Assembly (NCBI GenBank): GCA_031262595.1
Contig: JAISHI010000020.1
Span: 1 to 51,808, forward strand
Origin: Christensenellaceae bacterium
Lineage (GTDB): Bacteria; Bacillota; Clostridia; Christensenellales; UBA1242
Direction: 5' to 3'
Length of the DNA stretch: 51,808 bases
The notes beneath the pieces were generated by a model. It saw nothing but the letters and a program-made list of their open reading frames with translations. It made no database searches and had not been told where the DNA came from. Below, one piece after another: positions 1 to 51,808 of the stretch (positions within the stretch are counted from its first letter, which is position 1; every line of letters begins with the position of its first letter). The position numbers were made by a program, and so were the translations under genes.

Positions 1-555
1 GTTTCGCAAGCAACCCTTCGTATCGTTAAAGTCTTTTGGGGACTTTCGGCGGCGCTCGCTTATAAACGCCATTTCCCAGCAGTTGATTGGCTTGTTTCTT
101 ACTCGCTTTATGCGGATAAAATGGGCGATTGGTATGCTGAAAATATCGGCGACGAGTTCTTAACTCTCCGCGCAGAAGCAATTAAATTATTACAAGAATC
201 CGCAGGGCTTGAAGAAATCGTTCGACTTGTCGGTGTTGATTCGTTAAGCGACAGGGATAAGTTAACCCTCGAAACGGCGAAGAGCCTACGCGAAGACTTC
301 CTTCATCAAAACGCGTTCCATGAAGTTGATACCTATGCGAGCCTTGAAAAACAATTCAAATTATTAAAACTCATTATGGTTTATCATAGTTGCGCGCTTG
401 AAGCGCTTGGGCGTGGCGTTGAGTTTGGGTTCGTTATAATCCCAGAACTTCGCGCAAAAATCGGCCGCGCAAAATATATCGCCGAAGCCGACATGAAAGA
501 AATTAACGGCATCGAAAGCGAAATTAAAACCCGCCTCGCAGCCTTAACGGCGTAA
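1..555 (+). CDS. ntpA: V-type ATP synthase subunit A, C-terminal part (truncated by window edge)
   Basis: The catalytic A subunit binds and hydrolyses or makes ATP in the peripheral head of the V/A-type ATPase. The frame is open from base 1, so the start lies outside the window. The early residues RIVKVFWGLSAALAYKRHFP followed by DWLVSYSLY are typical of the A-subunit C-terminal region. About 184 residues are visible; the nucleotide-binding P-loop is not in the window. It ends 27 bp before the B subunit, which has its own ribosome site, so the genes form one operon. The identity is clear; only the missing part is uncertain. Confidence 0.93.
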   Translation, partial: VSQATLRIVKVFWGLSAALAYKRHFPAVDWLVSYSLYADKMGDWYAENIGDEFLTLRAEAIKLLQESAGLEEIVRLVGVDSLSDRDKLTLETAKSLREDFLHQNAFHEVDTYASLEKQFKLLKLIMVYHSCALEALGRGVEFGFVIIPELRAKIGRAKYIAEADMKEINGIESEIKTRLAALTA

Positions 556-582
556 AAACAAAAAAAACAAGGAGATAAGAAA

Positions 583-1962
583 ATGCAAAGAGCATATAAA
601 ACAATAAAATCTGCGGTTGGGCCGCTCATGATTGTTGAAGGCGTTGAAGGCGCGGAATACAACGAGTTTGTCGAAATCGAAGAGGCAAACGGCGATATTC
701 GCCACGGAAAAGTCCTCGAAGTTAACGGCGGAAAGGCTGTTGTCCAACTTTTCGTTTCGAGCCAAGGGCTTTCGATTCAAGATAGTAAGGCGAAGTTTAC
801 CGGCAAAGGGCTTGAACTTGCGGTTTCGCCTGATATGCTTGGGCGCGTTTTTAACGGAATGGGACTTCCGCGCGACGGCGCTGCGCCTCTTATCGCAACC
901 GCGAAACTTGATATAAACGGCGCGCCGATTAACCCAACCGCGCGCGACTATCCAAACGAGTTTATCCAAACGGGTATTTCTACAATCGACGGGCTCAATA
1001 CGCTCGTTCGCGGGCAAAAACTTCCGATTTTCTCGATGAGTGGTTTGCCGCACGCCGAACTTGCCGCACAAATCGCGCGTCAAGCAACCGTTCTTAAAAA
1101 CGCATCCAACTTCGCAATCGTTTTCGCCGCACTCGGCATAACCCACGACGAAGCAGAATTCTTTACGAAATCCTTCGAGCAAACAGGCGCTCTCGGGCGT
1201 TCGGTTATGTTTATAAACCTCGCGAATGACCCTGCGCTTGAAAGAATCGCAACCCCACGTATGGCGCTTACGGCTGCGGAATACCTAGCGTTTGAGTTAG
1301 GCTACCATGTTCTCGTTATTATGACCGACATTACGAACTATGCGGAAGCACTCCGCGAAGTTTCGGCGGCGCGAAAAGAAGTTCCTGGCCGACGCGGTTT
1401 CCCGGGCTACCTTTATACCGACCTTGCGAGCCTTTACGAACGCGCAGGCTGTATTAAGGGGCAAGAAGGTTCGATTACCCAAATCCCAATTCTAACAATG
1501 CCGGAAGACGACAAAACTCACCCAATTCCTGACCTTACGGGTTATATAACTGAGGGGCAAATCATGCTTTCGCGCGAACTTTATAAAAAAGGCATGACCC
1601 CACCAACCGATGTTCTCCCAAGCCTTTCGCGTTTGAAAGATAAGGGTATCGGGCCGGACAAAACCCGCGAAGACCACGCAGACACGCTTAACCAACTTTT
1701 CGCTTGTTATGCGAAGGGTAAGGACAGCAAGGAACTTGCGCAAATCCTCGGCGAATCCGCGCTCAGCGATATCGATAAACTCTATGCGAAATTCGCGGAC
1801 GAGTTCGAACAAAAATACATAAACCAAGGGTTTGAAACAAACCGCACAATTTTCGAAACTCTCGACCTCGGCTGGGAATTGCTCGGAATTTTACCACGCG
1901 AAGAATTAACTCGAATTAAGACGAAATTCCTCGACAAATATTATAAGAAAAAGGAAGATTAA
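583..1962 (+). CDS. ntpB: V-type ATP synthase subunit B
   Basis: The non-catalytic nucleotide-binding subunit of the V/A-ATPase head, alternating with A. The protein is 459 aa, the usual size for the family. It shows the degenerate P-loop region [18 protein letters not shown] (around residues 151-168), the stretch [17 protein letters not shown], and [20 protein letters not shown], all family hallmarks. The start is fixed by the Shine-Dalgarno aaggagataagaaa just before ATG. It follows subunit A by 27 bp and is followed 6 bp later by an unknown small protein and then subunit D. Confidence 0.96.
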
Positions 1963-1968
1963 AAAACT

Positions 1969-2388
1969 ATGGCGCGAGAAGCCAAAAAGAAACACAATAT
2001 AACAACAGCAACAACAGATAACGAAAAACAAAGTCGTGCGAAACTGTCGCCAAAAAACGAATGGCGAGCAAAACAAGGCAAACCTATGATTTCACACGAC
2101 ATAAACAGGCAAACAACCTCGCGCAAACGTGTCCAAAAACCACAAACAAATGCGCTTAAAGTTAAAAAAGAACGTGAGAAGCCGATAAGCGAGGAAGAAT
2201 GGAATGCCGGACCGATAGCCAATAAAAATCCAGACGACATAACAACTTGGGAAGCATTGATTAAACTTAAATATGAGTTTCCTACATGTGAAGTTGTTTA
2301 TGGCGACAAGGAAATTACTGAAAGAGATGTTCGCGAAGCATGCCGCAACAGAGAAGAAAATACCAAAAACAACGGACTTGATCGATAA
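1969..2388 (+). CDS. Unknown basic protein inside the V-ATPase operon
   Basis: A 139-aa Lys/Arg/Asn/Gln-rich, hydrophilic protein that I do not recognise. The first 70 residues are low-complexity and strongly basic (starting MAREAKKKHNITTATTDNEK); a more ordinary segment with ITTWEALIKLKYEFP follows. It has no membrane segment and no signal peptide. It starts 6 bp after subunit B with no good Shine-Dalgarno, so it may be translationally coupled. Codon use is richer in aaa/aac and poorer in gcg than the flanking subunits. In most V-ATPase operons D follows B directly or after known subunits, so this is an insertion or lineage-specific gene. Confidence 0.6.
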   Translation: MAREAKKKHNITTATTDNEKQSRAKLSPKNEWRAKQGKPMISHDINRQTTSRKRVQKPQTNALKVKKEREKPISEEEWNAGPIANKNPDDITTWEALIKLKYEFPTCEVVYGDKEITERDVREACRNREENTKNNGLDR

Positions 2389-2427
2389 AAAATTAAAAAA
2401 ACTAAAAACTAATTAAAAGGAGGCAGA

Positions 2428-3072
2428 ATGGCAAGACTTAACGTTAACCCGACCCGAATGGAGCAACAAAAACAAAAGGGTAAACTTAAAACCGCGAGGC
2501 GCGGGCATAAGTTGTTAAAAGATAAGGGCGACGAGATGATCAGGAATTTCCTTGCGCTTGTTAAGCATAACAAGGAACTTCGAAAAGAAATCGAAGGCGA
2601 ACTCGCCGATGCGCTCGGGTATTTTATGCAAGCGCGCGGGCAAATGACCAGCCAAGAGGTCGACGACGCCGTTTCCGCCTATAACGCAAACGCGGAATTT
2701 TCCTATAAATCGACGAGTATCATGGGGCTTGTTGTTCCGCACCTCATTTTAGATAAGTTTGAAACAGTTAAAAACGACGATGCGATTGCGATTGCGACGC
2801 CCGCGATTTTCGATATTGCGCTCGGGAAACTTTCGGAGGCTTTTAAGCGCCTGATTGAACTTGCGAACGTTGAGAAGTCTTGCGATATGCTCGCCGTCGA
2901 AATCGAACGACTTAAACGCCGAATAAACAGCCTTGAATATGTTATGATTCCGCAAACTATCGAAACCATTAAATATATCGCGATGAAACTCGCGGAAGAC
3001 CAACGAAGCCAACAAGTCCGCGTCATGAAGGTTAAGGAATATATTAAGGCCGCGGAAGAGGAAGGGCAATAA
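2428..3072 (+). CDS. ntpD: V-type ATP synthase subunit D
   Basis: Subunit D is the coiled-coil central rotor shaft of the V/A-ATPase. The protein is 214 aa, the normal size. It begins MARLNVNPTRMEQQKQKGKL, close to the family N-terminus, and has long helical N- and C-terminal segments (KRLIELANVEKSCDMLAVEI and IKYIAMKLAEDQRSQQVRVM). A strong ribosome site aaaaggaggcag precedes the ATG. It is the last gene of the operon and converges with the reverse-strand nucleosidase-like gene 8 bp downstream. Confidence 0.95.
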   Translation: MARLNVNPTRMEQQKQKGKLKTARRGHKLLKDKGDEMIRNFLALVKHNKELRKEIEGELADALGYFMQARGQMTSQEVDDAVSAYNANAEFSYKSTSIMGLVVPHLILDKFETVKNDDAIAIATPAIFDIALGKLSEAFKRLIELANVEKSCDMLAVEIERLKRRINSLEYVMIPQTIETIKYIAMKLAEDQRSQQVRVMKVKEYIKAAEEEGQ

Positions 3073-3080
3073 ACAAGTCT

Positions 3081-3638
3081 CTAATTTAAAATTTTAAGAA
3101 TGTTATCGAGAACGCGGCGGTCTATCGTCGCGTTTTCGTAGGTTTCTTTTTGCGATTTGTCGCCGACGATATCGCTTACGATTTTAACGCAATGAATTTC
3201 GGTTTTCGGCGCGAGCGATTTAACAGTTTCGAAAATCGCGGAAAATTCCATATCATAAATGGTTTTTATGTCGCCCGCGGTTGGCGCAGTTTGAACATAA
3301 TCTCGGGTTATTAAAGTTATATCTGCGCCGTTTTTAATTTCCCATTTTTTTATTGCTTTATCGCCGACGTCGAACGGCGCGGTTGAATAATCACCGTCTT
3401 TTATAAACTTCGGGTCGGTTATAACGTCGCCAATTTTAAAATCCGTCGTCGCGCCGCAAAACCCAACGTTTATTAGCGCGGCGCTCGGAAAATCGCGGAT
3501 AATCGCCGCCGTATTTATCGCGGCTTGAACTTTCCCTATGCCGATTAGTTTAACTTTATCTTTATATTCATTAGGCAAAATTTCTTTGACTTGGTTAAAC
3601 TCGCTTTTCGTCGCGCAAAGCACTAAAAAATCTTTCAT
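3081..3638 (-). CDS. MTA/SAH nucleosidase-like purine nucleoside phosphorylase family protein
   Basis: A 185-aa protein of the PNP/UDP phosphorylase superfamily, resembling 5'-methylthioadenosine/S-adenosylhomocysteine nucleosidase, which removes adenine from these by-products. Seen: start MKDFLVLCATKSEFNQVK, the IGIGKVQAAINTAAII glycine segment, ALINVGFCGATTDFKIGDVI, and a C-terminal VKIVSDIVGDKS like the family's ISD motif. It is shorter than typical Pfs (about 230 aa), and the usual ME-AAxAxV motif is reduced to DMEFSAIFETV. It has its own promoter with the -10 box TATAAT 7 nt before ATG. The substrate is inferred, not shown. Confidence 0.7.
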   Translation of the reverse strand: MKDFLVLCATKSEFNQVKEILPNEYKDKVKLIGIGKVQAAINTAAIIRDFPSAALINVGFCGATTDFKIGDVITDPKFIKDGDYSTAPFDVGDKAIKKWEIKNGADITLITRDYVQTAPTAGDIKTIYDMEFSAIFETVKSLAPKTEIHCVKIVSDIVGDKSQKETYENATIDRRVLDNILKILN

Positions 3639-3645
3639 GATTTAT

Positions 3646-3651
3646 ATTATA
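3646..3651 (-). promoter_or_regulatory. -10 box of the nucleosidase-like gene (leaderless)
   Basis: TATAAT on the reverse strand, 7 nt before the ATG at 3638. The -35 is weak. Transcription would start at or next to the start codon. Confidence 0.5.
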
Positions 3652-3676
3652 TAAAATCTAAAAGGACAGCAACAAA

Positions 3677-4975
3677 CTATTTCGTTTTTTTATTTTTTAA
3701 CGCGTCGAGGGTTTTCATGACTTCTGCGAATTGGGGTTCTTTTCCTGAGTTCGTTGGGCGGTAATATTTTCGGCTTTTTAGGTTGTCGGGGAGGCATTGC
3801 ATATCCGCGACCTTATTTTTTAAGTCGTGCGCGTATTGATAGCCAGCGCCGTAGCCCGTTTTTTTCATTAACTTCGTCGGCGCGTTTCGAATATTCATAG
3901 GAACAGGCAAGTTCGGCATTTTTCGGCAATCGTCCATCGCCTCATTATAGGCGACGTAAACCGCGTTAGATTTCGGAGCGAGCGATAAATAAACGACGGC
4001 ATGCGCTAAATGAACGCCGCATTCGGGCATGCCAAGTTTATGGCAAGCGTCGAAGCAAGCGTTCGCGATGAGCAGTGCGTTCGAATCCGCGAGCCCAACG
4101 TCCTCGCTCGCGAACCGCACCAAACGGCGCGCGATATAAAGCGGGTCCTCGCCGCCGTCAAGCATCCGCGCGAGCCAATAAACCGCGGCTTGCGGGTCGC
4201 TGTTGCGCATACTTTTGTGGATTGCGGAGATTATGTTGAAGTGTTCCTCGCCATTTTTGTCGAAGAGGGCGATTTTGCGGTTGGTTATTTGCTCGATTAT
4301 TTCCTCGTCTACGGTAAGTTTCGAGTTTTTAATAACGCCAGAGCCCAAAACCATCTCTAAAATATTTATCGCCATTCGTCCGTCGCCGTTCGAAAACTCC
4401 GCGATTTTAAGCAGTAAATCCTCGGCGATTTTAACTTTTATTTTCTCGTCTTCTTCGTATCGCTTAATCCCGCGCCGCAATAGAACAAGAATATTTTCTG
4501 CCGTTAACGCCTTTAAAATGAAAACCCGACAACGCGATAAAAGCGCTCCGACGACCTCAAAACTCGGGTTTTCGGTCGTTGCGCCTATAAGAGTTATCGC
4601 GCCGCTTTCGACGTAAGGAAGGAACGCATCTTGCTGGCTCTTATTAAACCTATGAATTTCGTCTACAAAAACGACGGTTTTGCGCTTAAAAAGGCTGTTT
4701 TGCTCGGCCTGCGCCATAACTTCTTTAACTTCTTTTATGCCGGTTTTAACCGCGGAGAAGGTTATAAAGTTGGCTTTTGTAGTCCTCGCGATAATTTTCG
4801 CGAGCGTTGTTTTCCCGACCCCCGCGGGTCCCCAAAAAATAAGGCTGGGGAGGTTATCGCTATCAATTAACTTTCTAAGTATCGCGTTTTCGCCAACGAT
4901 TTGCTCTTGCCCAACAAATTCATCGAGCGTTTTCGGGCGTATCTTCGACGCTAAAGGTTCGCCATATGCGTTCAT
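3677..4975 (-). CDS. rarA: Replication-associated recombination protein A (RarA/MgsA AAA+ ATPase)
   Basis: A clamp-loader-like AAA+ ATPase acting at stalled forks and single-strand gaps. Walker A GPAGVGKTTLAKII and Walker B VVFVDEIHRFNKSQQDAF are clear. The N-terminus starts MNAYGEPLASKIRPKTLDEF and includes VGQEQIVG, as in the family. The C-terminal oligomerisation part contains RLVRFASEDVGLADSNAL and a KYYRPTNSGKEP-like end. I chose ATG at 4975 (432 aa) instead of the upstream in-frame start at 5044, because a promoter with TATAAT lies 6 nt upstream of 4975 and the family begins there. It was probably transcribed as a leaderless mRNA. Confidence 0.93.
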   Translation of the reverse strand: MNAYGEPLASKIRPKTLDEFVGQEQIVGENAILRKLIDSDNLPSLIFWGPAGVGKTTLAKIIARTTKANFITFSAVKTGIKEVKEVMAQAEQNSLFKRKTVVFVDEIHRFNKSQQDAFLPYVESGAITLIGATTENPSFEVVGALLSRCRVFILKALTAENILVLLRRGIKRYEEDEKIKVKIAEDLLLKIAEFSNGDGRMAINILEMVLGSGVIKNSKLTVDEEIIEQITNRKIALFDKNGEEHFNIISAIHKSMRNSDPQAAVYWLARMLDGGEDPLYIARRLVRFASEDVGLADSNALLIANACFDACHKLGMPECGVHLAHAVVYLSLAPKSNAVYVAYNEAMDDCRKMPNLPVPMNIRNAPTKLMKKTGYGAGYQYAHDLKNKVADMQCLPDNLKSRKYYRPTNSGKEPQFAEVMKTLDALKNKKTK

Positions 4976-4981
4976 TGGGTT

Positions 4982-5010
4982 ATTATAACACGATTTTTCG
5001 ACCGCGTAAA
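4982..5010 (-). promoter_or_regulatory. rarA promoter (leaderless)
   Basis: TTTACG-17 bp-TATAAT on the reverse strand; the -10 box ends 6 nt before the rarA ATG, leaving no room for a Shine-Dalgarno site. Confidence 0.65.
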
Positions 5011-5045
5011 GATTAAAAAAGCCCCAAAAAATAGCGCGCACCAAA

Positions 5046-5079
5046 ACAAAAAAACGCCAGCGAGTCGCCGACGGTTTTT
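5046..5079 (-). terminator. Terminator after the SpoIID/LysM gene
   Basis: On the reverse strand a GC-rich hairpin (CGTCGGC / GCTGGCG arms with two G-U pairs) is followed by seven Ts. It separates the 5095-6933 gene from the rarA promoter. Confidence 0.65.
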
Positions 5080-5094
5080 ATTTGTTTTAATTTC

Positions 5095-6933
5095 TTAGTT
5101 CGGGATGCAAAGTTGTTGCCCGATTTGGAGGCGGTCGCTAGTTATGCCACTCGCGGCTTTTATCGCGTTGACCGTTGTTCCGTAGCGGTTCGCGAGCGCC
5201 CAAAGCGTATCACCCGCCTTAACCGTATAAGGAGTGCAGCCCGTTCCGCCGCCGCTTGGGATACAAAGTTGTTGCCCGATTTGAAGGTTGTCGCTAGTTA
5301 TTCCGCTCGCGGCTTTGATTGCGGCAACCGTTGTTCCGTAGCGTTCCGCGAGTTTCCAAAGCGTATCGCCGGCCTTAACCGTGTATGGTGTGCAATCTGG
5401 GGTTGGCTCTGGGCTTGGAGTTGGCTCGTCGCCGGTACAAGGCGCGGGCTCTTCGACGGATTCGAGGAGGTAAGTCCAAGTTTTAGGCCCGACGATGCCG
5501 TCGGCGGTTAGCCCAAACGCATATTGGAAGGACTTAACCGCGCGTTCCGTTTGGCTGCCGAACTTCCCGTCGACTTCGCCGATATAATAGCCGAGTTTGC
5601 GCAAGATTTCTTGCACTTCCGTAACGTAAGCGCCAGTCGAGCCGAACTTTAAGGTTGGGCGCGAGTATGCTTGCGGAGTTGGGGTTACTCTAACGCGCTC
5701 TTTGCTCGCGGCTAGGACGCTTTCGGGCGTGTTTCTTTGAAGTCCAGCAACAGCAGTATAAGCGAGCGAGATTTTCCACCAAGTGCTTTTGCCGACGACG
5801 CCGTCTTGCGTTAGGCCAAACGCTTTTTGGAAAGCTTTAACGGCTTGTTCCGTCGCGTCGTCAAAATAGCCGTTTAGGGTCGGGATTTTTGGGATAGCGG
5901 GGTAATTCGTTCTAATAACGTTAAGCATTCTTTGCATATGTAAAATCTCGCCCGAGCAATCGCCTTTTCGCATCGCAACGCCCGGATATGAACTAGGCAA
6001 ACTATCAACAACAGGCGCGGTTTTGATTGTTATATCATCCCCGTAATAATATTTTAGTATTTGGTCGCAAGTATAACCGCGAATCGCGAGCTCTTGCGAA
6101 CCCCATTGGCTCATTATGCCGGGCGTCGTTGTGTCGGAGCGGTATTGGGCGAGATAAGGTTGCGGAACGTTGCCTTTTACTATGTATTGGTTAAAGAGTT
6201 CGTCGACCATGTCGTTAATGGTTTTATAAATCGTTGCGCCCGGAATATATTTATGGTCGGTGTTCGTATCGCTCGTTATCGTGAAATTATAGCCTTTACT
6301 TGGATACCATTCCGTATAGATGCGGTTAAGCGTAAACGAAATTATCGCGCGGATGTTCGCGCAAAGGGCAGCAGGCTTCCAAGTCGAATAAATCTCATTG
6401 CTCGCAACATTTTTTATGTATTCGGTAAACAAAACGCGGTAGTTCGCGGCGGAGGAGTTTGTCGCCGCGCCGTCATGCACGATTATATAAGAAGGGATAA
6501 CAACGTTTTCTAAAACGCGCGGATCGGCTTTAAGCGGGTTTTCGGTCGGCTTGTTTTCGTCGCAACAAACTTCGAGAACCGGCAGGCGGACGTCATTCTC
6601 TTTGCCTTTCGTTTCTCCCGAGGTTAGCATAGCGATGTCTTGGATTGCCGTTTCGCCGGAAAAAATGCGGACGTTTTCGACGGTCGAGTCCGCGTAGCCC
6701 GATTTTTTTGCGCGTATTGTATAGAGCCCGAACGGCAACGCGGAACTTTGCGTTTGTGAAAGTTCGCGGTTTGGCGCGCTTAAAACTATGCCGTCGGCGT
6801 TTCCACTTTCGTCAGTTGTTCCGCTCCAAACACTCCGCCCGTTCGCGTTAAAGACCTCAATTCTAACGCCCGAGAGCGGCGCGCCGATGTTTCCTCCTGT
6901 TGTTGTTTTTATGTTTAAATTTCCTGTTTCCAT
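5095..6933 (-). CDS. SpoIID-like protein with two PG-binding domains and two LysM repeats
   Basis: A 612-aa protein probably acting on or binding peptidoglycan. Domains in order: an N-terminal beta-sandwich, carboxypeptidase-regulatory-like (about 1-105); a SpoIID/LytB-like region (about 140-305) ending SQWGSQELAIRGYTCDQILK and YYYGD, the classic SpoIID tail; two PG_binding_1 domains (about 325-395 and 425-490, each with the FQ-x-GL-x-DG-x-VG pattern); then two nearly identical LysM repeats (YTVKAGDTLW) at about 515-560 and 568-612. No signal peptide is visible at the N-terminus METGNLNIKTTTGG. The promoter is leaderless. SpoIID is a lytic transglycosylase in sporulation; whether this one is active is not known. 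Confidence 0.85.
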   Translation of the reverse strand: METGNLNIKTTTGGNIGAPLSGVRIEVFNANGRSVWSGTTDESGNADGIVLSAPNRELSQTQSSALPFGLYTIRAKKSGYADSTVENVRIFSGETAIQDIAMLTSGETKGKENDVRLPVLEVCCDENKPTENPLKADPRVLENVVIPSYIIVHDGAATNSSAANYRVLFTEYIKNVASNEIYSTWKPAALCANIRAIISFTLNRIYTEWYPSKGYNFTITSDTNTDHKYIPGATIYKTINDMVDELFNQYIVKGNVPQPYLAQYRSDTTTPGIMSQWGSQELAIRGYTCDQILKYYYGDDITIKTAPVVDSLPSSYPGVAMRKGDCSGEILHMQRMLNVIRTNYPAIPKIPTLNGYFDDATEQAVKAFQKAFGLTQDGVVGKSTWWKISLAYTAVAGLQRNTPESVLAASKERVRVTPTPQAYSRPTLKFGSTGAYVTEVQEILRKLGYYIGEVDGKFGSQTERAVKSFQYAFGLTADGIVGPKTWTYLLESVEEPAPCTGDEPTPSPEPTPDCTPYTVKAGDTLWKLAERYGTTVAAIKAASGITSDNLQIGQQLCIPSGGGTGCTPYTVKAGDTLWALANRYGTTVNAIKAASGITSDRLQIGQQLCIPN

Positions 6934-6939
6934 GAGATT

Positions 6940-6968
6940 TTTATATGACCGCGAAATTATTGTGTGAA
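6940..6968 (-). promoter_or_regulatory. Promoter of the SpoIID/LysM gene (leaderless)
   Basis: TTCACA-17 bp-TATAAA on the reverse strand, 6 nt before ATG at 6933. The -35 touches the potD terminator. Confidence 0.55.
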
Positions 6969-6992
6969 AAACCCCCGAGCGCGTCGAGGGTT
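6966..6992 (-). terminator. Terminator of the potABCD operon
   Basis: Reverse-strand hairpin AACCCTCGA/TCGGGGGTT (one mismatch) followed by Ts, 30 bp after the potD stop. Confidence 0.65.
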
Positions 6993-7023
6993 CTTATCGA
7001 ATTTTTTAAGTAAGGGTGATTTG

Positions 7024-8418
7024 TTATCTGCGTTTGCGGATAAAGAGGAAGTATGCGCCGGTTCCTATGCCAGCCGCGCCAACTACGCCGAGAACAATCC
7101 AAAGCCAAAGTAAGTTGTTTGCTGCCGCGCGTTTAACGCTTTCCCAAAGGTCGCTAACTTCGGCGGTTTTATCCGCGTCGAAAGTCTTCATAGGCGCGCA
7201 ATATTCTAGAACTTCGCTAGGAGTGAAAACGGTATCTAAATACATTTGCATTTGTTCTTCGCTGTCGTAATCTTCAACGTCGCCCCACCAATCTTCGGTT
7301 TTCATTAAGTCAACCGCCGCCGTAACTGCGCTCTCGCAACCAACATAGTCCATGTTTGCGGCTGCGTTATCAACGTCAAGCATAAAGTTGATGAATTTAT
7401 GAGCGGCGTCGATGTTTTCGTTATAGTTCGGGCAATCTGGGATAACAAAGTTATCAATCCAAACATTGCTGCCTTCGGTTGGAACATAATATTCAAGGTC
7501 GGAGTTATCCGCCATAGCGATGCCCGCGTCGCAAGACCAATAGAGGCCCATGTATTTTTTGCCGGCTCCGGTTATAAGATCGTTTTTGCCTGCGTCAGTT
7601 TCGTAGTCGGGCGCGGTAACCTCAATTTGGTCCATGAGAACCGCTCTTGCGATATCAAGAGAGAAAGCGTCTTCCGCGTTTAAAACTTTCGAGAGTAAGG
7701 CTTGATATTCGGCGTCATAGTCGTTGGTTTGGTCGCTATCGTCGAGCTTAGCCGCGTTTAACAGCGCGCCGCGATTCGCATAAAGCATTGCAATCGCAAC
7801 GCTATCCCTAGGCGCGTCTTTCATCGTGATTTTGCCTTTATATTTCTCGTTCCAAAGAACAGCCCAGCCTTGTTCCTCGATATCGGCTTTAAGGTTCTCA
7901 TCGAGAGTTGGGTTATACATAATCCCCATTGTTCCATACATATAAGGAACGCTATGGGCGTTATTTTCGTCGTATGCTTCCATATATTCTAAAACTTTCG
8001 GGTTTAGGTTTGATTTTGCAGTTCCTGCATTGGTGAGTTCGCTCCAAGTAATAGGGTGCGCGAGATTTTCTTGAACCATTTTGCCGACCATATAGTCGCT
8101 AGGGATAACGAGGTCGAATTTCCCGCCGTTTTTAATTGCGTTATACATTGTTTCGTTTGTATCCCAAGTTGAATATTCAACAGTTATGCCGGGGTTTGCC
8201 GCCTCGAAAAGCGCAACCATATCCGCGTACTCGTCTTCTTGTCCGAGCGCCATATAGTCCTCAACATTATAAATGATGAGTTTGTTTGGGTTTGTTGCCG
8301 CCACTGCGTCAACCTTATTTGCGCCGAGATTTTTAAATGGCGCGAAGAGCGAAACTGCCGATGCAGTTAGGGCAACTGCGCCGAGGGCTATTCCGCTTAG
8401 TAATTTTTTTGTTTTCAT
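7024..8418 (-). CDS. potD: Spermidine/putrescine-binding protein PotD with C-terminal membrane anchor
   Basis: Extracellular solute-binding protein of a polyamine ABC importer. The protein has 464 aa. A signal peptide or anchor (residues 1-42, MKTKKLLSGIALGAVALTAS) precedes LIIYNVEDYMALG, then FDLVIPSDYMVGKMV and NVWIDNFVIPDCPNYNENI, as in PotD. Unusually, the C-terminus has a transmembrane helix (about 437-460, LLWLWIVLGVVGAAGIGTGA) and a basic tail FIRKRR, so it is likely anchored at that end; no LPXTG motif and no lipobox were seen. The ribosome site aaaaaggagaaaa precedes ATG. It is the last gene of the operon, with a terminator after it. The ligand is inferred. Confidence 0.9.
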   Translation of the reverse strand: MKTKKLLSGIALGAVALTASAVSLFAPFKNLGANKVDAVAATNPNKLIIYNVEDYMALGQEDEYADMVALFEAANPGITVEYSTWDTNETMYNAIKNGGKFDLVIPSDYMVGKMVQENLAHPITWSELTNAGTAKSNLNPKVLEYMEAYDENNAHSVPYMYGTMGIMYNPTLDENLKADIEEQGWAVLWNEKYKGKITMKDAPRDSVAIAMLYANRGALLNAAKLDDSDQTNDYDAEYQALLSKVLNAEDAFSLDIARAVLMDQIEVTAPDYETDAGKNDLITGAGKKYMGLYWSCDAGIAMADNSDLEYYVPTEGSNVWIDNFVIPDCPNYNENIDAAHKFINFMLDVDNAAANMDYVGCESAVTAAVDLMKTEDWWGDVEDYDSEEQMQMYLDTVFTPSEVLEYCAPMKTFDADKTAEVSDLWESVKRAAANNLLWLWIVLGVVGAAGIGTGAYFLFIRKRR

Positions 8419-8458
8419 TTTTTCTCCTTTTTAATTATTGTCAACATGTTATTAAAAA

Positions 8459-9295
8459 CTAAATCTTTTCAGTTTGCAAATTATTTTTTCGCTTCTTTTT
8501 CGGCTTTATATTTATCGCGATTAAAACTATAAAGACGACTAGCATAATTATTGCCGTTAAGGCTCGAAATTGTGGCGGAACGCCGCGTTTTGTTGAGGAA
8601 TAGACGATTGTACTTATCGTTTGAACCGAGCCGAAGTTGTTGTTATATTGGGTTATAACGAAGTCGTCGAGCGATAGCGTAAAGCCTAAGAGGAACGCGG
8701 TGAGCATTGCGGGAATTATTTGCGGCAAGATTACGTGGGTAAATGCGTAGAAGGGTTTTGCGCCTAAATCCGTCGCCGCGTCATAGAGGTTCTCGTCGAG
8801 TTGGCGCATTCGCGGCATAATCGTTAGGATTATAAACGGCAACGAGATTAGAACATGCGCGATTATAAGCGTTATATACCCGATTTCAACCGCTGATTTT
8901 ATCGAGAAGACCCCAAGCGCAACGAACGAGAGCATCAACGCGAAGGAAGTCACTATATCCGCGTTTATAACGGGAATTTGGTTCATGTTCATGAGGAGGT
9001 TGCGCGATTTTTGTTTCATCGCTTGGATTCCAGTGCAAGCCAACGTTCCTATTATTGTTGCGATAAGCGACGAGATTATTGCGATTAAAACCGTGTTGCC
9101 GACCGCTGTCATTATGGCTTCGTTCGCAAAAAGCGATTTATAAAGCCCGAAGCCGAATTTAAAATCCTTAAACGCGTCGAAAGTTATTGTTCTGCCTGCC
9201 TCGCTAAACGAAAAGACAACCAGAACCATTATGGGCAAGTATAATAGGAGCAAAACGAAGAAGATAAAGAGCCTAGAGAAGATTTTTTTAACCAT
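8459..9295 (-). CDS. potC: Spermidine/putrescine ABC transporter permease PotC
   Basis: Inner-membrane permease subunit, 278 aa, with six predicted membrane helices starting at residues 8-30. The permease EAA loop is visible as AATDLGAKPFYAFTHVILPQ, which contacts the ATPase PotA. DDFVITQYNNN is characteristic of PotC. It follows PotB after 1 bp, so the two are tightly coupled. Confidence 0.93.
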   Translation of the reverse strand: MVKKIFSRLFIFFVLLLLYLPIMVLVVFSFSEAGRTITFDAFKDFKFGFGLYKSLFANEAIMTAVGNTVLIAIISSLIATIIGTLACTGIQAMKQKSRNLLMNMNQIPVINADIVTSFALMLSFVALGVFSIKSAVEIGYITLIIAHVLISLPFIILTIMPRMRQLDENLYDAATDLGAKPFYAFTHVILPQIIPAMLTAFLLGFTLSLDDFVITQYNNNFGSVQTISTIVYSSTKRGVPPQFRALTAIIMLVVFIVLIAINIKPKKKRKNNLQTEKI

Positions 9296-9296
9296 T

Positions 9297-10094
9297 TTAC
9301 CAAAGCCCTCCTCGTTGGTTTCCTATCTTACTCAAACGGTTTGTTGCCATAACTGACATCGCGACGACGAGTAACAAAATTATCGCGATAACCGAACCGC
9401 GCCCGTATTTGCCAAAACTCGCGTTAAAAACGTCGTTGAGTTGTTGCCCAATCATATAGGTTTTCGAACTACCGAGATATTCGCTTAAATAGTAAGTTGA
9501 AACCGCAGGCGTAAAGACCATTAAAAATCCGCTGATAACGCCGGGTATTGAGAGGGGAAGCGTTACGGAAGCGAAAGTTTGCGATGGGCTCGCGCCAAGG
9601 TCGGCGGAAGCCTCGCGATATTTCGAACTAACGTTTTTAAGGACGGTATAAATCGGCATAATCATAAACGGCAAGAAATCGAGGACAAGCCCGATGATGA
9701 GCGTTCCCATGCCGGTTTGAAGGTTAGAGCCGAGAACCGCGTAAAGGAGTTGTTTCGTCGCGAACGCGCGCAAGAGCCCGTTGACCCACATCGGCGCGAT
9801 AAGTAGCATTAAGATTATTGGCGCGGATTTTGCTTTCGATTGCGCTAGGATATAAGCGACAGGATAACCCAGCGCGATACAAATAACAGCCGTTATAAGC
9901 GCGATTATTATCGAGTTTAATAGGATTTGCAGCGAGCCGTCGGTGAAAAAGTTTTTAACATATTCAAACGAAAAGCCGTCGCCCGAGAAAAACGCGAAAT
10001 AAAATAATAAAAGCAGCGGGAACAAAACGAACATTATTAAAAAAACAACAAACGGAATCGCAAAAAAGATTCGCGCGCGGTTATTCGTCTTCAT
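9297..10094 (-). CDS. potB: Spermidine/putrescine ABC transporter permease PotB
   Basis: Permease partner of PotC, 265 aa, with six membrane helices. The EAA loop [20 protein letters not shown] and the PotB-like segment [20 protein letters not shown] are visible. It overlaps the end of potA by 14 bp, indicating translational coupling. Confidence 0.93.
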
Positions 10095-11604
10095 CGGCGT
10101 CGTCCTCTTTTTGCGGAACAGGGGATAGCGTTATATTTTCGGGTTTAATTAGGATGCCGACGCGGTCGTTGTCGTCCCATTCGTCGGGCGTATCGACAAC
10201 AAGGGCGGTATCGTTATCCATCCAAACTTTAACTTGATAATAAGTCCCCTTATAAATCGACGAGGCGATATTTCCGCCGACGATTCCGTTTTCCTCGTCG
10301 TCGGTAAGTTCAACCGCGCTGAATTCGATTTTCGCGATAACCTCGTCGCCGTTTTCAAACCCGTTAAGGTTCGCGACAGTAAATTCCTTTCCGCCGATTA
10401 AAACGGAGTCCCCCGAAACGCTTGTCCGATATTCGTTTATAAGGCTTTCGCGCTCCATGATATGGATGCCGTTGGGTTCGATTTTTAAACCGATTTTCGC
10501 GCCGCTTTCGTAATCTTTATAACTCTTAACATAAAACTCATAGTTATTCGCGATAACGGTTAGGTCGTAATATGTTCCTTTAAAGACTGACGAGATAACT
10601 TCGCCCGAAAGTTGCGCGCCCGTATCCGTTATTTCAATATCCTCGGGGCGAATAACGACGTCAACTGGCTCGTTTTTATCGAAACCCTTATCAACACAAA
10701 CAAACTCGCGGTCGAGAAACTTAACGCGTAAATCTGCGAGCATTTTCCCGGGGATAATGTTGCTCTCGCCAACGAAATCCGCAACATACGCGTTTACGGG
10801 CTCGTCATAAATTTGTTTAGGGGAGCCGACTTGTTGGACGACGCCGTCGCGCATAACGACGATAACGTCGCTCATGGTAAGCGCCTCTTCTTGGTCGTGG
10901 GTTACATAAATAAAGGTTATGCCGAGTTCGCGGTGCATTCGACGAAGTTCGGCTTGCATCTCTTTTCGCATTTTAAGGTCGAGCGCGCCGAGCGGTTCGT
11001 CAAGCAAGAGAACTCGCGGCTCGTTAACAAGCGCTCGGGCGATTGCGATGCGTTGTTGTTGCCCGCCCGAAAGGCTTTCGACGTCGCGGTGTCCATAATC
11101 CGCAAGATTAACTAATTTAAGCGCGTCGTTAACTTTTTGTTTAATCTCGGCGTTTGTTAAAAGGCGCGTTTCCATATTTTTATATTTCTTTGTTGCGCGT
11201 TCGGCGTCGGTTGTCGGTATTCTTTTTAACTTTAAGCCGAAAGCGATATTGTTAAAAACGTTAAGATGAGGAAAAAGTGCGTATTTTTGGAAAACAGTAT
11301 TTATATTGCGTTTATAAGGTGGAACGGCGGTTATGTCCTTGCCCTCGATGAGGATTGTTCCCGAAGTCGGCGTTTCGAAACCCGCGATCATGCGAAGTAT
11401 CGTCGTTTTCCCGCAACCCGAAGGCCCTAAGAGAGTCACGAAATCGCCTTTTCGAATTGATAAATTAACGTTATCAACAACAGTTTCCTTATCGAAAACC
11501 TTAACTAGATTTTTAAGTTCAATAATTTTTTCTAAGCCTTTTTTGCTATTCGAATTTGCGCCGCGAATTTGCGTAATTGTTGCTTCTTTCATAAGTTGCC
11601 CCAT
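10081..11604 (-). CDS. potA: Spermidine/putrescine ABC transporter ATP-binding protein PotA, extended form
   Basis: ATPase that powers the Pot importer. Walker [10 protein letters not shown], signature [15 protein letters not shown], and Walker [12 protein letters not shown] are intact. At 507 aa it is much longer than ordinary PotA (about 370): there is an insertion of about 25 residues after LKLKRIPTT in the helical region, and the C-terminus has two TOBE-like repeats ([15 protein letters not shown] and [15 protein letters not shown]). The start is uncertain: ATG at 11604 lies 15 nt from an AGGAG, and a second ATG at 11592 lies 6 nt after GGGG. A 15-codon upstream ORF stops 4 bp before 11604. 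First gene of the operon, behind an unusual leader. Confidence 0.9.
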
Positions 11605-11767
11605 GGAACTATTGATTAACTCCTGAATAATTTTGTACGGTGCCTTTTTTGTCCATTTCCGCGTCTTTTTCGGTTATTTAGCGTGGCTAAACCGCCCTCA
11701 AAATCCGCAAAAATGACCTAAAAAATTCACTCGCCCAAAATCATCATTAGTTAATCAATAGTTCCCG
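11603..11767. repeat. 17-bp inverted repeat in the potA leader
   Basis: Arms GGAACTATTGATTAACT at about 605-621 of the 11.6-kb line and its complement at about 749-765, perfect over 17 bp and about 127 bp apart; the promoter-distal arm abuts the potA start codon. Confidence 0.8.
11609..11656 (-). CDS. Possible 15-codon upstream ORF before potA
   Basis: Reads [15 protein letters not shown] then TAG; the stop is 4 bp before the potA ATG, so ribosomes could re-initiate on potA, which lacks a well-spaced Shine-Dalgarno. The uORF itself has only a weak upstream purine stretch. Its last codons are the distal arm of the 17-bp inverted repeat. Speculative. Confidence 0.3.
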
Positions 11768-11875
11768 CCTTTTTACAAAAACTTAAATAACCTTGGATTG
11801 TTCCGTCGATTGTGCCTTTTCCAAATAAATGGATTGTTCCTTTTGTTGTTCCTTCCCCTGTTTTTTTAGTGCGTA

Positions 11876-11904
11876 ATGTTAAAACTTTTCGGCGGGTTTG
11901 TCAA
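11876..11904 (-). promoter_or_regulatory. potABCD promoter
   Basis: TTGACA-17 bp-TAACAT on the reverse strand, directly after the terminator of the Nudix operon. It sets transcription start at about 11869. Confidence 0.75.
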
Positions 11905-11914
11905 TATTTTTTTG

Positions 11915-11940
11915 AAAAAAGGGGCTAACGAAAACGCCCC
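11915..11940 (-). terminator. Terminator of the radical-SAM/Nudix operon
   Basis: Reverse-strand hairpin GGGGC-10 nt-GCCCC followed by six Ts, 4 bp after the Nudix stop. Confidence 0.75.
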
Positions 11941-11943
11941 GCT

Positions 11944-12351
11944 TTATTGTTTATTAAAGAACGATAAAATCTTACGATATGTTTCCTCGTAAGATAAGTT
12001 AGTTGGCAGTTTATCAAATATTTTTACTTCTTCCATTTCGCTATTAGGTGGCAAACTGTCTATTAAATCTATTTCCGCGAAGAAAGCCTCGCCATACTTT
12101 GTAAATTTATCGGTTGTATGAACAAAATAACATATATGTCTTATTGTTTTTACTGTCGCGCCTATTTCCTCGTAAAGTTCTCTAATCGCCGCTTGTGTGG
12201 CGGTTTCGCCAGTCTCTATATGCCCGCCACTAAATTCCCAAGTATCGCGAAATTTCTTTCGACACATAAGCCACTGATTTTTATATTTTGAAATAATTAT
12301 TGCAACATCTAATTTTTTAGGACAATTCCTTAATATTTCGATTTTGTTCAT
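11944..12351 (-). CDS. Nudix hydrolase, stand-alone paralogue
   Basis: A 135-aa Nudix-fold protein that would hydrolyse a nucleoside diphosphate linked to another group. The Nudix box is intact around residues 42-65 (GGHIETGETATQAAIRELYE followed by EIGA), with the Mg-binding REL-x-EE. Its C-terminal half (CYFVH ... EEVKIFDKLPTNLSYEE) is clearly paralogous to the N-terminal domain of the gene just upstream (CYYSH ... AEIKLFDKMPANISYPK). Its ATG directly follows the upstream stop, so it is co-translated. Substrate unknown. Confidence 0.85.
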   Translation of the reverse strand: MNKIEILRNCPKKLDVAIIISKYKNQWLMCRKKFRDTWEFSGGHIETGETATQAAIRELYEEIGATVKTIRHICYFVHTTDKFTKYGEAFFAEIDLIDSLPPNSEMEEVKIFDKLPTNLSYEETYRKILSFFNKQ

Positions 12352-14328
12352 TTATAACCCCAGCACTTGTTCATTATCTTGCGAGAGTTGTGCATATTTT
12401 GTTCGAAACATTGCCGCCGCTTCCGAATTCATAGGGTTAAGCCTATGCAACAACCGTTCATGTTGATCGGGATTTATATATGAACGATTTTTTGTGTTTT
12501 GCAATTGACGGTTATAATAATCCGTTGCTCGGGACGCTTGAGCGGCACTAACTTCATAATGACCTAACTCTACCAATTCAAAAGTATCGTCCCATACTCC
12601 CTGCTCAAAAGGATATTCCGCCAGTTGATTAAATATCGTATAATCTGATTGTTCGTATAATTGAGCGTTAACCTCTTTGCTTTGTGTTATGGCGTGTCGC
12701 AACTCAGGCGTTAGATTTTCTAAATCTTCGAGCTGTATCTGACCTTCGCCTATATAATTTTGTATAGTTCTTATGCCATAATATAGGGCAGTTTTATTCT
12801 CTTCTAATAAACATGCGCCCGAATAATCGCGTACGTTAATTAAAACGGCTCTATCTGCGGCTTTTGGATTTATTTCTTTTACAATATTGCATCGGACATC
12901 AAAGTCTTTATCAAGGAACGAATAACTAAAAATATCATTATATAGTTTGTTTTGTATCTCCGTAGGTGAATCAATATATAAGTTAGGAATATTATCGCGT
13001 TGGTAATTTCCCCATGTCGTAATGTCCCCATTATGAGAAATCAAGTAATCTAAACCTACGCTTCCATCGGGGTGTTCTACTTTCGAGAAATTACCGTGCT
13101 GGCTGTTTCGGAGGTCTTCATTAAATACATTCCGTGCCTTAACTAATATTGGGTTATTGGGGTCTTGTATATTTTGTTTTTGATTGGAATAAAAGAGTTT
13201 GGCTTCTTCAACTTGGATTTGCAAGCCGTTTTCGGTTTGTAGCATATAACAATTTTTGTTTTTATGTATGTCTTTTGGGTCTTCTTTATATCCAACATGA
13301 CGCGCGTTTATTTTATTCATAATTTCTTGAACTGATTTATCATTCTGTAATGTGTGAATTTGCAATCTAAAATTTGGGGCATTATTAAACTGACCCTCAA
13401 AAGCCCTGATAATATTTTCAATACAACGCGCCCCAATTCTATCGACATGAAACTCATCTAGGCTAACCCTTAATACCAAATCTAAATTATCCCCGCGTTT
13501 TTGTTTCGCCGCATATATTTTTTGAAGCATCTTTGCACATTTCTCATTATTAGTCGCCCAATACCCACTTGTGACCAAAACAATTTTATCTGTTTTAGCT
13601 TGCTCAACGGTGCGGATTATGAAGTCGGGTTTTTCGAATGGTTCACCCCCGCCAGAAACCATTAAGTATCCATTATTGGAAGTATTTACAAAGTTAAGAA
13701 ACTTTTGAAACCCCTCTTCTGACAGCTCTGTTGCCTCTGAAAATTCTGCTGATTTATTGGCTGTTGAACCATAAAAACATGATCGGCATCCAGCTCGGCA
13801 TATTTTCGTAAAAAAAACAGCGATAGTGGATTTGCCCGTATACTTTTTTTGATTAGGCATAATAAAACGTTTTTGCAACTCTCGCAAGTATGATGTTGGG
13901 TTTTTATAGACATTTACTTCGCCCCGCTCTTTTATAAACTGCTCAACTATGGGCATTAGCTCGGCATATTTTTTCGGATATGAAATATTGGCAGGCATCT
14001 TATCAAATAATTTAATTTCGGCTATTTCGCTATCAGGCAAGTCCACTAACTCTTCTATATCCGCGGCGAACACGCCCGCTGTTTGATTTTCAGCATCGTG
14101 CGAATAATAACAAACAGGTTTTAAATTAAATTTCGTTGCGCCAGTCTCCTCATGTAATTCCCTCGTTGCGCAGTCATATATATTTTCGTTGGGCTCTAAA
14201 CGTCCGCCGGGAACTTCCCAAGTCTGTTTTGTTTCTTGACGAACTAATACCCATTTACCTTTGTAGCGTGCGAATAATATTGAGGCAGTAATTCTATCGC
14301 TATCAAGTATGTCTGTAGTTATTTTCAT
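12352..14328 (-). CDS. Nudix domain fused to a radical SAM enzyme
   Basis: A 658-aa protein. Residues about 5-135 form a Nudix domain with the box GGRLEPNENIYDCATRELHE then ETGA. Residues about 165-400 are a radical SAM domain: CRAGCRSC (C177, C181, C184, a CX3CX2C cluster site) and a GGGEPFEKPDF motif after it, followed by VLVTSGYW. The last 250 residues have no recognised domain but include scattered Cys (DVRCNIVKEI, GACLLEE). The start ATG at 14328 fits a leaderless promoter. It forms an operon with a second Nudix protein. Codon use is more AT-rich than the neighbours, suggesting acquisition. The reaction is unknown; the radical SAM part may act on a nucleotide-linked substrate. Confidence 0.8.
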   Translation of the reverse strand: MKITTDILDSDRITASILFARYKGKWVLVRQETKQTWEVPGGRLEPNENIYDCATRELHEETGATKFNLKPVCYYSHDAENQTAGVFAADIEELVDLPDSEIAEIKLFDKMPANISYPKKYAELMPIVEQFIKERGEVNVYKNPTSYLRELQKRFIMPNQKKYTGKSTIAVFFTKICRAGCRSCFYGSTANKSAEFSEATELSEEGFQKFLNFVNTSNNGYLMVSGGGEPFEKPDFIIRTVEQAKTDKIVLVTSGYWATNNEKCAKMLQKIYAAKQKRGDNLDLVLRVSLDEFHVDRIGARCIENIIRAFEGQFNNAPNFRLQIHTLQNDKSVQEIMNKINARHVGYKEDPKDIHKNKNCYMLQTENGLQIQVEEAKLFYSNQKQNIQDPNNPILVKARNVFNEDLRNSQHGNFSKVEHPDGSVGLDYLISHNGDITTWGNYQRDNIPNLYIDSPTEIQNKLYNDIFSYSFLDKDFDVRCNIVKEINPKAADRAVLINVRDYSGACLLEENKTALYYGIRTIQNYIGEGQIQLEDLENLTPELRHAITQSKEVNAQLYEQSDYTIFNQLAEYPFEQGVWDDTFELVELGHYEVSAAQASRATDYYNRQLQNTKNRSYINPDQHERLLHRLNPMNSEAAAMFRTKYAQLSQDNEQVLGL

Positions 14329-14334
14329 ATTAAA

Positions 14335-14363
14335 ACAATACCATATTTAGGGTGCAGTTGCAA
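14335..14363 (-). promoter_or_regulatory. Promoter of the Nudix-radical SAM operon (leaderless)
   Basis: TTGCAA-17 bp-TATTGT on the reverse strand; the -10 ends 6 nt before ATG at 14328. Confidence 0.6.
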
Positions 14364-14469
14364 CGCGAACATTATTTCAAAACAAATATGGCGTGCGGCA
14401 CAAAAATTTAACCCCAAACATAAACTAAAATATTACATAAATAAAAACATAAAAAGGAGTTTTATAAAA

Positions 14470-15429
14470 ATGGCAACAATAGTTTTAGACGCTGGGCACG
14501 GCGGCTATGATTACGGCGCGGTTAACGGCACGCGACAAGAGAAGGACGACAATTTAAGGATGACGCTTGCGGTTGGCGAGATTTTAAAAGCCAACGGGCA
14601 AAACGTCGTTTATACGCGCAGCGACGATACATACGTTAGCCTTGCGGACAGGGCGCGGATAAGCAACGCGGCGAAGCCGAGCCTTTTCGTTTCGTTCCAT
14701 CGCAACGCGGCGACGAACGAGTCGGCGAACGGTTGGGAAAGTTATATCTCGCCGAGCGCAAGTTCGAAGAGTAAGCAAATGGCGGAAGTTATATATGACG
14801 CTGTCGCGCGCTCAGGCGTTTTCGCGTCGAACCGCGGGCTTAAAACGGCGAACTATTATGTTCTTTCGAGAACAAGCGCGCCGGCGACGCTCCTTGAACT
14901 CGGGTTTATAACAAACGACGCAGATAATGTGCGTTTTGACGAGAATTTCGATACTCTCGCGCAAACAATCGCTAACTCGATTATGACGGCTGTCGGCGCA
15001 ACGCCCGGCCCAAGCCCAACGCCAACGCCACCTAGCGGAAACGCACGCATCCGCGAAGTTCAAAGCGTTTTAAACAGCGAATACGGGCAAAACTTAACCG
15101 TTGACGGGCTTTATGGCCCAGCAACATATAAAGCGATGATTCGCGCGCTGCAAATCCAACTCAACGAGAACGGCGCGAATCCGCAACTAAACGTTGACGG
15201 GATTTGGGGCCCAAAAACGAAAGCCGCAGTTCCGCTTGTGCGCCTAGGAGATCGCGGGAATATGGTTTGGCTTATCCAAGCCGCGCTGATTTTAAAGGGC
15301 TATGATATTGCGGCGGACGGCGTTTTCGGCTCGGCAACGCGAAACGCGCTAATAAACTTCCAATCGCGTTCGGGAATTTCCGCTGACGGCATCGCAGGAC
15401 CAAACACTTTCGAAAAACTCTTCGCCTAA
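14470..15429 (+). CDS. N-acetylmuramoyl-L-alanine amidase with two PG-binding domains
   Basis: Zinc amidase (Amidase_3) cutting the bond between MurNAc and the stem peptide. The protein is 319 aa. Zinc ligands H10 (LDAGHGG), E24 and H77 (FVSFHRN) and catalytic E143 (LLELGFI) are all present in residues 1-175. After a Pro/Thr linker (about 176-192) come two PG_binding_1 domains (about 193-250 and 252-318; VDGLYGPAT and ADGVFGSAT). No signal peptide was seen, so it may act in the mother cell, be released by lysis or use another export route. The ribosome site aaaaaggagttttataaaa fixes the start. Its 3' end is part of a direct repeat flanking the ToxIN locus. Confidence 0.92.
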   Translation: MATIVLDAGHGGYDYGAVNGTRQEKDDNLRMTLAVGEILKANGQNVVYTRSDDTYVSLADRARISNAAKPSLFVSFHRNAATNESANGWESYISPSASSKSKQMAEVIYDAVARSGVFASNRGLKTANYYVLSRTSAPATLLELGFITNDADNVRFDENFDTLAQTIANSIMTAVGATPGPSPTPTPPSGNARIREVQSVLNSEYGQNLTVDGLYGPATYKAMIRALQIQLNENGANPQLNVDGIWGPKTKAAVPLVRLGDRGNMVWLIQAALILKGYDIAADGVFGSATRNALINFQSRSGISADGIAGPNTFEKLFA

Positions 15430-15455
15430 GTGGCGGATAACAAAAAGCGGGGCGG
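15415..15455 (+). repeat. Direct repeat, left copy (amidase tail plus terminator arm)
   Basis: About 41 bp beginning aaactcttcgcctaagtggc and ending in aaaaagcggggcggg. It covers the amidase's last codons (KLFA, stop) and the first terminator arm. A second copy with two mismatches lies at 16294-16334, just after toxN. Confidence 0.9.
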
Positions 15456-15479
15456 GGCTCATGGCAACCTCGCTTTTTT
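15442..15479 (+). terminator. Amidase terminator
   Basis: AAAAAGCGGGG pairs with CCTCGCTTTTTT (one G-U pair); the second arm ends in six Ts. Confidence 0.7.
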
Positions 15480-15546
15480 GTTGGGACTAATGTGTAAATA
15501 TCCCGTCGTTTTGTATATAATATAGTAGTATCATTCAATATACCGC

Positions 15547-15575
15547 TTGACAGTTGTGTATTGTTGTGATACTAT
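15547..15575 (+). promoter_or_regulatory. ToxI/ToxN promoter
   Basis: TTGACA-17 bp-TACTAT, a near-consensus sigma-A promoter about 60 bp before the first antitoxin repeat. Confidence 0.8.
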
Positions 15576-15633
15576 CAAGGTAAGCAATAAATAGTCTGCT
15601 ATTCATTGCCCCTTTTAGGGGTTCGACCCCGTA

Positions 15634-15745
15634 AGCAGGAAACCCATCGCCTTAACGGATGGAATAAAAAGCAGGAAACCCTTAGCCATTAAAGTAAGGA
15701 CTTAAAAAGCGGGAATACCTTAGCCTTTAAGTAGGGACTTAAAAA
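15634..15745 (+). ncRNA. toxI: ToxI-type antitoxin RNA, three tandem repeats
   Basis: Three imperfect contiguous repeats of 36, 38 and about 38 nt start AGCAGGAAACCCATCGCC, AGCAGGAAACCCTTAGCC and AGCGGGAATACCTTAGCC, and each ends in an A-run. Each unit has paired segments (CATC/GGATG, CCTTA/TAAGG), as expected of pseudoknot-forming ToxI units that ToxN cuts and that bind and inhibit it. The repeats lie between a strong promoter and a terminator directly before the toxin gene, the standard type III layout. A GC-rich hairpin (CCCCTTTTAGGGG) precedes them. Confidence 0.85.
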
Positions 15746-15749
15746 AACG

Positions 15750-15779
15750 AAAGTAGGGGGCGACCTCTACTTTTGTTTT
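15750..15779 (+). terminator. Attenuating terminator between toxI and toxN
   Basis: AAAGTAGGG-GCGA-CCTCTACTTT hairpin then TGTTTT. In type III systems this terminator keeps antitoxin RNA in excess over toxin mRNA. Confidence 0.8.
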
Positions 15780-15793
15780 AAGGAGCGATACGA

Positions 15794-16294
15794 ATGGTAA
15801 AATTAGTAACGATTGACGAAAAATATATCAAATATCTATCTAAATTTGATAGCCGCGTTGCGGTGAACAAAAATCAAAAACGACCATATATCGGCGTGTT
15901 GTTTGAAGTTCGCGGGCATCCGTATTATGCGCCACTCTCAAGCCCAAAACCTAAACACACGACTATGCGCAACACAGAGGACTTCATGCGCATCGCTGGC
16001 GGCAAGTATGGTGCGATAAATTTTAACAACATGATTCCCGTGGTTCTTCCTGCGATACACGAGATTGATATTTCGGCGGCAACACCTATTGGTTATAAGA
16101 TGGTTTTAATACATCAAATAGAGTTTTTTAATGAGAAAGAAACCGAAATTATTAATAAGGCGACGAAATTATATAAAAACTATAAGAGTGGCAAAATCAG
16201 AAAGGAAGTAAAAGACCGTTGTTGCAACTTTTTCGTCCTAGAAAAGAAAATCGGCAAATACGACCCAAATTATTTACCTAAACCCAAAGTTTGA
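15794..16294 (+). CDS. toxN: Type III toxin, ToxN/AbiQ family endoribonuclease
   Basis: A 166-aa protein of the ToxN/AbiQ family, which cuts cellular and phage RNA and is held inactive by its RNA antitoxin; members act as abortive infection systems. Seen: VTIDEKYIKYLSKFDSRV at the N-terminus, YIGVLFEVRGHPYYAPLSSP, and KYGAINFNNMIPV, all conserved in ToxN. The Shine-Dalgarno aaggag is 8 nt before ATG. It follows three antitoxin repeats and a terminator. The stop overlaps the first base of the right-hand direct repeat, so the locus sits in a repeat-bounded insertion. The family call is firm; the exact subfamily (ToxIN, CptIN, TenpIN) is less so. Confidence 0.88.
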   Translation: MVKLVTIDEKYIKYLSKFDSRVAVNKNQKRPYIGVLFEVRGHPYYAPLSSPKPKHTTMRNTEDFMRIAGGKYGAINFNNMIPVVLPAIHEIDISAATPIGYKMVLIHQIEFFNEKETEIINKATKLYKNYKSGKIRKEVKDRCCNFFVLEKKIGKYDPNYLPKPKV

Positions 16295-16334
16295 AACTCT
16301 TCGCGTAAGTGGCGGATAACAAAAAGCGGGGTGG
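16294..16334 (+). repeat. Direct repeat, right copy
   Basis: Second copy of the 41-bp repeat (aaactcttcgcgtaagtggc to aaaaagcggggtggg), two mismatches to 15415-15455. It still encodes the last codons of an amidase tail out of context. Confidence 0.9.
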
Positions 16335-16373
16335 GCAGAGAGCAGCCCCGCTGTTTCTTTAAGAAACTTTTTT
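16325..16373 (+). terminator. Tandem terminators after toxN
   Basis: AGCGGGG/CCCCGCT hairpin, then GTTTCTT/AAGAAAC hairpin followed by six Ts. Confidence 0.75.
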
Positions 16374-16384
16374 CGGGTTAGATA

Positions 16385-16413
16385 TTGACTTTTTGGGGTT
16401 TTTATAGTAATGT
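16385..16413 (+). promoter_or_regulatory. Promoter of the 16449 gene
   Basis: TTGACT-17 bp-TAATGT, leaving a leader of about 30 nt with the ribosome site gaaagggaag. Confidence 0.65.
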
Positions 16414-16448
16414 ACTTACATCAAATATTGAAAGGGAAGTGCATTAAT

Positions 16449-16763
16449 ATGATTATAGATGGAACACTAATACAAAAGGAAATCGATGAGATTATTAAAG
16501 ATGCCCCGGATGCGGGTTTTTCTTGTAATGTGCATTGCTATACGGAAATGGTGGGTGGTCGCCCTGAACCTAGTAGTAAAAAAACACTATTGGGTATGAT
16601 TTGTTTAGGGCGCAGGGCTATTAAAGAACAAGAGGCAAAGATAGAAGGATGTCCAGATCGAGTAGACGATAAAATTTGTAGGCAGAATATTACTTTTATG
16701 AAACGAGCAAACGTTGAGGAGCGTGCAGCAAGCCGCTTGCGAGGGCAAATCGAAAGAACTTAA
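16449..16763 (+). CDS. Unknown small protein next to ToxIN
   Basis: A 104-aa soluble protein, not recognised. It begins MIIDGTLIQKEIDEIIKDAP and has four Cys (NVHCYTE, MICLG, EGCPDR, KICRQN) and a basic C-terminal helix (NVEERAASRLRGQIERT). The start at 16449 (not the upstream ATG at 16410) is set by the gaaagggaag ribosome site and the promoter at 16385. It is a single-gene unit ended by a 17-bp perfect hairpin. Codon use is unlike the core genes. It may be cargo of the same insertion as ToxIN, though it lies outside the direct repeats. Confidence 0.65.
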   Translation: MIIDGTLIQKEIDEIIKDAPDAGFSCNVHCYTEMVGGRPEPSSKKTLLGMICLGRRAIKEQEAKIEGCPDRVDDKICRQNITFMKRANVEERAASRLRGQIERT

Positions 16764-16780
16764 ATATAGTTAAAGTCTTT

Positions 16781-16819
16781 AAACCCTAAAAAACACCGCG
16801 AAGGTGTTTTTTAGGGTTT
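16781..16819 (+). terminator. Strong hairpin terminator
   Basis: AAACCCTAAAAAACACC and its exact complement form a 17-bp stem with a 5-nt loop; Ts lie within the second arm. It can work in both directions. Confidence 0.75.
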
Positions 16820-16900
16820 GACACTTAAGCGGTCTTTGCGTTTTAAATGTTTAACTCACTATTTATAAAATAGGAAAAAAGTGGGGTGGGGAGGGGTAGA

Positions 16901-17800
16901 TTACCGCCCCTCGAAGACTATCCCGCGCGTGCCGGGGCCGGAGTGCGCGCCGACGACGGGGCCAATCCAACTCGAAACGACTAAGTGTTGCTTTTCGGCG
17001 GGAACGGCGGCGGAGATTTTTTCGAGGAAGATTTTAGAATCGATTGTATCGCTGTTTTCGATTATATAAATCGGCATCTCGCTATTTTCGTTCCAATTTT
17101 CTTTAAAAAAGTTAACTAAATATTCGATGCTGCGTTTCGTTCCTTGGCATTTATCTTTTTTCGTGAGTTTTCCTTCCGCATCAACCATTAAAACCGGCTT
17201 AAAATTTAAAATTCCGCCAACGAACGCTGTCGCCGCGCTGATTCTTCCGCCGCGTTTTAAATAACCGAGGTCATCGACAACGAAAATTGTTTGGATTTTG
17301 TGCTTCGTTTCCTCGATAAACTTAACGATTTCCTCGGGCGTTTTCCCGTTTTTAAGCATAACGCCAGCCTCGCGCGCGAGAATGCCTGCGCCGAGCGAGA
17401 TATTTAAAGTATCGACATAATGAACCGTTCGGTCGGGGAATTCTTCTTTTAACTCTTTAAGCGCGATTTTTAGGCTCTCGAAGGTTGCGGAAAGTCCGCT
17501 CGAAAACGCAACATAAAGAATATCCTGTCCGTTTTTAAGGAACGGGCTGAACGTATCTTTATAGTCCTGAACGTTTATCGCTGCCGTCGAAACCTTTTTA
17601 TGCTCGCGCACCGCCTTATAGAACGCGTCGAAACGCGGCTCTTTTTCGTAGTTTATAATATATTCCTCGCCGTCGATATAAACCGGCATGTTTAGGATAT
17701 GGATATCAAATTCCTTTATATCGCTAAGCCTTAAATCGCTGTCCGTATCGCTAAAAAGTACGATTTTTTTATCGTTTTTTATTTCTTTTGTTTTTGCCAT
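16901..17800 (-). CDS. DegV family fatty-acid-binding protein
   Basis: A 299-aa DegV/FakB-type protein that binds a fatty acid, often to present it to a FakA kinase. Seen: the early segment LFSDTDSDLRLSDIKEFDI, KVSTAAINVQDYKDTFSPFL, ILYVAFSSGLSATFESLKIA (TSxxxxxF region and SSGLSxTY-like motif), TLNISLGAGIL, and GRISAATAFVGGILNFKPVL, plus VGAHSGPGTRGIVF at the C-terminus. These match the family closely. It has its own leaderless promoter and is monocistronic. The bound lipid and partner are not known here. Confidence 0.9.
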   Translation of the reverse strand: MAKTKEIKNDKKIVLFSDTDSDLRLSDIKEFDIHILNMPVYIDGEEYIINYEKEPRFDAFYKAVREHKKVSTAAINVQDYKDTFSPFLKNGQDILYVAFSSGLSATFESLKIALKELKEEFPDRTVHYVDTLNISLGAGILAREAGVMLKNGKTPEEIVKFIEETKHKIQTIFVVDDLGYLKRGGRISAATAFVGGILNFKPVLMVDAEGKLTKKDKCQGTKRSIEYLVNFFKENWNENSEMPIYIIENSDTIDSKIFLEKISAAVPAEKQHLVVSSWIGPVVGAHSGPGTRGIVFEGR

Positions 17801-17805
17801 ACTAA

Positions 17806-17834
17806 AAAATAACTCTCGTTTACGATTAAATCAA
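17806..17834 (-). promoter_or_regulatory. degV promoter (leaderless)
   Basis: TTGATT-17 bp-TATTTT on the reverse strand; the -10 ends 5 nt before ATG at 17800. Confidence 0.5.
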
Positions 17835-17977
17835 GCGAAATGCTAACTCTTCATTCTCTTTGACTTTTAATTAAAATAAATTATAATAAGGTTAGTTGCG
17901 AAATAGACAACACCTAACAAGCCAAATTTCTATTTTAATTGGCGAAGTTAAAGTCTATATGGCAAAAGGAGAATAAA

Positions 17978-19096
17978 ATGGAAACTAACAAAATTATTTG
18001 TGGCGATTGCTTTGAGGAATTAAAAAAGATACCAGACGAGAGTATAGATTTAATTTTTGCCGACCCACCGTATTGGATGCGTGTTGAGGGCGTATTAAAC
18101 CGACCGACAGGCACGGAATATGACGGCTGTGATGACGCTTGGGATAATCAATTCCAATCGCTTGACGATTATAAGGACTTCACAAAGAAATATTTGACCG
18201 AGTGTAAACGCATATTGAAACCTAACGGCTCGCTTTGGGTTATTGGTGGTATGCAATGTATTTACACGATTGGGGCGATTATGCAAGATTTGGGCTTATG
18301 GTTCATTAACGATGTTGTGTGGTGGAAAGCAAACCCAACACCCAATTTCAAAGGCACACGACTTAACAACGCTCACGAAACGATTATATGGGCAACAAAA
18401 GGTAAATCGGCACGCTATACATTTAATTACAAGACCGCAAAAGAATTGAACACAGACACGGTATGGACAAAAGAATTTGCACAAGGCATACGCAAACAAA
18501 TGGGGTCGGTGTGGCGAATTGCCGTATGTCAGGGCGAACAAAGATTAAAAAACAAGAACGGCGAGAAATTGCATAACACACAAAAGCCAGAGGACATTTT
18601 ATATCGCATTGTTGCAATTAACTCTAAAATCGGCGATGTGGTGCTTGACCCTTTTGGTGGAACGATGACAACTTGTGCTGTTGCAAAGCGTATGGGGCGT
18701 AAATTCATAGGCATAGACAGCAATAAAGAGTATTGCGAGTATGGACAAAAGCGTGTTGATAGCGTTAAAGAAACTCTCGGCGACATTGAAAACGCAATAT
18801 TTGACGATAAGCCGCCAAAGGTTACTTTCACTGAAATGATTGAGGCAAATTTCTTTAAAGAAGGCGAATATTTATACTATGATAAAAAACCGTATGGAAA
18901 TTTACTTTTAGATGGTAAAATGTATAGAACCGATATGACCACTATGGACATTCATACCGCTATTGCGAAAGTTAAAAACGCAAAAGCGGATAGATTGAAT
19001 GGCTGGGATTATTGGCAAGTCAAGCGAGAGGATAAATTCGTTCCAATCGATGACATAAGACAAAAATACATAAAGGAGATTAAAAACTGTGGATAA
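17978..19096 (+). CDS. DNA adenine methyltransferase, M.HinfI-like
   Basis: N6-adenine methyltransferase (beta-type order) of a type II restriction-modification system. The protein has 372 aa. The catalytic DPPY is at residues 29-32 (LIFADPPYWM). The segments LKPNGSLWVIGG, LNNAHETIIWATKG, HNTQKPEDILYRI and NGWDYW align with remembered M.HinfI (target GANTC), including the C-terminal RAMA-like domain. The SAM-binding motif reads DPFGGTMTT where the family has DPFxGxGTT, so a conserved Gly is Met. The start at 17978 follows aaaggagaataaa. It overlaps the restriction gene by 8 bp. GANTC specificity is inferred. Confidence 0.88.
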   Translation: METNKIICGDCFEELKKIPDESIDLIFADPPYWMRVEGVLNRPTGTEYDGCDDAWDNQFQSLDDYKDFTKKYLTECKRILKPNGSLWVIGGMQCIYTIGAIMQDLGLWFINDVVWWKANPTPNFKGTRLNNAHETIIWATKGKSARYTFNYKTAKELNTDTVWTKEFAQGIRKQMGSVWRIAVCQGEQRLKNKNGEKLHNTQKPEDILYRIVAINSKIGDVVLDPFGGTMTTCAVAKRMGRKFIGIDSNKEYCEYGQKRVDSVKETLGDIENAIFDDKPPKVTFTEMIEANFFKEGEYLYYDKKPYGNLLLDGKMYRTDMTTMDIHTAIAKVKNAKADRLNGWDYWQVKREDKFVPIDDIRQKYIKEIKNCG

Positions 19097-19886
19097 TATC
19101 CAAAAAATTTTAACCGACGCCATTCAAAGCCTTATTGATAATTCGTTAAAGGAAAGCAAGATTGAACATTTACAAAAGAAACACGATGTAAAGGTGCATT
19201 TTATTCCGTATCGTTATCGTGTGTTTAATGGTTTGCTGCAATCTATGAACATTCAATTTGGAAACTTTATCGAAAAAGCTATGCACGAGATTTTAAAGGG
19301 TAATTCTAAACTCGAAATTATAACGAAATATTCAGGCGTTAAGAGTAATAAGTTCTACCTTAGCCGTGCAAGCGAAACTTTAATTGATAACTACATAACA
19401 GATTGTCAAATAAATAATTACAGCGAGCAACAACTTTTAAGTGCGTATTCAAGTCTTGTCCAACAAATCGGGGTAAATGAGCGAAACGATAAATTGCCTG
19501 TGGTAGAGTTCAAACACGATATAGATGTTTTATTCCGCGAGAAAGCAACGGGCGTTTACTATTATACTGAGATCAAATACAACGATGACCACGATACGGG
19601 CAAGTTTGTAGATATTAACCGCAAATTGTTAAAGACTTATGCGTATCTTGTGCGTGAGTTTGGGGCAAATGCAGTTAAACCAATTCTCTTTTATTTTACC
19701 AACAAGAAAATGAAAGGCAATATCTATATTCCTGAAAACGAAGTTATCTATCGTGGCGAGCGTTTCTTCGACCGTTTTACCAATATCAAATACGAAGATG
19801 TAGACGGCTATATGCGAAACATAAGCGAAGACGAAAAGACCAAAAAGATATTCGACGATTTATATACTAAAATTGTTAGGTCATAA
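19089..19886 (+). CDS. Type II restriction endonuclease, HinfI-like
   Basis: A 265-aa protein encoded directly after the methyltransferase, start GTG with aaaggag upstream. A PD-(D/E)xK nuclease core is visible: VVEFKHDIDVLF (D144/D146) and YYTEIKYNDD (E161-x-K163). Size and partner fit the HinfI family, cutting unmethylated G^ANTC. Overlap with the methyltransferase stop couples expression. Low GC and position between two convergently placed core genes (degV, recA) suggest a horizontally acquired pair. The nuclease call rests partly on the context. Confidence 0.78.
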   Translation: MDNIQKILTDAIQSLIDNSLKESKIEHLQKKHDVKVHFIPYRYRVFNGLLQSMNIQFGNFIEKAMHEILKGNSKLEIITKYSGVKSNKFYLSRASETLIDNYITDCQINNYSEQQLLSAYSSLVQQIGVNERNDKLPVVEFKHDIDVLFREKATGVYYYTEIKYNDDHDTGKFVDINRKLLKTYAYLVREFGANAVKPILFYFTNKKMKGNIYIPENEVIYRGERFFDRFTNIKYEDVDGYMRNISEDEKTKKIFDDLYTKIVRS

Positions 19887-19890
19887 AACA

Positions 19891-19920
19891 AAAAGCAGTG
19901 AAACAAAGCTCACTGCTTTT
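19891..19920. terminator. Bidirectional terminator between restriction gene and recA
   Basis: AAAAGCAGTGA/TCACTGCTTTT stem of 11 bp, with T-runs available on both strands. Confidence 0.75.
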
Positions 19921-19933
19921 AAATTTGAATTGC

Positions 19934-20968
19934 TTACTCCTCGCCGCCGACCGCCTCGACGTCGAGTTTACCGCCGGCGATTGTTTGTTTAACTTTTGCG
20001 AGGATTTCTTCGCGCATTTTGTCGTCTTTTTCGAGGAGCGCTTTAACGGCTTCCTTACCTTGACCGATTTTTTCGTCGTTATAAGAGAACCAAGAGCCGC
20101 TCTTTTTAATAATGTCCGCCGCAATCGCAAGGTCTAGGATACAGCCCTCGTTCGAGATGCCTTTACCGAACATAATCTCGAATTCCGCAACCTTAAACGG
20201 CGGCGCGAGTTTGTTTTTCGCAACTTTAACCTTCGTGCGGTTGCCGAGGAATTCGTCGCCTTGCTTAACGCTGCCTATGCGGCGAACGTCGAGCCTAATC
20301 GAGGAATAGAATTTAAGCGCCTTGCCGCCCGGCGTCGTTTCTGGCGATTGCCCGGGCATAAGCGCGCCAACCTTTTCGCGAAGTTGGTTTATAAAAATAA
20401 GCGCGGTTTGGGACTTATTTATAAGCGGCGTTAACTTGCGGAGGGCTTGGCTCATGAGGCGGGCTTGGAGTCCAATATGCGCGTCGCCGATATCGCCGTC
20501 AATCTCGGCTTTCGGGGTTAGGGCAGCGACGGAATCCACAACGATACAGTCAACGCAGCCGGATTCGACGAGTTTTTGAACGATATCGAGGGCTTGTTCG
20601 CCGCTGTCGGGTTGGGAGAGGATAAGTTCCTTAACGTTTACGCCAAGTTTTTCCGCATAAATCGGGTCGAGGGCGTGCTCGGCGTCGATAAACGCGCAAG
20701 TTATGCCCATTTTTTGCGCCTCAGCGATAACGTGGAGCGTGACCGTCGTTTTTCCGCTAGATTCAGGCCCGTAAATTTCCGTAACGCGCCCGCGTGGAAT
20801 ACCGCCGCAACCCAGCGCATAGTCGAGGGTTAAGCAGCCAGTCGGGATTGTTTGTATGTTTGATACGATGGGGCCGTCGCTCATTTTAATGATTGCGCCC
20901 TTTCCATAAACTTTTTCAATTTGCGCAAGCGCAGCCGCCAACGCCTTTTGTCTTTCGATTTCTGCCAT
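19934..20968 (-). CDS. recA: Recombinase A
   Basis: RecA forms filaments on single-stranded DNA, drives strand exchange and triggers LexA self-cleavage. The protein is 344 aa. Walker [10 protein letters not shown], the [12 protein letters not shown] and [14 protein letters not shown] segments, loop L1 [14 protein letters not shown], and L2 [10 protein letters not shown] are all intact, and [17 protein letters not shown] follows. No intein or frameshift. The -10 box TATAAT lies 8 nt upstream of the ATG. I found no clear LexA box in the promoter. Confidence 0.98.
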
Positions 20969-20976
20969 AATAAACT

Positions 20977-21005
20977 ATTATAAAGTTAACTAGCGATTTA
21001 AACAA
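20977..21005 (-). promoter_or_regulatory. recA promoter (near-leaderless)
   Basis: TTGTTT-17 bp-TATAAT on the reverse strand; the -10 ends 8 nt before the ATG. Confidence 0.65.
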
Positions 21006-21067
21006 CTTGTTTTTTGAAAGAAAAAAGATTTTAGTGAATAAGTGAAAGAGTGAAGAGTGAAAAAGTT

Positions 21068-21091
21068 AAAAATCGCCCGATGGCGATTTTT
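21068..21091 (-). terminator. Terminator of tRNA-Gln
   Basis: AAAAATCGCC-4 nt-GGCGATTTTT perfect 10-bp stem right after the tRNA CCA end on the reverse strand. Confidence 0.75.
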
Positions 21092-21165
21092 GGCAGGGGC
21101 GGCTGGATTTGAACCAACGAATGCGACAGTCAAAGTGTCGTGCCTTACCGCTTGGCGACGCCCCT
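21091..21165 (-). tRNA. tRNA-Gln (anticodon TTG)
   Basis: On the reverse strand a full cloverleaf: acceptor AGGGGCG/CGCCCCT, D arm GCCAAGCGGTAAGGC, anticodon stem CGACA/TGTCG around loop CTTTGAC (anticodon TTG), and T arm GTTGG/CCAGC with loop TTCAAAT. Discriminator G and CCA are encoded. It sits alone upstream of the recA region. Confidence 0.95.
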
Positions 21166-21227
21166 CTATAACGATAGTTATTGTATACTAAAAAAGTACG
21201 CTTGTAAATAACAAAATTTTGCGAGGG

Positions 21228-21926
21228 TTAACTACACTCAAACTTATAATTTATAGAGCCCCGCGAAATTAAGTCGCCGACTGTTAGGAATTTATAATTT
21301 TTTGCGCTCAGGTCTTTTAAAAGAAGTTCGAGCGCCTTTAAGGTGTTTTTGCCGTTTAAATGCATTAAAATAATATCGCCGTTTGTGATTTCTTTTTTAA
21401 TTGACGAGTAAATGCTATGCGCGGAACGGCTTTGCCAATCATAACTATCGATATTCCATTTAATAGAGGTCAAATTTAACTCGTTTGCGCTTTTTAAAAC
21501 CTTATCCTTATATTCTCCGTAAGGCGAGCGGAAAAGAGTTATCTTTTGGTTTGTCAGTTTTTCTAAAACGCTGACGGATTTAGTTAATTCCTCTTTAATT
21601 TTCTCGGGCGACATGAAGTTCAGTTGCTTATGGGTATAAGCATGGGACGCAATTTCGCCTCCGCGCGCGGCAATTTTTTTAACAAGTTCGGGGTTTTGCT
21701 CTGCCCATTCGCCAATCAAAAAGAACGTCGCCGCTGCATTATACTTATCAAGTATATTAAACAGCGCGTCGACTTGTTCGCCGTCGTCGCAACCGTCATC
21801 GAATGTTAGGGCAATTTCAAACGCGCCATCGTTTGGGTTAACGGAATAAACGGGCGCTACTACGGGGTTTACGACGGGGTTTGCGATAACCGCGCAAAGA
21901 AATAACCCGAGAAAAAATTCTTTCAT
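21228..21926 (-). CDS. Polysaccharide deacetylase (NodB domain)
   Basis: A 232-aa secreted or membrane-anchored deacetylase acting on N-acetylated cell-wall sugars. The N-terminal hydrophobic segment FFLGLFLCAVIANPVVNPVV is a signal or anchor. NodB motifs: LTFDDGCDDGEQ (catalytic and metal Asp), SHAYTHKQL (metal His pair), LFRSPYGEYKDKVL (substrate groove), and ILMHLNGKNTLKALEL (final catalytic His). Such proteins are common in sporulating Firmicutes (PdaA/PdaB type). AGGA lies close to the ATG, and the -10 CATAAT is 6 nt upstream. Confidence 0.9.
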   Translation of the reverse strand: MKEFFLGLFLCAVIANPVVNPVVAPVYSVNPNDGAFEIALTFDDGCDDGEQVDALFNILDKYNAAATFFLIGEWAEQNPELVKKIAARGGEIASHAYTHKQLNFMSPEKIKEELTKSVSVLEKLTNQKITLFRSPYGEYKDKVLKSANELNLTSIKWNIDSYDWQSRSAHSIYSSIKKEITNGDIILMHLNGKNTLKALELLLKDLSAKNYKFLTVGDLISRGSINYKFECS

Positions 21927-22010
21927 TTTCCTATTATGTGTTTTGCTCTTTTTTTTATTTATAAAAGTGATGCCCCGAGAGCATCACTTTTTAATATAGA
22001 CTTTATTTTT

Positions 22011-22484
22011 TTACCCGAGGTGCGTCGTTATCGAAGTTATCGCGAGGTAAAACGTTGCGCCGACGCCTGCGAGCGCTATCGGCAACGAAACCCAGCTAAG
22101 CCAATGGCGGTTGCAAATAAGCGACGCGAACGGCAAGAAGATTCCGTAAATAGCCGCCGCAAATGGCAAGATAAAACAAATTATAGAAGCGCAAAGGATA
22201 AGGATATTCCCGATTCCAATCATAATCGTAAACACGCCGAGATATGTAAAGGCGATTTTAACCAGCGCCACTCCCGCCCACATAGCAGGCCACGCGATAC
22301 CCGCCGCGAGCACAGCCACAACCAGCGCGGTTATCGCGAACCCCTTATAGGTTTTCGCCCTTTCGGGTTCCTCAACTTTCATTCTAAGCGCTTGAACTAT
22401 CGGGAAGTTGTTTATCCTGCGTGCGCGAACTCGATTTTCTTGGCGTCGTTTCAAACCTTTACTTACGGCATTTAAAAAACTCAT
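22011..22484 (-). CDS. Unknown membrane protein, about four helices
   Basis: A 157-aa protein, not recognised. A basic cytoplasmic N-terminus of about 45 residues (RRQENRVRARR) is followed by hydrophobic helices near 48-70, 75-100, 100-120 and 128-152. No catalytic motif was seen. Its promoter is TTGACA-18-TATAGT, 5 nt before ATG, so the message is leaderless. It lies between a deacetylase and a CaCA antiporter, all on the reverse strand, but each has its own promoter. Confidence 0.6.
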   Translation of the reverse strand: MSFLNAVSKGLKRRQENRVRARRINNFPIVQALRMKVEEPERAKTYKGFAITALVVAVLAAGIAWPAMWAGVALVKIAFTYLGVFTIMIGIGNILILCASIICFILPFAAAIYGIFLPFASLICNRHWLSWVSLPIALAGVGATFYLAITSITTHLG

Positions 22485-22489
22485 ATCTA

Positions 22490-22519
22490 ACTATATAAAG
22501 TTAGTTTATAAGATGTCAA
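22490..22519 (-). promoter_or_regulatory. Promoter of the 22011 membrane protein (leaderless)
   Basis: TTGACA-18 bp-TATAGT on the reverse strand, 5 nt before ATG at 22484. Confidence 0.6.
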
Positions 22520-23490
22520 ATAGAATACAAAAATTCTTGGAGGAAAATCCACGCGATATAAATTATGTATAGCCCGAGTAGCGCGAAACCTTGCCAACGT
22601 CGCCCTAATTTTTTCGAGAAACTCGTTGCGATAACCGCGCAAACTAATAATATGAGCGGCATGTCAAAAAACAAAACTTCGCGCGAAATCGCGAACCCGA
22701 GGCCTGTTAGCCCGCCGATTGCGCCGCAAAGCCCTAGAAGCAAGGTCATATTTATAATAGAAGAGCCTAAAATGTTGCCGACGCCGATGCCGCCTTGTTT
22801 TTTTCTTAGACAAGCGATTGCCGTTATGAGTTCCGGCAGTCCCGTTCCCAGCGAAATTAACGACAAACCGAGAAACGATTCGCTTATCGCGAGGAGATGC
22901 GAGATGCGTTCGCCGAAATAAACAATCGCCCAAGCGCCAAGGACGAGAAAGATTTGCCCTATTAAAAAGAATAGGATTATTTTATGTATTTCGCCCTTAT
23001 TTTTCTTTTCTTTAATCGTTTCGGCGAAGTCCGCGGTTTTATTCGCTTGTTTTATCGAAAACGCGAGGTAAACGCCAAAACCAAACATTAAAACGAGCCC
23101 TTCGAGCCAAGAAATATTAAAGTTCGACGAAAATAGCGCGACGACCGCGAAAACCACGACGAAAAATAAAAGTTTCGTTTTATAACCGGCTCCGCTATTC
23201 TTTTTCGCCTCCGCTAAGAAATAAATCCCGAAAACCAGCGCCATATTAAAAATCAAACTGCCGAACGAGTTGCCGACCGCTAAGCCATGGTCGCCGCCAA
23301 TCGCGCCAAACGCCGAAATAAATAATTCAGGCAGGCAAGTCGCGACGGAAACAAAGGTTGCGCCGATAAAAACGTCGTTAAGGCGGGTTATGTTTTTAAG
23401 CCGAATTGCCGTATCAACAAGCAAATTGCTCCCTTTTATGATAAAAAAGAACCCTAAAAAAAACAAAAGCGCGAAAAGAAAAAGCGTCAT
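22516..23490 (-). CDS. Calcium/sodium antiporter (CaCA family, YrbG-like)
   Basis: A 324-aa membrane protein of the cation/calcium exchanger family. Both alpha repeats are visible: alpha-1 GATFVSVATCLPELFISAFG then GNSFGSLIFNMALV, and alpha-2 LSLISLGTGLPELITAIACL then GNILGSSIINMTLL. The acidic residue and Asn/Ser used for ion binding are present in each. About ten helices. The start ATG overlaps a TATAATG string; a TATATA box 8 nt upstream could serve as the -10. The transported ion is inferred from the family. Confidence 0.92.
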   Translation of the reverse strand: MTLFLFALLFFLGFFFIIKGSNLLVDTAIRLKNITRLNDVFIGATFVSVATCLPELFISAFGAIGGDHGLAVGNSFGSLIFNMALVFGIYFLAEAKKNSGAGYKTKLLFFVVVFAVVALFSSNFNISWLEGLVLMFGFGVYLAFSIKQANKTADFAETIKEKKNKGEIHKIILFFLIGQIFLVLGAWAIVYFGERISHLLAISESFLGLSLISLGTGLPELITAIACLRKKQGGIGVGNILGSSIINMTLLLGLCGAIGGLTGLGFAISREVLFFDMPLILLVCAVIATSFSKKLGRRWQGFALLGLYIIYIAWIFLQEFLYSI

Positions 23491-23509
23491 TATAACGATA
23501 TATATGAGG

Positions 23510-23610
23510 GCGCGAAATTTTTCTTTACAAACTATTTTATAGGCAGCGCGGGAAATGCGCGAAAAAGCGCGTAAAAACTCGAAAAAGCGCGAAATTTTTC
23601 TTTACAAACT
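23510..23610 (+). repeat. 24-bp direct repeat in a divergent promoter region
   Basis: Two identical copies beginning gcgcgaaatttttctttaca (23510-23533 and 23587-23610), with GCGCGAAAAAGCGCG-like strings between. The second copy provides the -35 (TTTACA) of the 23638 gene. Confidence 0.75.
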
Positions 23611-23630
23611 TATTTATAAATTGATAATTT
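23601..23630 (+). promoter_or_regulatory. Promoter of the 23638 gene (leaderless)
   Basis: TTTACA-18 bp-TAATTT, 7 nt before the ATG. Confidence 0.5.
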
Positions 23631-23637
23631 AAAAGCG

Positions 23638-24672
23638 ATGACTTCTTTCGGGGAAAAGGTTCGAAAGGCTTGGTTTAGCGTTCTCGCGCTGTTTGAATAT
23701 AAGCGCGTAAAAATCGCTTGTATTCTTTTCGTTGCGCTTATAGCGGGCGGAATAACGCTACTCATAACGCTGAATAACTCGCAAGGCGACGTTGCGAGCG
23801 CGCAAAGCGACAAAACCGTTTATGAAACTATCCCGCCGTCTACGCCAAAGGCAGAAGCCCCGAAATTACCTGATAGATTCGTAAAAGACAGCGATTTCGA
23901 CAAACCAATACAACTAAAAGTCGGCGACGAACCGCTCCAATCATATGAGTTTACGAATTTAACTAACAGCCAATTTATTGAATACGGCGTTAAAATAGCA
24001 ATTTCAAATCCCTCTGTTTTAATCGCATATATAACGGAAGTAGGCGTTGCGAAAAAAGAGGCTTATGTTTTTGAGGCAATCGGCGTCGGCGCAACGGAGT
24101 TAACGCTTTCTTGCAAAACGCTAAAATCGAAAGATACTCCCGTTGTTTTAGTTTTTAATATAACCGTTATCGACGACGCGCCGACCGACCCAACCGAACC
24201 CGTTAACCCTACCCCAACCGACCCGACTAACCCGACCGACCCAAGCGACCCGACCGACCCCGACGAACAGGCCGACCCGACTGAACCGACTGATCCAATA
24301 ACCCCAGACCCGATTGAACCAACTGAGTCCACTGACCCGACTGACCCGACTGACCCAACCCCACCAACCGAACCAACAACTCCTACGCCCGACCCAATAA
24401 CCCACGAAAACGGGATACACGCAACGCTCGAAACCCTCACGAACGCCGTAAGGATAACCCTAACTTTTTATTACGACGACGAGTTAGTTGCTGTCGATTT
24501 TGGCGCGCCGACAGTTTCATGCGAAAGAGGCGACGTCAACATATCGCAAGATGACAACGAGTTTATTATTTCTTGGGTTGGCGATATCGGGGATTTCACG
24601 ATTTGGTTCGAAATAGAGTATAACGGCGAAGTCTTTAAAGAACTTATTTGCGCCCATGATTTTAGTCTATAA
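23638..24672 (+). CDS. Membrane-anchored surface protein with Pro/Thr/Asp repeat linker
   Basis: A 344-aa protein, function unknown. A short cytoplasmic segment and one membrane helix (about 26-46, IACILFVALIAGGITLLITL) place the rest outside. Residues about 70-180 look like a beta-sandwich. A low-complexity linker of about 80 residues (183-260) repeats TDPTEPTDP-like units, typical of cell-wall-spanning stalks, and a small C-terminal domain of about 80 residues follows. No LPXTG. It ends overlapping the last 11 bp of convergent spoIIE. The promoter is leaderless. Confidence 0.75.
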   Translation: MTSFGEKVRKAWFSVLALFEYKRVKIACILFVALIAGGITLLITLNNSQGDVASAQSDKTVYETIPPSTPKAEAPKLPDRFVKDSDFDKPIQLKVGDEPLQSYEFTNLTNSQFIEYGVKIAISNPSVLIAYITEVGVAKKEAYVFEAIGVGATELTLSCKTLKSKDTPVVLVFNITVIDDAPTDPTEPVNPTPTDPTNPTDPSDPTDPDEQADPTEPTDPITPDPIEPTESTDPTDPTDPTPPTEPTTPTPDPITHENGIHATLETLTNAVRITLTFYYDDELVAVDFGAPTVSCERGDVNISQDDNEFIISWVGDIGDFTIWFEIEYNGEVFKELICAHDFSL

Positions 24673-27001
24673 TCTCAATTAGTTTTGCGACGATAACCGT
24701 GCTGTCATCGCGCATAATCTTTCCGCTTCGATTAAGCCCTTCTTGCATAATAACGTCGGCGAGTTCTTGCGGCGTTCGAACTTTTAAATTATTTATAAAA
24801 TTCGCGAGTTTAACGCGGTCGCCGGAAAAGGCTTCGTCAATTCCGTCGCTTGTTAAGACGACAAAATCGCCGTCCGCTAAAACCGCTTTCGTTATTTTCG
24901 GGCGAACTTCGTCGAGGACGCCAATCGGTAGACTCCCCGCCTCGATAATGTCGGTTTCAAGGTCGCGCTTTATAAAACCGTCCGCGCCGCCGACTTTAAT
25001 AAAACTCGCCTCGCCTGTTGCGGAATTTAGGATACAAATATCAAGCGCGGAAAAGATTTCTTGCTTCGAAACGGTTAAAAGTTGGTTAACCGAACTCATG
25101 ATAATCTCCGTCGGGAAACCCGCCTTATAAAAGTTTTCGAGGAGAGATAACGTTAGCGTACTCGCGCGATTCGCAAGTTCGCCTGCGCCCATTCCGTCGC
25201 AAACCGCCATTAACGATTGCTCGTTCGTAAGCCTTAAAAACGAAAAACTATCGCCGCAAGTCCTATTATATTCCTTCGCGACTTGCGCAACGCCGAAAAT
25301 CAGTTTATAACGCGGCGAATTTTTAAGGGAAACAACGGAAAAGCCTGCCGTTTCCGCGTCGTCGATGCTGTCGACCTGCATCTTAACGCCGAGCGCCTTC
25401 GAGATAATCTTCGGGAGTGCCGCGTTTTTCGCGTCGCGCCGCCCGACTAAAACAGAAACAACGAACTCGCCTTTATTGTTTTTCGAAATTAAAACGTCGC
25501 TCGCAACGATATTAAAATAAAGCAGTTCGTCCTTAACGAAATCCGCCTTAACGGAATCATAAACAACGCTCCTCGAAATCTCGTCGGCGAACGACGCGCA
25601 AAGTTTGCTCGTCCCGTCGAGGAGGTTCGCCATTAAAATTTTCGAGCCGTCGAAACCGTTCGTTGCGACGATTTTATTTTTTATGCCCGCGATTTGTTTA
25701 TTAAGATTTTGGGCGATTTTAAGGTGTTGTTGGCATTTAATCGTTAAAATATGCGGCATATCAAGCGCGGAAACGCTGCCGCCCTTCATTGCGCCGATTT
25801 TTGCGGTGTTTAGGATTGCGTCGGAAATTTCCTTGTCGTCTTTGGGTTCGCGCTTACAAAGATGCTTCGTTGGGCATTTATCGCAAACTTCTTGAAGGAC
25901 GCAAGCCGTCGCGAGTTCGGCGCTCTCTTCCGCGGATAACGTTCCCTTAACGAGGTTGCGGTAAACGTTTTGCATCTCGCCGAAAACGTTGGATAGTTTA
26001 TTAAGGCTTTCGCAAACGCCGGCGCGGTTTCGGTTGATTGTATTTTTACTAATCGCGAACCCCGCGAGGCGGCTTCCGTCAAAATCCAAAAACGCCCAAA
26101 CCTTTTTCGGCAAAGATAAGAATAACGCCGAACCCAAAACAATCGGCAGCAGCGACAAGACATCATAATTAAAGAACGCATCGAAATAAAACCCGAAAAC
26201 CAAGTCCGCTAAAAATATCGCGATGATACTCATAATCGGCAACTTTGATTTAAATACGCTCGAAACTATCGCATAAACCGCATAAATCGCGACATAATTT
26301 AGGTTCTGCGTCGCGAACGCTTGCCCGAGCCCAATGCAAATGAGTAAAATAACCGTTTGTTTTATGTCGAAATAATAAATCCCGACGAGCGCGACGAAAA
26401 CCGCGACGAGTTTAACAACCGAAAACTCAAACGAATTTAACGCCGAGAACCCGATTGATAGCACGACAATAACAGCGAAAAGCGAAATAATTTGGTCTGG
26501 CGTCCAAGGTATTTTGGCTTTTTTTGTTTTAAGCGCACCGAGGACGGAAATTACCGCGAATAAGAAGATAAGTCCGATTATAACGGTGGTAAGCGTTTTA
26601 TAAATTGCGCCGTCTATTTCGAAAAACAAAAACCCTGCGTTAGAAAATATATAAAATAAACTTAAAAGAGCGTTTTTTATCGAATCTAAATTTTTCTTGC
26701 GCTTTAATTTCGCGGATAAAATCTTTTCGGTTAAAACATAAAGCATGAAAACCGCGACTGCTAACCCGTTCGCGATTAAACTCTCGCGCGAAACGCCAGC
26801 GAGAAGCGATGCGCCGAAAAAAAGAACCGCCGCCGCAATCGGGTTATTCTTAATAATTCGCGCCCCGAATAAAAACGCAAGCGCAAACGGCGCGACGCCC
26901 TCCGAAATCTCGGTTATCGCTAAAACGCAAAAAACCGCCGCTAAAATAAAATACCTAAAAAATATCTTCAAAACGCGCAAAAAACGCTCTTTTTTTGTCA
27001 T
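24662..27001 (-). CDS. spoIIE: Stage II sporulation protein E
   Basis: Membrane-bound PP2C phosphatase that dephosphorylates SpoIIAA and so activates sigma-F in the forespore, and helps polar septation. The protein has 779 aa. The N-terminal third (about 1-330) has ten or so membrane helices; a regulatory region with a Cys cluster (ATACVLQEVCDKCPTKHLCK) follows; the C-terminal PPM domain (about 570-779) has LMAVCDGMGAGELANRAS, LTSDGIDEAF and MRDDSTVIV, giving the metal-binding Asp set. A TTTTTGTCGAAAAA box lies about 45 bp upstream, fitting Spo0A control. This gene is the best sign that the organism sporulates. Confidence 0.95.
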   Translation of the reverse strand: MTKKERFLRVLKIFFRYFILAAVFCVLAITEISEGVAPFALAFLFGARIIKNNPIAAAVLFFGASLLAGVSRESLIANGLAVAVFMLYVLTEKILSAKLKRKKNLDSIKNALLSLFYIFSNAGFLFFEIDGAIYKTLTTVIIGLIFLFAVISVLGALKTKKAKIPWTPDQIISLFAVIVVLSIGFSALNSFEFSVVKLVAVFVALVGIYYFDIKQTVILLICIGLGQAFATQNLNYVAIYAVYAIVSSVFKSKLPIMSIIAIFLADLVFGFYFDAFFNYDVLSLLPIVLGSALFLSLPKKVWAFLDFDGSRLAGFAISKNTINRNRAGVCESLNKLSNVFGEMQNVYRNLVKGTLSAEESAELATACVLQEVCDKCPTKHLCKREPKDDKEISDAILNTAKIGAMKGGSVSALDMPHILTIKCQQHLKIAQNLNKQIAGIKNKIVATNGFDGSKILMANLLDGTSKLCASFADEISRSVVYDSVKADFVKDELLYFNIVASDVLISKNNKGEFVVSVLVGRRDAKNAALPKIISKALGVKMQVDSIDDAETAGFSVVSLKNSPRYKLIFGVAQVAKEYNRTCGDSFSFLRLTNEQSLMAVCDGMGAGELANRASTLTLSLLENFYKAGFPTEIIMSSVNQLLTVSKQEIFSALDICILNSATGEASFIKVGGADGFIKRDLETDIIEAGSLPIGVLDEVRPKITKAVLADGDFVVLTSDGIDEAFSGDRVKLANFINNLKVRTPQELADVIMQEGLNRSGKIMRDDSTVIVAKLIEIID

Positions 27002-27040
27002 AGATAACTATCCGTCTTTCCCTAGCCGAACTTTTGCCTA

Positions 27041-27054
27041 TTTTTGTCGAAAAA
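27041..27054. promoter_or_regulatory. Putative Spo0A box upstream of spoIIE
   Basis: TTTTTGTCGAAAAA contains the 0A core TGTCGAA. It is 40-53 bp before the spoIIE start, the region where Spo0A~P activates spoIIE in Bacillus, and about 27 bp before the -35 of the divergent pgk promoter. Confidence 0.65.
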
Positions 27055-27080
27055 TCGAGGGTTTTGTCTGGGCAATTCGT

Positions 27081-27110
27081 TTGCCAAAGGGTTTACGTTT
27101 TGGATATAAT
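27081..27110 (+). promoter_or_regulatory. pgk operon promoter (near-leaderless)
   Basis: TTGCCA-18 bp-TATAAT; the -10 ends 8 nt before the pgk ATG. Confidence 0.7.
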
Positions 27111-27118
27111 GAAGACAT

Positions 27119-28369
27119 ATGAAGAAAGCTACGATTAAAGACATTTTCGAACTTAAAGGAAAGCGCGTTTTCCTGCGCGCAGACCTAAACGTTCCGCTAA
27201 CCGAGGGCGGCGAAATCGCTGACGCAACTCGAATAACGGAAAGTTTATATACAATCAGGTTTTGCCTCGATAGGGGCGCGCGCGTTATCTTAGCGAGCCA
27301 TCTAGGGCGACCAGATGGGCAACCCAACCCGAAATTTTCGCTCTTGCCCGTTTACAACTATCTAAAAAAGACGCTAAAAGACCATAAAATTTTCTTCGCG
27401 TATGATTGCGTCGGCGCGGAAGTTAAGAAACAAGCCGCTGAGCTTAACGACGGCGAACTTTTACTCCTCGAAAACTTGCGCTTCCATAAAGAAGAAGAGG
27501 CTAACGACGAAAAGTTTGCGAAAGAACTCGCCTCGCTCGCTGACGTTTTCGTAAATGATGCGTTCGGGGCTGCTCACCGCGCGCACGCGTCAACGGCAAC
27601 AATCGCGAAGTTTTTGCCTGCCGTTTCGGGTTTTTTAATGGAAAAAGAACTAAAAATCTTGGGCGAAGCGATAACGACGCCGAAAAAACCGTTAACCTTA
27701 ATCTTAGGCGGGAAAAAAGTCGCGGATAAACTCGGCGTTATCGAGAATTTATTAAACCTCGCGGATAATATTTTAATCGGCGGCGGCATGGCGTTTACCT
27801 TTATAAAAGCCCAAGGCGGCGAGGTCGGCGGGAGCATCGTTGACGAATCTAAACTCGAATATTGCCGAGATGTTCTTTTAAAAGCAAAAACGGCTGGAAC
27901 AAAAATTTCGTTGTCTGTCGATACGGTTGTAGCCGATGAAATAGCCGACGACGCAAAAACGCAAATTCTTCCAATCGATAAAATCCCGAGCGATTTAATG
28001 GGGCTTGATATCGGGCCAAAAACAATCGAAAACTTCAAAAAAATCATAAAAGGCAGCGGGACAATAATCATGAACGGGCCTGTCGGGGTTTTCGATAGCG
28101 CGCCTTTCGAGAATGGGACACGCGAAATCGTTACTGCGGTTGCGGATTCGGGCGCGATTTCCATCGCTTGCGGAGGGGACTCGGCGTTTGCGGTTGTTAA
28201 ATTCGGAGCAGGCGAAAAGTTTACGCATATTTCAACCGGCGGCGGCGCGAGCCTCGAATTTATCGAAGGCAAGAAGTTGCCGGGCGTTGAAAGCCTCATG
28301 AACGAAAAAGGCGCAATAACTATTGGGAAAACACCGCTTATGAACGAAAAAGGAGCGATAAAATTATGA
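27119..28369 (+). CDS. pgk: Phosphoglycerate kinase
   Basis: Transfers phosphate from 1,3-bisphosphoglycerate to ADP in glycolysis. The protein has 416 aa. Seen: RVFLRADLNVPL, ASHLGRPDG, LLENLRFHKEEE, FVNDAFGAAHRAHAST, LILGGKKVADKLGV, NGPVGVFD and IACGGDSAFAV, all near consensus. The C-terminus runs past the usual LPGVE-x-L end with two copies of LMNEKGAI, a short tandem duplication. The second copy supplies the Shine-Dalgarno of the next gene, tpi, whose ATG overlaps the pgk stop. First gene of pgk-tpi-gpmI. Confidence 0.96.
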   Translation: MKKATIKDIFELKGKRVFLRADLNVPLTEGGEIADATRITESLYTIRFCLDRGARVILASHLGRPDGQPNPKFSLLPVYNYLKKTLKDHKIFFAYDCVGAEVKKQAAELNDGELLLLENLRFHKEEEANDEKFAKELASLADVFVNDAFGAAHRAHASTATIAKFLPAVSGFLMEKELKILGEAITTPKKPLTLILGGKKVADKLGVIENLLNLADNILIGGGMAFTFIKAQGGEVGGSIVDESKLEYCRDVLLKAKTAGTKISLSVDTVVADEIADDAKTQILPIDKIPSDLMGLDIGPKTIENFKKIIKGSGTIIMNGPVGVFDSAPFENGTREIVTAVADSGAISIACGGDSAFAVVKFGAGEKFTHISTGGGASLEFIEGKKLPGVESLMNEKGAITIGKTPLMNEKGAIKL

Positions 28370-29145
28370 GAAAAATAACCTTTGTGGGCTGTTGGAAAAG
28401 CAACAAAACGATAAAAGAAGTCGGCGAATATATGAAGAGTTTCGCGAACTTAGCGACGCAATTTAAAAGTACGGTGGATGTTGTGCTTTGTCCTGCGGCT
28501 TGTTATTTCGATAGGGTTAACTTAAAACTTCCTATAAACGTTAAACTCGGCGCGCAAAACGTTTCAATAAAAACCGGCTCGGCGACGGAAACAGGAGCCA
28601 TTAACGCCGCAACGCTCAAGCAATTCGCGATAACGCATTGCGTAGTTGGGCATAGTGACCAGCGCGCAATCGGCGAGACAAATGAACAAATAAATAAAAA
28701 AATAAAACAACTCCAAGAAAACCGTATCGTTCCTATAATTTGTTTCGGCGAAAGTCGGAGCGAATATGACGCGGGGCTCTCGATGGACGCGATTAGAAAA
28801 CAACTCGACATTTGTTTCGACGGCGTTAGTGATTTCGAGCATATAATCCTTTGTTATCAACCCGTTTGGGCGCTAGGGACGGGACTTTTCGCAACTTATG
28901 AATGGTGCGAGCAAGTTTCCGAGTTTTGCCGAAAACATCTGGCGACGATGAGCCGAAATCCACTAGCTAGCCAAATAACTTTAATTTACGGCGGCGGCGT
29001 TTCGCCACAAAACGTTAAGGGCTATCTCGAAGTTCCAAACATCGACGGCGTTTTTGTCGCGGGCGCAAGCCTAAACCCCGCGGACTTTGCGCAAGTTATA
29101 AATACCGAGTTTAAAAAACACCTCCCAGAAGTTAAGGCGGAGTAA
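28366..29145 (+). CDS. tpiA: Triosephosphate isomerase homologue with altered catalytic residues
   Basis: A TIM-barrel protein of 259 aa in the tpi slot of the glycolytic operon. Family landmarks are clear: Lys11 in VGCWKSN, VVGHSDQRAIGETN (His96), ICFGES, YQPVWALGTG, IYGGGVSPQNV. Key residues differ: the catalytic Glu of YEPVWAIGTG is Gln165; Glu of HSERR is Asp98; Asn of the NWK motif is Cys9; loop 6 reads GTGLFAT where GTGKTAT or similar is usual; and YGGSV is YGGGV. Gln at this position removes the general base. The reading frame is intact with a good ribosome site, so it is kept. It may be weakly active, regulatory, or replaced by another tpi elsewhere. Confidence 0.85.
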   Translation: MRKITFVGCWKSNKTIKEVGEYMKSFANLATQFKSTVDVVLCPAACYFDRVNLKLPINVKLGAQNVSIKTGSATETGAINAATLKQFAITHCVVGHSDQRAIGETNEQINKKIKQLQENRIVPIICFGESRSEYDAGLSMDAIRKQLDICFDGVSDFEHIILCYQPVWALGTGLFATYEWCEQVSEFCRKHLATMSRNPLASQITLIYGGGVSPQNVKGYLEVPNIDGVFVAGASLNPADFAQVINTEFKKHLPEVKAE

Positions 29146-29157
29146 AGCGGAGCTAAG

Positions 29158-30699
29158 ATGCAAAAAACTGTTCTTTGTATACTCGACGGGCTAGGCGAAC
29201 GAGCGGCCGAGAACGGAAACGCGGTTAAAATCGCGGGCATGCCGAACTATTTCGGCGCGATTTCGCGTTATCCTTCGGCGCTAATTAACGCGAGCGGAAC
29301 GGAAGTCGGGCTTTCGAGCGACAAGGACATGGGCAACAGCGAGGTTGGGCATAACGCAATAGGCGCTGGGCGAACGATCGAACAAGGGCTCGCTCTTATA
29401 AATAATGCGTTCGCCGACGGGAGTATTTTCGAAGGCGAAGTTTGGCAAAAACTCGCCGAGAACGCAAAAAAAACAAAACTTAATATAATAATGCTGCTTA
29501 GCGATGGGAAAATCCATAGCGATCTTAATCATCTTTTTAAAATACTTGGTGAGTGTAAAAAACAAAACGTCCGTGCTTGTATTTATGCCCTCGCCGACGG
29601 GCGCGACGTTCCGCCGCAAAGCATTATAAACTATATCGAAAAAACTAACGAAACGATACGGGAAGTTGGCGTCGCCGCAGAAATTTGCGTCGTCGGCGGG
29701 CGCGGAAAGATTTTCATGGATAGATACGAAACGGATATTTCGCTTTTAAAACGCGGATTTGACGTTTGCGTTTTAGGAAAAAATTGCGAAAAAACAGTTA
29801 ATTTCGAGGTGGCAATTCGAGAACAATACGCCGCTCACCCGAATATGACTGACGAAACGCTAGAACCTATAAAACTCATTTCTTCGCCTAATATCGAAAA
29901 CGGCGACAGCGTTTTGCTCCTAAATTATCGGGGAGATCGCGCTATCGAAACTTGCCGAATGTTCGAAGAGGGAAAATATATTTCGAGGGGCGATTTTTCG
30001 CGTATAAAAGATTGCGTTTTCGCTGGCGTTTTACAATACGACGCCGAAACAAATACCCCTAAAAACTTTTTATGTTCTCCTCCCGTTATCGACGGAACGC
30101 TAACGCATTATCTTTCTTTAAACGGCGTCCGCCAATATTCGACGACCGAAACCGTCAAATTCGGGCATCTAACCTACTTTTTTAACGGCAATCGAACGCA
30201 AAAAATCGATGAAACCCTCGAAACTTGGAATTGCATCGAAACGACAGGCGTTAACGCAAAAATGCAAAGCGAAGCGATAGTTCAATCCGCGATAACCGCG
30301 ATTATGAGCGAGAACTACGATTTTATAAAGTTAAATCTCGCAGCTCCTGATATGGTTGGACATACAGCAGACCTTAATATGGCGATTGAGGCTTGTAAAT
30401 TCGTTGATTATTGCCTCGCTGGGCTTATAACGGCTTGCGAGGCTTTCGGCGTTAGCCTTCTTATCGTTAGCGACCACGGAAATATCGAGGAAATGGCGTA
30501 TGAGAACGGTTCGCCGAAATCCAGCCATACGACAAACCCTGTTTGGGCGGTTTGCGTTTCGCCGCAACCTTTTAGTTTGCAACCTAAACCGCTCGGCGCT
30601 AATTTCGGGCTAACAAACGTTGCGAATACGGTTTGCGCGATGCTGGGTTTACCGCAAAACCCGAAATTTAATCCGCCGATTTTTGACCTTAAACATTAA
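29158..30699 (+). CDS. gpmI: 2,3-bisphosphoglycerate-independent phosphoglycerate mutase
   Basis: Mn-dependent enzyme converting 3- to 2-phosphoglycerate. The protein has 513 aa, normal for GpmI. CILDGLGER gives the first metal Asp; GNSEVGHNAIGAGR contains the nucleophile Ser; ALADGRDVPP, GRGKIFMDRY, APDMVGHT, SDHGNIEEM and SSHTTNPV supply the remaining metal ligands. The substrate Arg motif reads NYRGDRA instead of NFRPDRA. It follows tpi after 12 bp without a strong Shine-Dalgarno, so it is probably coupled. Confidence 0.94.
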   Translation: MQKTVLCILDGLGERAAENGNAVKIAGMPNYFGAISRYPSALINASGTEVGLSSDKDMGNSEVGHNAIGAGRTIEQGLALINNAFADGSIFEGEVWQKLAENAKKTKLNIIMLLSDGKIHSDLNHLFKILGECKKQNVRACIYALADGRDVPPQSIINYIEKTNETIREVGVAAEICVVGGRGKIFMDRYETDISLLKRGFDVCVLGKNCEKTVNFEVAIREQYAAHPNMTDETLEPIKLISSPNIENGDSVLLLNYRGDRAIETCRMFEEGKYISRGDFSRIKDCVFAGVLQYDAETNTPKNFLCSPPVIDGTLTHYLSLNGVRQYSTTETVKFGHLTYFFNGNRTQKIDETLETWNCIETTGVNAKMQSEAIVQSAITAIMSENYDFIKLNLAAPDMVGHTADLNMAIEACKFVDYCLAGLITACEAFGVSLLIVSDHGNIEEMAYENGSPKSSHTTNPVWAVCVSPQPFSLQPKPLGANFGLTNVANTVCAMLGLPQNPKFNPPIFDLKH

Positions 30700-30708
30700 A
30701 TAACCGGC

Positions 30709-30737
30709 TTTACATACTTCTTATTTCTTGATAAACT
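30709..30737 (+). promoter_or_regulatory. tmk promoter (leaderless)
   Basis: TTTACA-17 bp-TAAACT, 7 nt before ATG at 30745. Confidence 0.6.
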
Positions 30738-30744
30738 AAAACAT

Positions 30745-31416
30745 ATGGCACGAAAGTTTATAACAATTGAAGGAACAGACGGAAGCGGTAAAAAAACGCA
30801 AATTAGGTTATTAGCCGACTATTTACGCGCAAAGGGCAACCAAGTTTTTATCCAATCTTTCCCGAATTATGAAAGCCTCTCTTCTGCGCCCGTAAAAATG
30901 TATCTCGGGGGTGAGGTTGGCGACGACCCGAATTGCCTCTCGGCGTATCAAGCAACGGTTCTTTATGCTGCCGACCGAGTTATAACGATGACGCAACTAC
31001 TTAAATACTTGCCCGAAGATTGTATTGTTTTGTTCGACCGATACGTCCAAAGCGGTTATATGCACCAAGCCGGCAAAATCAAAAACGCAAAAAAGCGCGC
31101 GGCGTTTATTAAATGGAACGAAAAGTTTGAGTTCGATATCTTAAAACTTCCGCGCCCGGATAAAGTTATCTTTATCGATATGCCTGCCGAAATGAGCCTT
31201 AAACTTATCGAAAGCCGCGGGCAACTTAAAATCGGCGAATGTTTCGATAAGGATATCCACGAAAAAAACCGCGAGCATCTAATAAGCGCCTATAATACCG
31301 CGAAAGAAATCGCGAACGCGCAAGGTTGGGTCGAGATAAATTGCCTTAACGAAAACGGCACGCTTAAAACCATCGAGGAAATTCACAAAATCATCGTCAA
31401 GGAATCGGGGTTATGA
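30745..31416 (+). CDS. tmk: Thymidylate kinase
   Basis: Phosphorylates dTMP to dTDP. The protein has 223 aa. The P-loop EGTDGSGKKTQ, FPNYES, AADRV, and DRYVQSGYMHQAGK fit the thymidylate kinase family, with FIDMPAEMSLKLIESRGQ as the lid region. Its stop overlaps the ATG of the delta-prime-like gene by 4 bp, a common tmk-holB coupling in Firmicutes. Confidence 0.93.
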   Translation: MARKFITIEGTDGSGKKTQIRLLADYLRAKGNQVFIQSFPNYESLSSAPVKMYLGGEVGDDPNCLSAYQATVLYAADRVITMTQLLKYLPEDCIVLFDRYVQSGYMHQAGKIKNAKKRAAFIKWNEKFEFDILKLPRPDKVIFIDMPAEMSLKLIESRGQLKIGECFDKDIHEKNREHLISAYNTAKEIANAQGWVEINCLNENGTLKTIEEIHKIIVKESGL

Positions 31417-32153
31417 TTATTTGCCCCGATTTAGCGAACGCGCTTAAAAACGGAAAACTCATGCCGTCTTATTTAATCGTTGACGCTGATATTTTAAAAC
31501 TAGATTTAATGGCGCGGAATTTCGCGAAAAATTTTAATGCCGCGGACGTTTTTTATCTTAAAAAACCCGAGGACAAAACCGTTATAACGGTTGAGGCGAC
31601 GGAAAATTTCGTGTCGCAAAGTTCGCTGGCTGGCATCGGCGCGCAAAAACTTTTAATCGTTAGTGATGCAGCCGACCTAAATATCGCCTCGCAAAATAAA
31701 TTACTTAAAACGATTGAAGATAGTCGCGGGCAAAATGTTTTTCTCTTCTTAGCGTCAAGCGATGCGAATATTTTACCGACGATAAAAAGCCGTTGCGTTA
31801 GGTTAAACCTTCCGCCGCTTTCCTTCGCCGAAATAAAAAGTGAGTTTCCTTATTTCCCCGAAACTTTTAGCGACGGAACGCTAACCACCGCGCAACTTTT
31901 TATCCAAACCCCGAACGCGAAGGAAATTTACGAACGCGCGGAAAAGTTATTAAACGCAGAAAGCCTCGACCGCGCGCTGCAATACATCGCGTATCTTAAT
32001 AAGAAAGAAAACCAACCCCTCGCGCTCGTCGCCCTAAACCATTTCGCGAAAACGCAGCCCGTTCTCTCGGCGCTCGCGAAAATAAACCGCAACATAAACG
32101 CGAATTGCAATAAAACAAACGCGTTTGATTTGCTAATTTTAGCTCTCTTTTGA
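31413..32153 (+). CDS. holB: DNA polymerase III delta-prime-like subunit
   Basis: Clamp-loader component. A 246-aa protein, shorter than typical HolB (about 320). Residues AGIGAQKLLIVSDAADLNIA, QNKLLKTIEDSRGQNVFLFL and NILPTIKSRCVRLNLPPL match the HolB/DnaX core: sensor 1 region and the SRC motif. The N-terminal P-loop is absent, normal for delta-prime. It overlaps tmk and is followed by rpiB, which has its own promoter. Confidence 0.88.
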   Translation: MIICPDLANALKNGKLMPSYLIVDADILKLDLMARNFAKNFNAADVFYLKKPEDKTVITVEATENFVSQSSLAGIGAQKLLIVSDAADLNIASQNKLLKTIEDSRGQNVFLFLASSDANILPTIKSRCVRLNLPPLSFAEIKSEFPYFPETFSDGTLTTAQLFIQTPNAKEIYERAEKLLNAESLDRALQYIAYLNKKENQPLALVALNHFAKTQPVLSALAKINRNINANCNKTNAFDLLILALF

Positions 32154-32159
32154 TATAAT
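32130..32159 (+). promoter_or_regulatory. rpiB promoter (leaderless), within the end of holB
   Basis: TTGCTA-18 bp-TATAAT, 6 nt before ATG at 32166. The -35 lies within holB codons. Confidence 0.65.
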
Positions 32160-32165
32160 AAGATT

Positions 32166-32609
32166 ATGAGCGAAAAAATTATTATCGGCGCGGACCACGC
32201 GGGCTTTGAACTTAAAGAAAAAATTAAAAGCGACCTTATTAAGAAGGGTTTTAACGTTATCGACGTCGGCGCGGATACGCTCGACCCCGAGGACGGGTTC
32301 CCCCCGTTCGGCGCAAGGCTCTCGCAAGAAGTTTTAGCGGCGAAATCGCGCGGAATTATTATTTGCGGGAGCGGAATTGGCGTTTCGATTGCCGTAAACC
32401 GTTTTAAAGGCATTTACGGCGCGAAATGCGATAATGTTAGCGAAGTTATAACGGCGCGGAAGCATAACCACGCGAACGTTCTTTGCCTCGGCGCGCGGCT
32501 CATAACCGAAGCGGCGACTCTTGAAATGGTTAAGGCGTTTCTCGAAACTAGCCCTGACGTCAACCCGAAATATCTCGCGCGAATGCGAGAAATCGACGAA
32601 CTTTGTTGA
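32166..32609 (+). CDS. rpiB: Ribose-5-phosphate isomerase B
   Basis: Interconverts ribose-5-phosphate and ribulose-5-phosphate. The protein has 147 aa, the normal size. IIIGADHAGFELKEKI, GIIICGSGIGVSIAVNRF (catalytic Cys) and ARKHNHANVLCLGARLI are family signatures. The usual DYPDYA motif reads EDGFPPFGA. It is monocistronic, between its own leaderless promoter and a terminator. Confidence 0.94.
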   Translation: MSEKIIIGADHAGFELKEKIKSDLIKKGFNVIDVGADTLDPEDGFPPFGARLSQEVLAAKSRGIIICGSGIGVSIAVNRFKGIYGAKCDNVSEVITARKHNHANVLCLGARLITEAATLEMVKAFLETSPDVNPKYLARMREIDELC

Positions 32610-32628
32610 GTTAACCAAACTATAAAAA

Positions 32629-32658
32629 TTGACAATTAAGCCTAACCTATGCTAGGCT
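32629..32658 (+). promoter_or_regulatory. Possible dnaE promoter inside a terminator
   Basis: TTGACA-18 bp-TAGGCT; the weak -10 is the second arm of the rpiB terminator hairpin, 7 nt before the dnaE ATG. Confidence 0.4.
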
Positions 32659-32664
32659 TTTTTA
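32638..32664 (+). terminator. rpiB terminator just before dnaE
   Basis: AAGCCTA-8 nt-TAGGCTT stem followed by Ts. It ends 1-2 nt before the dnaE start codon. Confidence 0.75.
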
Positions 32665-32665
32665 T

Positions 32666-35600
32666 ATGGAAAAGCCTTTCGTGCATTTACACGTTCATAG
32701 CGAATATAGCCTGCTCGACGGCGCGGCGCGAATTAGCAAGTTAGTTAAAACCGTTAAAGCGCACGGGAGCGATGCCGTAGCGATTACAGACCACGGCAAT
32801 ATGTATGGCGTTTATAAGTTTTATAAGGAATGCAAGAAACAAGGCATAAAAGCCATTATCGGCTGCGAGATTTATATCGTCGACGACCTAACGAACCGCA
32901 CCCCCGAACATAAAGCGCACCTCGTTTTACTCGCGAAGAACAATACGGGCTATTTAAACCTTTGTAAAATAAATACGAAGGCTTGGGGCGACGGGTTTTA
33001 CGGAAAACCGCGCATTGATTATAAGTTTTTAAAAGCGCATAGCGAGGGACTCGTTTGTCTTTCGGCTTGTTTAGCGGGGCATATTCCGCATTTCTTACTT
33101 AAAAATATGTCCGACGAGGCTGCGAATTACGCGAAAACCTTAAAAGACATTTTCGGTGAGGATTTTTATCTCGAGCTTCAAAACCACGGCATGACGGAGC
33201 AAGAATTCGTTAACCCGCTAATAATAAAAATGTCGCGCGAACTTAATATTCCATTAGTTGCGACGAACGACGCGCACTATATTAACCGCGACGACGCGGA
33301 GATGCAAAAGGCGTTGATGGCGGTTGCGACGCGGAGCGATTATTACGACCCGAAACTCAGCGAATATTTCCCGACGAACGAGTTTTATGTTAAATCGCCA
33401 GAGGAAATGTGGGAACTTTTCGGCGAAACACCCGAAGCGCTCCTAAATACGCAAAAAATTGCAAGTCAATGCAATTGCTCGCCGTTCGATAAAGCCGATT
33501 TAATCCCAGCCTTTACAACCCCAACAGGCGAGGACAACGATAAGTATTTCCGTAGGCTAACCGAAGAAGGCCTAACGCGACTTTACGGTTCGATTACGCC
33601 CGAGATTCGCGAACGATACGAGAGCGAATATAAAGTTATTTCGAGCCAAGGCTTTACGGATTATTTCTTAATCGTTGCGGATTTTATCGCGGCGGCGCGG
33701 GACATGGGAATTGCCGTTGGGCCGGGGCGCGGTTCGGGCGCTGGCAGTATCATCGCTTACGCGCTCGGGATAACAAAACTCGACCCGCTTAAATATGACT
33801 TACTTTTCGAGCGGTTCTTACATAGCGAACGCATTACTATGCCGGATTTCGACCTTGATTTTTGTTGCGAACGGCGTGAGGAAGTTATCGAATACGTCCG
33901 CGAAAAATATGGGCGCGATCATGTTTGCCAAATCGTAACGTTCGGAACAATGGCCGCCAAAGCCGCGATTAAAGATATTGCGCGCGTTTTTAAGATGCCA
34001 TACGCCGAAGTCGACCAGATAACCAAACCCATGAATATAAGCGTTGAGTATAAGCCGCCTGTCCTTCCTTATGTTTTCGGGCTTAAAAATATAAAAGACC
34101 CGAAAAACGACCCCGAATTTAAAGAAAAAACCGAAAAAGAACGAGAAAAACTACTCGATGACTATAAAAAAGAGTTATCAAAAGCCGAGGATTTACGAAC
34201 GCCCGAACTTATAGAACTTTATAAAAACAACGACGAAGCCGCGAAGATTATCGACATGGCTATTAAAGTTGAGGGTTTTCCGCGGAACTGTTCGATGCAC
34301 GCAGCTGGCGTTGTTATTTGTAAGCGCGTTGTTGGCGACATAACTCCGCTCGCGAAAAACGGCGATTATATGACGACGCAGTTCGACATGAAAGAAGTCG
34401 AGAGTCTCGGGATGTTAAAAATGGACTTTTTGGGTTTAATTACGTTAACGGATATACAAGGCGCGCTCGTCGATATAAAAAACCAAGTCGGCGCGGACAT
34501 CGATTTTTATTCGGGCGAATACGACGACCAATCCGTTTATAAAATGATAAGCGAGGGCGACACGGACGCGGTTTTCCAACTCGAAAGTGGCGGTTTTAAA
34601 CGCTTTATGAAAGACTTAAAACCGGATTGCATCCAAGATATTATCGCGGGCGTTGCGCTTTTCCGCCCCGGACCTATGGACATGATACCCGAGTATTGTA
34701 AGAATAAGCATAATCCCGACCTAACGACCTACGATCACGAACTGCTTAAACCAATCCTTAAAGAAACCTACGGGCAAATCGTTTACCAAGAGCAAGTTAT
34801 GGAGATTTTCAAGCGCCTCGGAGGTTATAGCCTCGGGCAGGCGGACATGGTTCGGCGCGCGATGGGCAAGAAAGACCACGCCGAAATGGATCGGCAAAAA
34901 AATATCTTTTTATTCGGCGACGAGAAAACGAATATAACAGGCGCTATTTCGAAAGGCGTTCCCGAGGCAACCGCGCGCCATATTTACGAAAAAATGGCGA
35001 AATTCGCGAGTTATGCGTTTAATAAGTCGCACGCCGCTTGTTATGCGTTCCTTTCCTATCAAACCGCGTTCCTTAAAAAGCACTATTATTCGTTCTTTTA
35101 CGCGAGCCTTTTAAATAACCGCATAAATAAATGGGACGACCTAACGCATTATATCGCCCAAGTTAAATCGAAAAAAGTAGATATCCTTCCGCCAGATATA
35201 AATAAGAGCAGCCTTAAATTTACCGTTGAATATAACAGCGACCCAAACTCGTCGCCGATCCGTTTTGGGCTCTCGGCGCTTAAAAACGTCGGCGAGGCGT
35301 TAGTTAAAACTATCCTTGACGAGCGCGAGAAAAATGGCGCGTTTAAAAGTTTTCAAGATTTTTGTAAACGCGTTGATAAGGGTGCGCTTAATAAGAAGTG
35401 TATCGAAAGTTTGATTCTCGGCGGCGCATTTGATAATTTCGGGCATTCGCGCGCCGCGCTTATGTCCGCCTATCCTTTAATCGTTTCGCAAGTTTCTAAT
35501 GACAAAGATAAACAAGCCGAAGGGCAAATCAGCCTTTTCGAAATGTCGCCGAGCCTAACCTCCGCGGAAATTAAAATCCCGAACCTTAAAGAGTTTGACC

Positions 35601-36322
35601 TAACCGAAAAACTTAAATACGAAAAAGAGTTCGTTGGGCTATATTTAAGCGGGCATCCGCTCGAAAAATGGGCGAGTTCGTTCGAAAACTTTAATTTTAA
35701 TACTGGTATGGTTAAGAAAACGAAAAAATCCGCCGACGAGGGCGCGCAAGACGATGAACAAACCGACGAAACCGACGACAGCCTGCCCGAACGCGTGCAG
35801 ATGGGCGCGGTTATCGCGGAATATAAAAAACTTCTAACGAAAGCCGAGAAAAAAGATATGGCGCGGCTCAGGGTCGAAGATTTATACGGTTCAATCGAAG
35901 TTATGGTTTTCCCGAAAACGTTCGAGAAATGCAAATCAAACCTTTTCGTCGGTTCTGCTATCCAAATTCAAGGAAAACTCCAACAACGCGAGGGCGAAGA
36001 GCCGACAATCCTCGCCGAAAGTATCTTTCCGCTTGGAACGGAAATTAAAACCGAAACGCAATATAACCCCCAAATCGCAAAACCGACCGAAAAGCCTGCC
36101 GAAAAACCAAAACGCCTTTGCCTTAAATTCGACGTTAATAACGCGGAAATCTACGCCGAAGTTATGTCGATTTTAACGGATTATAGCGGAACTTGCGCCG
36201 TTGCGATTCGCGATTCGGGAACTGGACAACTCTTCGCGCCAAAACAACGCGTCCGCGAATGCAGTTCAATCCTTTACGAACTCTCGGCCATTCTCGGCGA
36301 CGATTGCGTGATATTTATTTAA
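32666..36322 (+). CDS. dnaE: DNA polymerase III alpha subunit (DnaE type)
   Basis: Replicative polymerase of 1218 aa. The PHP domain (FVHLHVHSEYSLLDGAARI, ITDHGNMYG) is at 1-230; the polymerase core has GPGRGSGAGSIIAYALGIT and MPDFDLDFCCERREEVIEYV (catalytic Asp pair), then AVFQLESGGFKRFMKDLKP; the HhH and OB-fold regions follow (about 950-1130, QMGAVIAEYKKLLTKAEKKD). No exonuclease insertion, so it is DnaE and not PolC. In Firmicutes PolC usually extends and DnaE starts strands, but some Clostridia use DnaE1 differently; this cannot be decided here. Confidence 0.97.
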   Translation: MEKPFVHLHVHSEYSLLDGAARISKLVKTVKAHGSDAVAITDHGNMYGVYKFYKECKKQGIKAIIGCEIYIVDDLTNRTPEHKAHLVLLAKNNTGYLNLCKINTKAWGDGFYGKPRIDYKFLKAHSEGLVCLSACLAGHIPHFLLKNMSDEAANYAKTLKDIFGEDFYLELQNHGMTEQEFVNPLIIKMSRELNIPLVATNDAHYINRDDAEMQKALMAVATRSDYYDPKLSEYFPTNEFYVKSPEEMWELFGETPEALLNTQKIASQCNCSPFDKADLIPAFTTPTGEDNDKYFRRLTEEGLTRLYGSITPEIRERYESEYKVISSQGFTDYFLIVADFIAAARDMGIAVGPGRGSGAGSIIAYALGITKLDPLKYDLLFERFLHSERITMPDFDLDFCCERREEVIEYVREKYGRDHVCQIVTFGTMAAKAAIKDIARVFKMPYAEVDQITKPMNISVEYKPPVLPYVFGLKNIKDPKNDPEFKEKTEKEREKLLDDYKKELSKAEDLRTPELIELYKNNDEAAKIIDMAIKVEGFPRNCSMHAAGVVICKRVVGDITPLAKNGDYMTTQFDMKEVESLGMLKMDFLGLITLTDIQGALVDIKNQVGADIDFYSGEYDDQSVYKMISEGDTDAVFQLESGGFKRFMKDLKPDCIQDIIAGVALFRPGPMDMIPEYCKNKHNPDLTTYDHELLKPILKETYGQIVYQEQVMEIFKRLGGYSLGQADMVRRAMGKKDHAEMDRQKNIFLFGDEKTNITGAISKGVPEATARHIYEKMAKFASYAFNKSHAACYAFLSYQTAFLKKHYYSFFYASLLNNRINKWDDLTHYIAQVKSKKVDILPPDINKSSLKFTVEYNSDPNSSPIRFGLSALKNVGEALVKTILDEREKNGAFKSFQDFCKRVDKGALNKKCIESLILGGAFDNFGHSRAALMSAYPLIVSQVSNDKDKQAEGQISLFEMSPSLTSAEIKIPNLKEFDLTEKLKYEKEFVGLYLSGHPLEKWASSFENFNFNTGMVKKTKKSADEGAQDDEQTDETDDSLPERVQMGAVIAEYKKLLTKAEKKDMARLRVEDLYGSIEVMVFPKTFEKCKSNLFVGSAIQIQGKLQQREGEEPTILAESIFPLGTEIKTETQYNPQIAKPTEKPAEKPKRLCLKFDVNNAEIYAEVMSILTDYSGTCAVAIRDSGTGQLFAPKQRVRECSSILYELSAILGDDCVIFI

Positions 36323-36326
36323 CGCC

Positions 36327-36352
36327 ATAAAAAACCGCGGAAGCGGCTTTTT
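36327..36352. terminator. Terminator between dnaE and the 36356 gene
   Basis: AAAAACCGC-GGAA-GCGGCTTTTT, with one bulged C. It can serve both converging genes. Confidence 0.7.
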
Positions 36353-36355
36353 ATT

Positions 36356-36769
36356 TTAAACACAAGTGCATTGAACGCTAGGATTTGTTGTGTATGTAGT
36401 GGTTGGGGTTGTGTAAGATGTTGTCGGCGTGCATTGAACGGTTGGCGTTGTCGTATATGTAGTGGTTGGGGTTGCGTATTGAACGCTTGGTTGAACGTAT
36501 TGAACCGTCGGGGTCGTATAACTAACGACAGGTTGCGCATATGTAGTCCCCGCACAGATGGCATTTTGCGCCAAATATGGGTTGCCACCCGCTAGCATCG
36601 CAGCTTCGAGGCGCGTTATTCGCGCGGCTTCGGCTTCGATCGCGCTCCCTTCTTGAAGCATCATAAACAGCGATAATAGGCTTGTTGTGTTTGTTGCGAT
36701 ATTAACGTTATTTGCTTGTGCGTAAATTCCAAGCCCTAATATCGCGGGCATAAGTAAATCTTTTTGCAT
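36356..36769 (-). CDS. Unknown protein with Thr/Tyr/Pro-rich repeat tail
   Basis: A 137-aa protein, not recognised. The N-terminal half (1-75) is mildly hydrophobic (LLMPAILGLGIYAQANNVNI); the second half repeats VQY/TPTTTYTT units and ends in VQCTCV with scattered Cys. At the DNA level a segment beginning tatgtagtggttggggttg recurs twice. A good ribosome site taaaggagaataaa precedes the ATG. It forms a likely unit with the next gene upstream (39 bp). The Tyr/Thr/Cys-rich repeats recall structural spore coat or exosporium proteins, which is only a guess. Confidence 0.65.
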   Translation of the reverse strand: MQKDLLMPAILGLGIYAQANNVNIATNTTSLLSLFMMLQEGSAIEAEAARITRLEAAMLAGGNPYLAQNAICAGTTYAQPVVSYTTPTVQYVQPSVQYATPTTTYTTTPTVQCTPTTSYTTPTTTYTTNPSVQCTCV

Positions 36770-36808
36770 TTTATTCTCCTTTATAATTATATTTCTTCTT
36801 CTTTGGCG

Positions 36809-37387
36809 CTAACATTTCCCGCGTGGCGTTAGCGGAAGGTTAAAAAATTCCGCGCAAAGTTGCGATTCATAGTCGACCGAGTTTGGAACTGCTAAAATCC
36901 CAAAAGCCGGAACAACAAGCGCTGTATCAACAACGACTTTTGTTGTTAATGCCTTGCAAGCCGCGGAGATTATCGTCCCGTTTTGCAAAAACGTCCCGCT
37001 CAGTATTTGAACAGCCGAAATTATCTTTACTCCGGGCTGGGTTAAGGCGTCCGTTGGATAATACATAACAGTGGATTTTGTTTGGGTTATTCCGCTTGTT
37101 GTCGTAACGATTTTTCCGTTCGCATCGCGTAAAGTTACCGTTAGCGGCGTCGTAGCAGTTATAGCAATATCCGAATAACTTTGGCGACCCGAAATTGGAT
37201 TTATCGTTAAATTCGTTATAACGCCTTCGCCGCTTTGCGTAGCAGAAATAAAAGTATACGGCGGAACCGAGTCGGGCGGAATCGCGTCTAAAACTAAAAC
37301 CGCGTTCCCATCTTTTTCGCGCTTTATGCAACTATCAAGTATTCGTTGGACTTGAATCGCAACATTTTGCTCAGTTGCTGTTGGCAT
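36809..37387 (-). CDS. Unknown beta-rich protein upstream of the repeat protein
   Basis: A 192-aa protein, not recognised. It begins MPTATEQNVAIQVQRILDSC; the sequence is rich in Val/Thr and short beta strands (YSDIAITATTPLTVTLRDAN, VVVDTALVVPAFGILAVP), with four Cys, including IKRE preceded by SC, and a C-terminal RGKC. No signal peptide or membrane helix. The ribosome site aaaaggagaagca sets the start. Together with the repeat protein downstream it may be a spore surface pair, inferred only from composition. Confidence 0.65.
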   Translation of the reverse strand: MPTATEQNVAIQVQRILDSCIKREKDGNAVLVLDAIPPDSVPPYTFISATQSGEGVITNLTINPISGRQSYSDIAITATTPLTVTLRDANGKIVTTTSGITQTKSTVMYYPTDALTQPGVKIISAVQILSGTFLQNGTIISAACKALTTKVVVDTALVVPAFGILAVPNSVDYESQLCAEFFNLPLTPRGKC

Positions 37388-37459
37388 TGCTTCTCCTTTT
37401 AAGGCGGGTCAACCCCAAACCGATATAGATATGTCTTTTATATGTGCATATATATATTT

Positions 37460-38218
37460 ATGTTAAAAGAAATCTTTTACGGGAATTATAAGGTCTTTTA
37501 TAAAGTTGTTGGCTCGGAAAACGCGCCGATTTTAGTTTGCCTGCATGGTTGGGGCGGCGGACTTAATTCGTTCGCAAGTCTCGAGCCTTTTTTATCTCCA
37601 AAATACAAACTCATAATTCCGGAACTACCTTGTTTTCAAAAAACGGATACGCGTGAGCCGAATTTTGCATATTCTTTAACGGATTACGCGAATATTGTCG
37701 CGGATATTTTAAAAAACGAGGGCGTTTCGAATTTTAAAAACGACGGCGCGCACGATGACGCGAACGTTTCAAACTATTCTATCCTCGCCCATTCTTTCGG
37801 CGCGCGAGTCGCCGTTCAACCCGAGTTAACCGCGACTTCATATATAATAACCGGCGGTGCGGGCTTGCCCCCAAAGTTTAATTTTAAAACCTATCTTAAA
37901 ATAAAACTCCATAAATTCTTTAAAATCGGGCGCGGAAGCCGCGATTGGCAAAACCTAACCCCGAACGGAAAACAAACCTTTAATAACATCCGCGTCGACC
38001 TAACCGAAAACTATAAAAGTATCGATAAACCCACGCTTTTAATTTGGGGCGCGGGCGATAATGAAACTCCGCTTTACATGGGAAAGGCAATAAACTCGCT
38101 CATAAAAACGAGTTCTCTAACCGTTTATGAGGGCGCAAAACATTTTTGTTTTATCGATGAGCCGATGCGGTTTGCGAACGACGTTTTGCTGTTTTTAAAA
38201 GCGTGGCATCGTGTTTAA
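37460..38218 (+). CDS. Alpha/beta hydrolase
   Basis: A 252-aa alpha/beta-fold hydrolase. The oxyanion segment ILVCLHGWGGGLNSF and the nucleophile elbow ILAHSFGARVAV (Ser) are clear; TLLIWGAGDNETPLYMG gives the Asp and EGAKHFCFIDEP the His of the triad. I use ATG at 37460 (MLKEIFYGNY) instead of 37442. The AT-rich upstream region (tatatatattt) resembles a -10. It overlaps the murF-like gene by 8 bp, a pairing suggestive of cell-wall or D-Ala-linked metabolism, but the substrate is unknown. Confidence 0.88.
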   Translation: MLKEIFYGNYKVFYKVVGSENAPILVCLHGWGGGLNSFASLEPFLSPKYKLIIPELPCFQKTDTREPNFAYSLTDYANIVADILKNEGVSNFKNDGAHDDANVSNYSILAHSFGARVAVQPELTATSYIITGGAGLPPKFNFKTYLKIKLHKFFKIGRGSRDWQNLTPNGKQTFNNIRVDLTENYKSIDKPTLLIWGAGDNETPLYMGKAINSLIKTSSLTVYEGAKHFCFIDEPMRFANDVLLFLKAWHRV

Positions 38219-39527
38219 GGTCGTTTTTAGCGCCGTGGTGGCGTTTCTATGCGTTTTCGTGTCAAAACCCTTCGTGCATTACCTCCAACTTTCGGGCTAT
38301 AAAGTGCGCAAAGATTTTCTAAAAACTTCGCTGCGTTTAATAAAAAATAATCGCAAAACTCCGCTAAAACTGACGCCACGCATAATGCGTTTTTTCATTT
38401 TCGAAGCGATCGTATCCGCCATTTTAGCATTCTTGTTGGGTTGGTTTGCGCCGTTGTTATTATTGTCCGTGTCGGCAAAAGTTTTGTTAACGCTTGCCCT
38501 AACCGCGCCGCTCGAAGCCGTAATCGCGCGACATTATATAAGAAAAGCCGTTAAAAAAATCAAATACCGCGACTTAATCGTCATCGGGATAACCGGCAGC
38601 GCAGGCAAAACCAGCACGAAAAATATCTTGGCGCAACTCCTCGGGACGCAATTTTCGGTTCTAGCGAGCCCGCATAGTTTTAATACGCCGAGCGGTTTTT
38701 CGCGCACGATAAACGAGCATTATAACGGACAACAAATCCTAATTATGGAAATGGGCGCGCGGCGCGTTGGCGATATCGCGAAGTTATGTAAGTTAACGAA
38801 CCCAACTTACGGCATAATAACGACGGTAAACCCACAACACCTCGAAACCTTTAAAACGATCGAAAATATCGCGAAAACGAAGGAAGAACTCGCGAGAGCG
38901 CTCCCGAAAAATGGTTTTTTAGTCAGCAACGCCGAGAACGAATTTTGTCGAAACTTTAAGAGCGAGGCGAAAATCGCGCTTGTTTCTAGTGCGGATGCGC
39001 CGGAAACGAATTTACTCGGCGCTCATAACGCGCTAAATATTGCGGCGGCGTCTGCTATGGCGCGGTATCTCGGCATAAGCGAGGAGGTTATCGCGGAGAC
39101 TTGCCTAAAACTAACCCAAACACCCCACCGCCTTGAACTTATAAAATCCCAAAACGGAATAAATATCCTCGACGATAGTTATAACGCGAATATCGACGGC
39201 GCGCGAGAAGCGTTAAAAGTTTTGCGCTCGTTCGGGGGCAAACGCGTTGTCCAAACCGCAGGGCTCGTCGAGCAAGGCAAGAATTCATATAACGCAAACT
39301 TTGCGCTCGGCGAGGAAATAGCGAAGAACGCAAACGTGGTTATCCTCGTCGGCGAAACGAATAAAACCGCAATTTTAGACGGAATAAACGCAACGAAAGA
39401 AACCGCCGAACCCCTCGACGTTTATACCGTTCTAAATAACGCCGAGGCCATGGCGCTTTACCCTAAAATTCTAAAATCCGGCGACGCCCTTCTAATCGAA
39501 AACGACCTCCCCGACGGCTACAAATAA
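38211..39527 (+). CDS. murF: MurF-like Mur ligase (UDP-MurNAc-tripeptide D-Ala-D-Ala ligase)
   Basis: ATP-dependent ligase that adds D-Ala-D-Ala to the peptidoglycan precursor. The protein has 438 aa. It has an atypical N-terminus with hydrophobic segments (about 1-20 and 65-100, LLGWFAPLLLLSVSAKVLLT) in place of the usual UDP-binding domain. The central domain has IGITGSAGKTSTKN, LIMEMGARRVGDIAKL and TTVNPQHLETF; the C-terminal domain has ILDDSYNANIDGAREAL, then LVGETN and LIENDLPDGYK. The combination of membrane segments with a Mur ligase core is the MurF variant seen in several Firmicutes; another Mur-ligase-like role cannot be excluded. Confidence 0.85.
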   Translation: MFKVVFSAVVAFLCVFVSKPFVHYLQLSGYKVRKDFLKTSLRLIKNNRKTPLKLTPRIMRFFIFEAIVSAILAFLLGWFAPLLLLSVSAKVLLTLALTAPLEAVIARHYIRKAVKKIKYRDLIVIGITGSAGKTSTKNILAQLLGTQFSVLASPHSFNTPSGFSRTINEHYNGQQILIMEMGARRVGDIAKLCKLTNPTYGIITTVNPQHLETFKTIENIAKTKEELARALPKNGFLVSNAENEFCRNFKSEAKIALVSSADAPETNLLGAHNALNIAAASAMARYLGISEEVIAETCLKLTQTPHRLELIKSQNGINILDDSYNANIDGAREALKVLRSFGGKRVVQTAGLVEQGKNSYNANFALGEEIAKNANVVILVGETNKTAILDGINATKETAEPLDVYTVLNNAEAMALYPKILKSGDALLIENDLPDGYK

Positions 39528-39567
39528 CTTGCAAAAAGCCCGCGCTTTATGTTAATATACGGCGTTA

Positions 39568-39606
39568 GTTCTGGTAGCTCAGCTGGATAGAGCATCGCCC
39601 TTCTAA
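39568..39606 (+). pseudogene. 5' part of a disrupted tRNA-Arg(TCT) gene; attL
   Basis: GTTCTGG-TA-GCTC-AGCTGGAT-AGAGC-A-TCGCC-CTTCTAA: acceptor 5' strand, full D arm, anticodon 5' strand and the whole anticodon loop. After CTTCTAA the sequence (taatgtaatc) cannot complete the tRNA. Its promoter survives (TTGCAA-18-TAATAT just upstream). The missing part is at 44919-44956. Confidence 0.9.
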
Positions 39607-39777
39607 TAATGTAATCTATGCTGTATCTTGTGGCGGTTTATTAAGTAAAAGCGGTATATGTTGTGGTTTTCGTTAAGATTTTAGAATTTCGTAGAATAAT
39701 TCCATAGTTTAGTTCCATACAAACATCGATTTTCCTTGTTTTTTCCCAGTTTTCATTCTATACTAGGCTCACATTAA
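39607..39777. other. attL-proximal arm of the element, possible integrase arm sites
   Basis: No gene. Imperfect direct repeats TGTATCTTGTGG and GTATATGTTGTGG, and AT-rich inverted strings around gaatttcgtagaataattcc, could be arm-type integrase sites. The tRNA promoter TTGTTT-17-TATACT begins near 39738. Confidence 0.4.
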
Positions 39778-39854
39778 GTTCGGGTAGCATAACTGGATAA
39801 TGCACGTGCCTTCTAAGCACGTGAGTGTGGGTTCGAGCCCCGCCCCGAACGCCA
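39778..39854 (+). tRNA. tRNA-Arg (anticodon TCT) carried by the element
   Basis: Complete cloverleaf: acceptor GTTCGGG/CCCGAAC, D stem GCAT/ATGC, anticodon stem CGTGC/GCACG with loop CTTCTAA, T stem GTGGG/CCCGC with loop TTCGAGC, discriminator G and encoded CCA. It decodes the same codons as the split gene but differs from it in most stems, so it is not a copy of the target. A promoter TTGTTT-17 bp-TATACT lies about 13 bp upstream. It ends 5 bp before the integrase stop (opposite strand). Confidence 0.95.
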
Positions 39855-39859
39855 AAATG

Positions 39860-41266
39860 CTAAACTACTGACTTCAGCATACCGTTAAGTATGTCTGCCA
39901 CGTCTTTGTTATCTTCTTCCATGTAATGGGCATAGACCGACAACGTAATGTTTGGGTTAGAGTGTCCGCAGAAGTTTGCAACCGCCTTTGGCGAAATCTT
40001 TGCACGCAATAGACGCGTTATAACACTATGTCGAAGCGAGTGCAATGATACGTGTTGTAATCCGTTTTGGTTTAGCATTTTATCTAACCATTTACTTGGG
40101 GCGCGCGTGCTTAATTGCCCCCCATCATAGCGAGTGAATACCCAATTCCCCTCTTTCCAAATATCTTTGAGCCTTAATTTTTCCATGTCTTGCCATGATT
40201 TGTATTCTAAAATTATTTGCAATAAATTTTCTGGAATTGGAATACGCCTTTTTGATGTTCTTGTCTTTGGCTCTTTCGTAACCATTTTGTGAAACGGCGC
40301 ACCAACGTATGACGAACTGCGCAAAATCGAAACAAGGCGTTTTTCGAAGTCGAAATCTCCCCATTGCAAACCAAGCAACTCGCCTTTGCGTATCCCCAAA
40401 GTAAATAATGTTGCGATAACTGCTTTATGCTGTATATTGCTTTCGTTGTTAATGGCATTTTGCAAAATGTCGCTTTCTTTTTGTGTTAAGATTTTCTTCT
40501 CTGGGACTTCGCCGTAAAGGTCGCCTATTGATACAGTGTTTTTCGCTGGGTTTCTACCTATTATTTCTTCTTTAACGGCTGAATTGAGTATTGCAAAGAG
40601 TGTTCTGCGGTAAATCAATTTTGAGCTTTTACTGTAAAAGGTTTTGCTTTTTATCCTTTCGAAATATTGAGAAACATTTATGCCCAAAGCTTTCGCTATG
40701 ATTTCTGCCAACTCCCACCGTATGTTTTTGCCGTGACGAGCATAATAAATAGTTGCGGTTGATATAGGGAACTCTCGACATATATCGTCAATGCAGATAT
40801 GTTTTGTCTTGATTACTTCATCAAACGATTTTATCATTTTCGCCGTGTCGGGTCTATCTAACATTTTCCCATTGAGAAATTTAGCTACCGCTTTGCAGTC
40901 GCTTGGATTCATAGTTTTAAGTGGAATATGCCCGATTAAACTGTTTAAGTCTTTAACTATTTTCATGTTTCGGCTGTAAGATGTTGGGGAATTTTTACGC
41001 CGGCTATCTTCCAACCACTCGTTAGCATGTTCGGCAAAAGTTTTCCTTGAGTTGAAACTTATTTTATTCTCGATTTCTTGTTTTGCCTTTTCATGGACTT
41101 CATTGTCAAAGTTAATTGCTATCGCCCTTGCTTTTCGAGACGCGTCATGCGCGCTCATTTCTTTTGGTTTTCGCCAACTTGTGTTATACGATTTACCTTT
41201 TACCATTGCTTGTATTTGATAAACCACCGTGCCGTCTTTTAGACTTCTCGTATGAATTGTTGCCAT
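39860..41266 (-). CDS. int: Tyrosine recombinase (integrase)
   Basis: Site-specific integrase of the element, 468 aa. Catalytic residues: Arg in TLGIRKGELLGLQWGDF, His-x-x-Arg in HSLRHSVITRLL, His in ANFCGHSNPNIT and Tyr nucleophile in LSVYAHYMEE. An N-terminal arm-binding domain and SAM-like core-binding domain (about 60-200) precede it; between about residues 165 and 205 a helix-turn-helix-like segment (FPISTATIYYARHGKNIRWE) seems inserted. It adjoins attL and the tRNA, as usual for tRNA-targeting integrases. It is 1 bp downstream of the excisionase-like gene. Confidence 0.95.
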   Translation of the reverse strand: MATIHTRSLKDGTVVYQIQAMVKGKSYNTSWRKPKEMSAHDASRKARAIAINFDNEVHEKAKQEIENKISFNSRKTFAEHANEWLEDSRRKNSPTSYSRNMKIVKDLNSLIGHIPLKTMNPSDCKAVAKFLNGKMLDRPDTAKMIKSFDEVIKTKHICIDDICREFPISTATIYYARHGKNIRWELAEIIAKALGINVSQYFERIKSKTFYSKSSKLIYRRTLFAILNSAVKEEIIGRNPAKNTVSIGDLYGEVPEKKILTQKESDILQNAINNESNIQHKAVIATLFTLGIRKGELLGLQWGDFDFEKRLVSILRSSSYVGAPFHKMVTKEPKTRTSKRRIPIPENLLQIILEYKSWQDMEKLRLKDIWKEGNWVFTRYDGGQLSTRAPSKWLDKMLNQNGLQHVSLHSLRHSVITRLLRAKISPKAVANFCGHSNPNITLSVYAHYMEEDNKDVADILNGMLKSVV

Positions 41267-41267
41267 T

Positions 41268-41525
41268 TTAATTTACTCCTTTTCTTAAAAAATTTAATAA
41301 ACTGTCCCAATAAATTAACTGTTTATTGCCGTTTACAGACAGCGCCTTGATTTTGCCTTTCCGCATCCATTGACGCAAAGCATAATCGGTAATTTGACAC
41401 CCTTGGTCTAAAACCTTTAACTCCTTTATCGTTTGTTCAACCGTGCGAAGTTTTGGAACTTGTTGCGACGTAGCAACCGATAAAGTTTTATTTGACTGTC
41501 CGAAATAATCTTCGAATAATTTCAT
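41268..41525 (-). CDS. Excisionase-like helix-turn-helix protein
   Basis: An 85-aa protein with a MerR/excisionase-type winged helix: GCQITDYALRQWMRKGKIKAL then GNKQLIYWDSLLNFL. Such proteins bind the attachment sites and bias the integrase towards excision. The ribosome site gaaggaggaaaaa precedes the ATG. It is in one operon with int. Confidence 0.8.
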   Translation of the reverse strand: MKLFEDYFGQSNKTLSVATSQQVPKLRTVEQTIKELKVLDQGCQITDYALRQWMRKGKIKALSVNGNKQLIYWDSLLNFLRKGVN

Positions 41526-41702
41526 GTTTTTTCCTCCTTCTGTTAAATTGAAAGTGGTATTAAATACCCTTTGTATCCATAATATCGAAACTACTAGTTT
41601 CTATTTTGATTTTCATCATCCGTGCGATTATTATAGGTTCAAAAAATCAAGTTTGGCTTGCAAAACATTTTTTAAAAAACTTTTTTCATGTTAAATTGTT
41701 GT

Positions 41703-42002
41703 ATGGATAAAAATGAAAGATATCAACTTACCTGTGAGAAAAAATGGCATGAAAGAGAAATAAGAGGCTTTATTCGCCAAAGATATGAAGACATTATTCG
41801 CGCAACTGGTCTTTCAGAATACGAATTGTCCATTCGTATAGGGTATTCAAAACAAACACTTCGCCAAATAGTAATTGGCGAACGAAAACCATCTGTGCAT
41901 GCCTTATTTTGGTTTTGTAAAAATGTTGGTATAACGCTAGGGCAATTTGCTGATGCCGATATCGACGAGATAAGAAAAATCGTTCGAGATAAATTTAAAT
42001 AA
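41703..42002 (+). CDS. Cro/CI-type helix-turn-helix regulator
   Basis: A 99-aa DNA-binding protein, divergent from xis-int. The HTH reads ATGLSEYELSIRIGYSKQTL then RQIVIGERKPSVHALFWFC, a typical XRE fold. Start ATG at 41703 (MDKNERYQLT) is preferred over 41688; a TTAAAT -10 lies 6 nt upstream, again leaderless. Position between divergent integration genes and cargo suggests it is the element's repressor. Confidence 0.8.
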   Translation: MDKNERYQLTCEKKWHEREIRGFIRQRYEDIIRATGLSEYELSIRIGYSKQTLRQIVIGERKPSVHALFWFCKNVGITLGQFADADIDEIRKIVRDKFK

Positions 42003-42010
42003 ACTTACTT

Positions 42011-42040
42011 TTGACAAGCGCAATTACCCTATGTTAAAAT
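42011..42040 (+). promoter_or_regulatory. Promoter of the structured RNA / GIY-YIG gene
   Basis: TTGACA-18 bp-TAAAAT; transcription would start near 42047, at the base of the long stem. Confidence 0.75.
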
Positions 42041-42044
42041 GCGA

Positions 42045-42184
42045 TTGCGACACATTTCTAGCTTACTGGAAAGGATAACCCTTTTTGCCTACTCGGCGGG
42101 GGCTTCCACCTTTTCAGTAAGGAAGTGTGTCGCAACACGGGAGTTTTCGCAGTTAGGACTGCACTCCCGCAAGGGAGTGCTTTT
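42045..42184 (+). ncRNA. Structured leader RNA with terminator/antiterminator pair
   Basis: TTGCGACACATTTC (42045-42058) pairs with GAAGTGTGTCGCAA (42122-42135), and CTTACTGGAAAGG (42062-42074) with CCTTTTCAGTAAG (42109-42121): a 27-bp stem with a 3-nt bulge and a 34-nt GC-rich apical region. Then CGGGAGT (42138-42144) can pair with ACTCCCG (42163-42169), enclosing the GCAGT/ACTGC hairpin, or ACTCCCG can join the terminator GCACTCCC-GCAA-GGGAGTGC-TTTT (42161-42184). The two are mutually exclusive, as in riboswitches and attenuators. No known family recognised. Confidence 0.65.
42161..42184 (+). terminator. Intrinsic terminator before the GIY-YIG gene
   Basis: 8-bp GC-rich stem, GCAA tetraloop, then four Ts, 15 bp before the ATG. 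Confidence 0.75.
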
Positions 42185-42198
42185 ATAAGGGGGCGAAA

Positions 42199-42930
42199 AT
42201 GAACGAACAAAACTCGAAAGTAATTTATATACTTACAAATCCATCTTTTCCCGAATATGTAAAAATTGGGTATGCGGACAATCTCGAAAAACGATTAAGA
42301 GAGTTGAACGGTTCTTGTTGCACGCCATTTGCGTTCCGTGCATTTGCAACATATACCGTTGAATCTCGGCTCGCCGATTTAGATGTCCATACCATGATAG
42401 ATTCATTGAACCCTAAACTTCGTTCGATAGATTTTTTAGACGGTAAGGAACGCAAACGCGAGTTTTATGCTATCTCGCCTGAGAGTGCATACAAGATTTT
42501 ATTGACCATTGCTAAGATAAGTAATACGCGTGATAAGCTTAAAATCATTGCACCTACCGAAGCGGATAAAAAGAATATTATCTCTGCCGACATGATTCGT
42601 GAGAATAGCGAGAATGAACTCGACAACCAAGATTTAGATTTATCTTTGATAGCCAAAGACGATATTCTTTTTGCAACTGCTTTTATCGACAAATGCAAAA
42701 TCCCTGCAAACTTTTTGTCGTCCGTAAGGTTTGCAGTCATAAATGGCAAAAGTTATGCTCCAAAATATACCGTAGCGGTTGCATATCTTCATACTCATGG
42801 GGTCAATGAAAATGAAATTGCCAACAAAATTTCGCGCGATAAATTGCTCGGGCGCTTTCGAACTCATAATGCTATTATACTCCTAAAAACCCTTGGCTTT
42901 TATATCGAGAACAAAAGCACCGCGGAATAA
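42199..42930 (+). CDS. GIY-YIG (T5orf172-type) nuclease-family protein
   Basis: A 243-aa protein. The N-terminal domain (about 8-105) fits the T5orf172/MUG113 branch of GIY-YIG nucleases: VIYILTNPSFPEYVKIGYAD, LEKRLRELNGS, VHTMI and REFYAIS, with the conserved Tyr, Arg and Glu-like positions. The C-terminal half (about 130-243) is unrecognised and helical. The ribosome site aagggggcg precedes the ATG. Expression probably depends on the attenuator-like RNA upstream. On a mobile element such a protein could serve DNA transactions, regulation or phage defence; no activity is proven. Confidence 0.78.
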   Translation: MNEQNSKVIYILTNPSFPEYVKIGYADNLEKRLRELNGSCCTPFAFRAFATYTVESRLADLDVHTMIDSLNPKLRSIDFLDGKERKREFYAISPESAYKILLTIAKISNTRDKLKIIAPTEADKKNIISADMIRENSENELDNQDLDLSLIAKDDILFATAFIDKCKIPANFLSSVRFAVINGKSYAPKYTVAVAYLHTHGVNENEIANKISRDKLLGRFRTHNAIILLKTLGFYIENKSTAE

Positions 42931-43173
42931 CATCGCCGTGTCGCCTTGTAATTTGAACTGTGTGCGATTTTAAGGCGTTCGTGCGGATATTTTGCCAATT
43001 TCGCGGTGTCCGCCGTTAGAGCCTACCCTATGCGGTTATCTTGTATTTCATGGTGTTTTTGTATTGGCTATGGCTATCGCCGTTTTAGGTCGTTTTGCTC
43101 AGCGGAAAAGGCTCGTTTTGTAGTTGTTTTCATCGCTATTTCGGCGCAAACCGTATTGCTTTCATGAGCGCTT
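42931..43173. other. Intergenic region between convergent genes, nothing identified
   Basis: 243 bp between the GIY-YIG and HD hydrolase genes. No open frame of note, no clear terminator and no repeat was seen. Confidence 0.5.
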
Positions 43174-43944
43174 TCAACCGTTAAAAACTAGATTATAATA
43201 CTTCTTTAATTTTTGATATGGTGAAAACTCGCCCATGTCGAGCGATTTTATAACTCCGTCATAATACCATTGCAGTTCGCGCTTGCTTGCATTAAATCGT
43301 GTCCATACATACTCACCGCAATCTAACCAATCGTAATAAATACTTATGATGTTAGATAGTTTGTCCGCACACGCAATTTGTTTAATTGGCATGCTTGCGG
43401 TCTTTAATCGGTCAATGGTGGCTTGTTTGCGCTCCTGCCATGATTTAGATTTATCCTCGCTCTCGCCCTTAACCATATCCGCAATCTCTTTGCCAAATAA
43501 TTTTTCAATGTCGTTTTGAGTGGCGGTCGTGTCTTCTATGGTGTCGTGTAAAATGCCCGCCACTATCGTTTTATAATCACAACCCGCGCTCGATAAAATC
43601 TTCGCCACTTCCATAATGTGTGAAATATAAGGGGTTTGGGTGCCTTTGCGTATTTGGTCTTTGTGCTGTATCGTTGCGTATTGTATGGCGCGGTGTAAAA
43701 TAAGGTCAGGGTCGTCTTCATGTCGAGATATAAAGGCTTTCGCTTCTTTCCATGTGATTTCCTCTTGTTCGTCCACTCGAAAAGAACCGTAGTCGTGTCT
43801 TGCATCTTCCAAGTCCAAATCCCACTTTGGCTTTGATACCCACTTTCCGTCTATATACCATTCGTATGGTTGGGCTAAACGTTGGCTTGCGTTTCTGGCT
43901 ATTTGCTTTGACATTACAAAATATCGATAATCCTTTTCATCCAT
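43174..43944 (-). CDS. HD-domain hydrolase of the RelA/SpoT type
   Basis: A 256-aa protein with the SpoT-like hydrolase fold: YISHIMEVAKILSSAG (first His), AGILHDTIEDTTATQNDIEK (the HD pair plus ED), and ACADKLSNI (last Asp). It lacks a synthetase domain, so it resembles a small alarmone hydrolase that would degrade (p)ppGpp or a related nucleotide. The first 85 residues are a separate unknown region (YEWYIDGKWVSKPKWDLDLE). Start MDEKDYRYFV at 43944 is favoured over 43986; the exact start is unsure. Cargo of the element; substrate not shown. Confidence 0.78.
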   Translation of the reverse strand: MDEKDYRYFVMSKQIARNASQRLAQPYEWYIDGKWVSKPKWDLDLEDARHDYGSFRVDEQEEITWKEAKAFISRHEDDPDLILHRAIQYATIQHKDQIRKGTQTPYISHIMEVAKILSSAGCDYKTIVAGILHDTIEDTTATQNDIEKLFGKEIADMVKGESEDKSKSWQERKQATIDRLKTASMPIKQIACADKLSNIISIYYDWLDCGEYVWTRFNASKRELQWYYDGVIKSLDMGEFSPYQKLKKYYNLVFNG

Positions 43945-44114
43945 GTTATAATCATAAAATGAAAACAACCGTAAGTCAATTCGCATTATGCTTTGGGGGA
44001 ATCAAATCGTTTTCGGACGCTTCGCTATAATTTTCATTCTTCATAACTAATATGGTTTCCACGGCATTAACATAATTTAAACAGTTTAAGTTTGCAATAT
44101 AATATCACTGCTAG

Positions 44115-44156
44115 CATGCTATATATAATAAACAACATGCTATATATAATAAACAA
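44115..44156 (+). repeat. Perfect 21-bp tandem repeat, two copies
   Basis: Two adjacent identical units starting catgctatatataataaaca; each includes TATAAT. They lie 15 bp past the stop of the reverse-strand 44171 gene, possibly iterons or promoter duplications. Confidence 0.85.
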
Positions 44157-44170
44157 AATGAAACGCATTC

Positions 44171-44713
44171 TCACCTTTTTTCGCTTTCTTTTTCATTTGT
44201 ATCCCACCAAAATGAGTTCGTATCCCAAAAGTCGACTTGGCTATGTTTCCCTTTGTCTAAAAAATACTTCATAGCAACACGAACCGTATTTAATGCGGTA
44301 AGACTTATTTCGTAAATACGCCTAAATCGATAATGATTGCAACCGTATTGGTCTTGTCTTGACGGTGTGTAGCCATTATAATATCTAATCATGCCAAGGT
44401 CTTTTAATTTCTTAACATTTGACTGCAACATCCCTGGTTTTATGTTCGCTTTTTTCCAACGGCTTGACGCAACCCAAAAAGTGTTCTTAGTATCCTCTTG
44501 CCCATAATTGATTAGCCAATAATTATTGCAAAGAACGCAATATACTCTTGCCATATTGAACGCCGTCACGGCGTTTGTTCTGGACGACTTTGGTTTTGTT
44601 GCATTTAACCATTGCTCAAACGCATTTTGCAAAATATATGGTTGTATAGCACCACCCGTGCATTCCTTTTGCATTTGCAATAACTCATTTCTAATTTTCT
44701 CATATAATTCCAT
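44171..44713 (-). CDS. Unknown protein of the element, possible winged-helix
   Basis: A 180-aa soluble, basic protein, not recognised. The segment MLQSNVKKLKDLGMIRYYNG resembles the recognition helix and wing of a winged-helix DNA-binding domain (about 90-120). Further parts, such as RTNAVTAFNMARVYCVLCNN, are helical. The ribosome site ttaaggagaaattta sets the start. As the last gene before attR it might be a replication or control protein; no proof. Confidence 0.6.
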   Translation of the reverse strand: MELYEKIRNELLQMQKECTGGAIQPYILQNAFEQWLNATKPKSSRTNAVTAFNMARVYCVLCNNYWLINYGQEDTKNTFWVASSRWKKANIKPGMLQSNVKKLKDLGMIRYYNGYTPSRQDQYGCNHYRFRRIYEISLTALNTVRVAMKYFLDKGKHSQVDFWDTNSFWWDTNEKESEKR

Positions 44714-44911
44714 TTTAAATTTCTCCTTAATTTTTTAAGGAAAATCGACTATCAAAATTTCATACTTTTTCCATAGATGTTTTCTAAACGAAATTATTTC
44801 TTTCAAAAATCACCACGCAATACAAAAGTTGCTTCTTTACAAACCAAAAATTACTGCTGTAAAACGCGACTAGAAGCGCATTTAGGAGCGTTTCAAACGC
44901 TACGTAAATAT
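44714..44911. other. attR-proximal arm of the element
   Basis: About 200 bp without a convincing gene. Contains the inverted repeat GCGTTT-C-AAACGC (about 44888-44900) next to attR, a plausible integrase or excisionase site. Confidence 0.4.
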
Positions 44912-44956
44912 CTTCTAAGGCGGTGGTCGCGTGTTCGAATCACGCCCAGAACGCCA
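44912..44956 (+). pseudogene. 3' part of the disrupted tRNA-Arg(TCT) gene; attR
   Basis: CTTCTAA-GGCGG-TGGTC-GCGTG-TTCGAAT-CACGC-CCAGAAC-G-CCA: anticodon loop (shared 7 bp), anticodon 3' strand, variable loop, T arm, acceptor 3' strand, discriminator and CCA. Every stem pairs with the fragment at 39568-39606 (acceptor GTTCTGG/CCAGAAC, anticodon TCGCC/GGCGG). No promoter of its own. Confidence 0.92.
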
Positions 44957-45002
44957 TGCGCCAAACATTAGACAAAAACGAGCCAAACATGCTAATTTTA
45001 AC

Positions 45003-45464
45003 GGCGTGGGGTTTGTTTCGAAGATTTTAATTAGCGAAATTACTTGCCCGAAGTTTAGCGGGCTTTTTAAAAAGTTAAATATTCCGCCGCGCGCGGAAAT
45101 CGCCGAAAATTTAGCGATCAACGCGCCCGACGGATTTATATTCGTTCGAACCGGCGATCGCGACTTATATTTCGTCGATTTAAACTTTATCGAAACGTTT
45201 AAGTTCGCGATAATTACATCAAAGTTTCATGTCATAGGTTCGGTAGATTATCGCGTTTTAGACGCCGAACTTTATATAACGAACGCGATAACGAAGGGCG
45301 CAAAAAGTTTTAAAGACGAGATGCGAAAGATTATTATCGAATCCTTTTATATCGCGGCGAATGGGGGGCAAGAAAACGCCGCCTTAACTCAAAAAATGCA
45401 AAACATCTCGTCAAAATGGTTCGAAAAGCTCGGCGTTGAGGTCGTCGACATTAGGATAGATTAA
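45003..45464 (+). CDS. Unknown protein downstream of attR
   Basis: A 153-aa protein, not recognised. The frame is open back through the tRNA fragment, so the start is unsure; GTG at 45003 is the first plausible start after the tRNA. Segments: IPPRAEIAENLAINAPDGFI, FVRTGDRDLYFVDLNFIETF, KFHVIGSVDYRVLDAELYIT and a helical C-terminus. No membrane part or signal. Codon use (gcg, aaagttt) matches the core genome, so it likely belongs to the chromosome, not the element. Confidence 0.6.
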   Translation, partial: GVGFVSKILISEITCPKFSGLFKKLNIPPRAEIAENLAINAPDGFIFVRTGDRDLYFVDLNFIETFKFAIITSKFHVIGSVDYRVLDAELYITNAITKGAKSFKDEMRKIIIESFYIAANGGQENAALTQKMQNISSKWFEKLGVEVVDIRID

Positions 45465-45497
45465 CAAATATTGAAAAACGCGCAACGAATTAAAAGC

Positions 45498-45527
45498 TTG
45501 ACAAATTCCGCGGGCATGTGATAATAT
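45498..45527 (+). promoter_or_regulatory. Promoter of the 45533 gene (leaderless)
   Basis: TTGACA-18 bp-TAATAT, 5 nt before ATG at 45533; GATAAT two bases earlier would give 16-bp spacing. Confidence 0.6.
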
Positions 45528-45532
45528 TAAGT

Positions 45533-46645
45533 ATGAAAACTTATAAAATAGACGATTTGGACGATTTAGAAAATGAAATAAAATTTTTAGAAAAAGATAT
45601 CGAGTCGAAGGCGGCTACAATAAAGATAAAAGCTGAAGAAATGCTCGCTTTTTATGAGGATATAGCGCAATACTTGGACCCACAAAAATTGGCGTTAGCG
45701 GAAACCGGTAAAGATGCATTTGGTTATGATATCGTGGAGTCACAGTATGTATTTAACTCTGCGCAAGTCAATCGCGCCATGGTTGGGAATTTAAAAAACG
45801 TCTTGTCTACGCTCGATAATAAATCGGGTTCCGAACTGTCATGGGCTGAGCTTATAAAAAAGTATGAGGTCTCTTGCTTCGAAAAAGACAGCAACGCGGC
45901 GTCAAAAAACAATCCAAATATATATATAAAAATACTCAAACATGAACTAGCGGGCGGGAACGATTTATTAGAGGATTACCTAAGGATGCGCACCGAGAAT
46001 TACGAGCATTTGTATATGGGTTATTTAGACAAACCACTAAAAAAACCCGAGAAAATAGAAAGCTTCACGGAATTACTTACACGTGGTGACGAGAACTATA
46101 ATAACGAAGTCAACCGAATCTCCGATATAATTAACGAAGGCGACCTTGATGTTATAACAAGAATGGCTGAAAATTATTTGGCGGAACGTTTACCGGAAAA
46201 TTGGGGCGGCATCGAGCAACGAAAAGAGGTAATACGACTATATGGTGATGTAGACGAATTGACTGCCGCCGTTTACGAGCGTAAACAACTCCAAAAGCAA
46301 CAAAAAAAGTTAGAGCAAGAGCGCGAGCAAGTGTTAAAGGAACAACAAGAGGCGACCGAGAGAGAAGCTGCGGAAGCAGCAAAACCACTTAATGTCTTTG
46401 AACAAAAAATGCAAGAGCGCGAACAAGCATTAAGGGCGCGCCGAGAGCGGGAACCAGAACCACAACCAGCGGAACTCGAGGAAAAGCCTACAAAACCAAC
46501 AAGAACACAGCCCGAGGAACTCGAGAACGAATCCAAAGAATCAGCAAAAACGCCAATTAGCTTTCTCAAACGTCAAATGTTAAGGCTAAAACCAAAATCA
46601 ACGGCGCAACGAGAAACGCAACAAGATGATGGCATAACGAAATAA
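45533..46645 (+). CDS. Unknown protein with coiled-coil and charged C-terminus
   Basis: A 370-aa soluble protein, not recognised. An N-terminal coiled coil (about 1-35, DDLDDLENEIKFLEKDIES), a central helical region, then a long Gln/Glu/Arg coiled coil (about 248-295, QLQKQQKKLEQEREQ) and a disordered Pro/Glu/Lys tail. I chose ATG at 45533 because the -10 lies directly upstream of it and inside the longer frame starting at 45518. No signal peptide. Monocistronic. Confidence 0.7.
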   Translation: MKTYKIDDLDDLENEIKFLEKDIESKAATIKIKAEEMLAFYEDIAQYLDPQKLALAETGKDAFGYDIVESQYVFNSAQVNRAMVGNLKNVLSTLDNKSGSELSWAELIKKYEVSCFEKDSNAASKNNPNIYIKILKHELAGGNDLLEDYLRMRTENYEHLYMGYLDKPLKKPEKIESFTELLTRGDENYNNEVNRISDIINEGDLDVITRMAENYLAERLPENWGGIEQRKEVIRLYGDVDELTAAVYERKQLQKQQKKLEQEREQVLKEQQEATEREAAEAAKPLNVFEQKMQEREQALRARREREPEPQPAELEEKPTKPTRTQPEELENESKESAKTPISFLKRQMLRLKPKSTAQRETQQDDGITK

Positions 46646-46669
46646 CCCGACATGACTTCGATTAAATAT

Positions 46670-47056
46670 TTAAAATAAATTAACCAACTTCTTTTTCGCG
46701 CCGTTTTCGATTGCGAGGAAACGCTTGTTATTTTGCCGCGCTAATAAAATTTTTAAATCCTCGAACTCGAACGAGGTTAAAACCTCCGCCTCGCCGCTTG
46801 GTTTTTCTTTTTTCGGCAATTTAATTAAAAACTCACCCGCGATTAGCGGCTTGACGGAATAGTCGCCCGCTCGGATAGGGTTCGCGAAATTATTCCCGTC
46901 GAAATTATCCGTATTTAAAATAAACTCGCCGTCAGCGGTTTTTAAAGTTAGGTCTGCGCCGCGAAACCATTTAATCTTAAAGGGCGCGGCGACTTCTAGA
47001 TTATTATTAACTAAAACCCGCCCCTCATAATCGACGTTAAACAAAACGAAATCCAT
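46670..47056 (-). CDS. Unknown small beta-rich protein
   Basis: A 128-aa protein, not recognised, starting MDFVLFNVDYEGRVLVNNNL. Alternating short strands (GEFILNTDNFDG, AGEFLIKLPKKEKPSGE) and no membrane segment. It converges with the coiled-coil gene. No clear Shine-Dalgarno; a TAAATA string sits just upstream. Confidence 0.55.
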   Translation of the reverse strand: MDFVLFNVDYEGRVLVNNNLEVAAPFKIKWFRGADLTLKTADGEFILNTDNFDGNNFANPIRAGDYSVKPLIAGEFLIKLPKKEKPSGEAEVLTSFEFEDLKILLARQNNKRFLAIENGAKKKLVNLF

Positions 47057-47080
47057 TAACTATTTAAATGTTGAAAACAG

Positions 47081-47131
47081 GGGCGATACTACCCCCAATA
47101 ATTTCGAGACAAAATTATATTGGGGTAGCCC
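47081..47131. repeat. Imperfect inverted repeat between two reverse-strand genes
   Basis: GGGC...CTACCCCCAATAATTT (47081-47104) faces AAAATTATATTGGGGTAGCCC (47111-47131). It could be a terminator for the 47182 gene, but it has no clean T-run after it. Confidence 0.55.
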
Positions 47132-47181
47132 ACAAATTAAATGCGTGTCTTTTGCGCATAGCGAAAAATATAAATTTTATA

Positions 47182-48288
47182 TTATAAACTTGGCGCAAGT
47201 TCTTCGTTAGATTGTTGTTTTGGGTTTATTTTTCCTAATAAGGCTTCTTTTATTTCTTCTAACTTGTGGTCTATTGTATATGGGGCACCTTGCACAAAAT
47301 CTTCGTGCTCAAAACCGTCCGCATACAATAGAACATCCCATGAGTTACTGTGCCTTTGTTGAAACTCTTTTATCGCTTTTGGGTTATTAATCATCCAACT
47401 GTCAAGATATTTACAAAATTCTCTATTTGACGTCGTCGCCGCCGCCCAAAATTCCGCTTTATTTTCTACTTTAGATAGCACAAACAACAGAAACTCCTCG
47501 TTGCCTGGATCGCGCTCACCTTGCTCCCTGTTATTTATGTAGCTTCCAAATTGATTGAACCATAAACCCGTTGTTGACGATCCTAATCCCAAACACGCAT
47601 CACCTAGTGTATGAAGAGCAACCTCCGCAAATGCTTCCGCGCACCCTTCGTCGGTAAGCTCCTCATGGCCGTCAAGCAAAGCCTTTATAACTACATCGAC
47701 TGCATCATTATGAAGCCGTCTATCAATGACTACCCCACCCAATCCAATTGAAGATAGTTCGTTGAGAGTTATTGTGGCAAACCTTACATTTAGCAATCCA
47801 ACAATATCTTCTATGTATTTTGCATTAAACGGCATTTGGTTTGCAACCTCATCGCTAGCGTATGCTGCGGCAAAACCACGAACAAATCGTGCGCTCCTAC
47901 GCTCCTCGGCTGATGACAAAGGTTCAGTCTTAGCACGCTGCATGTCGGCGTCTTCACGCAAAATCTCTGCTTTGTCTTCACGCCAACGCTTTCCGTTTAT
48001 ATTAAAGGATACTCCATTTACGAATTCTCGCATATAAAAATCTTTTAACCAATTATATAGCGCGCCTTTTTGCCTAGTTGGGTCTGTTGTTTTATTCGCA
48101 TAGGTCTCGTTATCCCAAATAGCTCCTTTATCTTTATAACTATCCGAAATTACAATTTCTTTTTGAACAGCATCCGAATGCGAATCTGCTCGAGATGGCC
48201 TTGTGGAACAACTGCTCATTGGCGCTCCCGTCGCCAAGGTTAGTGCCGCAGTAGTGACAACTGTTGGAATAAGACTCTTTAGTTTCAT
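47182..48288 (-). CDS. Unknown exported (lipo)protein
   Basis: A 368-aa protein with an N-terminal signal segment (LIPTVVTTAALTLATGA) followed by MSSC, a weak lipobox, so it is exported and perhaps lipidated. The mature part is helical with no known motif (GKRWREDKAEILREDADMQR, FAEVALHTLGDACLGLG). I chose ATG at 48288, 5 nt after gaaggag, over 48303, which would lie before that site. Its promoter has a G8 tract in the spacer. Codon use is AT-rich and unlike the core genes. Confidence 0.7.
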   Translation of the reverse strand: MKLKSLIPTVVTTAALTLATGAPMSSCSTRPSRADSHSDAVQKEIVISDSYKDKGAIWDNETYANKTTDPTRQKGALYNWLKDFYMREFVNGVSFNINGKRWREDKAEILREDADMQRAKTEPLSSAEERRSARFVRGFAAAYASDEVANQMPFNAKYIEDIVGLLNVRFATITLNELSSIGLGGVVIDRRLHNDAVDVVIKALLDGHEELTDEGCAEAFAEVALHTLGDACLGLGSSTTGLWFNQFGSYINNREQGERDPGNEEFLLFVLSKVENKAEFWAAATTSNREFCKYLDSWMINNPKAIKEFQQRHSNSWDVLLYADGFEHEDFVQGAPYTIDHKLEEIKEALLGKINPKQQSNEELAPSL

Positions 48289-48342
48289 ATAAAACTCCTT
48301 CAAAATTCTATTTAATTAACTTTTATTGTTAATATAATTATT

Positions 48343-48371
48343 ATTATACCCCCCCCTCAACAGAAAGTCAA
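48343..48371 (-). promoter_or_regulatory. Promoter with an 8-G tract in the spacer
   Basis: TTGACT-17 bp-TATAAT on the reverse strand, the spacer ending in eight consecutive Gs (48349-48356) directly before the -10. Slippage would change the -35/-10 distance. Confidence 0.7.
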
Positions 48372-48422
48372 TACCCAATTTTAAATTTGCATAGCAAAAA
48401 ATTAAATGCACATCTTTTTGGC

Positions 48423-48451
48423 TTGTTATTTCGCGCCCCTTCTTATATAAT
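48423..48451 (+). promoter_or_regulatory. mrnC promoter (leaderless)
   Basis: TTGTTA-17 bp-TATAAT, 7 nt before ATG at 48459. Confidence 0.65.
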
Positions 48452-48458
48452 GTTTTCA

Positions 48459-48944
48459 ATGACAATCGAAAAAGACGGTTTTAAGGTTTTTGATGGGGGC
48501 GCGAAGAATGCGTTCCATTCGAAGTTGCAATACCCAGCGAGCGACTTCTCGCCGCTGACGTTGGCGTTTCTCGGCGACGCGGTTTGGTCGCATCTTATTA
48601 AGGGTGTCCTCGTTAGCGAGAACCCAACGGTCGCGGTCGGGAAGTTGCACCAAATGGCGACGGAAGTCGAAAACGCCCGCGCGCAAAGTTTTTTCATGGA
48701 AATAATAAAAGACGCGCTAACGCCCGAGGAGAAAGAACTCGCCCGAATGGCGCGCAACGCGTTTACGAATAACGTTCCTAAAAGCGCGAAGTTAAGCGAA
48801 TATAAGCGCGCAACCGCATTCGAGGCGATACTCGGCTATCATGAACTTTGCGACAACAGCGAACGGATTTGCGAAATCGCGAGCATGGTTTTCGACGTTA
48901 TTTGCGACGATGGCGACGGCGACGGCGGCACCGACAAAGAATAA
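48459..48944 (+). CDS. mrnC: Mini-ribonuclease 3
   Basis: RNase III catalytic domain without the dsRNA-binding domain; in Bacillus it matures 23S rRNA ends. The protein has 161 aa. Motifs LAFLGDAVWSHLIKGVL (DAV signature), ARMARNAFTNNVPKSAKL and EYKRATAFEAILGYHEL fit the family. ATG at 48459 (MTIEKDGFKV) is chosen over the longer frame at 48387 because the TATAAT box lies between them. RlmB follows after 52 bp, as is usual in Firmicutes. Confidence 0.93.
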   Translation: MTIEKDGFKVFDGGAKNAFHSKLQYPASDFSPLTLAFLGDAVWSHLIKGVLVSENPTVAVGKLHQMATEVENARAQSFFMEIIKDALTPEEKELARMARNAFTNNVPKSAKLSEYKRATAFEAILGYHELCDNSERICEIASMVFDVICDDGDGDGGTDKE

Positions 48945-48996
48945 AACCCACGCGCAAACAACAAAACCGCGAAAATTAAAAACAGGAGAAAACGAT

Positions 48997-49716
48997 ATGT
49001 TAATAGAAGGGCGAAATAGCGTTGCGGAATGCCTTAACGGCAGCGACACAATCGACAAAATTTACATTTTTAAGGGCGTTCAAGCGCCGGAACTTATAAA
49101 TAAAATTAAGGCCAGCGGCGTTAAATACCAATTCGTCGACAAGCCGACAATCGACCGCACGAGCCGAACAGGCAACCACCAAGGCTTTATCGCGTTCGTA
49201 ACGGAATATCGCTACCCCGACATAAACCAAGTCGTTAACGCGGCTTACGAAAAAGGCAACCAACCGATTCTCCTCGCGCTCGACGGCATCGAGGACCCGC
49301 ATAACCTCGGCAATATCATTCGAACCGCGGAATGCATGGGCGTCTCTGGCATAATTATCCCTAAAAACCGCTCGGCAAGCGTTAACGAAACGGTTATAAA
49401 GGTCGCGAGCGGCGCGATTTCGCATATTCCTGTTTGCAAGGTCGTAAACCTAAACCAAGAAATCGAGAACCTTAAAAATAAAGGCTTTTGGGTTTTCGCA
49501 CTCGAATCCAACGGCGTTAATATCTCGAAAGCCAACCTCTCCGGCCCGATTGTCCTCGTCATGGGCGGCGAAAACACGGGGGTTCATCAACTAACCCTTA
49601 AACTAAGCGACAGCATCCTCGGCATCCCAATGTTCGGCAAAATCAACAGCCTAAACGTCGGCGCAGCAACGGCGATTGCGCTGTATGAAGTAAACAGACA
49701 GCGTTCAACTAAATAA
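48997..49716 (+). CDS. rlmB: 23S rRNA 2'-O-ribose methyltransferase RlmB (SPOUT family)
   Basis: TrmH/SpoU-type methyltransferase modifying 23S rRNA with SAM. The protein has 239 aa. The N-terminal substrate-binding domain begins MLIEGRNSVAECL; SPOUT motifs are DPHNLGNIIRTAECMGV (motif 1), IVLVMGGENTGV (motif 2) and IPMFGKINSLNVGAATAIAL (motif 3, knot). ATG at 48997 follows caggagaaaacg; a longer open frame upstream overlaps mrnC and lacks support. Confidence 0.93.
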   Translation: MLIEGRNSVAECLNGSDTIDKIYIFKGVQAPELINKIKASGVKYQFVDKPTIDRTSRTGNHQGFIAFVTEYRYPDINQVVNAAYEKGNQPILLALDGIEDPHNLGNIIRTAECMGVSGIIIPKNRSASVNETVIKVASGAISHIPVCKVVNLNQEIENLKNKGFWVFALESNGVNISKANLSGPIVLVMGGENTGVHQLTLKLSDSILGIPMFGKINSLNVGAATAIALYEVNRQRSTK

Positions 49717-49726
49717 TTATTACAAC

Positions 49727-49770
49727 AAAAAAGCGCAAGCGTCGTGTAGAATAATTCACGCAACTTGCGC
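49727..49770 (-). terminator. Terminator of the InlB-repeat lipoprotein gene
   Basis: On the reverse strand GCGCAAG ... CTTGCGC arms (inner CGTG/CACG pairing) followed by six Ts. It may also stop rlmB. Confidence 0.7.
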
Positions 49771-49799
49771 CTTAGAAAATGATATGCTAAGAGAAGTCT

Positions 49800-50198
49800 T
49801 TACACTATCTCTACCCATTTGGCATAAAGCACCGTTCCTGCAGGAACTTTAACGAACTCGCCTTCTGTATCGTAAATACCCTCTTTATTAACTAGTTTTA
49901 CCCGCTGTTCCCATATTAAATTGTCTTCGAACCAACCGGCAAATTCATAACCAGCACGAGTAGGGGTCAGGACACTCGCTGTCCCATTATCCCAAAGCCA
50001 AGACATATATACGGTGCACGACGGATTTTGCGCATTACTCTCCACGTCGTTAATCGTGACGTTAAAATAGCCACCATTTGCGGAAAAAGCAACGTGCTGT
50101 GTCCTGTCGTCCGCACCTTCTCCGCACGCCGTTAACATAACTAGCGAGCAACAAAACAGTACCATCACAAGCATGCCTGATAAAAATTTTTGTTTCAT
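49800..50198 (-). CDS. Lipoprotein with one InlB-type repeat
   Basis: A 132-aa exported lipoprotein: signal MKQKFLSGMLVMVLFCCSLV and lipobox LTAC (Cys25). The mature part contains one Listeria-Bacteroides (InlB B) repeat: FSANGGYF ... PTRAGYEFAGWFEDN ... GTVLYAKWVE, a surface beta domain. The ribosome site gaaaggagaaacgttt precedes the ATG. It faces an XRE regulator across two matching operators, so it is probably controlled by it. Role unknown. Confidence 0.85.
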   Translation of the reverse strand: MKQKFLSGMLVMVLFCCSLVMLTACGEGADDRTQHVAFSANGGYFNVTINDVESNAQNPSCTVYMSWLWDNGTASVLTPTRAGYEFAGWFEDNLIWEQRVKLVNKEGIYDTEGEFVKVPAGTVLYAKWVEIV

Positions 50199-50237
50199 AA
50201 ACGTTTCTCCTTTCTAATTTGAATTAGAATTAATATA

Positions 50238-50254
50238 TACGAGTATTCCTCGTA
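50238..50254. promoter_or_regulatory. Operator 1 (TACGA-7-TCGTA)
   Basis: TACGAGTATTCCTCGTA, a perfect 5-bp dyad in the divergent region between the lipoprotein and XRE genes. Confidence 0.7.
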
Positions 50255-50266
50255 AGTCAAGATAAA

Positions 50267-50283
50267 TACGAATATTTTTCGTA
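50267..50283. promoter_or_regulatory. Operator 2 (TACGA-7-TCGTA)
   Basis: TACGAATATTTTTCGTA, the same dyad 29 bp from operator 1 (about three helical turns), ending 12 bp before the XRE start. Confidence 0.7.
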
Positions 50284-50295
50284 AACTTTCGAGTG

Positions 50296-50520
50296 ATGGC
50301 GATACGCGGTAAAAGTTTTGATTTTGCGAGTAAACTGCACGAGTTGCGCATGTCTAATAAGCAAAGTCAATCGCAACTCGCCAATATACTAAAAGTTTCA
50401 CAAGATACAATTTCGTTGTGGGAACTAGGGAAAAGTTATCCTGACCTAAAAACGTTTTATGAAATATGCAAACTTTACGAAGTATCGGCGGATTACTTAA
50501 TCGGTTTGCGCGAATATTAA
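50296..50520 (+). CDS. XRE-family helix-turn-helix regulator
   Basis: A 74-aa single-domain DNA-binding protein. The HTH runs QSQSQLANILKVSQDTISLW then ELGKSYPDLKTFYEICKLYE, closing with VSADYLIGL, a common Firmicute XRE ending. Start ATG 50296 (a GTG directly precedes it). Two TACGA-N7-TCGTA operators upstream point to autoregulation and control of the divergent lipoprotein. Confidence 0.88.
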   Translation: MAIRGKSFDFASKLHELRMSNKQSQSQLANILKVSQDTISLWELGKSYPDLKTFYEICKLYEVSADYLIGLREY

Positions 50521-50540
50521 ACTAACCTATAAAGCCCGCC

Positions 50541-51323
50541 TTACGCGCCTTCCGTTAGCGGATGTAAAACCCATGTTATAGCCCAAAGAATGATAATGCC
50601 TAAAAATAAAACAAACATTTTAATAAACGCGGATTTCTTGTTTTTTTCTTGTTGGAGAGTCGGGATAATGTCGGTTGTTGCGATATAGATAAAGAAACCC
50701 GCGATGATTGCCGAGATAGGCGCTAACGGTAAGTTAACCTCGCTGCCGATTGCATAAAAAAGGACAGCAGCGAAGAGCGAGGCGAAAGAACCTTGAATAT
50801 TAAGCGAAATTGTGCGTTTTTTTGTCAGCCCCGAGCTTCGCATAATCGCGATGTCGCCCATTTCTTGCGGAATTTCGTGCGCAATAACGGAAAGCGTTAT
50901 AACAAGCCCAGTTATCGGCGAAATTAAAAACCCCGCCGCGATACTAATTCCGTCTAAAAAGTTATGGATTGTATCCGCGACGATAATCATAACCGTCGAC
51001 GTTTTTTTCGTGCATTCCTCGCAATGGTCGTGCGCGTGGGAATGGAATTGGTGCAAAAACGCCTCTAAAACGAAACAAGCGAGGAACCCCGCGACAACAA
51101 ACATCATAATAAACATCGCCGAGTTCTCTTCGGGAAAAGTCGATTGCTCTAAACTCTCGGGAATTATATGGAAAAACGCCGCGGCGAGGAGCGTTCCCGC
51201 AGCGAAAGCGGTTGCGAACGGCATAATGTTCTTCTCGTTTTTATTCCTCATAAGTAAAACGCCGAACAAGAGCGACAACAATCCGCCCGAAAGCCCCGCC
51301 AAGATAACATACAACCAAGTCAT
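50541..51323 (-). CDS. ZIP-family metal transporter
   Basis: A 260-aa membrane protein with about eight helices that would import zinc or another divalent metal. Conserved ZIP helices IIVADTIHNFLDGISIAAGF (HN-x-x-DG) and VIAHEIPQEMGDIAIM (HE-x-x-QE) carry the metal-site residues. A His/Cys-rich cytosolic loop (QFHSHAHDHCEECTKK) lies between helices 3 and 4. Metal preference not known. Confidence 0.93.
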   Translation of the reverse strand: MTWLYVILAGLSGGLLSLLFGVLLMRNKNEKNIMPFATAFAAGTLLAAAFFHIIPESLEQSTFPEENSAMFIMMFVVAGFLACFVLEAFLHQFHSHAHDHCEECTKKTSTVMIIVADTIHNFLDGISIAAGFLISPITGLVITLSVIAHEIPQEMGDIAIMRSSGLTKKRTISLNIQGSFASLFAAVLFYAIGSEVNLPLAPISAIIAGFFIYIATTDIIPTLQQEKNKKSAFIKMFVLFLGIIILWAITWVLHPLTEGA

Positions 51324-51382
51324 GCCTTATCCTAGCACAAATAGTCGTTTATCCGCAAATAGAAACTTTGGCGAAATTATCT

Positions 51383-51808
51383 TTAACCCCAATGCGCGTA
51401 GAGCGTCGCGCTTTCGGCTCTATCCCAATTTCGGGCGCTAGTTCCGTCCGCGTTATAATATTGATTTCCGCCAACCCGGGCGTCGAAATAACCTTGGAAA
51501 GTCTTGCCGCTAAGAGTTGGAAGGATAATCGGCGTTGGCATAGCGGACCCTTCCGCAACAGCAACTGAGTAGGTTCCGAGAGTATATTGACTTGCCGCCG
51601 CATCGCCAACGTTTATGTCGAGGATAACGGTATAATGGCTGTTGACCCCGCTCGTTAGGATAATAATCGTGCCGGTGTGGTTTTCGCTCGTAATCGTTGG
51701 CGCGCCGTTCTTTTGGTAAACTCGAACGATTAACCCATTGCCTTTCGCGCTTTGAAACATTGTTGTCGACCCACGCGTTAACGCCAAAGAATTTCCCTCT
51801 TCGACGGT
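51383..51808 (-). CDS. InlB-repeat surface protein, C-terminal part (truncated by window edge)
   Basis: The frame is open to the window end, so only the last 141 residues are visible. It ends in a Listeria-Bacteroides repeat (PTLSGKTFQGYFDARVGGNQ ... ATLYAHWG). The upstream part looks like beta-rich repeats (VILDINVGDAAASQYTLGTY). Such proteins are large, secreted and cell-surface in Clostridia. Same repeat class as the lipoprotein at 49800. Confidence 0.75.
   Translation of the reverse strand, partial: TVEEGNSLALTRGSTTMFQSAKGNGLIVRVYQKNGAPTITSENHTGTIIILTSGVNSHYTVILDINVGDAAASQYTLGTYSVAVAEGSAMPTPIILPTLSGKTFQGYFDARVGGNQYYNADGTSARNWDRAESATLYAHWG

Follow-up and report, generated by a model that had tools for sequence, protein, structure and literature searches.

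Known Fates of tRNA Genes Targeted by Mobile Elements

Islands of the Islander type, inserted into tRNA genes by tyrosine integrases, supply the part of the tRNA that integration displaces, so that the target gene is rebuilt (PMC4383910). A different principle, tRNA-dependent lysogeny, has been demonstrated experimentally for mycobacteriophages, which recombine through a core of 8–17 bp, break an essential tRNA gene and must carry a replacement in order to lysogenize (Guerrero-Bustamante and Hatfull, mBio 2024, PMC10865867). The targets in these actinophages are tRNA-Lys(TTT), Ile2(CAT), and Leu(CAA), as proven by tRNA deletion, and phages with related integrases that do rebuild the tRNA are noted in the same study (PMC10865867). 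One possible earlier case, cited there, is the Lactobacillus johnsonii prophage Lj965, which is reported to leave the tRNA at its junction unrebuilt and to carry a cognate one. The principle itself is thus already known, and the suggestion made in the first-pass annotation of the locus presented here, that a strategy of this kind may be little described, has been overtaken by the 2024 work.

A Split tRNA-Arg(UCU) Gene and the Element between Its Halves

The stretch of DNA analyzed as a whole, hereafter the window, comprises 51,808 nt of a Christensenellaceae bacterium (GCA_031262595.1, contig JAISHI010000020.1, positions 1–51,808 of the forward strand), from an assembly of 811 kb in 29 contigs, estimated as 83% complete. 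The features of the split gene and of the element are as follows.

39568..39606, + strand: 5' half of the host tRNA-Arg(UCU), ending with the attL core CTTCTAA (39600–39606); recognized by ARAGORN when the halves are joined, no tRNA alone
39607..39777, + strand: left end of the element, an inferred attP arm of 171 bp between the core and the carried tRNA, in the same position as the left arms of relatives
39778..39854, + strand: intact carried tRNA-Arg(UCU), CCA encoded (ARAGORN; Rfam RF00005, 63.6 bits)
39860..41266, − strand: tyrosine integrase, 468 aa, with SAM-like and catalytic domains (Pfam PF00589, 9.2e-27; PF14659; PF13102; family alignment)
41268..41525, − strand: small protein immediately upstream of int, from a family of 8 members adjoining int
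41688..42002, + strand: HTH regulator (PF01381, 0.00066, below cut-off; PHROG transcription-regulation families)
42036..42198, + strand: strongly structured leader ahead of the gene at 42199..42930 (MFE −71.7 kcal/mol, z −7.4)
42199..42930, + strand: candidate phage-defense protein PDC-S57 with a T5orf172/MUG113 (GIY-YIG-like) domain (PADLOC PDC-S57, 1.1e-53; Pfam T5orf172, 4.7e-10)
43174..43986, − strand: HD-domain phosphohydrolase (PF13328 HD_4, 6.6e-20)
44171..44713, − strand: protein of unknown function, 180 aa (open reading frame only)
44912..44956, + strand: attR core CTTCTAA (44912–44918) and 3' half of the host tRNA-Arg(UCU) with CCA (44919–44956), joining to the 5' half

When positions 39568–39606 and 44919–44956 are joined, a 77-nt tRNA is obtained, which ARAGORN reads as Arg(tct), as the first-pass annotation had proposed; its stems are complete and CCA is encoded. 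The sequence common to the two ends is exactly CTTCTAA, the 7-nt anticodon loop, and the interval it delimits, as well as the predicted circle, measures 5,312 bp. The predicted attP reads TACGTAAATAT-CTTCTAA-TAATGTAATC. No tRNA is recognized by ARAGORN at either junction or at this attP, in agreement with the earlier statement that the joint at attL cannot fold into a tRNA, and with only 7 bp repeated at the ends of the element, restoration by a long repeat of the 3' part, of the Islander type, does not apply. The intact tRNA-Arg(UCU) located between attL and the integrase is a clearly different gene, as had also been claimed, being 77% identical to the split one; the integrase is transcribed convergently with it. 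A promoter of its own, attributed to it previously, could not be substantiated, as a single weak consensus match was found versus 1.1 expected by chance, none being convincing. When applied to the whole window, a detector of split tRNA genes returned this one place only, while it returned nothing on control loci totaling approximately 1.18 Mb, and no ARAGORN-supported split on 20 shuffles of 21.8 kb.

In the left arm, an imperfect direct repeat, TATCTTGTGG/TATGTTGTGG, with a spacing of 33, can be seen; it is weak, and a role of this arm in providing arm sites is inferred. Related elements possess left arms of 127–146 bp in the equivalent position. The integrase shows in addition a weak internal match to a Cro/C1-type HTH (PF13443, below cut-off). 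The small protein upstream of it, common to most of the elements, has no Pfam or PHROG match and can be called excisionase-like by position only. No Rfam match was found for the structured leader, and no Pfam, PHROG or PADLOC match for the 180-aa protein. The PHROG matches within the element are limited to the integrase, regulators, the phosphohydrolase and unknowns, and with its size of 5.3 kb the element does not qualify as a temperate phage. Direct evidence of a circle is lacking, since a pattern spanning attP had no match in viral contigs.

A covariance search points to 35 tRNA-like places in the source assembly, 34 of these read as tRNAs by ARAGORN, and the only Arg genes among them are the carried UCU gene and one ACG gene. 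The count of tRNA-Arg(UCU) genes called for by the first-pass annotation thus gave no intact copy other than the carried gene (39778–39854), a result limited to an assembly that is 83% complete: a second UCU gene could sit in the missing 17%.

Elements of the Same Plan in Other Clostridia

With the joined tRNA and the integrase as queries, relatives were found that repeat one plan: the 5' half of a host tRNA, an arm usually of 127–171 bp, an intact tRNA of the same anticodon, an integrase with cargo, and the 3' half. We count about 19 such elements in Clostridia, of which 10 have both halves on one contig and 9 are cut by contig ends; a search for other integrases adjoining a complete tRNA whose loop matches their core had been proposed in the first-pass annotation. 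In all 10 one-contig cases the joined halves are recognized as a tRNA by ARAGORN, and the 9 others carry a tRNA with the same loop. The one-contig elements are five in tRNA-Arg(CCU) (G010, 16.4 kb; G049, 12.3 kb; G101, 12.1 kb; G105, 7.6 kb; G112, 15.5 kb), three in tRNA-Arg(ACG) (G047, 10.2 kb; G052, 13.1 kb; G120, 3.9 kb), one in tRNA-Arg(CCG) (G108, Pumilibacter intestinalis strain CLA-AA-M10, 12.3 kb, at approximately 98455–110844 of its third contig) and one in tRNA-Ile(GAU) (G027, 12.8 kb). Halves situated on two contigs also join to a tRNA in G051, G100 and G117 (the middle of the G117 element is not covered), while in G004, G104, G106, G109, G110, G119 and G125 a 5' half is followed by a carried tRNA, the far end being absent from the data or not found. 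The integrase does not adjoin the tRNA in G049 and G112, where it is encoded a few kb into the element, and in G107 the 5' half is not recognized and may be decayed.

Weaker relatives involve Thr(GGU) (L050), Arg(UCG) with a decayed half (L106) and Arg(CCU) (L111). The history of an Ala(GGC) locus (L149) is ambiguous: two broken 5' halves are present, but the 3' half is equal to that of the intact tRNA. One further computed split (L319) was discarded, being without ARAGORN support. The isotypes thus comprise Arg (UCU, CCU, ACG, CCG) and Ile(GAU), with partial cases for Thr, Ala and Arg(UCG), and the anticodon of the carried tRNA equals that of the split gene wherever both are readable.

The boundary of these elements is best seen at L139, L142 and L144, where, in three genomes, practically one element end follows three different host 5' halves. 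The identity starts directly after CTACGGA, which places the crossover in the 7-nt loop or bounds it by this loop. An empty site is available for the G052 element: the sister species G016 and G116 possess an intact tRNA-Arg(ACG) with the genes of the left and the right flank of G052 on either side. For the element of the window the empty site that the first-pass annotation had asked for was not found, the flanking genes and MurF showing no synteny in the relatives, none of which is of the same genus; in the other genera examined MurF is not next to tRNA-Arg(UCU). A search for an empty site in the genus of G010 likewise gave no syntenic match, and it was in the course of this search that the split in G125 turned up.

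As to the need of the host for the carried copy, the two 97%-complete genomes G047 and G052 were searched by pattern for tRNA-Arg(ACG); apart from hits lacking the form of a tRNA, the carried gene and the 3' half of the split gene were all that was returned. In G027 (93% complete) the sole intact tRNA-Ile(GAU) is the carried copy, the host gene, located downstream of tRNA-Ala as in an rRNA operon, being split by the 12.8-kb element. Dependence of the hosts on the elements, for a possibly essential tRNA, is inferred from such sole copies. For tRNA-Arg(CCU), the commonest target here, the need is less evident: as the UCU tRNA can read AGG, this tRNA may be dispensable. No CCU tRNA matching the search pattern was found in G037, yet this genome contains a stacked break.

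Cargo and Integrases

Little is common to the relatives beyond the integrase and its small neighbor. The cargo includes type I restriction-modification (G010), an MmeI-like type IIG system (G047), AlwI-like restriction-modification (G105), Hachiman HamAB (G101), a type II methyltransferase (G049), an AriA-like ATPase (G120, in an element without a recognized integrase), an AbiLi-like protein (G125) and a BspA-type surface protein (G052). The cargo is mostly anti-phage defense. No phage structural genes were found among the proteins scanned; these did not comprise every gene, so the status of a satellite is not excluded. An HMM search revealed no integrase of the same family in the G120 element or in the covered part of the G125 element, suggesting that some of the islands may not be mobile, or may be mobilized in trans.

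In a tree of integrases (74 rows), the elements carrying a tRNA cluster strongly, with 8 changes versus 18 in shuffles, a result beyond all 500 label shuffles, and they do not form a single clade. Two loci of the conventional type, L122 and L140, with 44–45-nt repeats of the 3' half, were also encountered, and the integrase of L122 (44-nt repeat), retained as a conventional case though its integrase reads as two frames, is close to that of a carrying relative. Given this proximity and the absence of a single clade, elements can probably acquire the strategy or lose it.

Stacked Elements and Successive Replacement Genes

Stacks of broken genes provide evidence on the fate of the carried tRNAs. 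In G106, a broken half is followed by a 147-bp arm of the G049 type and by the 5' half of the G049-type carried tRNA (39/39 nt), and these remnants by a 127-bp arm of the G010 type with the intact carried tRNA of the G010 type. In G037, an arm of the G010 type and half of its carried tRNA precede a further element. As read from the order of these remnants, with halves of carried tRNAs standing behind their own arms, the replacement tRNA of one element is the landing target of the next. The right side of G106 remains unexplained, as the far-end 3' half matches neither of the broken 5' halves. Two halves in succession are also present in L123, G100 and L139, and a second element lies directly in tandem in L142. 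Outer halves are decayed in G100, L142 and L106, as would be expected of a gene that has become superfluous. The conversion of a replacement tRNA into the target of a subsequent element had escaped the first-pass annotation.

The carried CCU tRNAs are 97–100% identical across genomes (G010/G106; G049/G101/G104), versus only 58–82% between them and the host genes split in G010, G049 and G101, suggesting that in these cases they move as part of the element. Carried and host genes are closer to each other in the ACG elements, with 89–91% identity.

These observations lead us to a broader proposal, which we favor somewhat over its negation: that the only intact copy of a host tRNA comes to reside in one defense island of Clostridia after another, with each arriving element breaking the current copy, sometimes that of its predecessor, and supplying its own, so that the host is tied to the island and host tRNA genes are progressively replaced by mobile ones, the older halves decaying. 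If so, a host gene would be passed from one mobile element to the next.

Which Explanation Fits the Data

We consider it highly likely that the locus in the window is a small integrative element, probably an anti-phage defense island, whose integrase uses a 7-bp core in the anticodon loop of a tRNA gene and breaks the host gene, the loss being offset by a carried tRNA of the same anticodon. The tyrosine integrase would recombine the core with the anticodon loop, and as attP shares 7 bp only, integration would leave the host tRNA gene as two nonfunctional pieces. The loss would then be offset by the carried tRNA, complete and with an identical anticodon, which mostly sits 127–171 bp inside one end; this tRNA is presumed to be expressed and charged, and to substitute for that of the host for as long as the element stays in place. 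With no expression or charging data at hand, functional replacement is inferred. Clean excision should restore the host gene, an inference made without excision data, while loss of the element by any other route would remove the carried tRNA, and integration would thus make the cell dependent on the element. As the carried tRNA keeps the same loop, it can serve as the next landing site, which yields a series of broken tRNAs that ends in a single intact one. The idea of the first-pass annotation, that the damage is offset by an isoacceptor and a 7-bp match therefore suffices, gains support from the recurrence with four anticodons of Arg and with Ile, the carried and the split gene agreeing in anticodon wherever both are readable, from the absence of another intact tRNA-Arg(ACG) in the two 97%-complete genomes, and from the syntenic empty site for G052, the function itself being an inference.

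The same arrangement might be read as a conventional tRNA-targeting island, with the host gene rebuilt as the intact tRNA beside int and the outer half left over by chance or decay. A tRNA adjoining the integrase is indeed typical of such islands, and L122 and L140 represent them among the relatives; however, attL and attR of the window share 7 bp only, it is with the far-end half, not with the intact tRNA, that the outer half makes a perfect join, the same being true of 10 other elements, and the uninterrupted site in the sister species of G052 bears an intact tRNA-Arg(ACG). We hold this reading to be very unlikely, and for the complete cases it is contradicted. Unlikely too, if a little less so, is that the carried tRNA is cargo serving other ends, such as resisting tRNA-cutting defense or the reading of Arg codons, with the break in the host gene incidental. 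Phage tRNAs have been proposed to act against tRNA-degrading defense (discussed in PMC10865867), and an AriA-like protein is among the cargo of G120, but neither the match of the anticodon to the split gene over five anticodons and two amino acids, nor the position of the tRNA adjoining the attachment site, is predicted on such grounds. An artifact of assembly or binning at both junctions might be invoked on account of the fragmented assembly of the window, but can hardly be maintained when the same architecture is found in approximately 20 separately assembled genomes, including that of Pumilibacter intestinalis CLA-AA-M10, with the boundary always in the anticodon loop.

Relation to Known Systems and Implications

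The elements of Clostridia meet the structural criteria of the tRNA-dependent lysogeny principle (PMC10865867), namely a tyrosine integrase (Phage_integrase, 9.2e-27 in the window), attB in a host tRNA gene, a short core, a host tRNA that is not rebuilt, and a carried tRNA with the anticodon of the split one, with the exception of that of a temperate phage. The core is of 8–17 bp in the described systems versus 7 bp here, exactly the anticodon loop, and temperate actinophages are replaced by elements of 3.9–16.4 kb in Clostridia, with mostly defense cargo and mostly tRNA-Arg as target. Re-targeting is seen here as genomic stacks, whereas only tandem plasmid insertion is speculated upon in PMC10865867. 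Lj965 is reported to be similar in having no rebuilt tRNA and carrying a cognate one, but it is a prophage and a single case. With the Islander islands (PMC4383910) the elements share tyrosine-integrase-mediated residence in tRNA genes; those islands supply the missing part of the tRNA and rebuild the gene, whereas the elements of Clostridia leave it broken and carry a separate tRNA.

No report of the same strategy in non-phage islands was found in the literature, most subscription journals being outside the search. What is new is the occurrence in small non-phage defense islands of Clostridia and its breadth (Arg with four anticodons and a fifth in part, Ile, and in part Thr and Ala), along with a core that is exactly the anticodon loop, an empty site, and genomic evidence of carried tRNAs being re-targeted.

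Overall, a mechanism proven only in actinophages is now extended to small defense islands of another phylum and to more tRNAs, suggesting a simple route by which an island may become indispensable without a toxin. Tools that assume that tRNA-targeting islands always rebuild their target will miss or misplace such elements. The cases also show how mobile tRNA genes can supplant those of the host, and that split tRNA genes of bacteria can be read as landing scars.

Stacking in tRNA genes and a proposed relay

In the proposed relay, one element inserts into the replacement tRNA brought by an earlier one. The following carried gene was found at L111 (G011, contig C1):

7433-7509, tRNA-Arg(CCU), GCAGCCG type, carried

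The 5' half and anticodon arm of this tRNA match the gene split by the complete 16.4-kb element of G010, and it is possible, judging from this sequence alone, that it represents one more relay step. Two stacked tRNA-Arg(CCU) halves, along with an integrase, are present at L295 (G037:C64:31800-51721), and a pattern search of the G037 assembly returned no CCU tRNA matching the pattern; the newest element there may be without a replacement tRNA. In the G106 stack (L279-L281, end of contig C18 and start of contig C22), the distal 3' tRNA half pairs with neither of the two broken 5' halves present; stacked cores may have recombined to produce this unpaired half, or it may reflect an assembly join.

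A stack is also seen at a tRNA-Ala(GGC), in a MAG of a different Bacillota lineage (L149, G126:C3), with two broken 5' halves, both followed by similar arms, and one intact gene.

Integrase layout and a structured RNA

The integrase family, including the window integrase (39860-41266), possesses an additional segment that follows the SAM-like domains and precedes the catalytic domain (about columns 160-225 of the family alignment, A1); it resembles a Cro/C1 helix-turn-helix, on the strength of an HTH_26 match below the cut-off.

Immediately 5' of the PDC-S57 gene of the window element lies:

42036-42198 (+), RNA of very stable structure (z -7.4), two hairpins

This RNA has no match in Rfam, and a search of viral contigs for sequence identical to the second hairpin found none.

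An island without a family integrase

One island, at L314 (G120:C6), has the following layout:

5947-9919, 3.9 kb, split tRNA-Arg(ACG) and a carried tRNA

Its cargo is an AriA-like ATPase and a second protein, and no integrase of the window integrase's family is encoded within 5947-9919; the island is possibly mobilized in trans.
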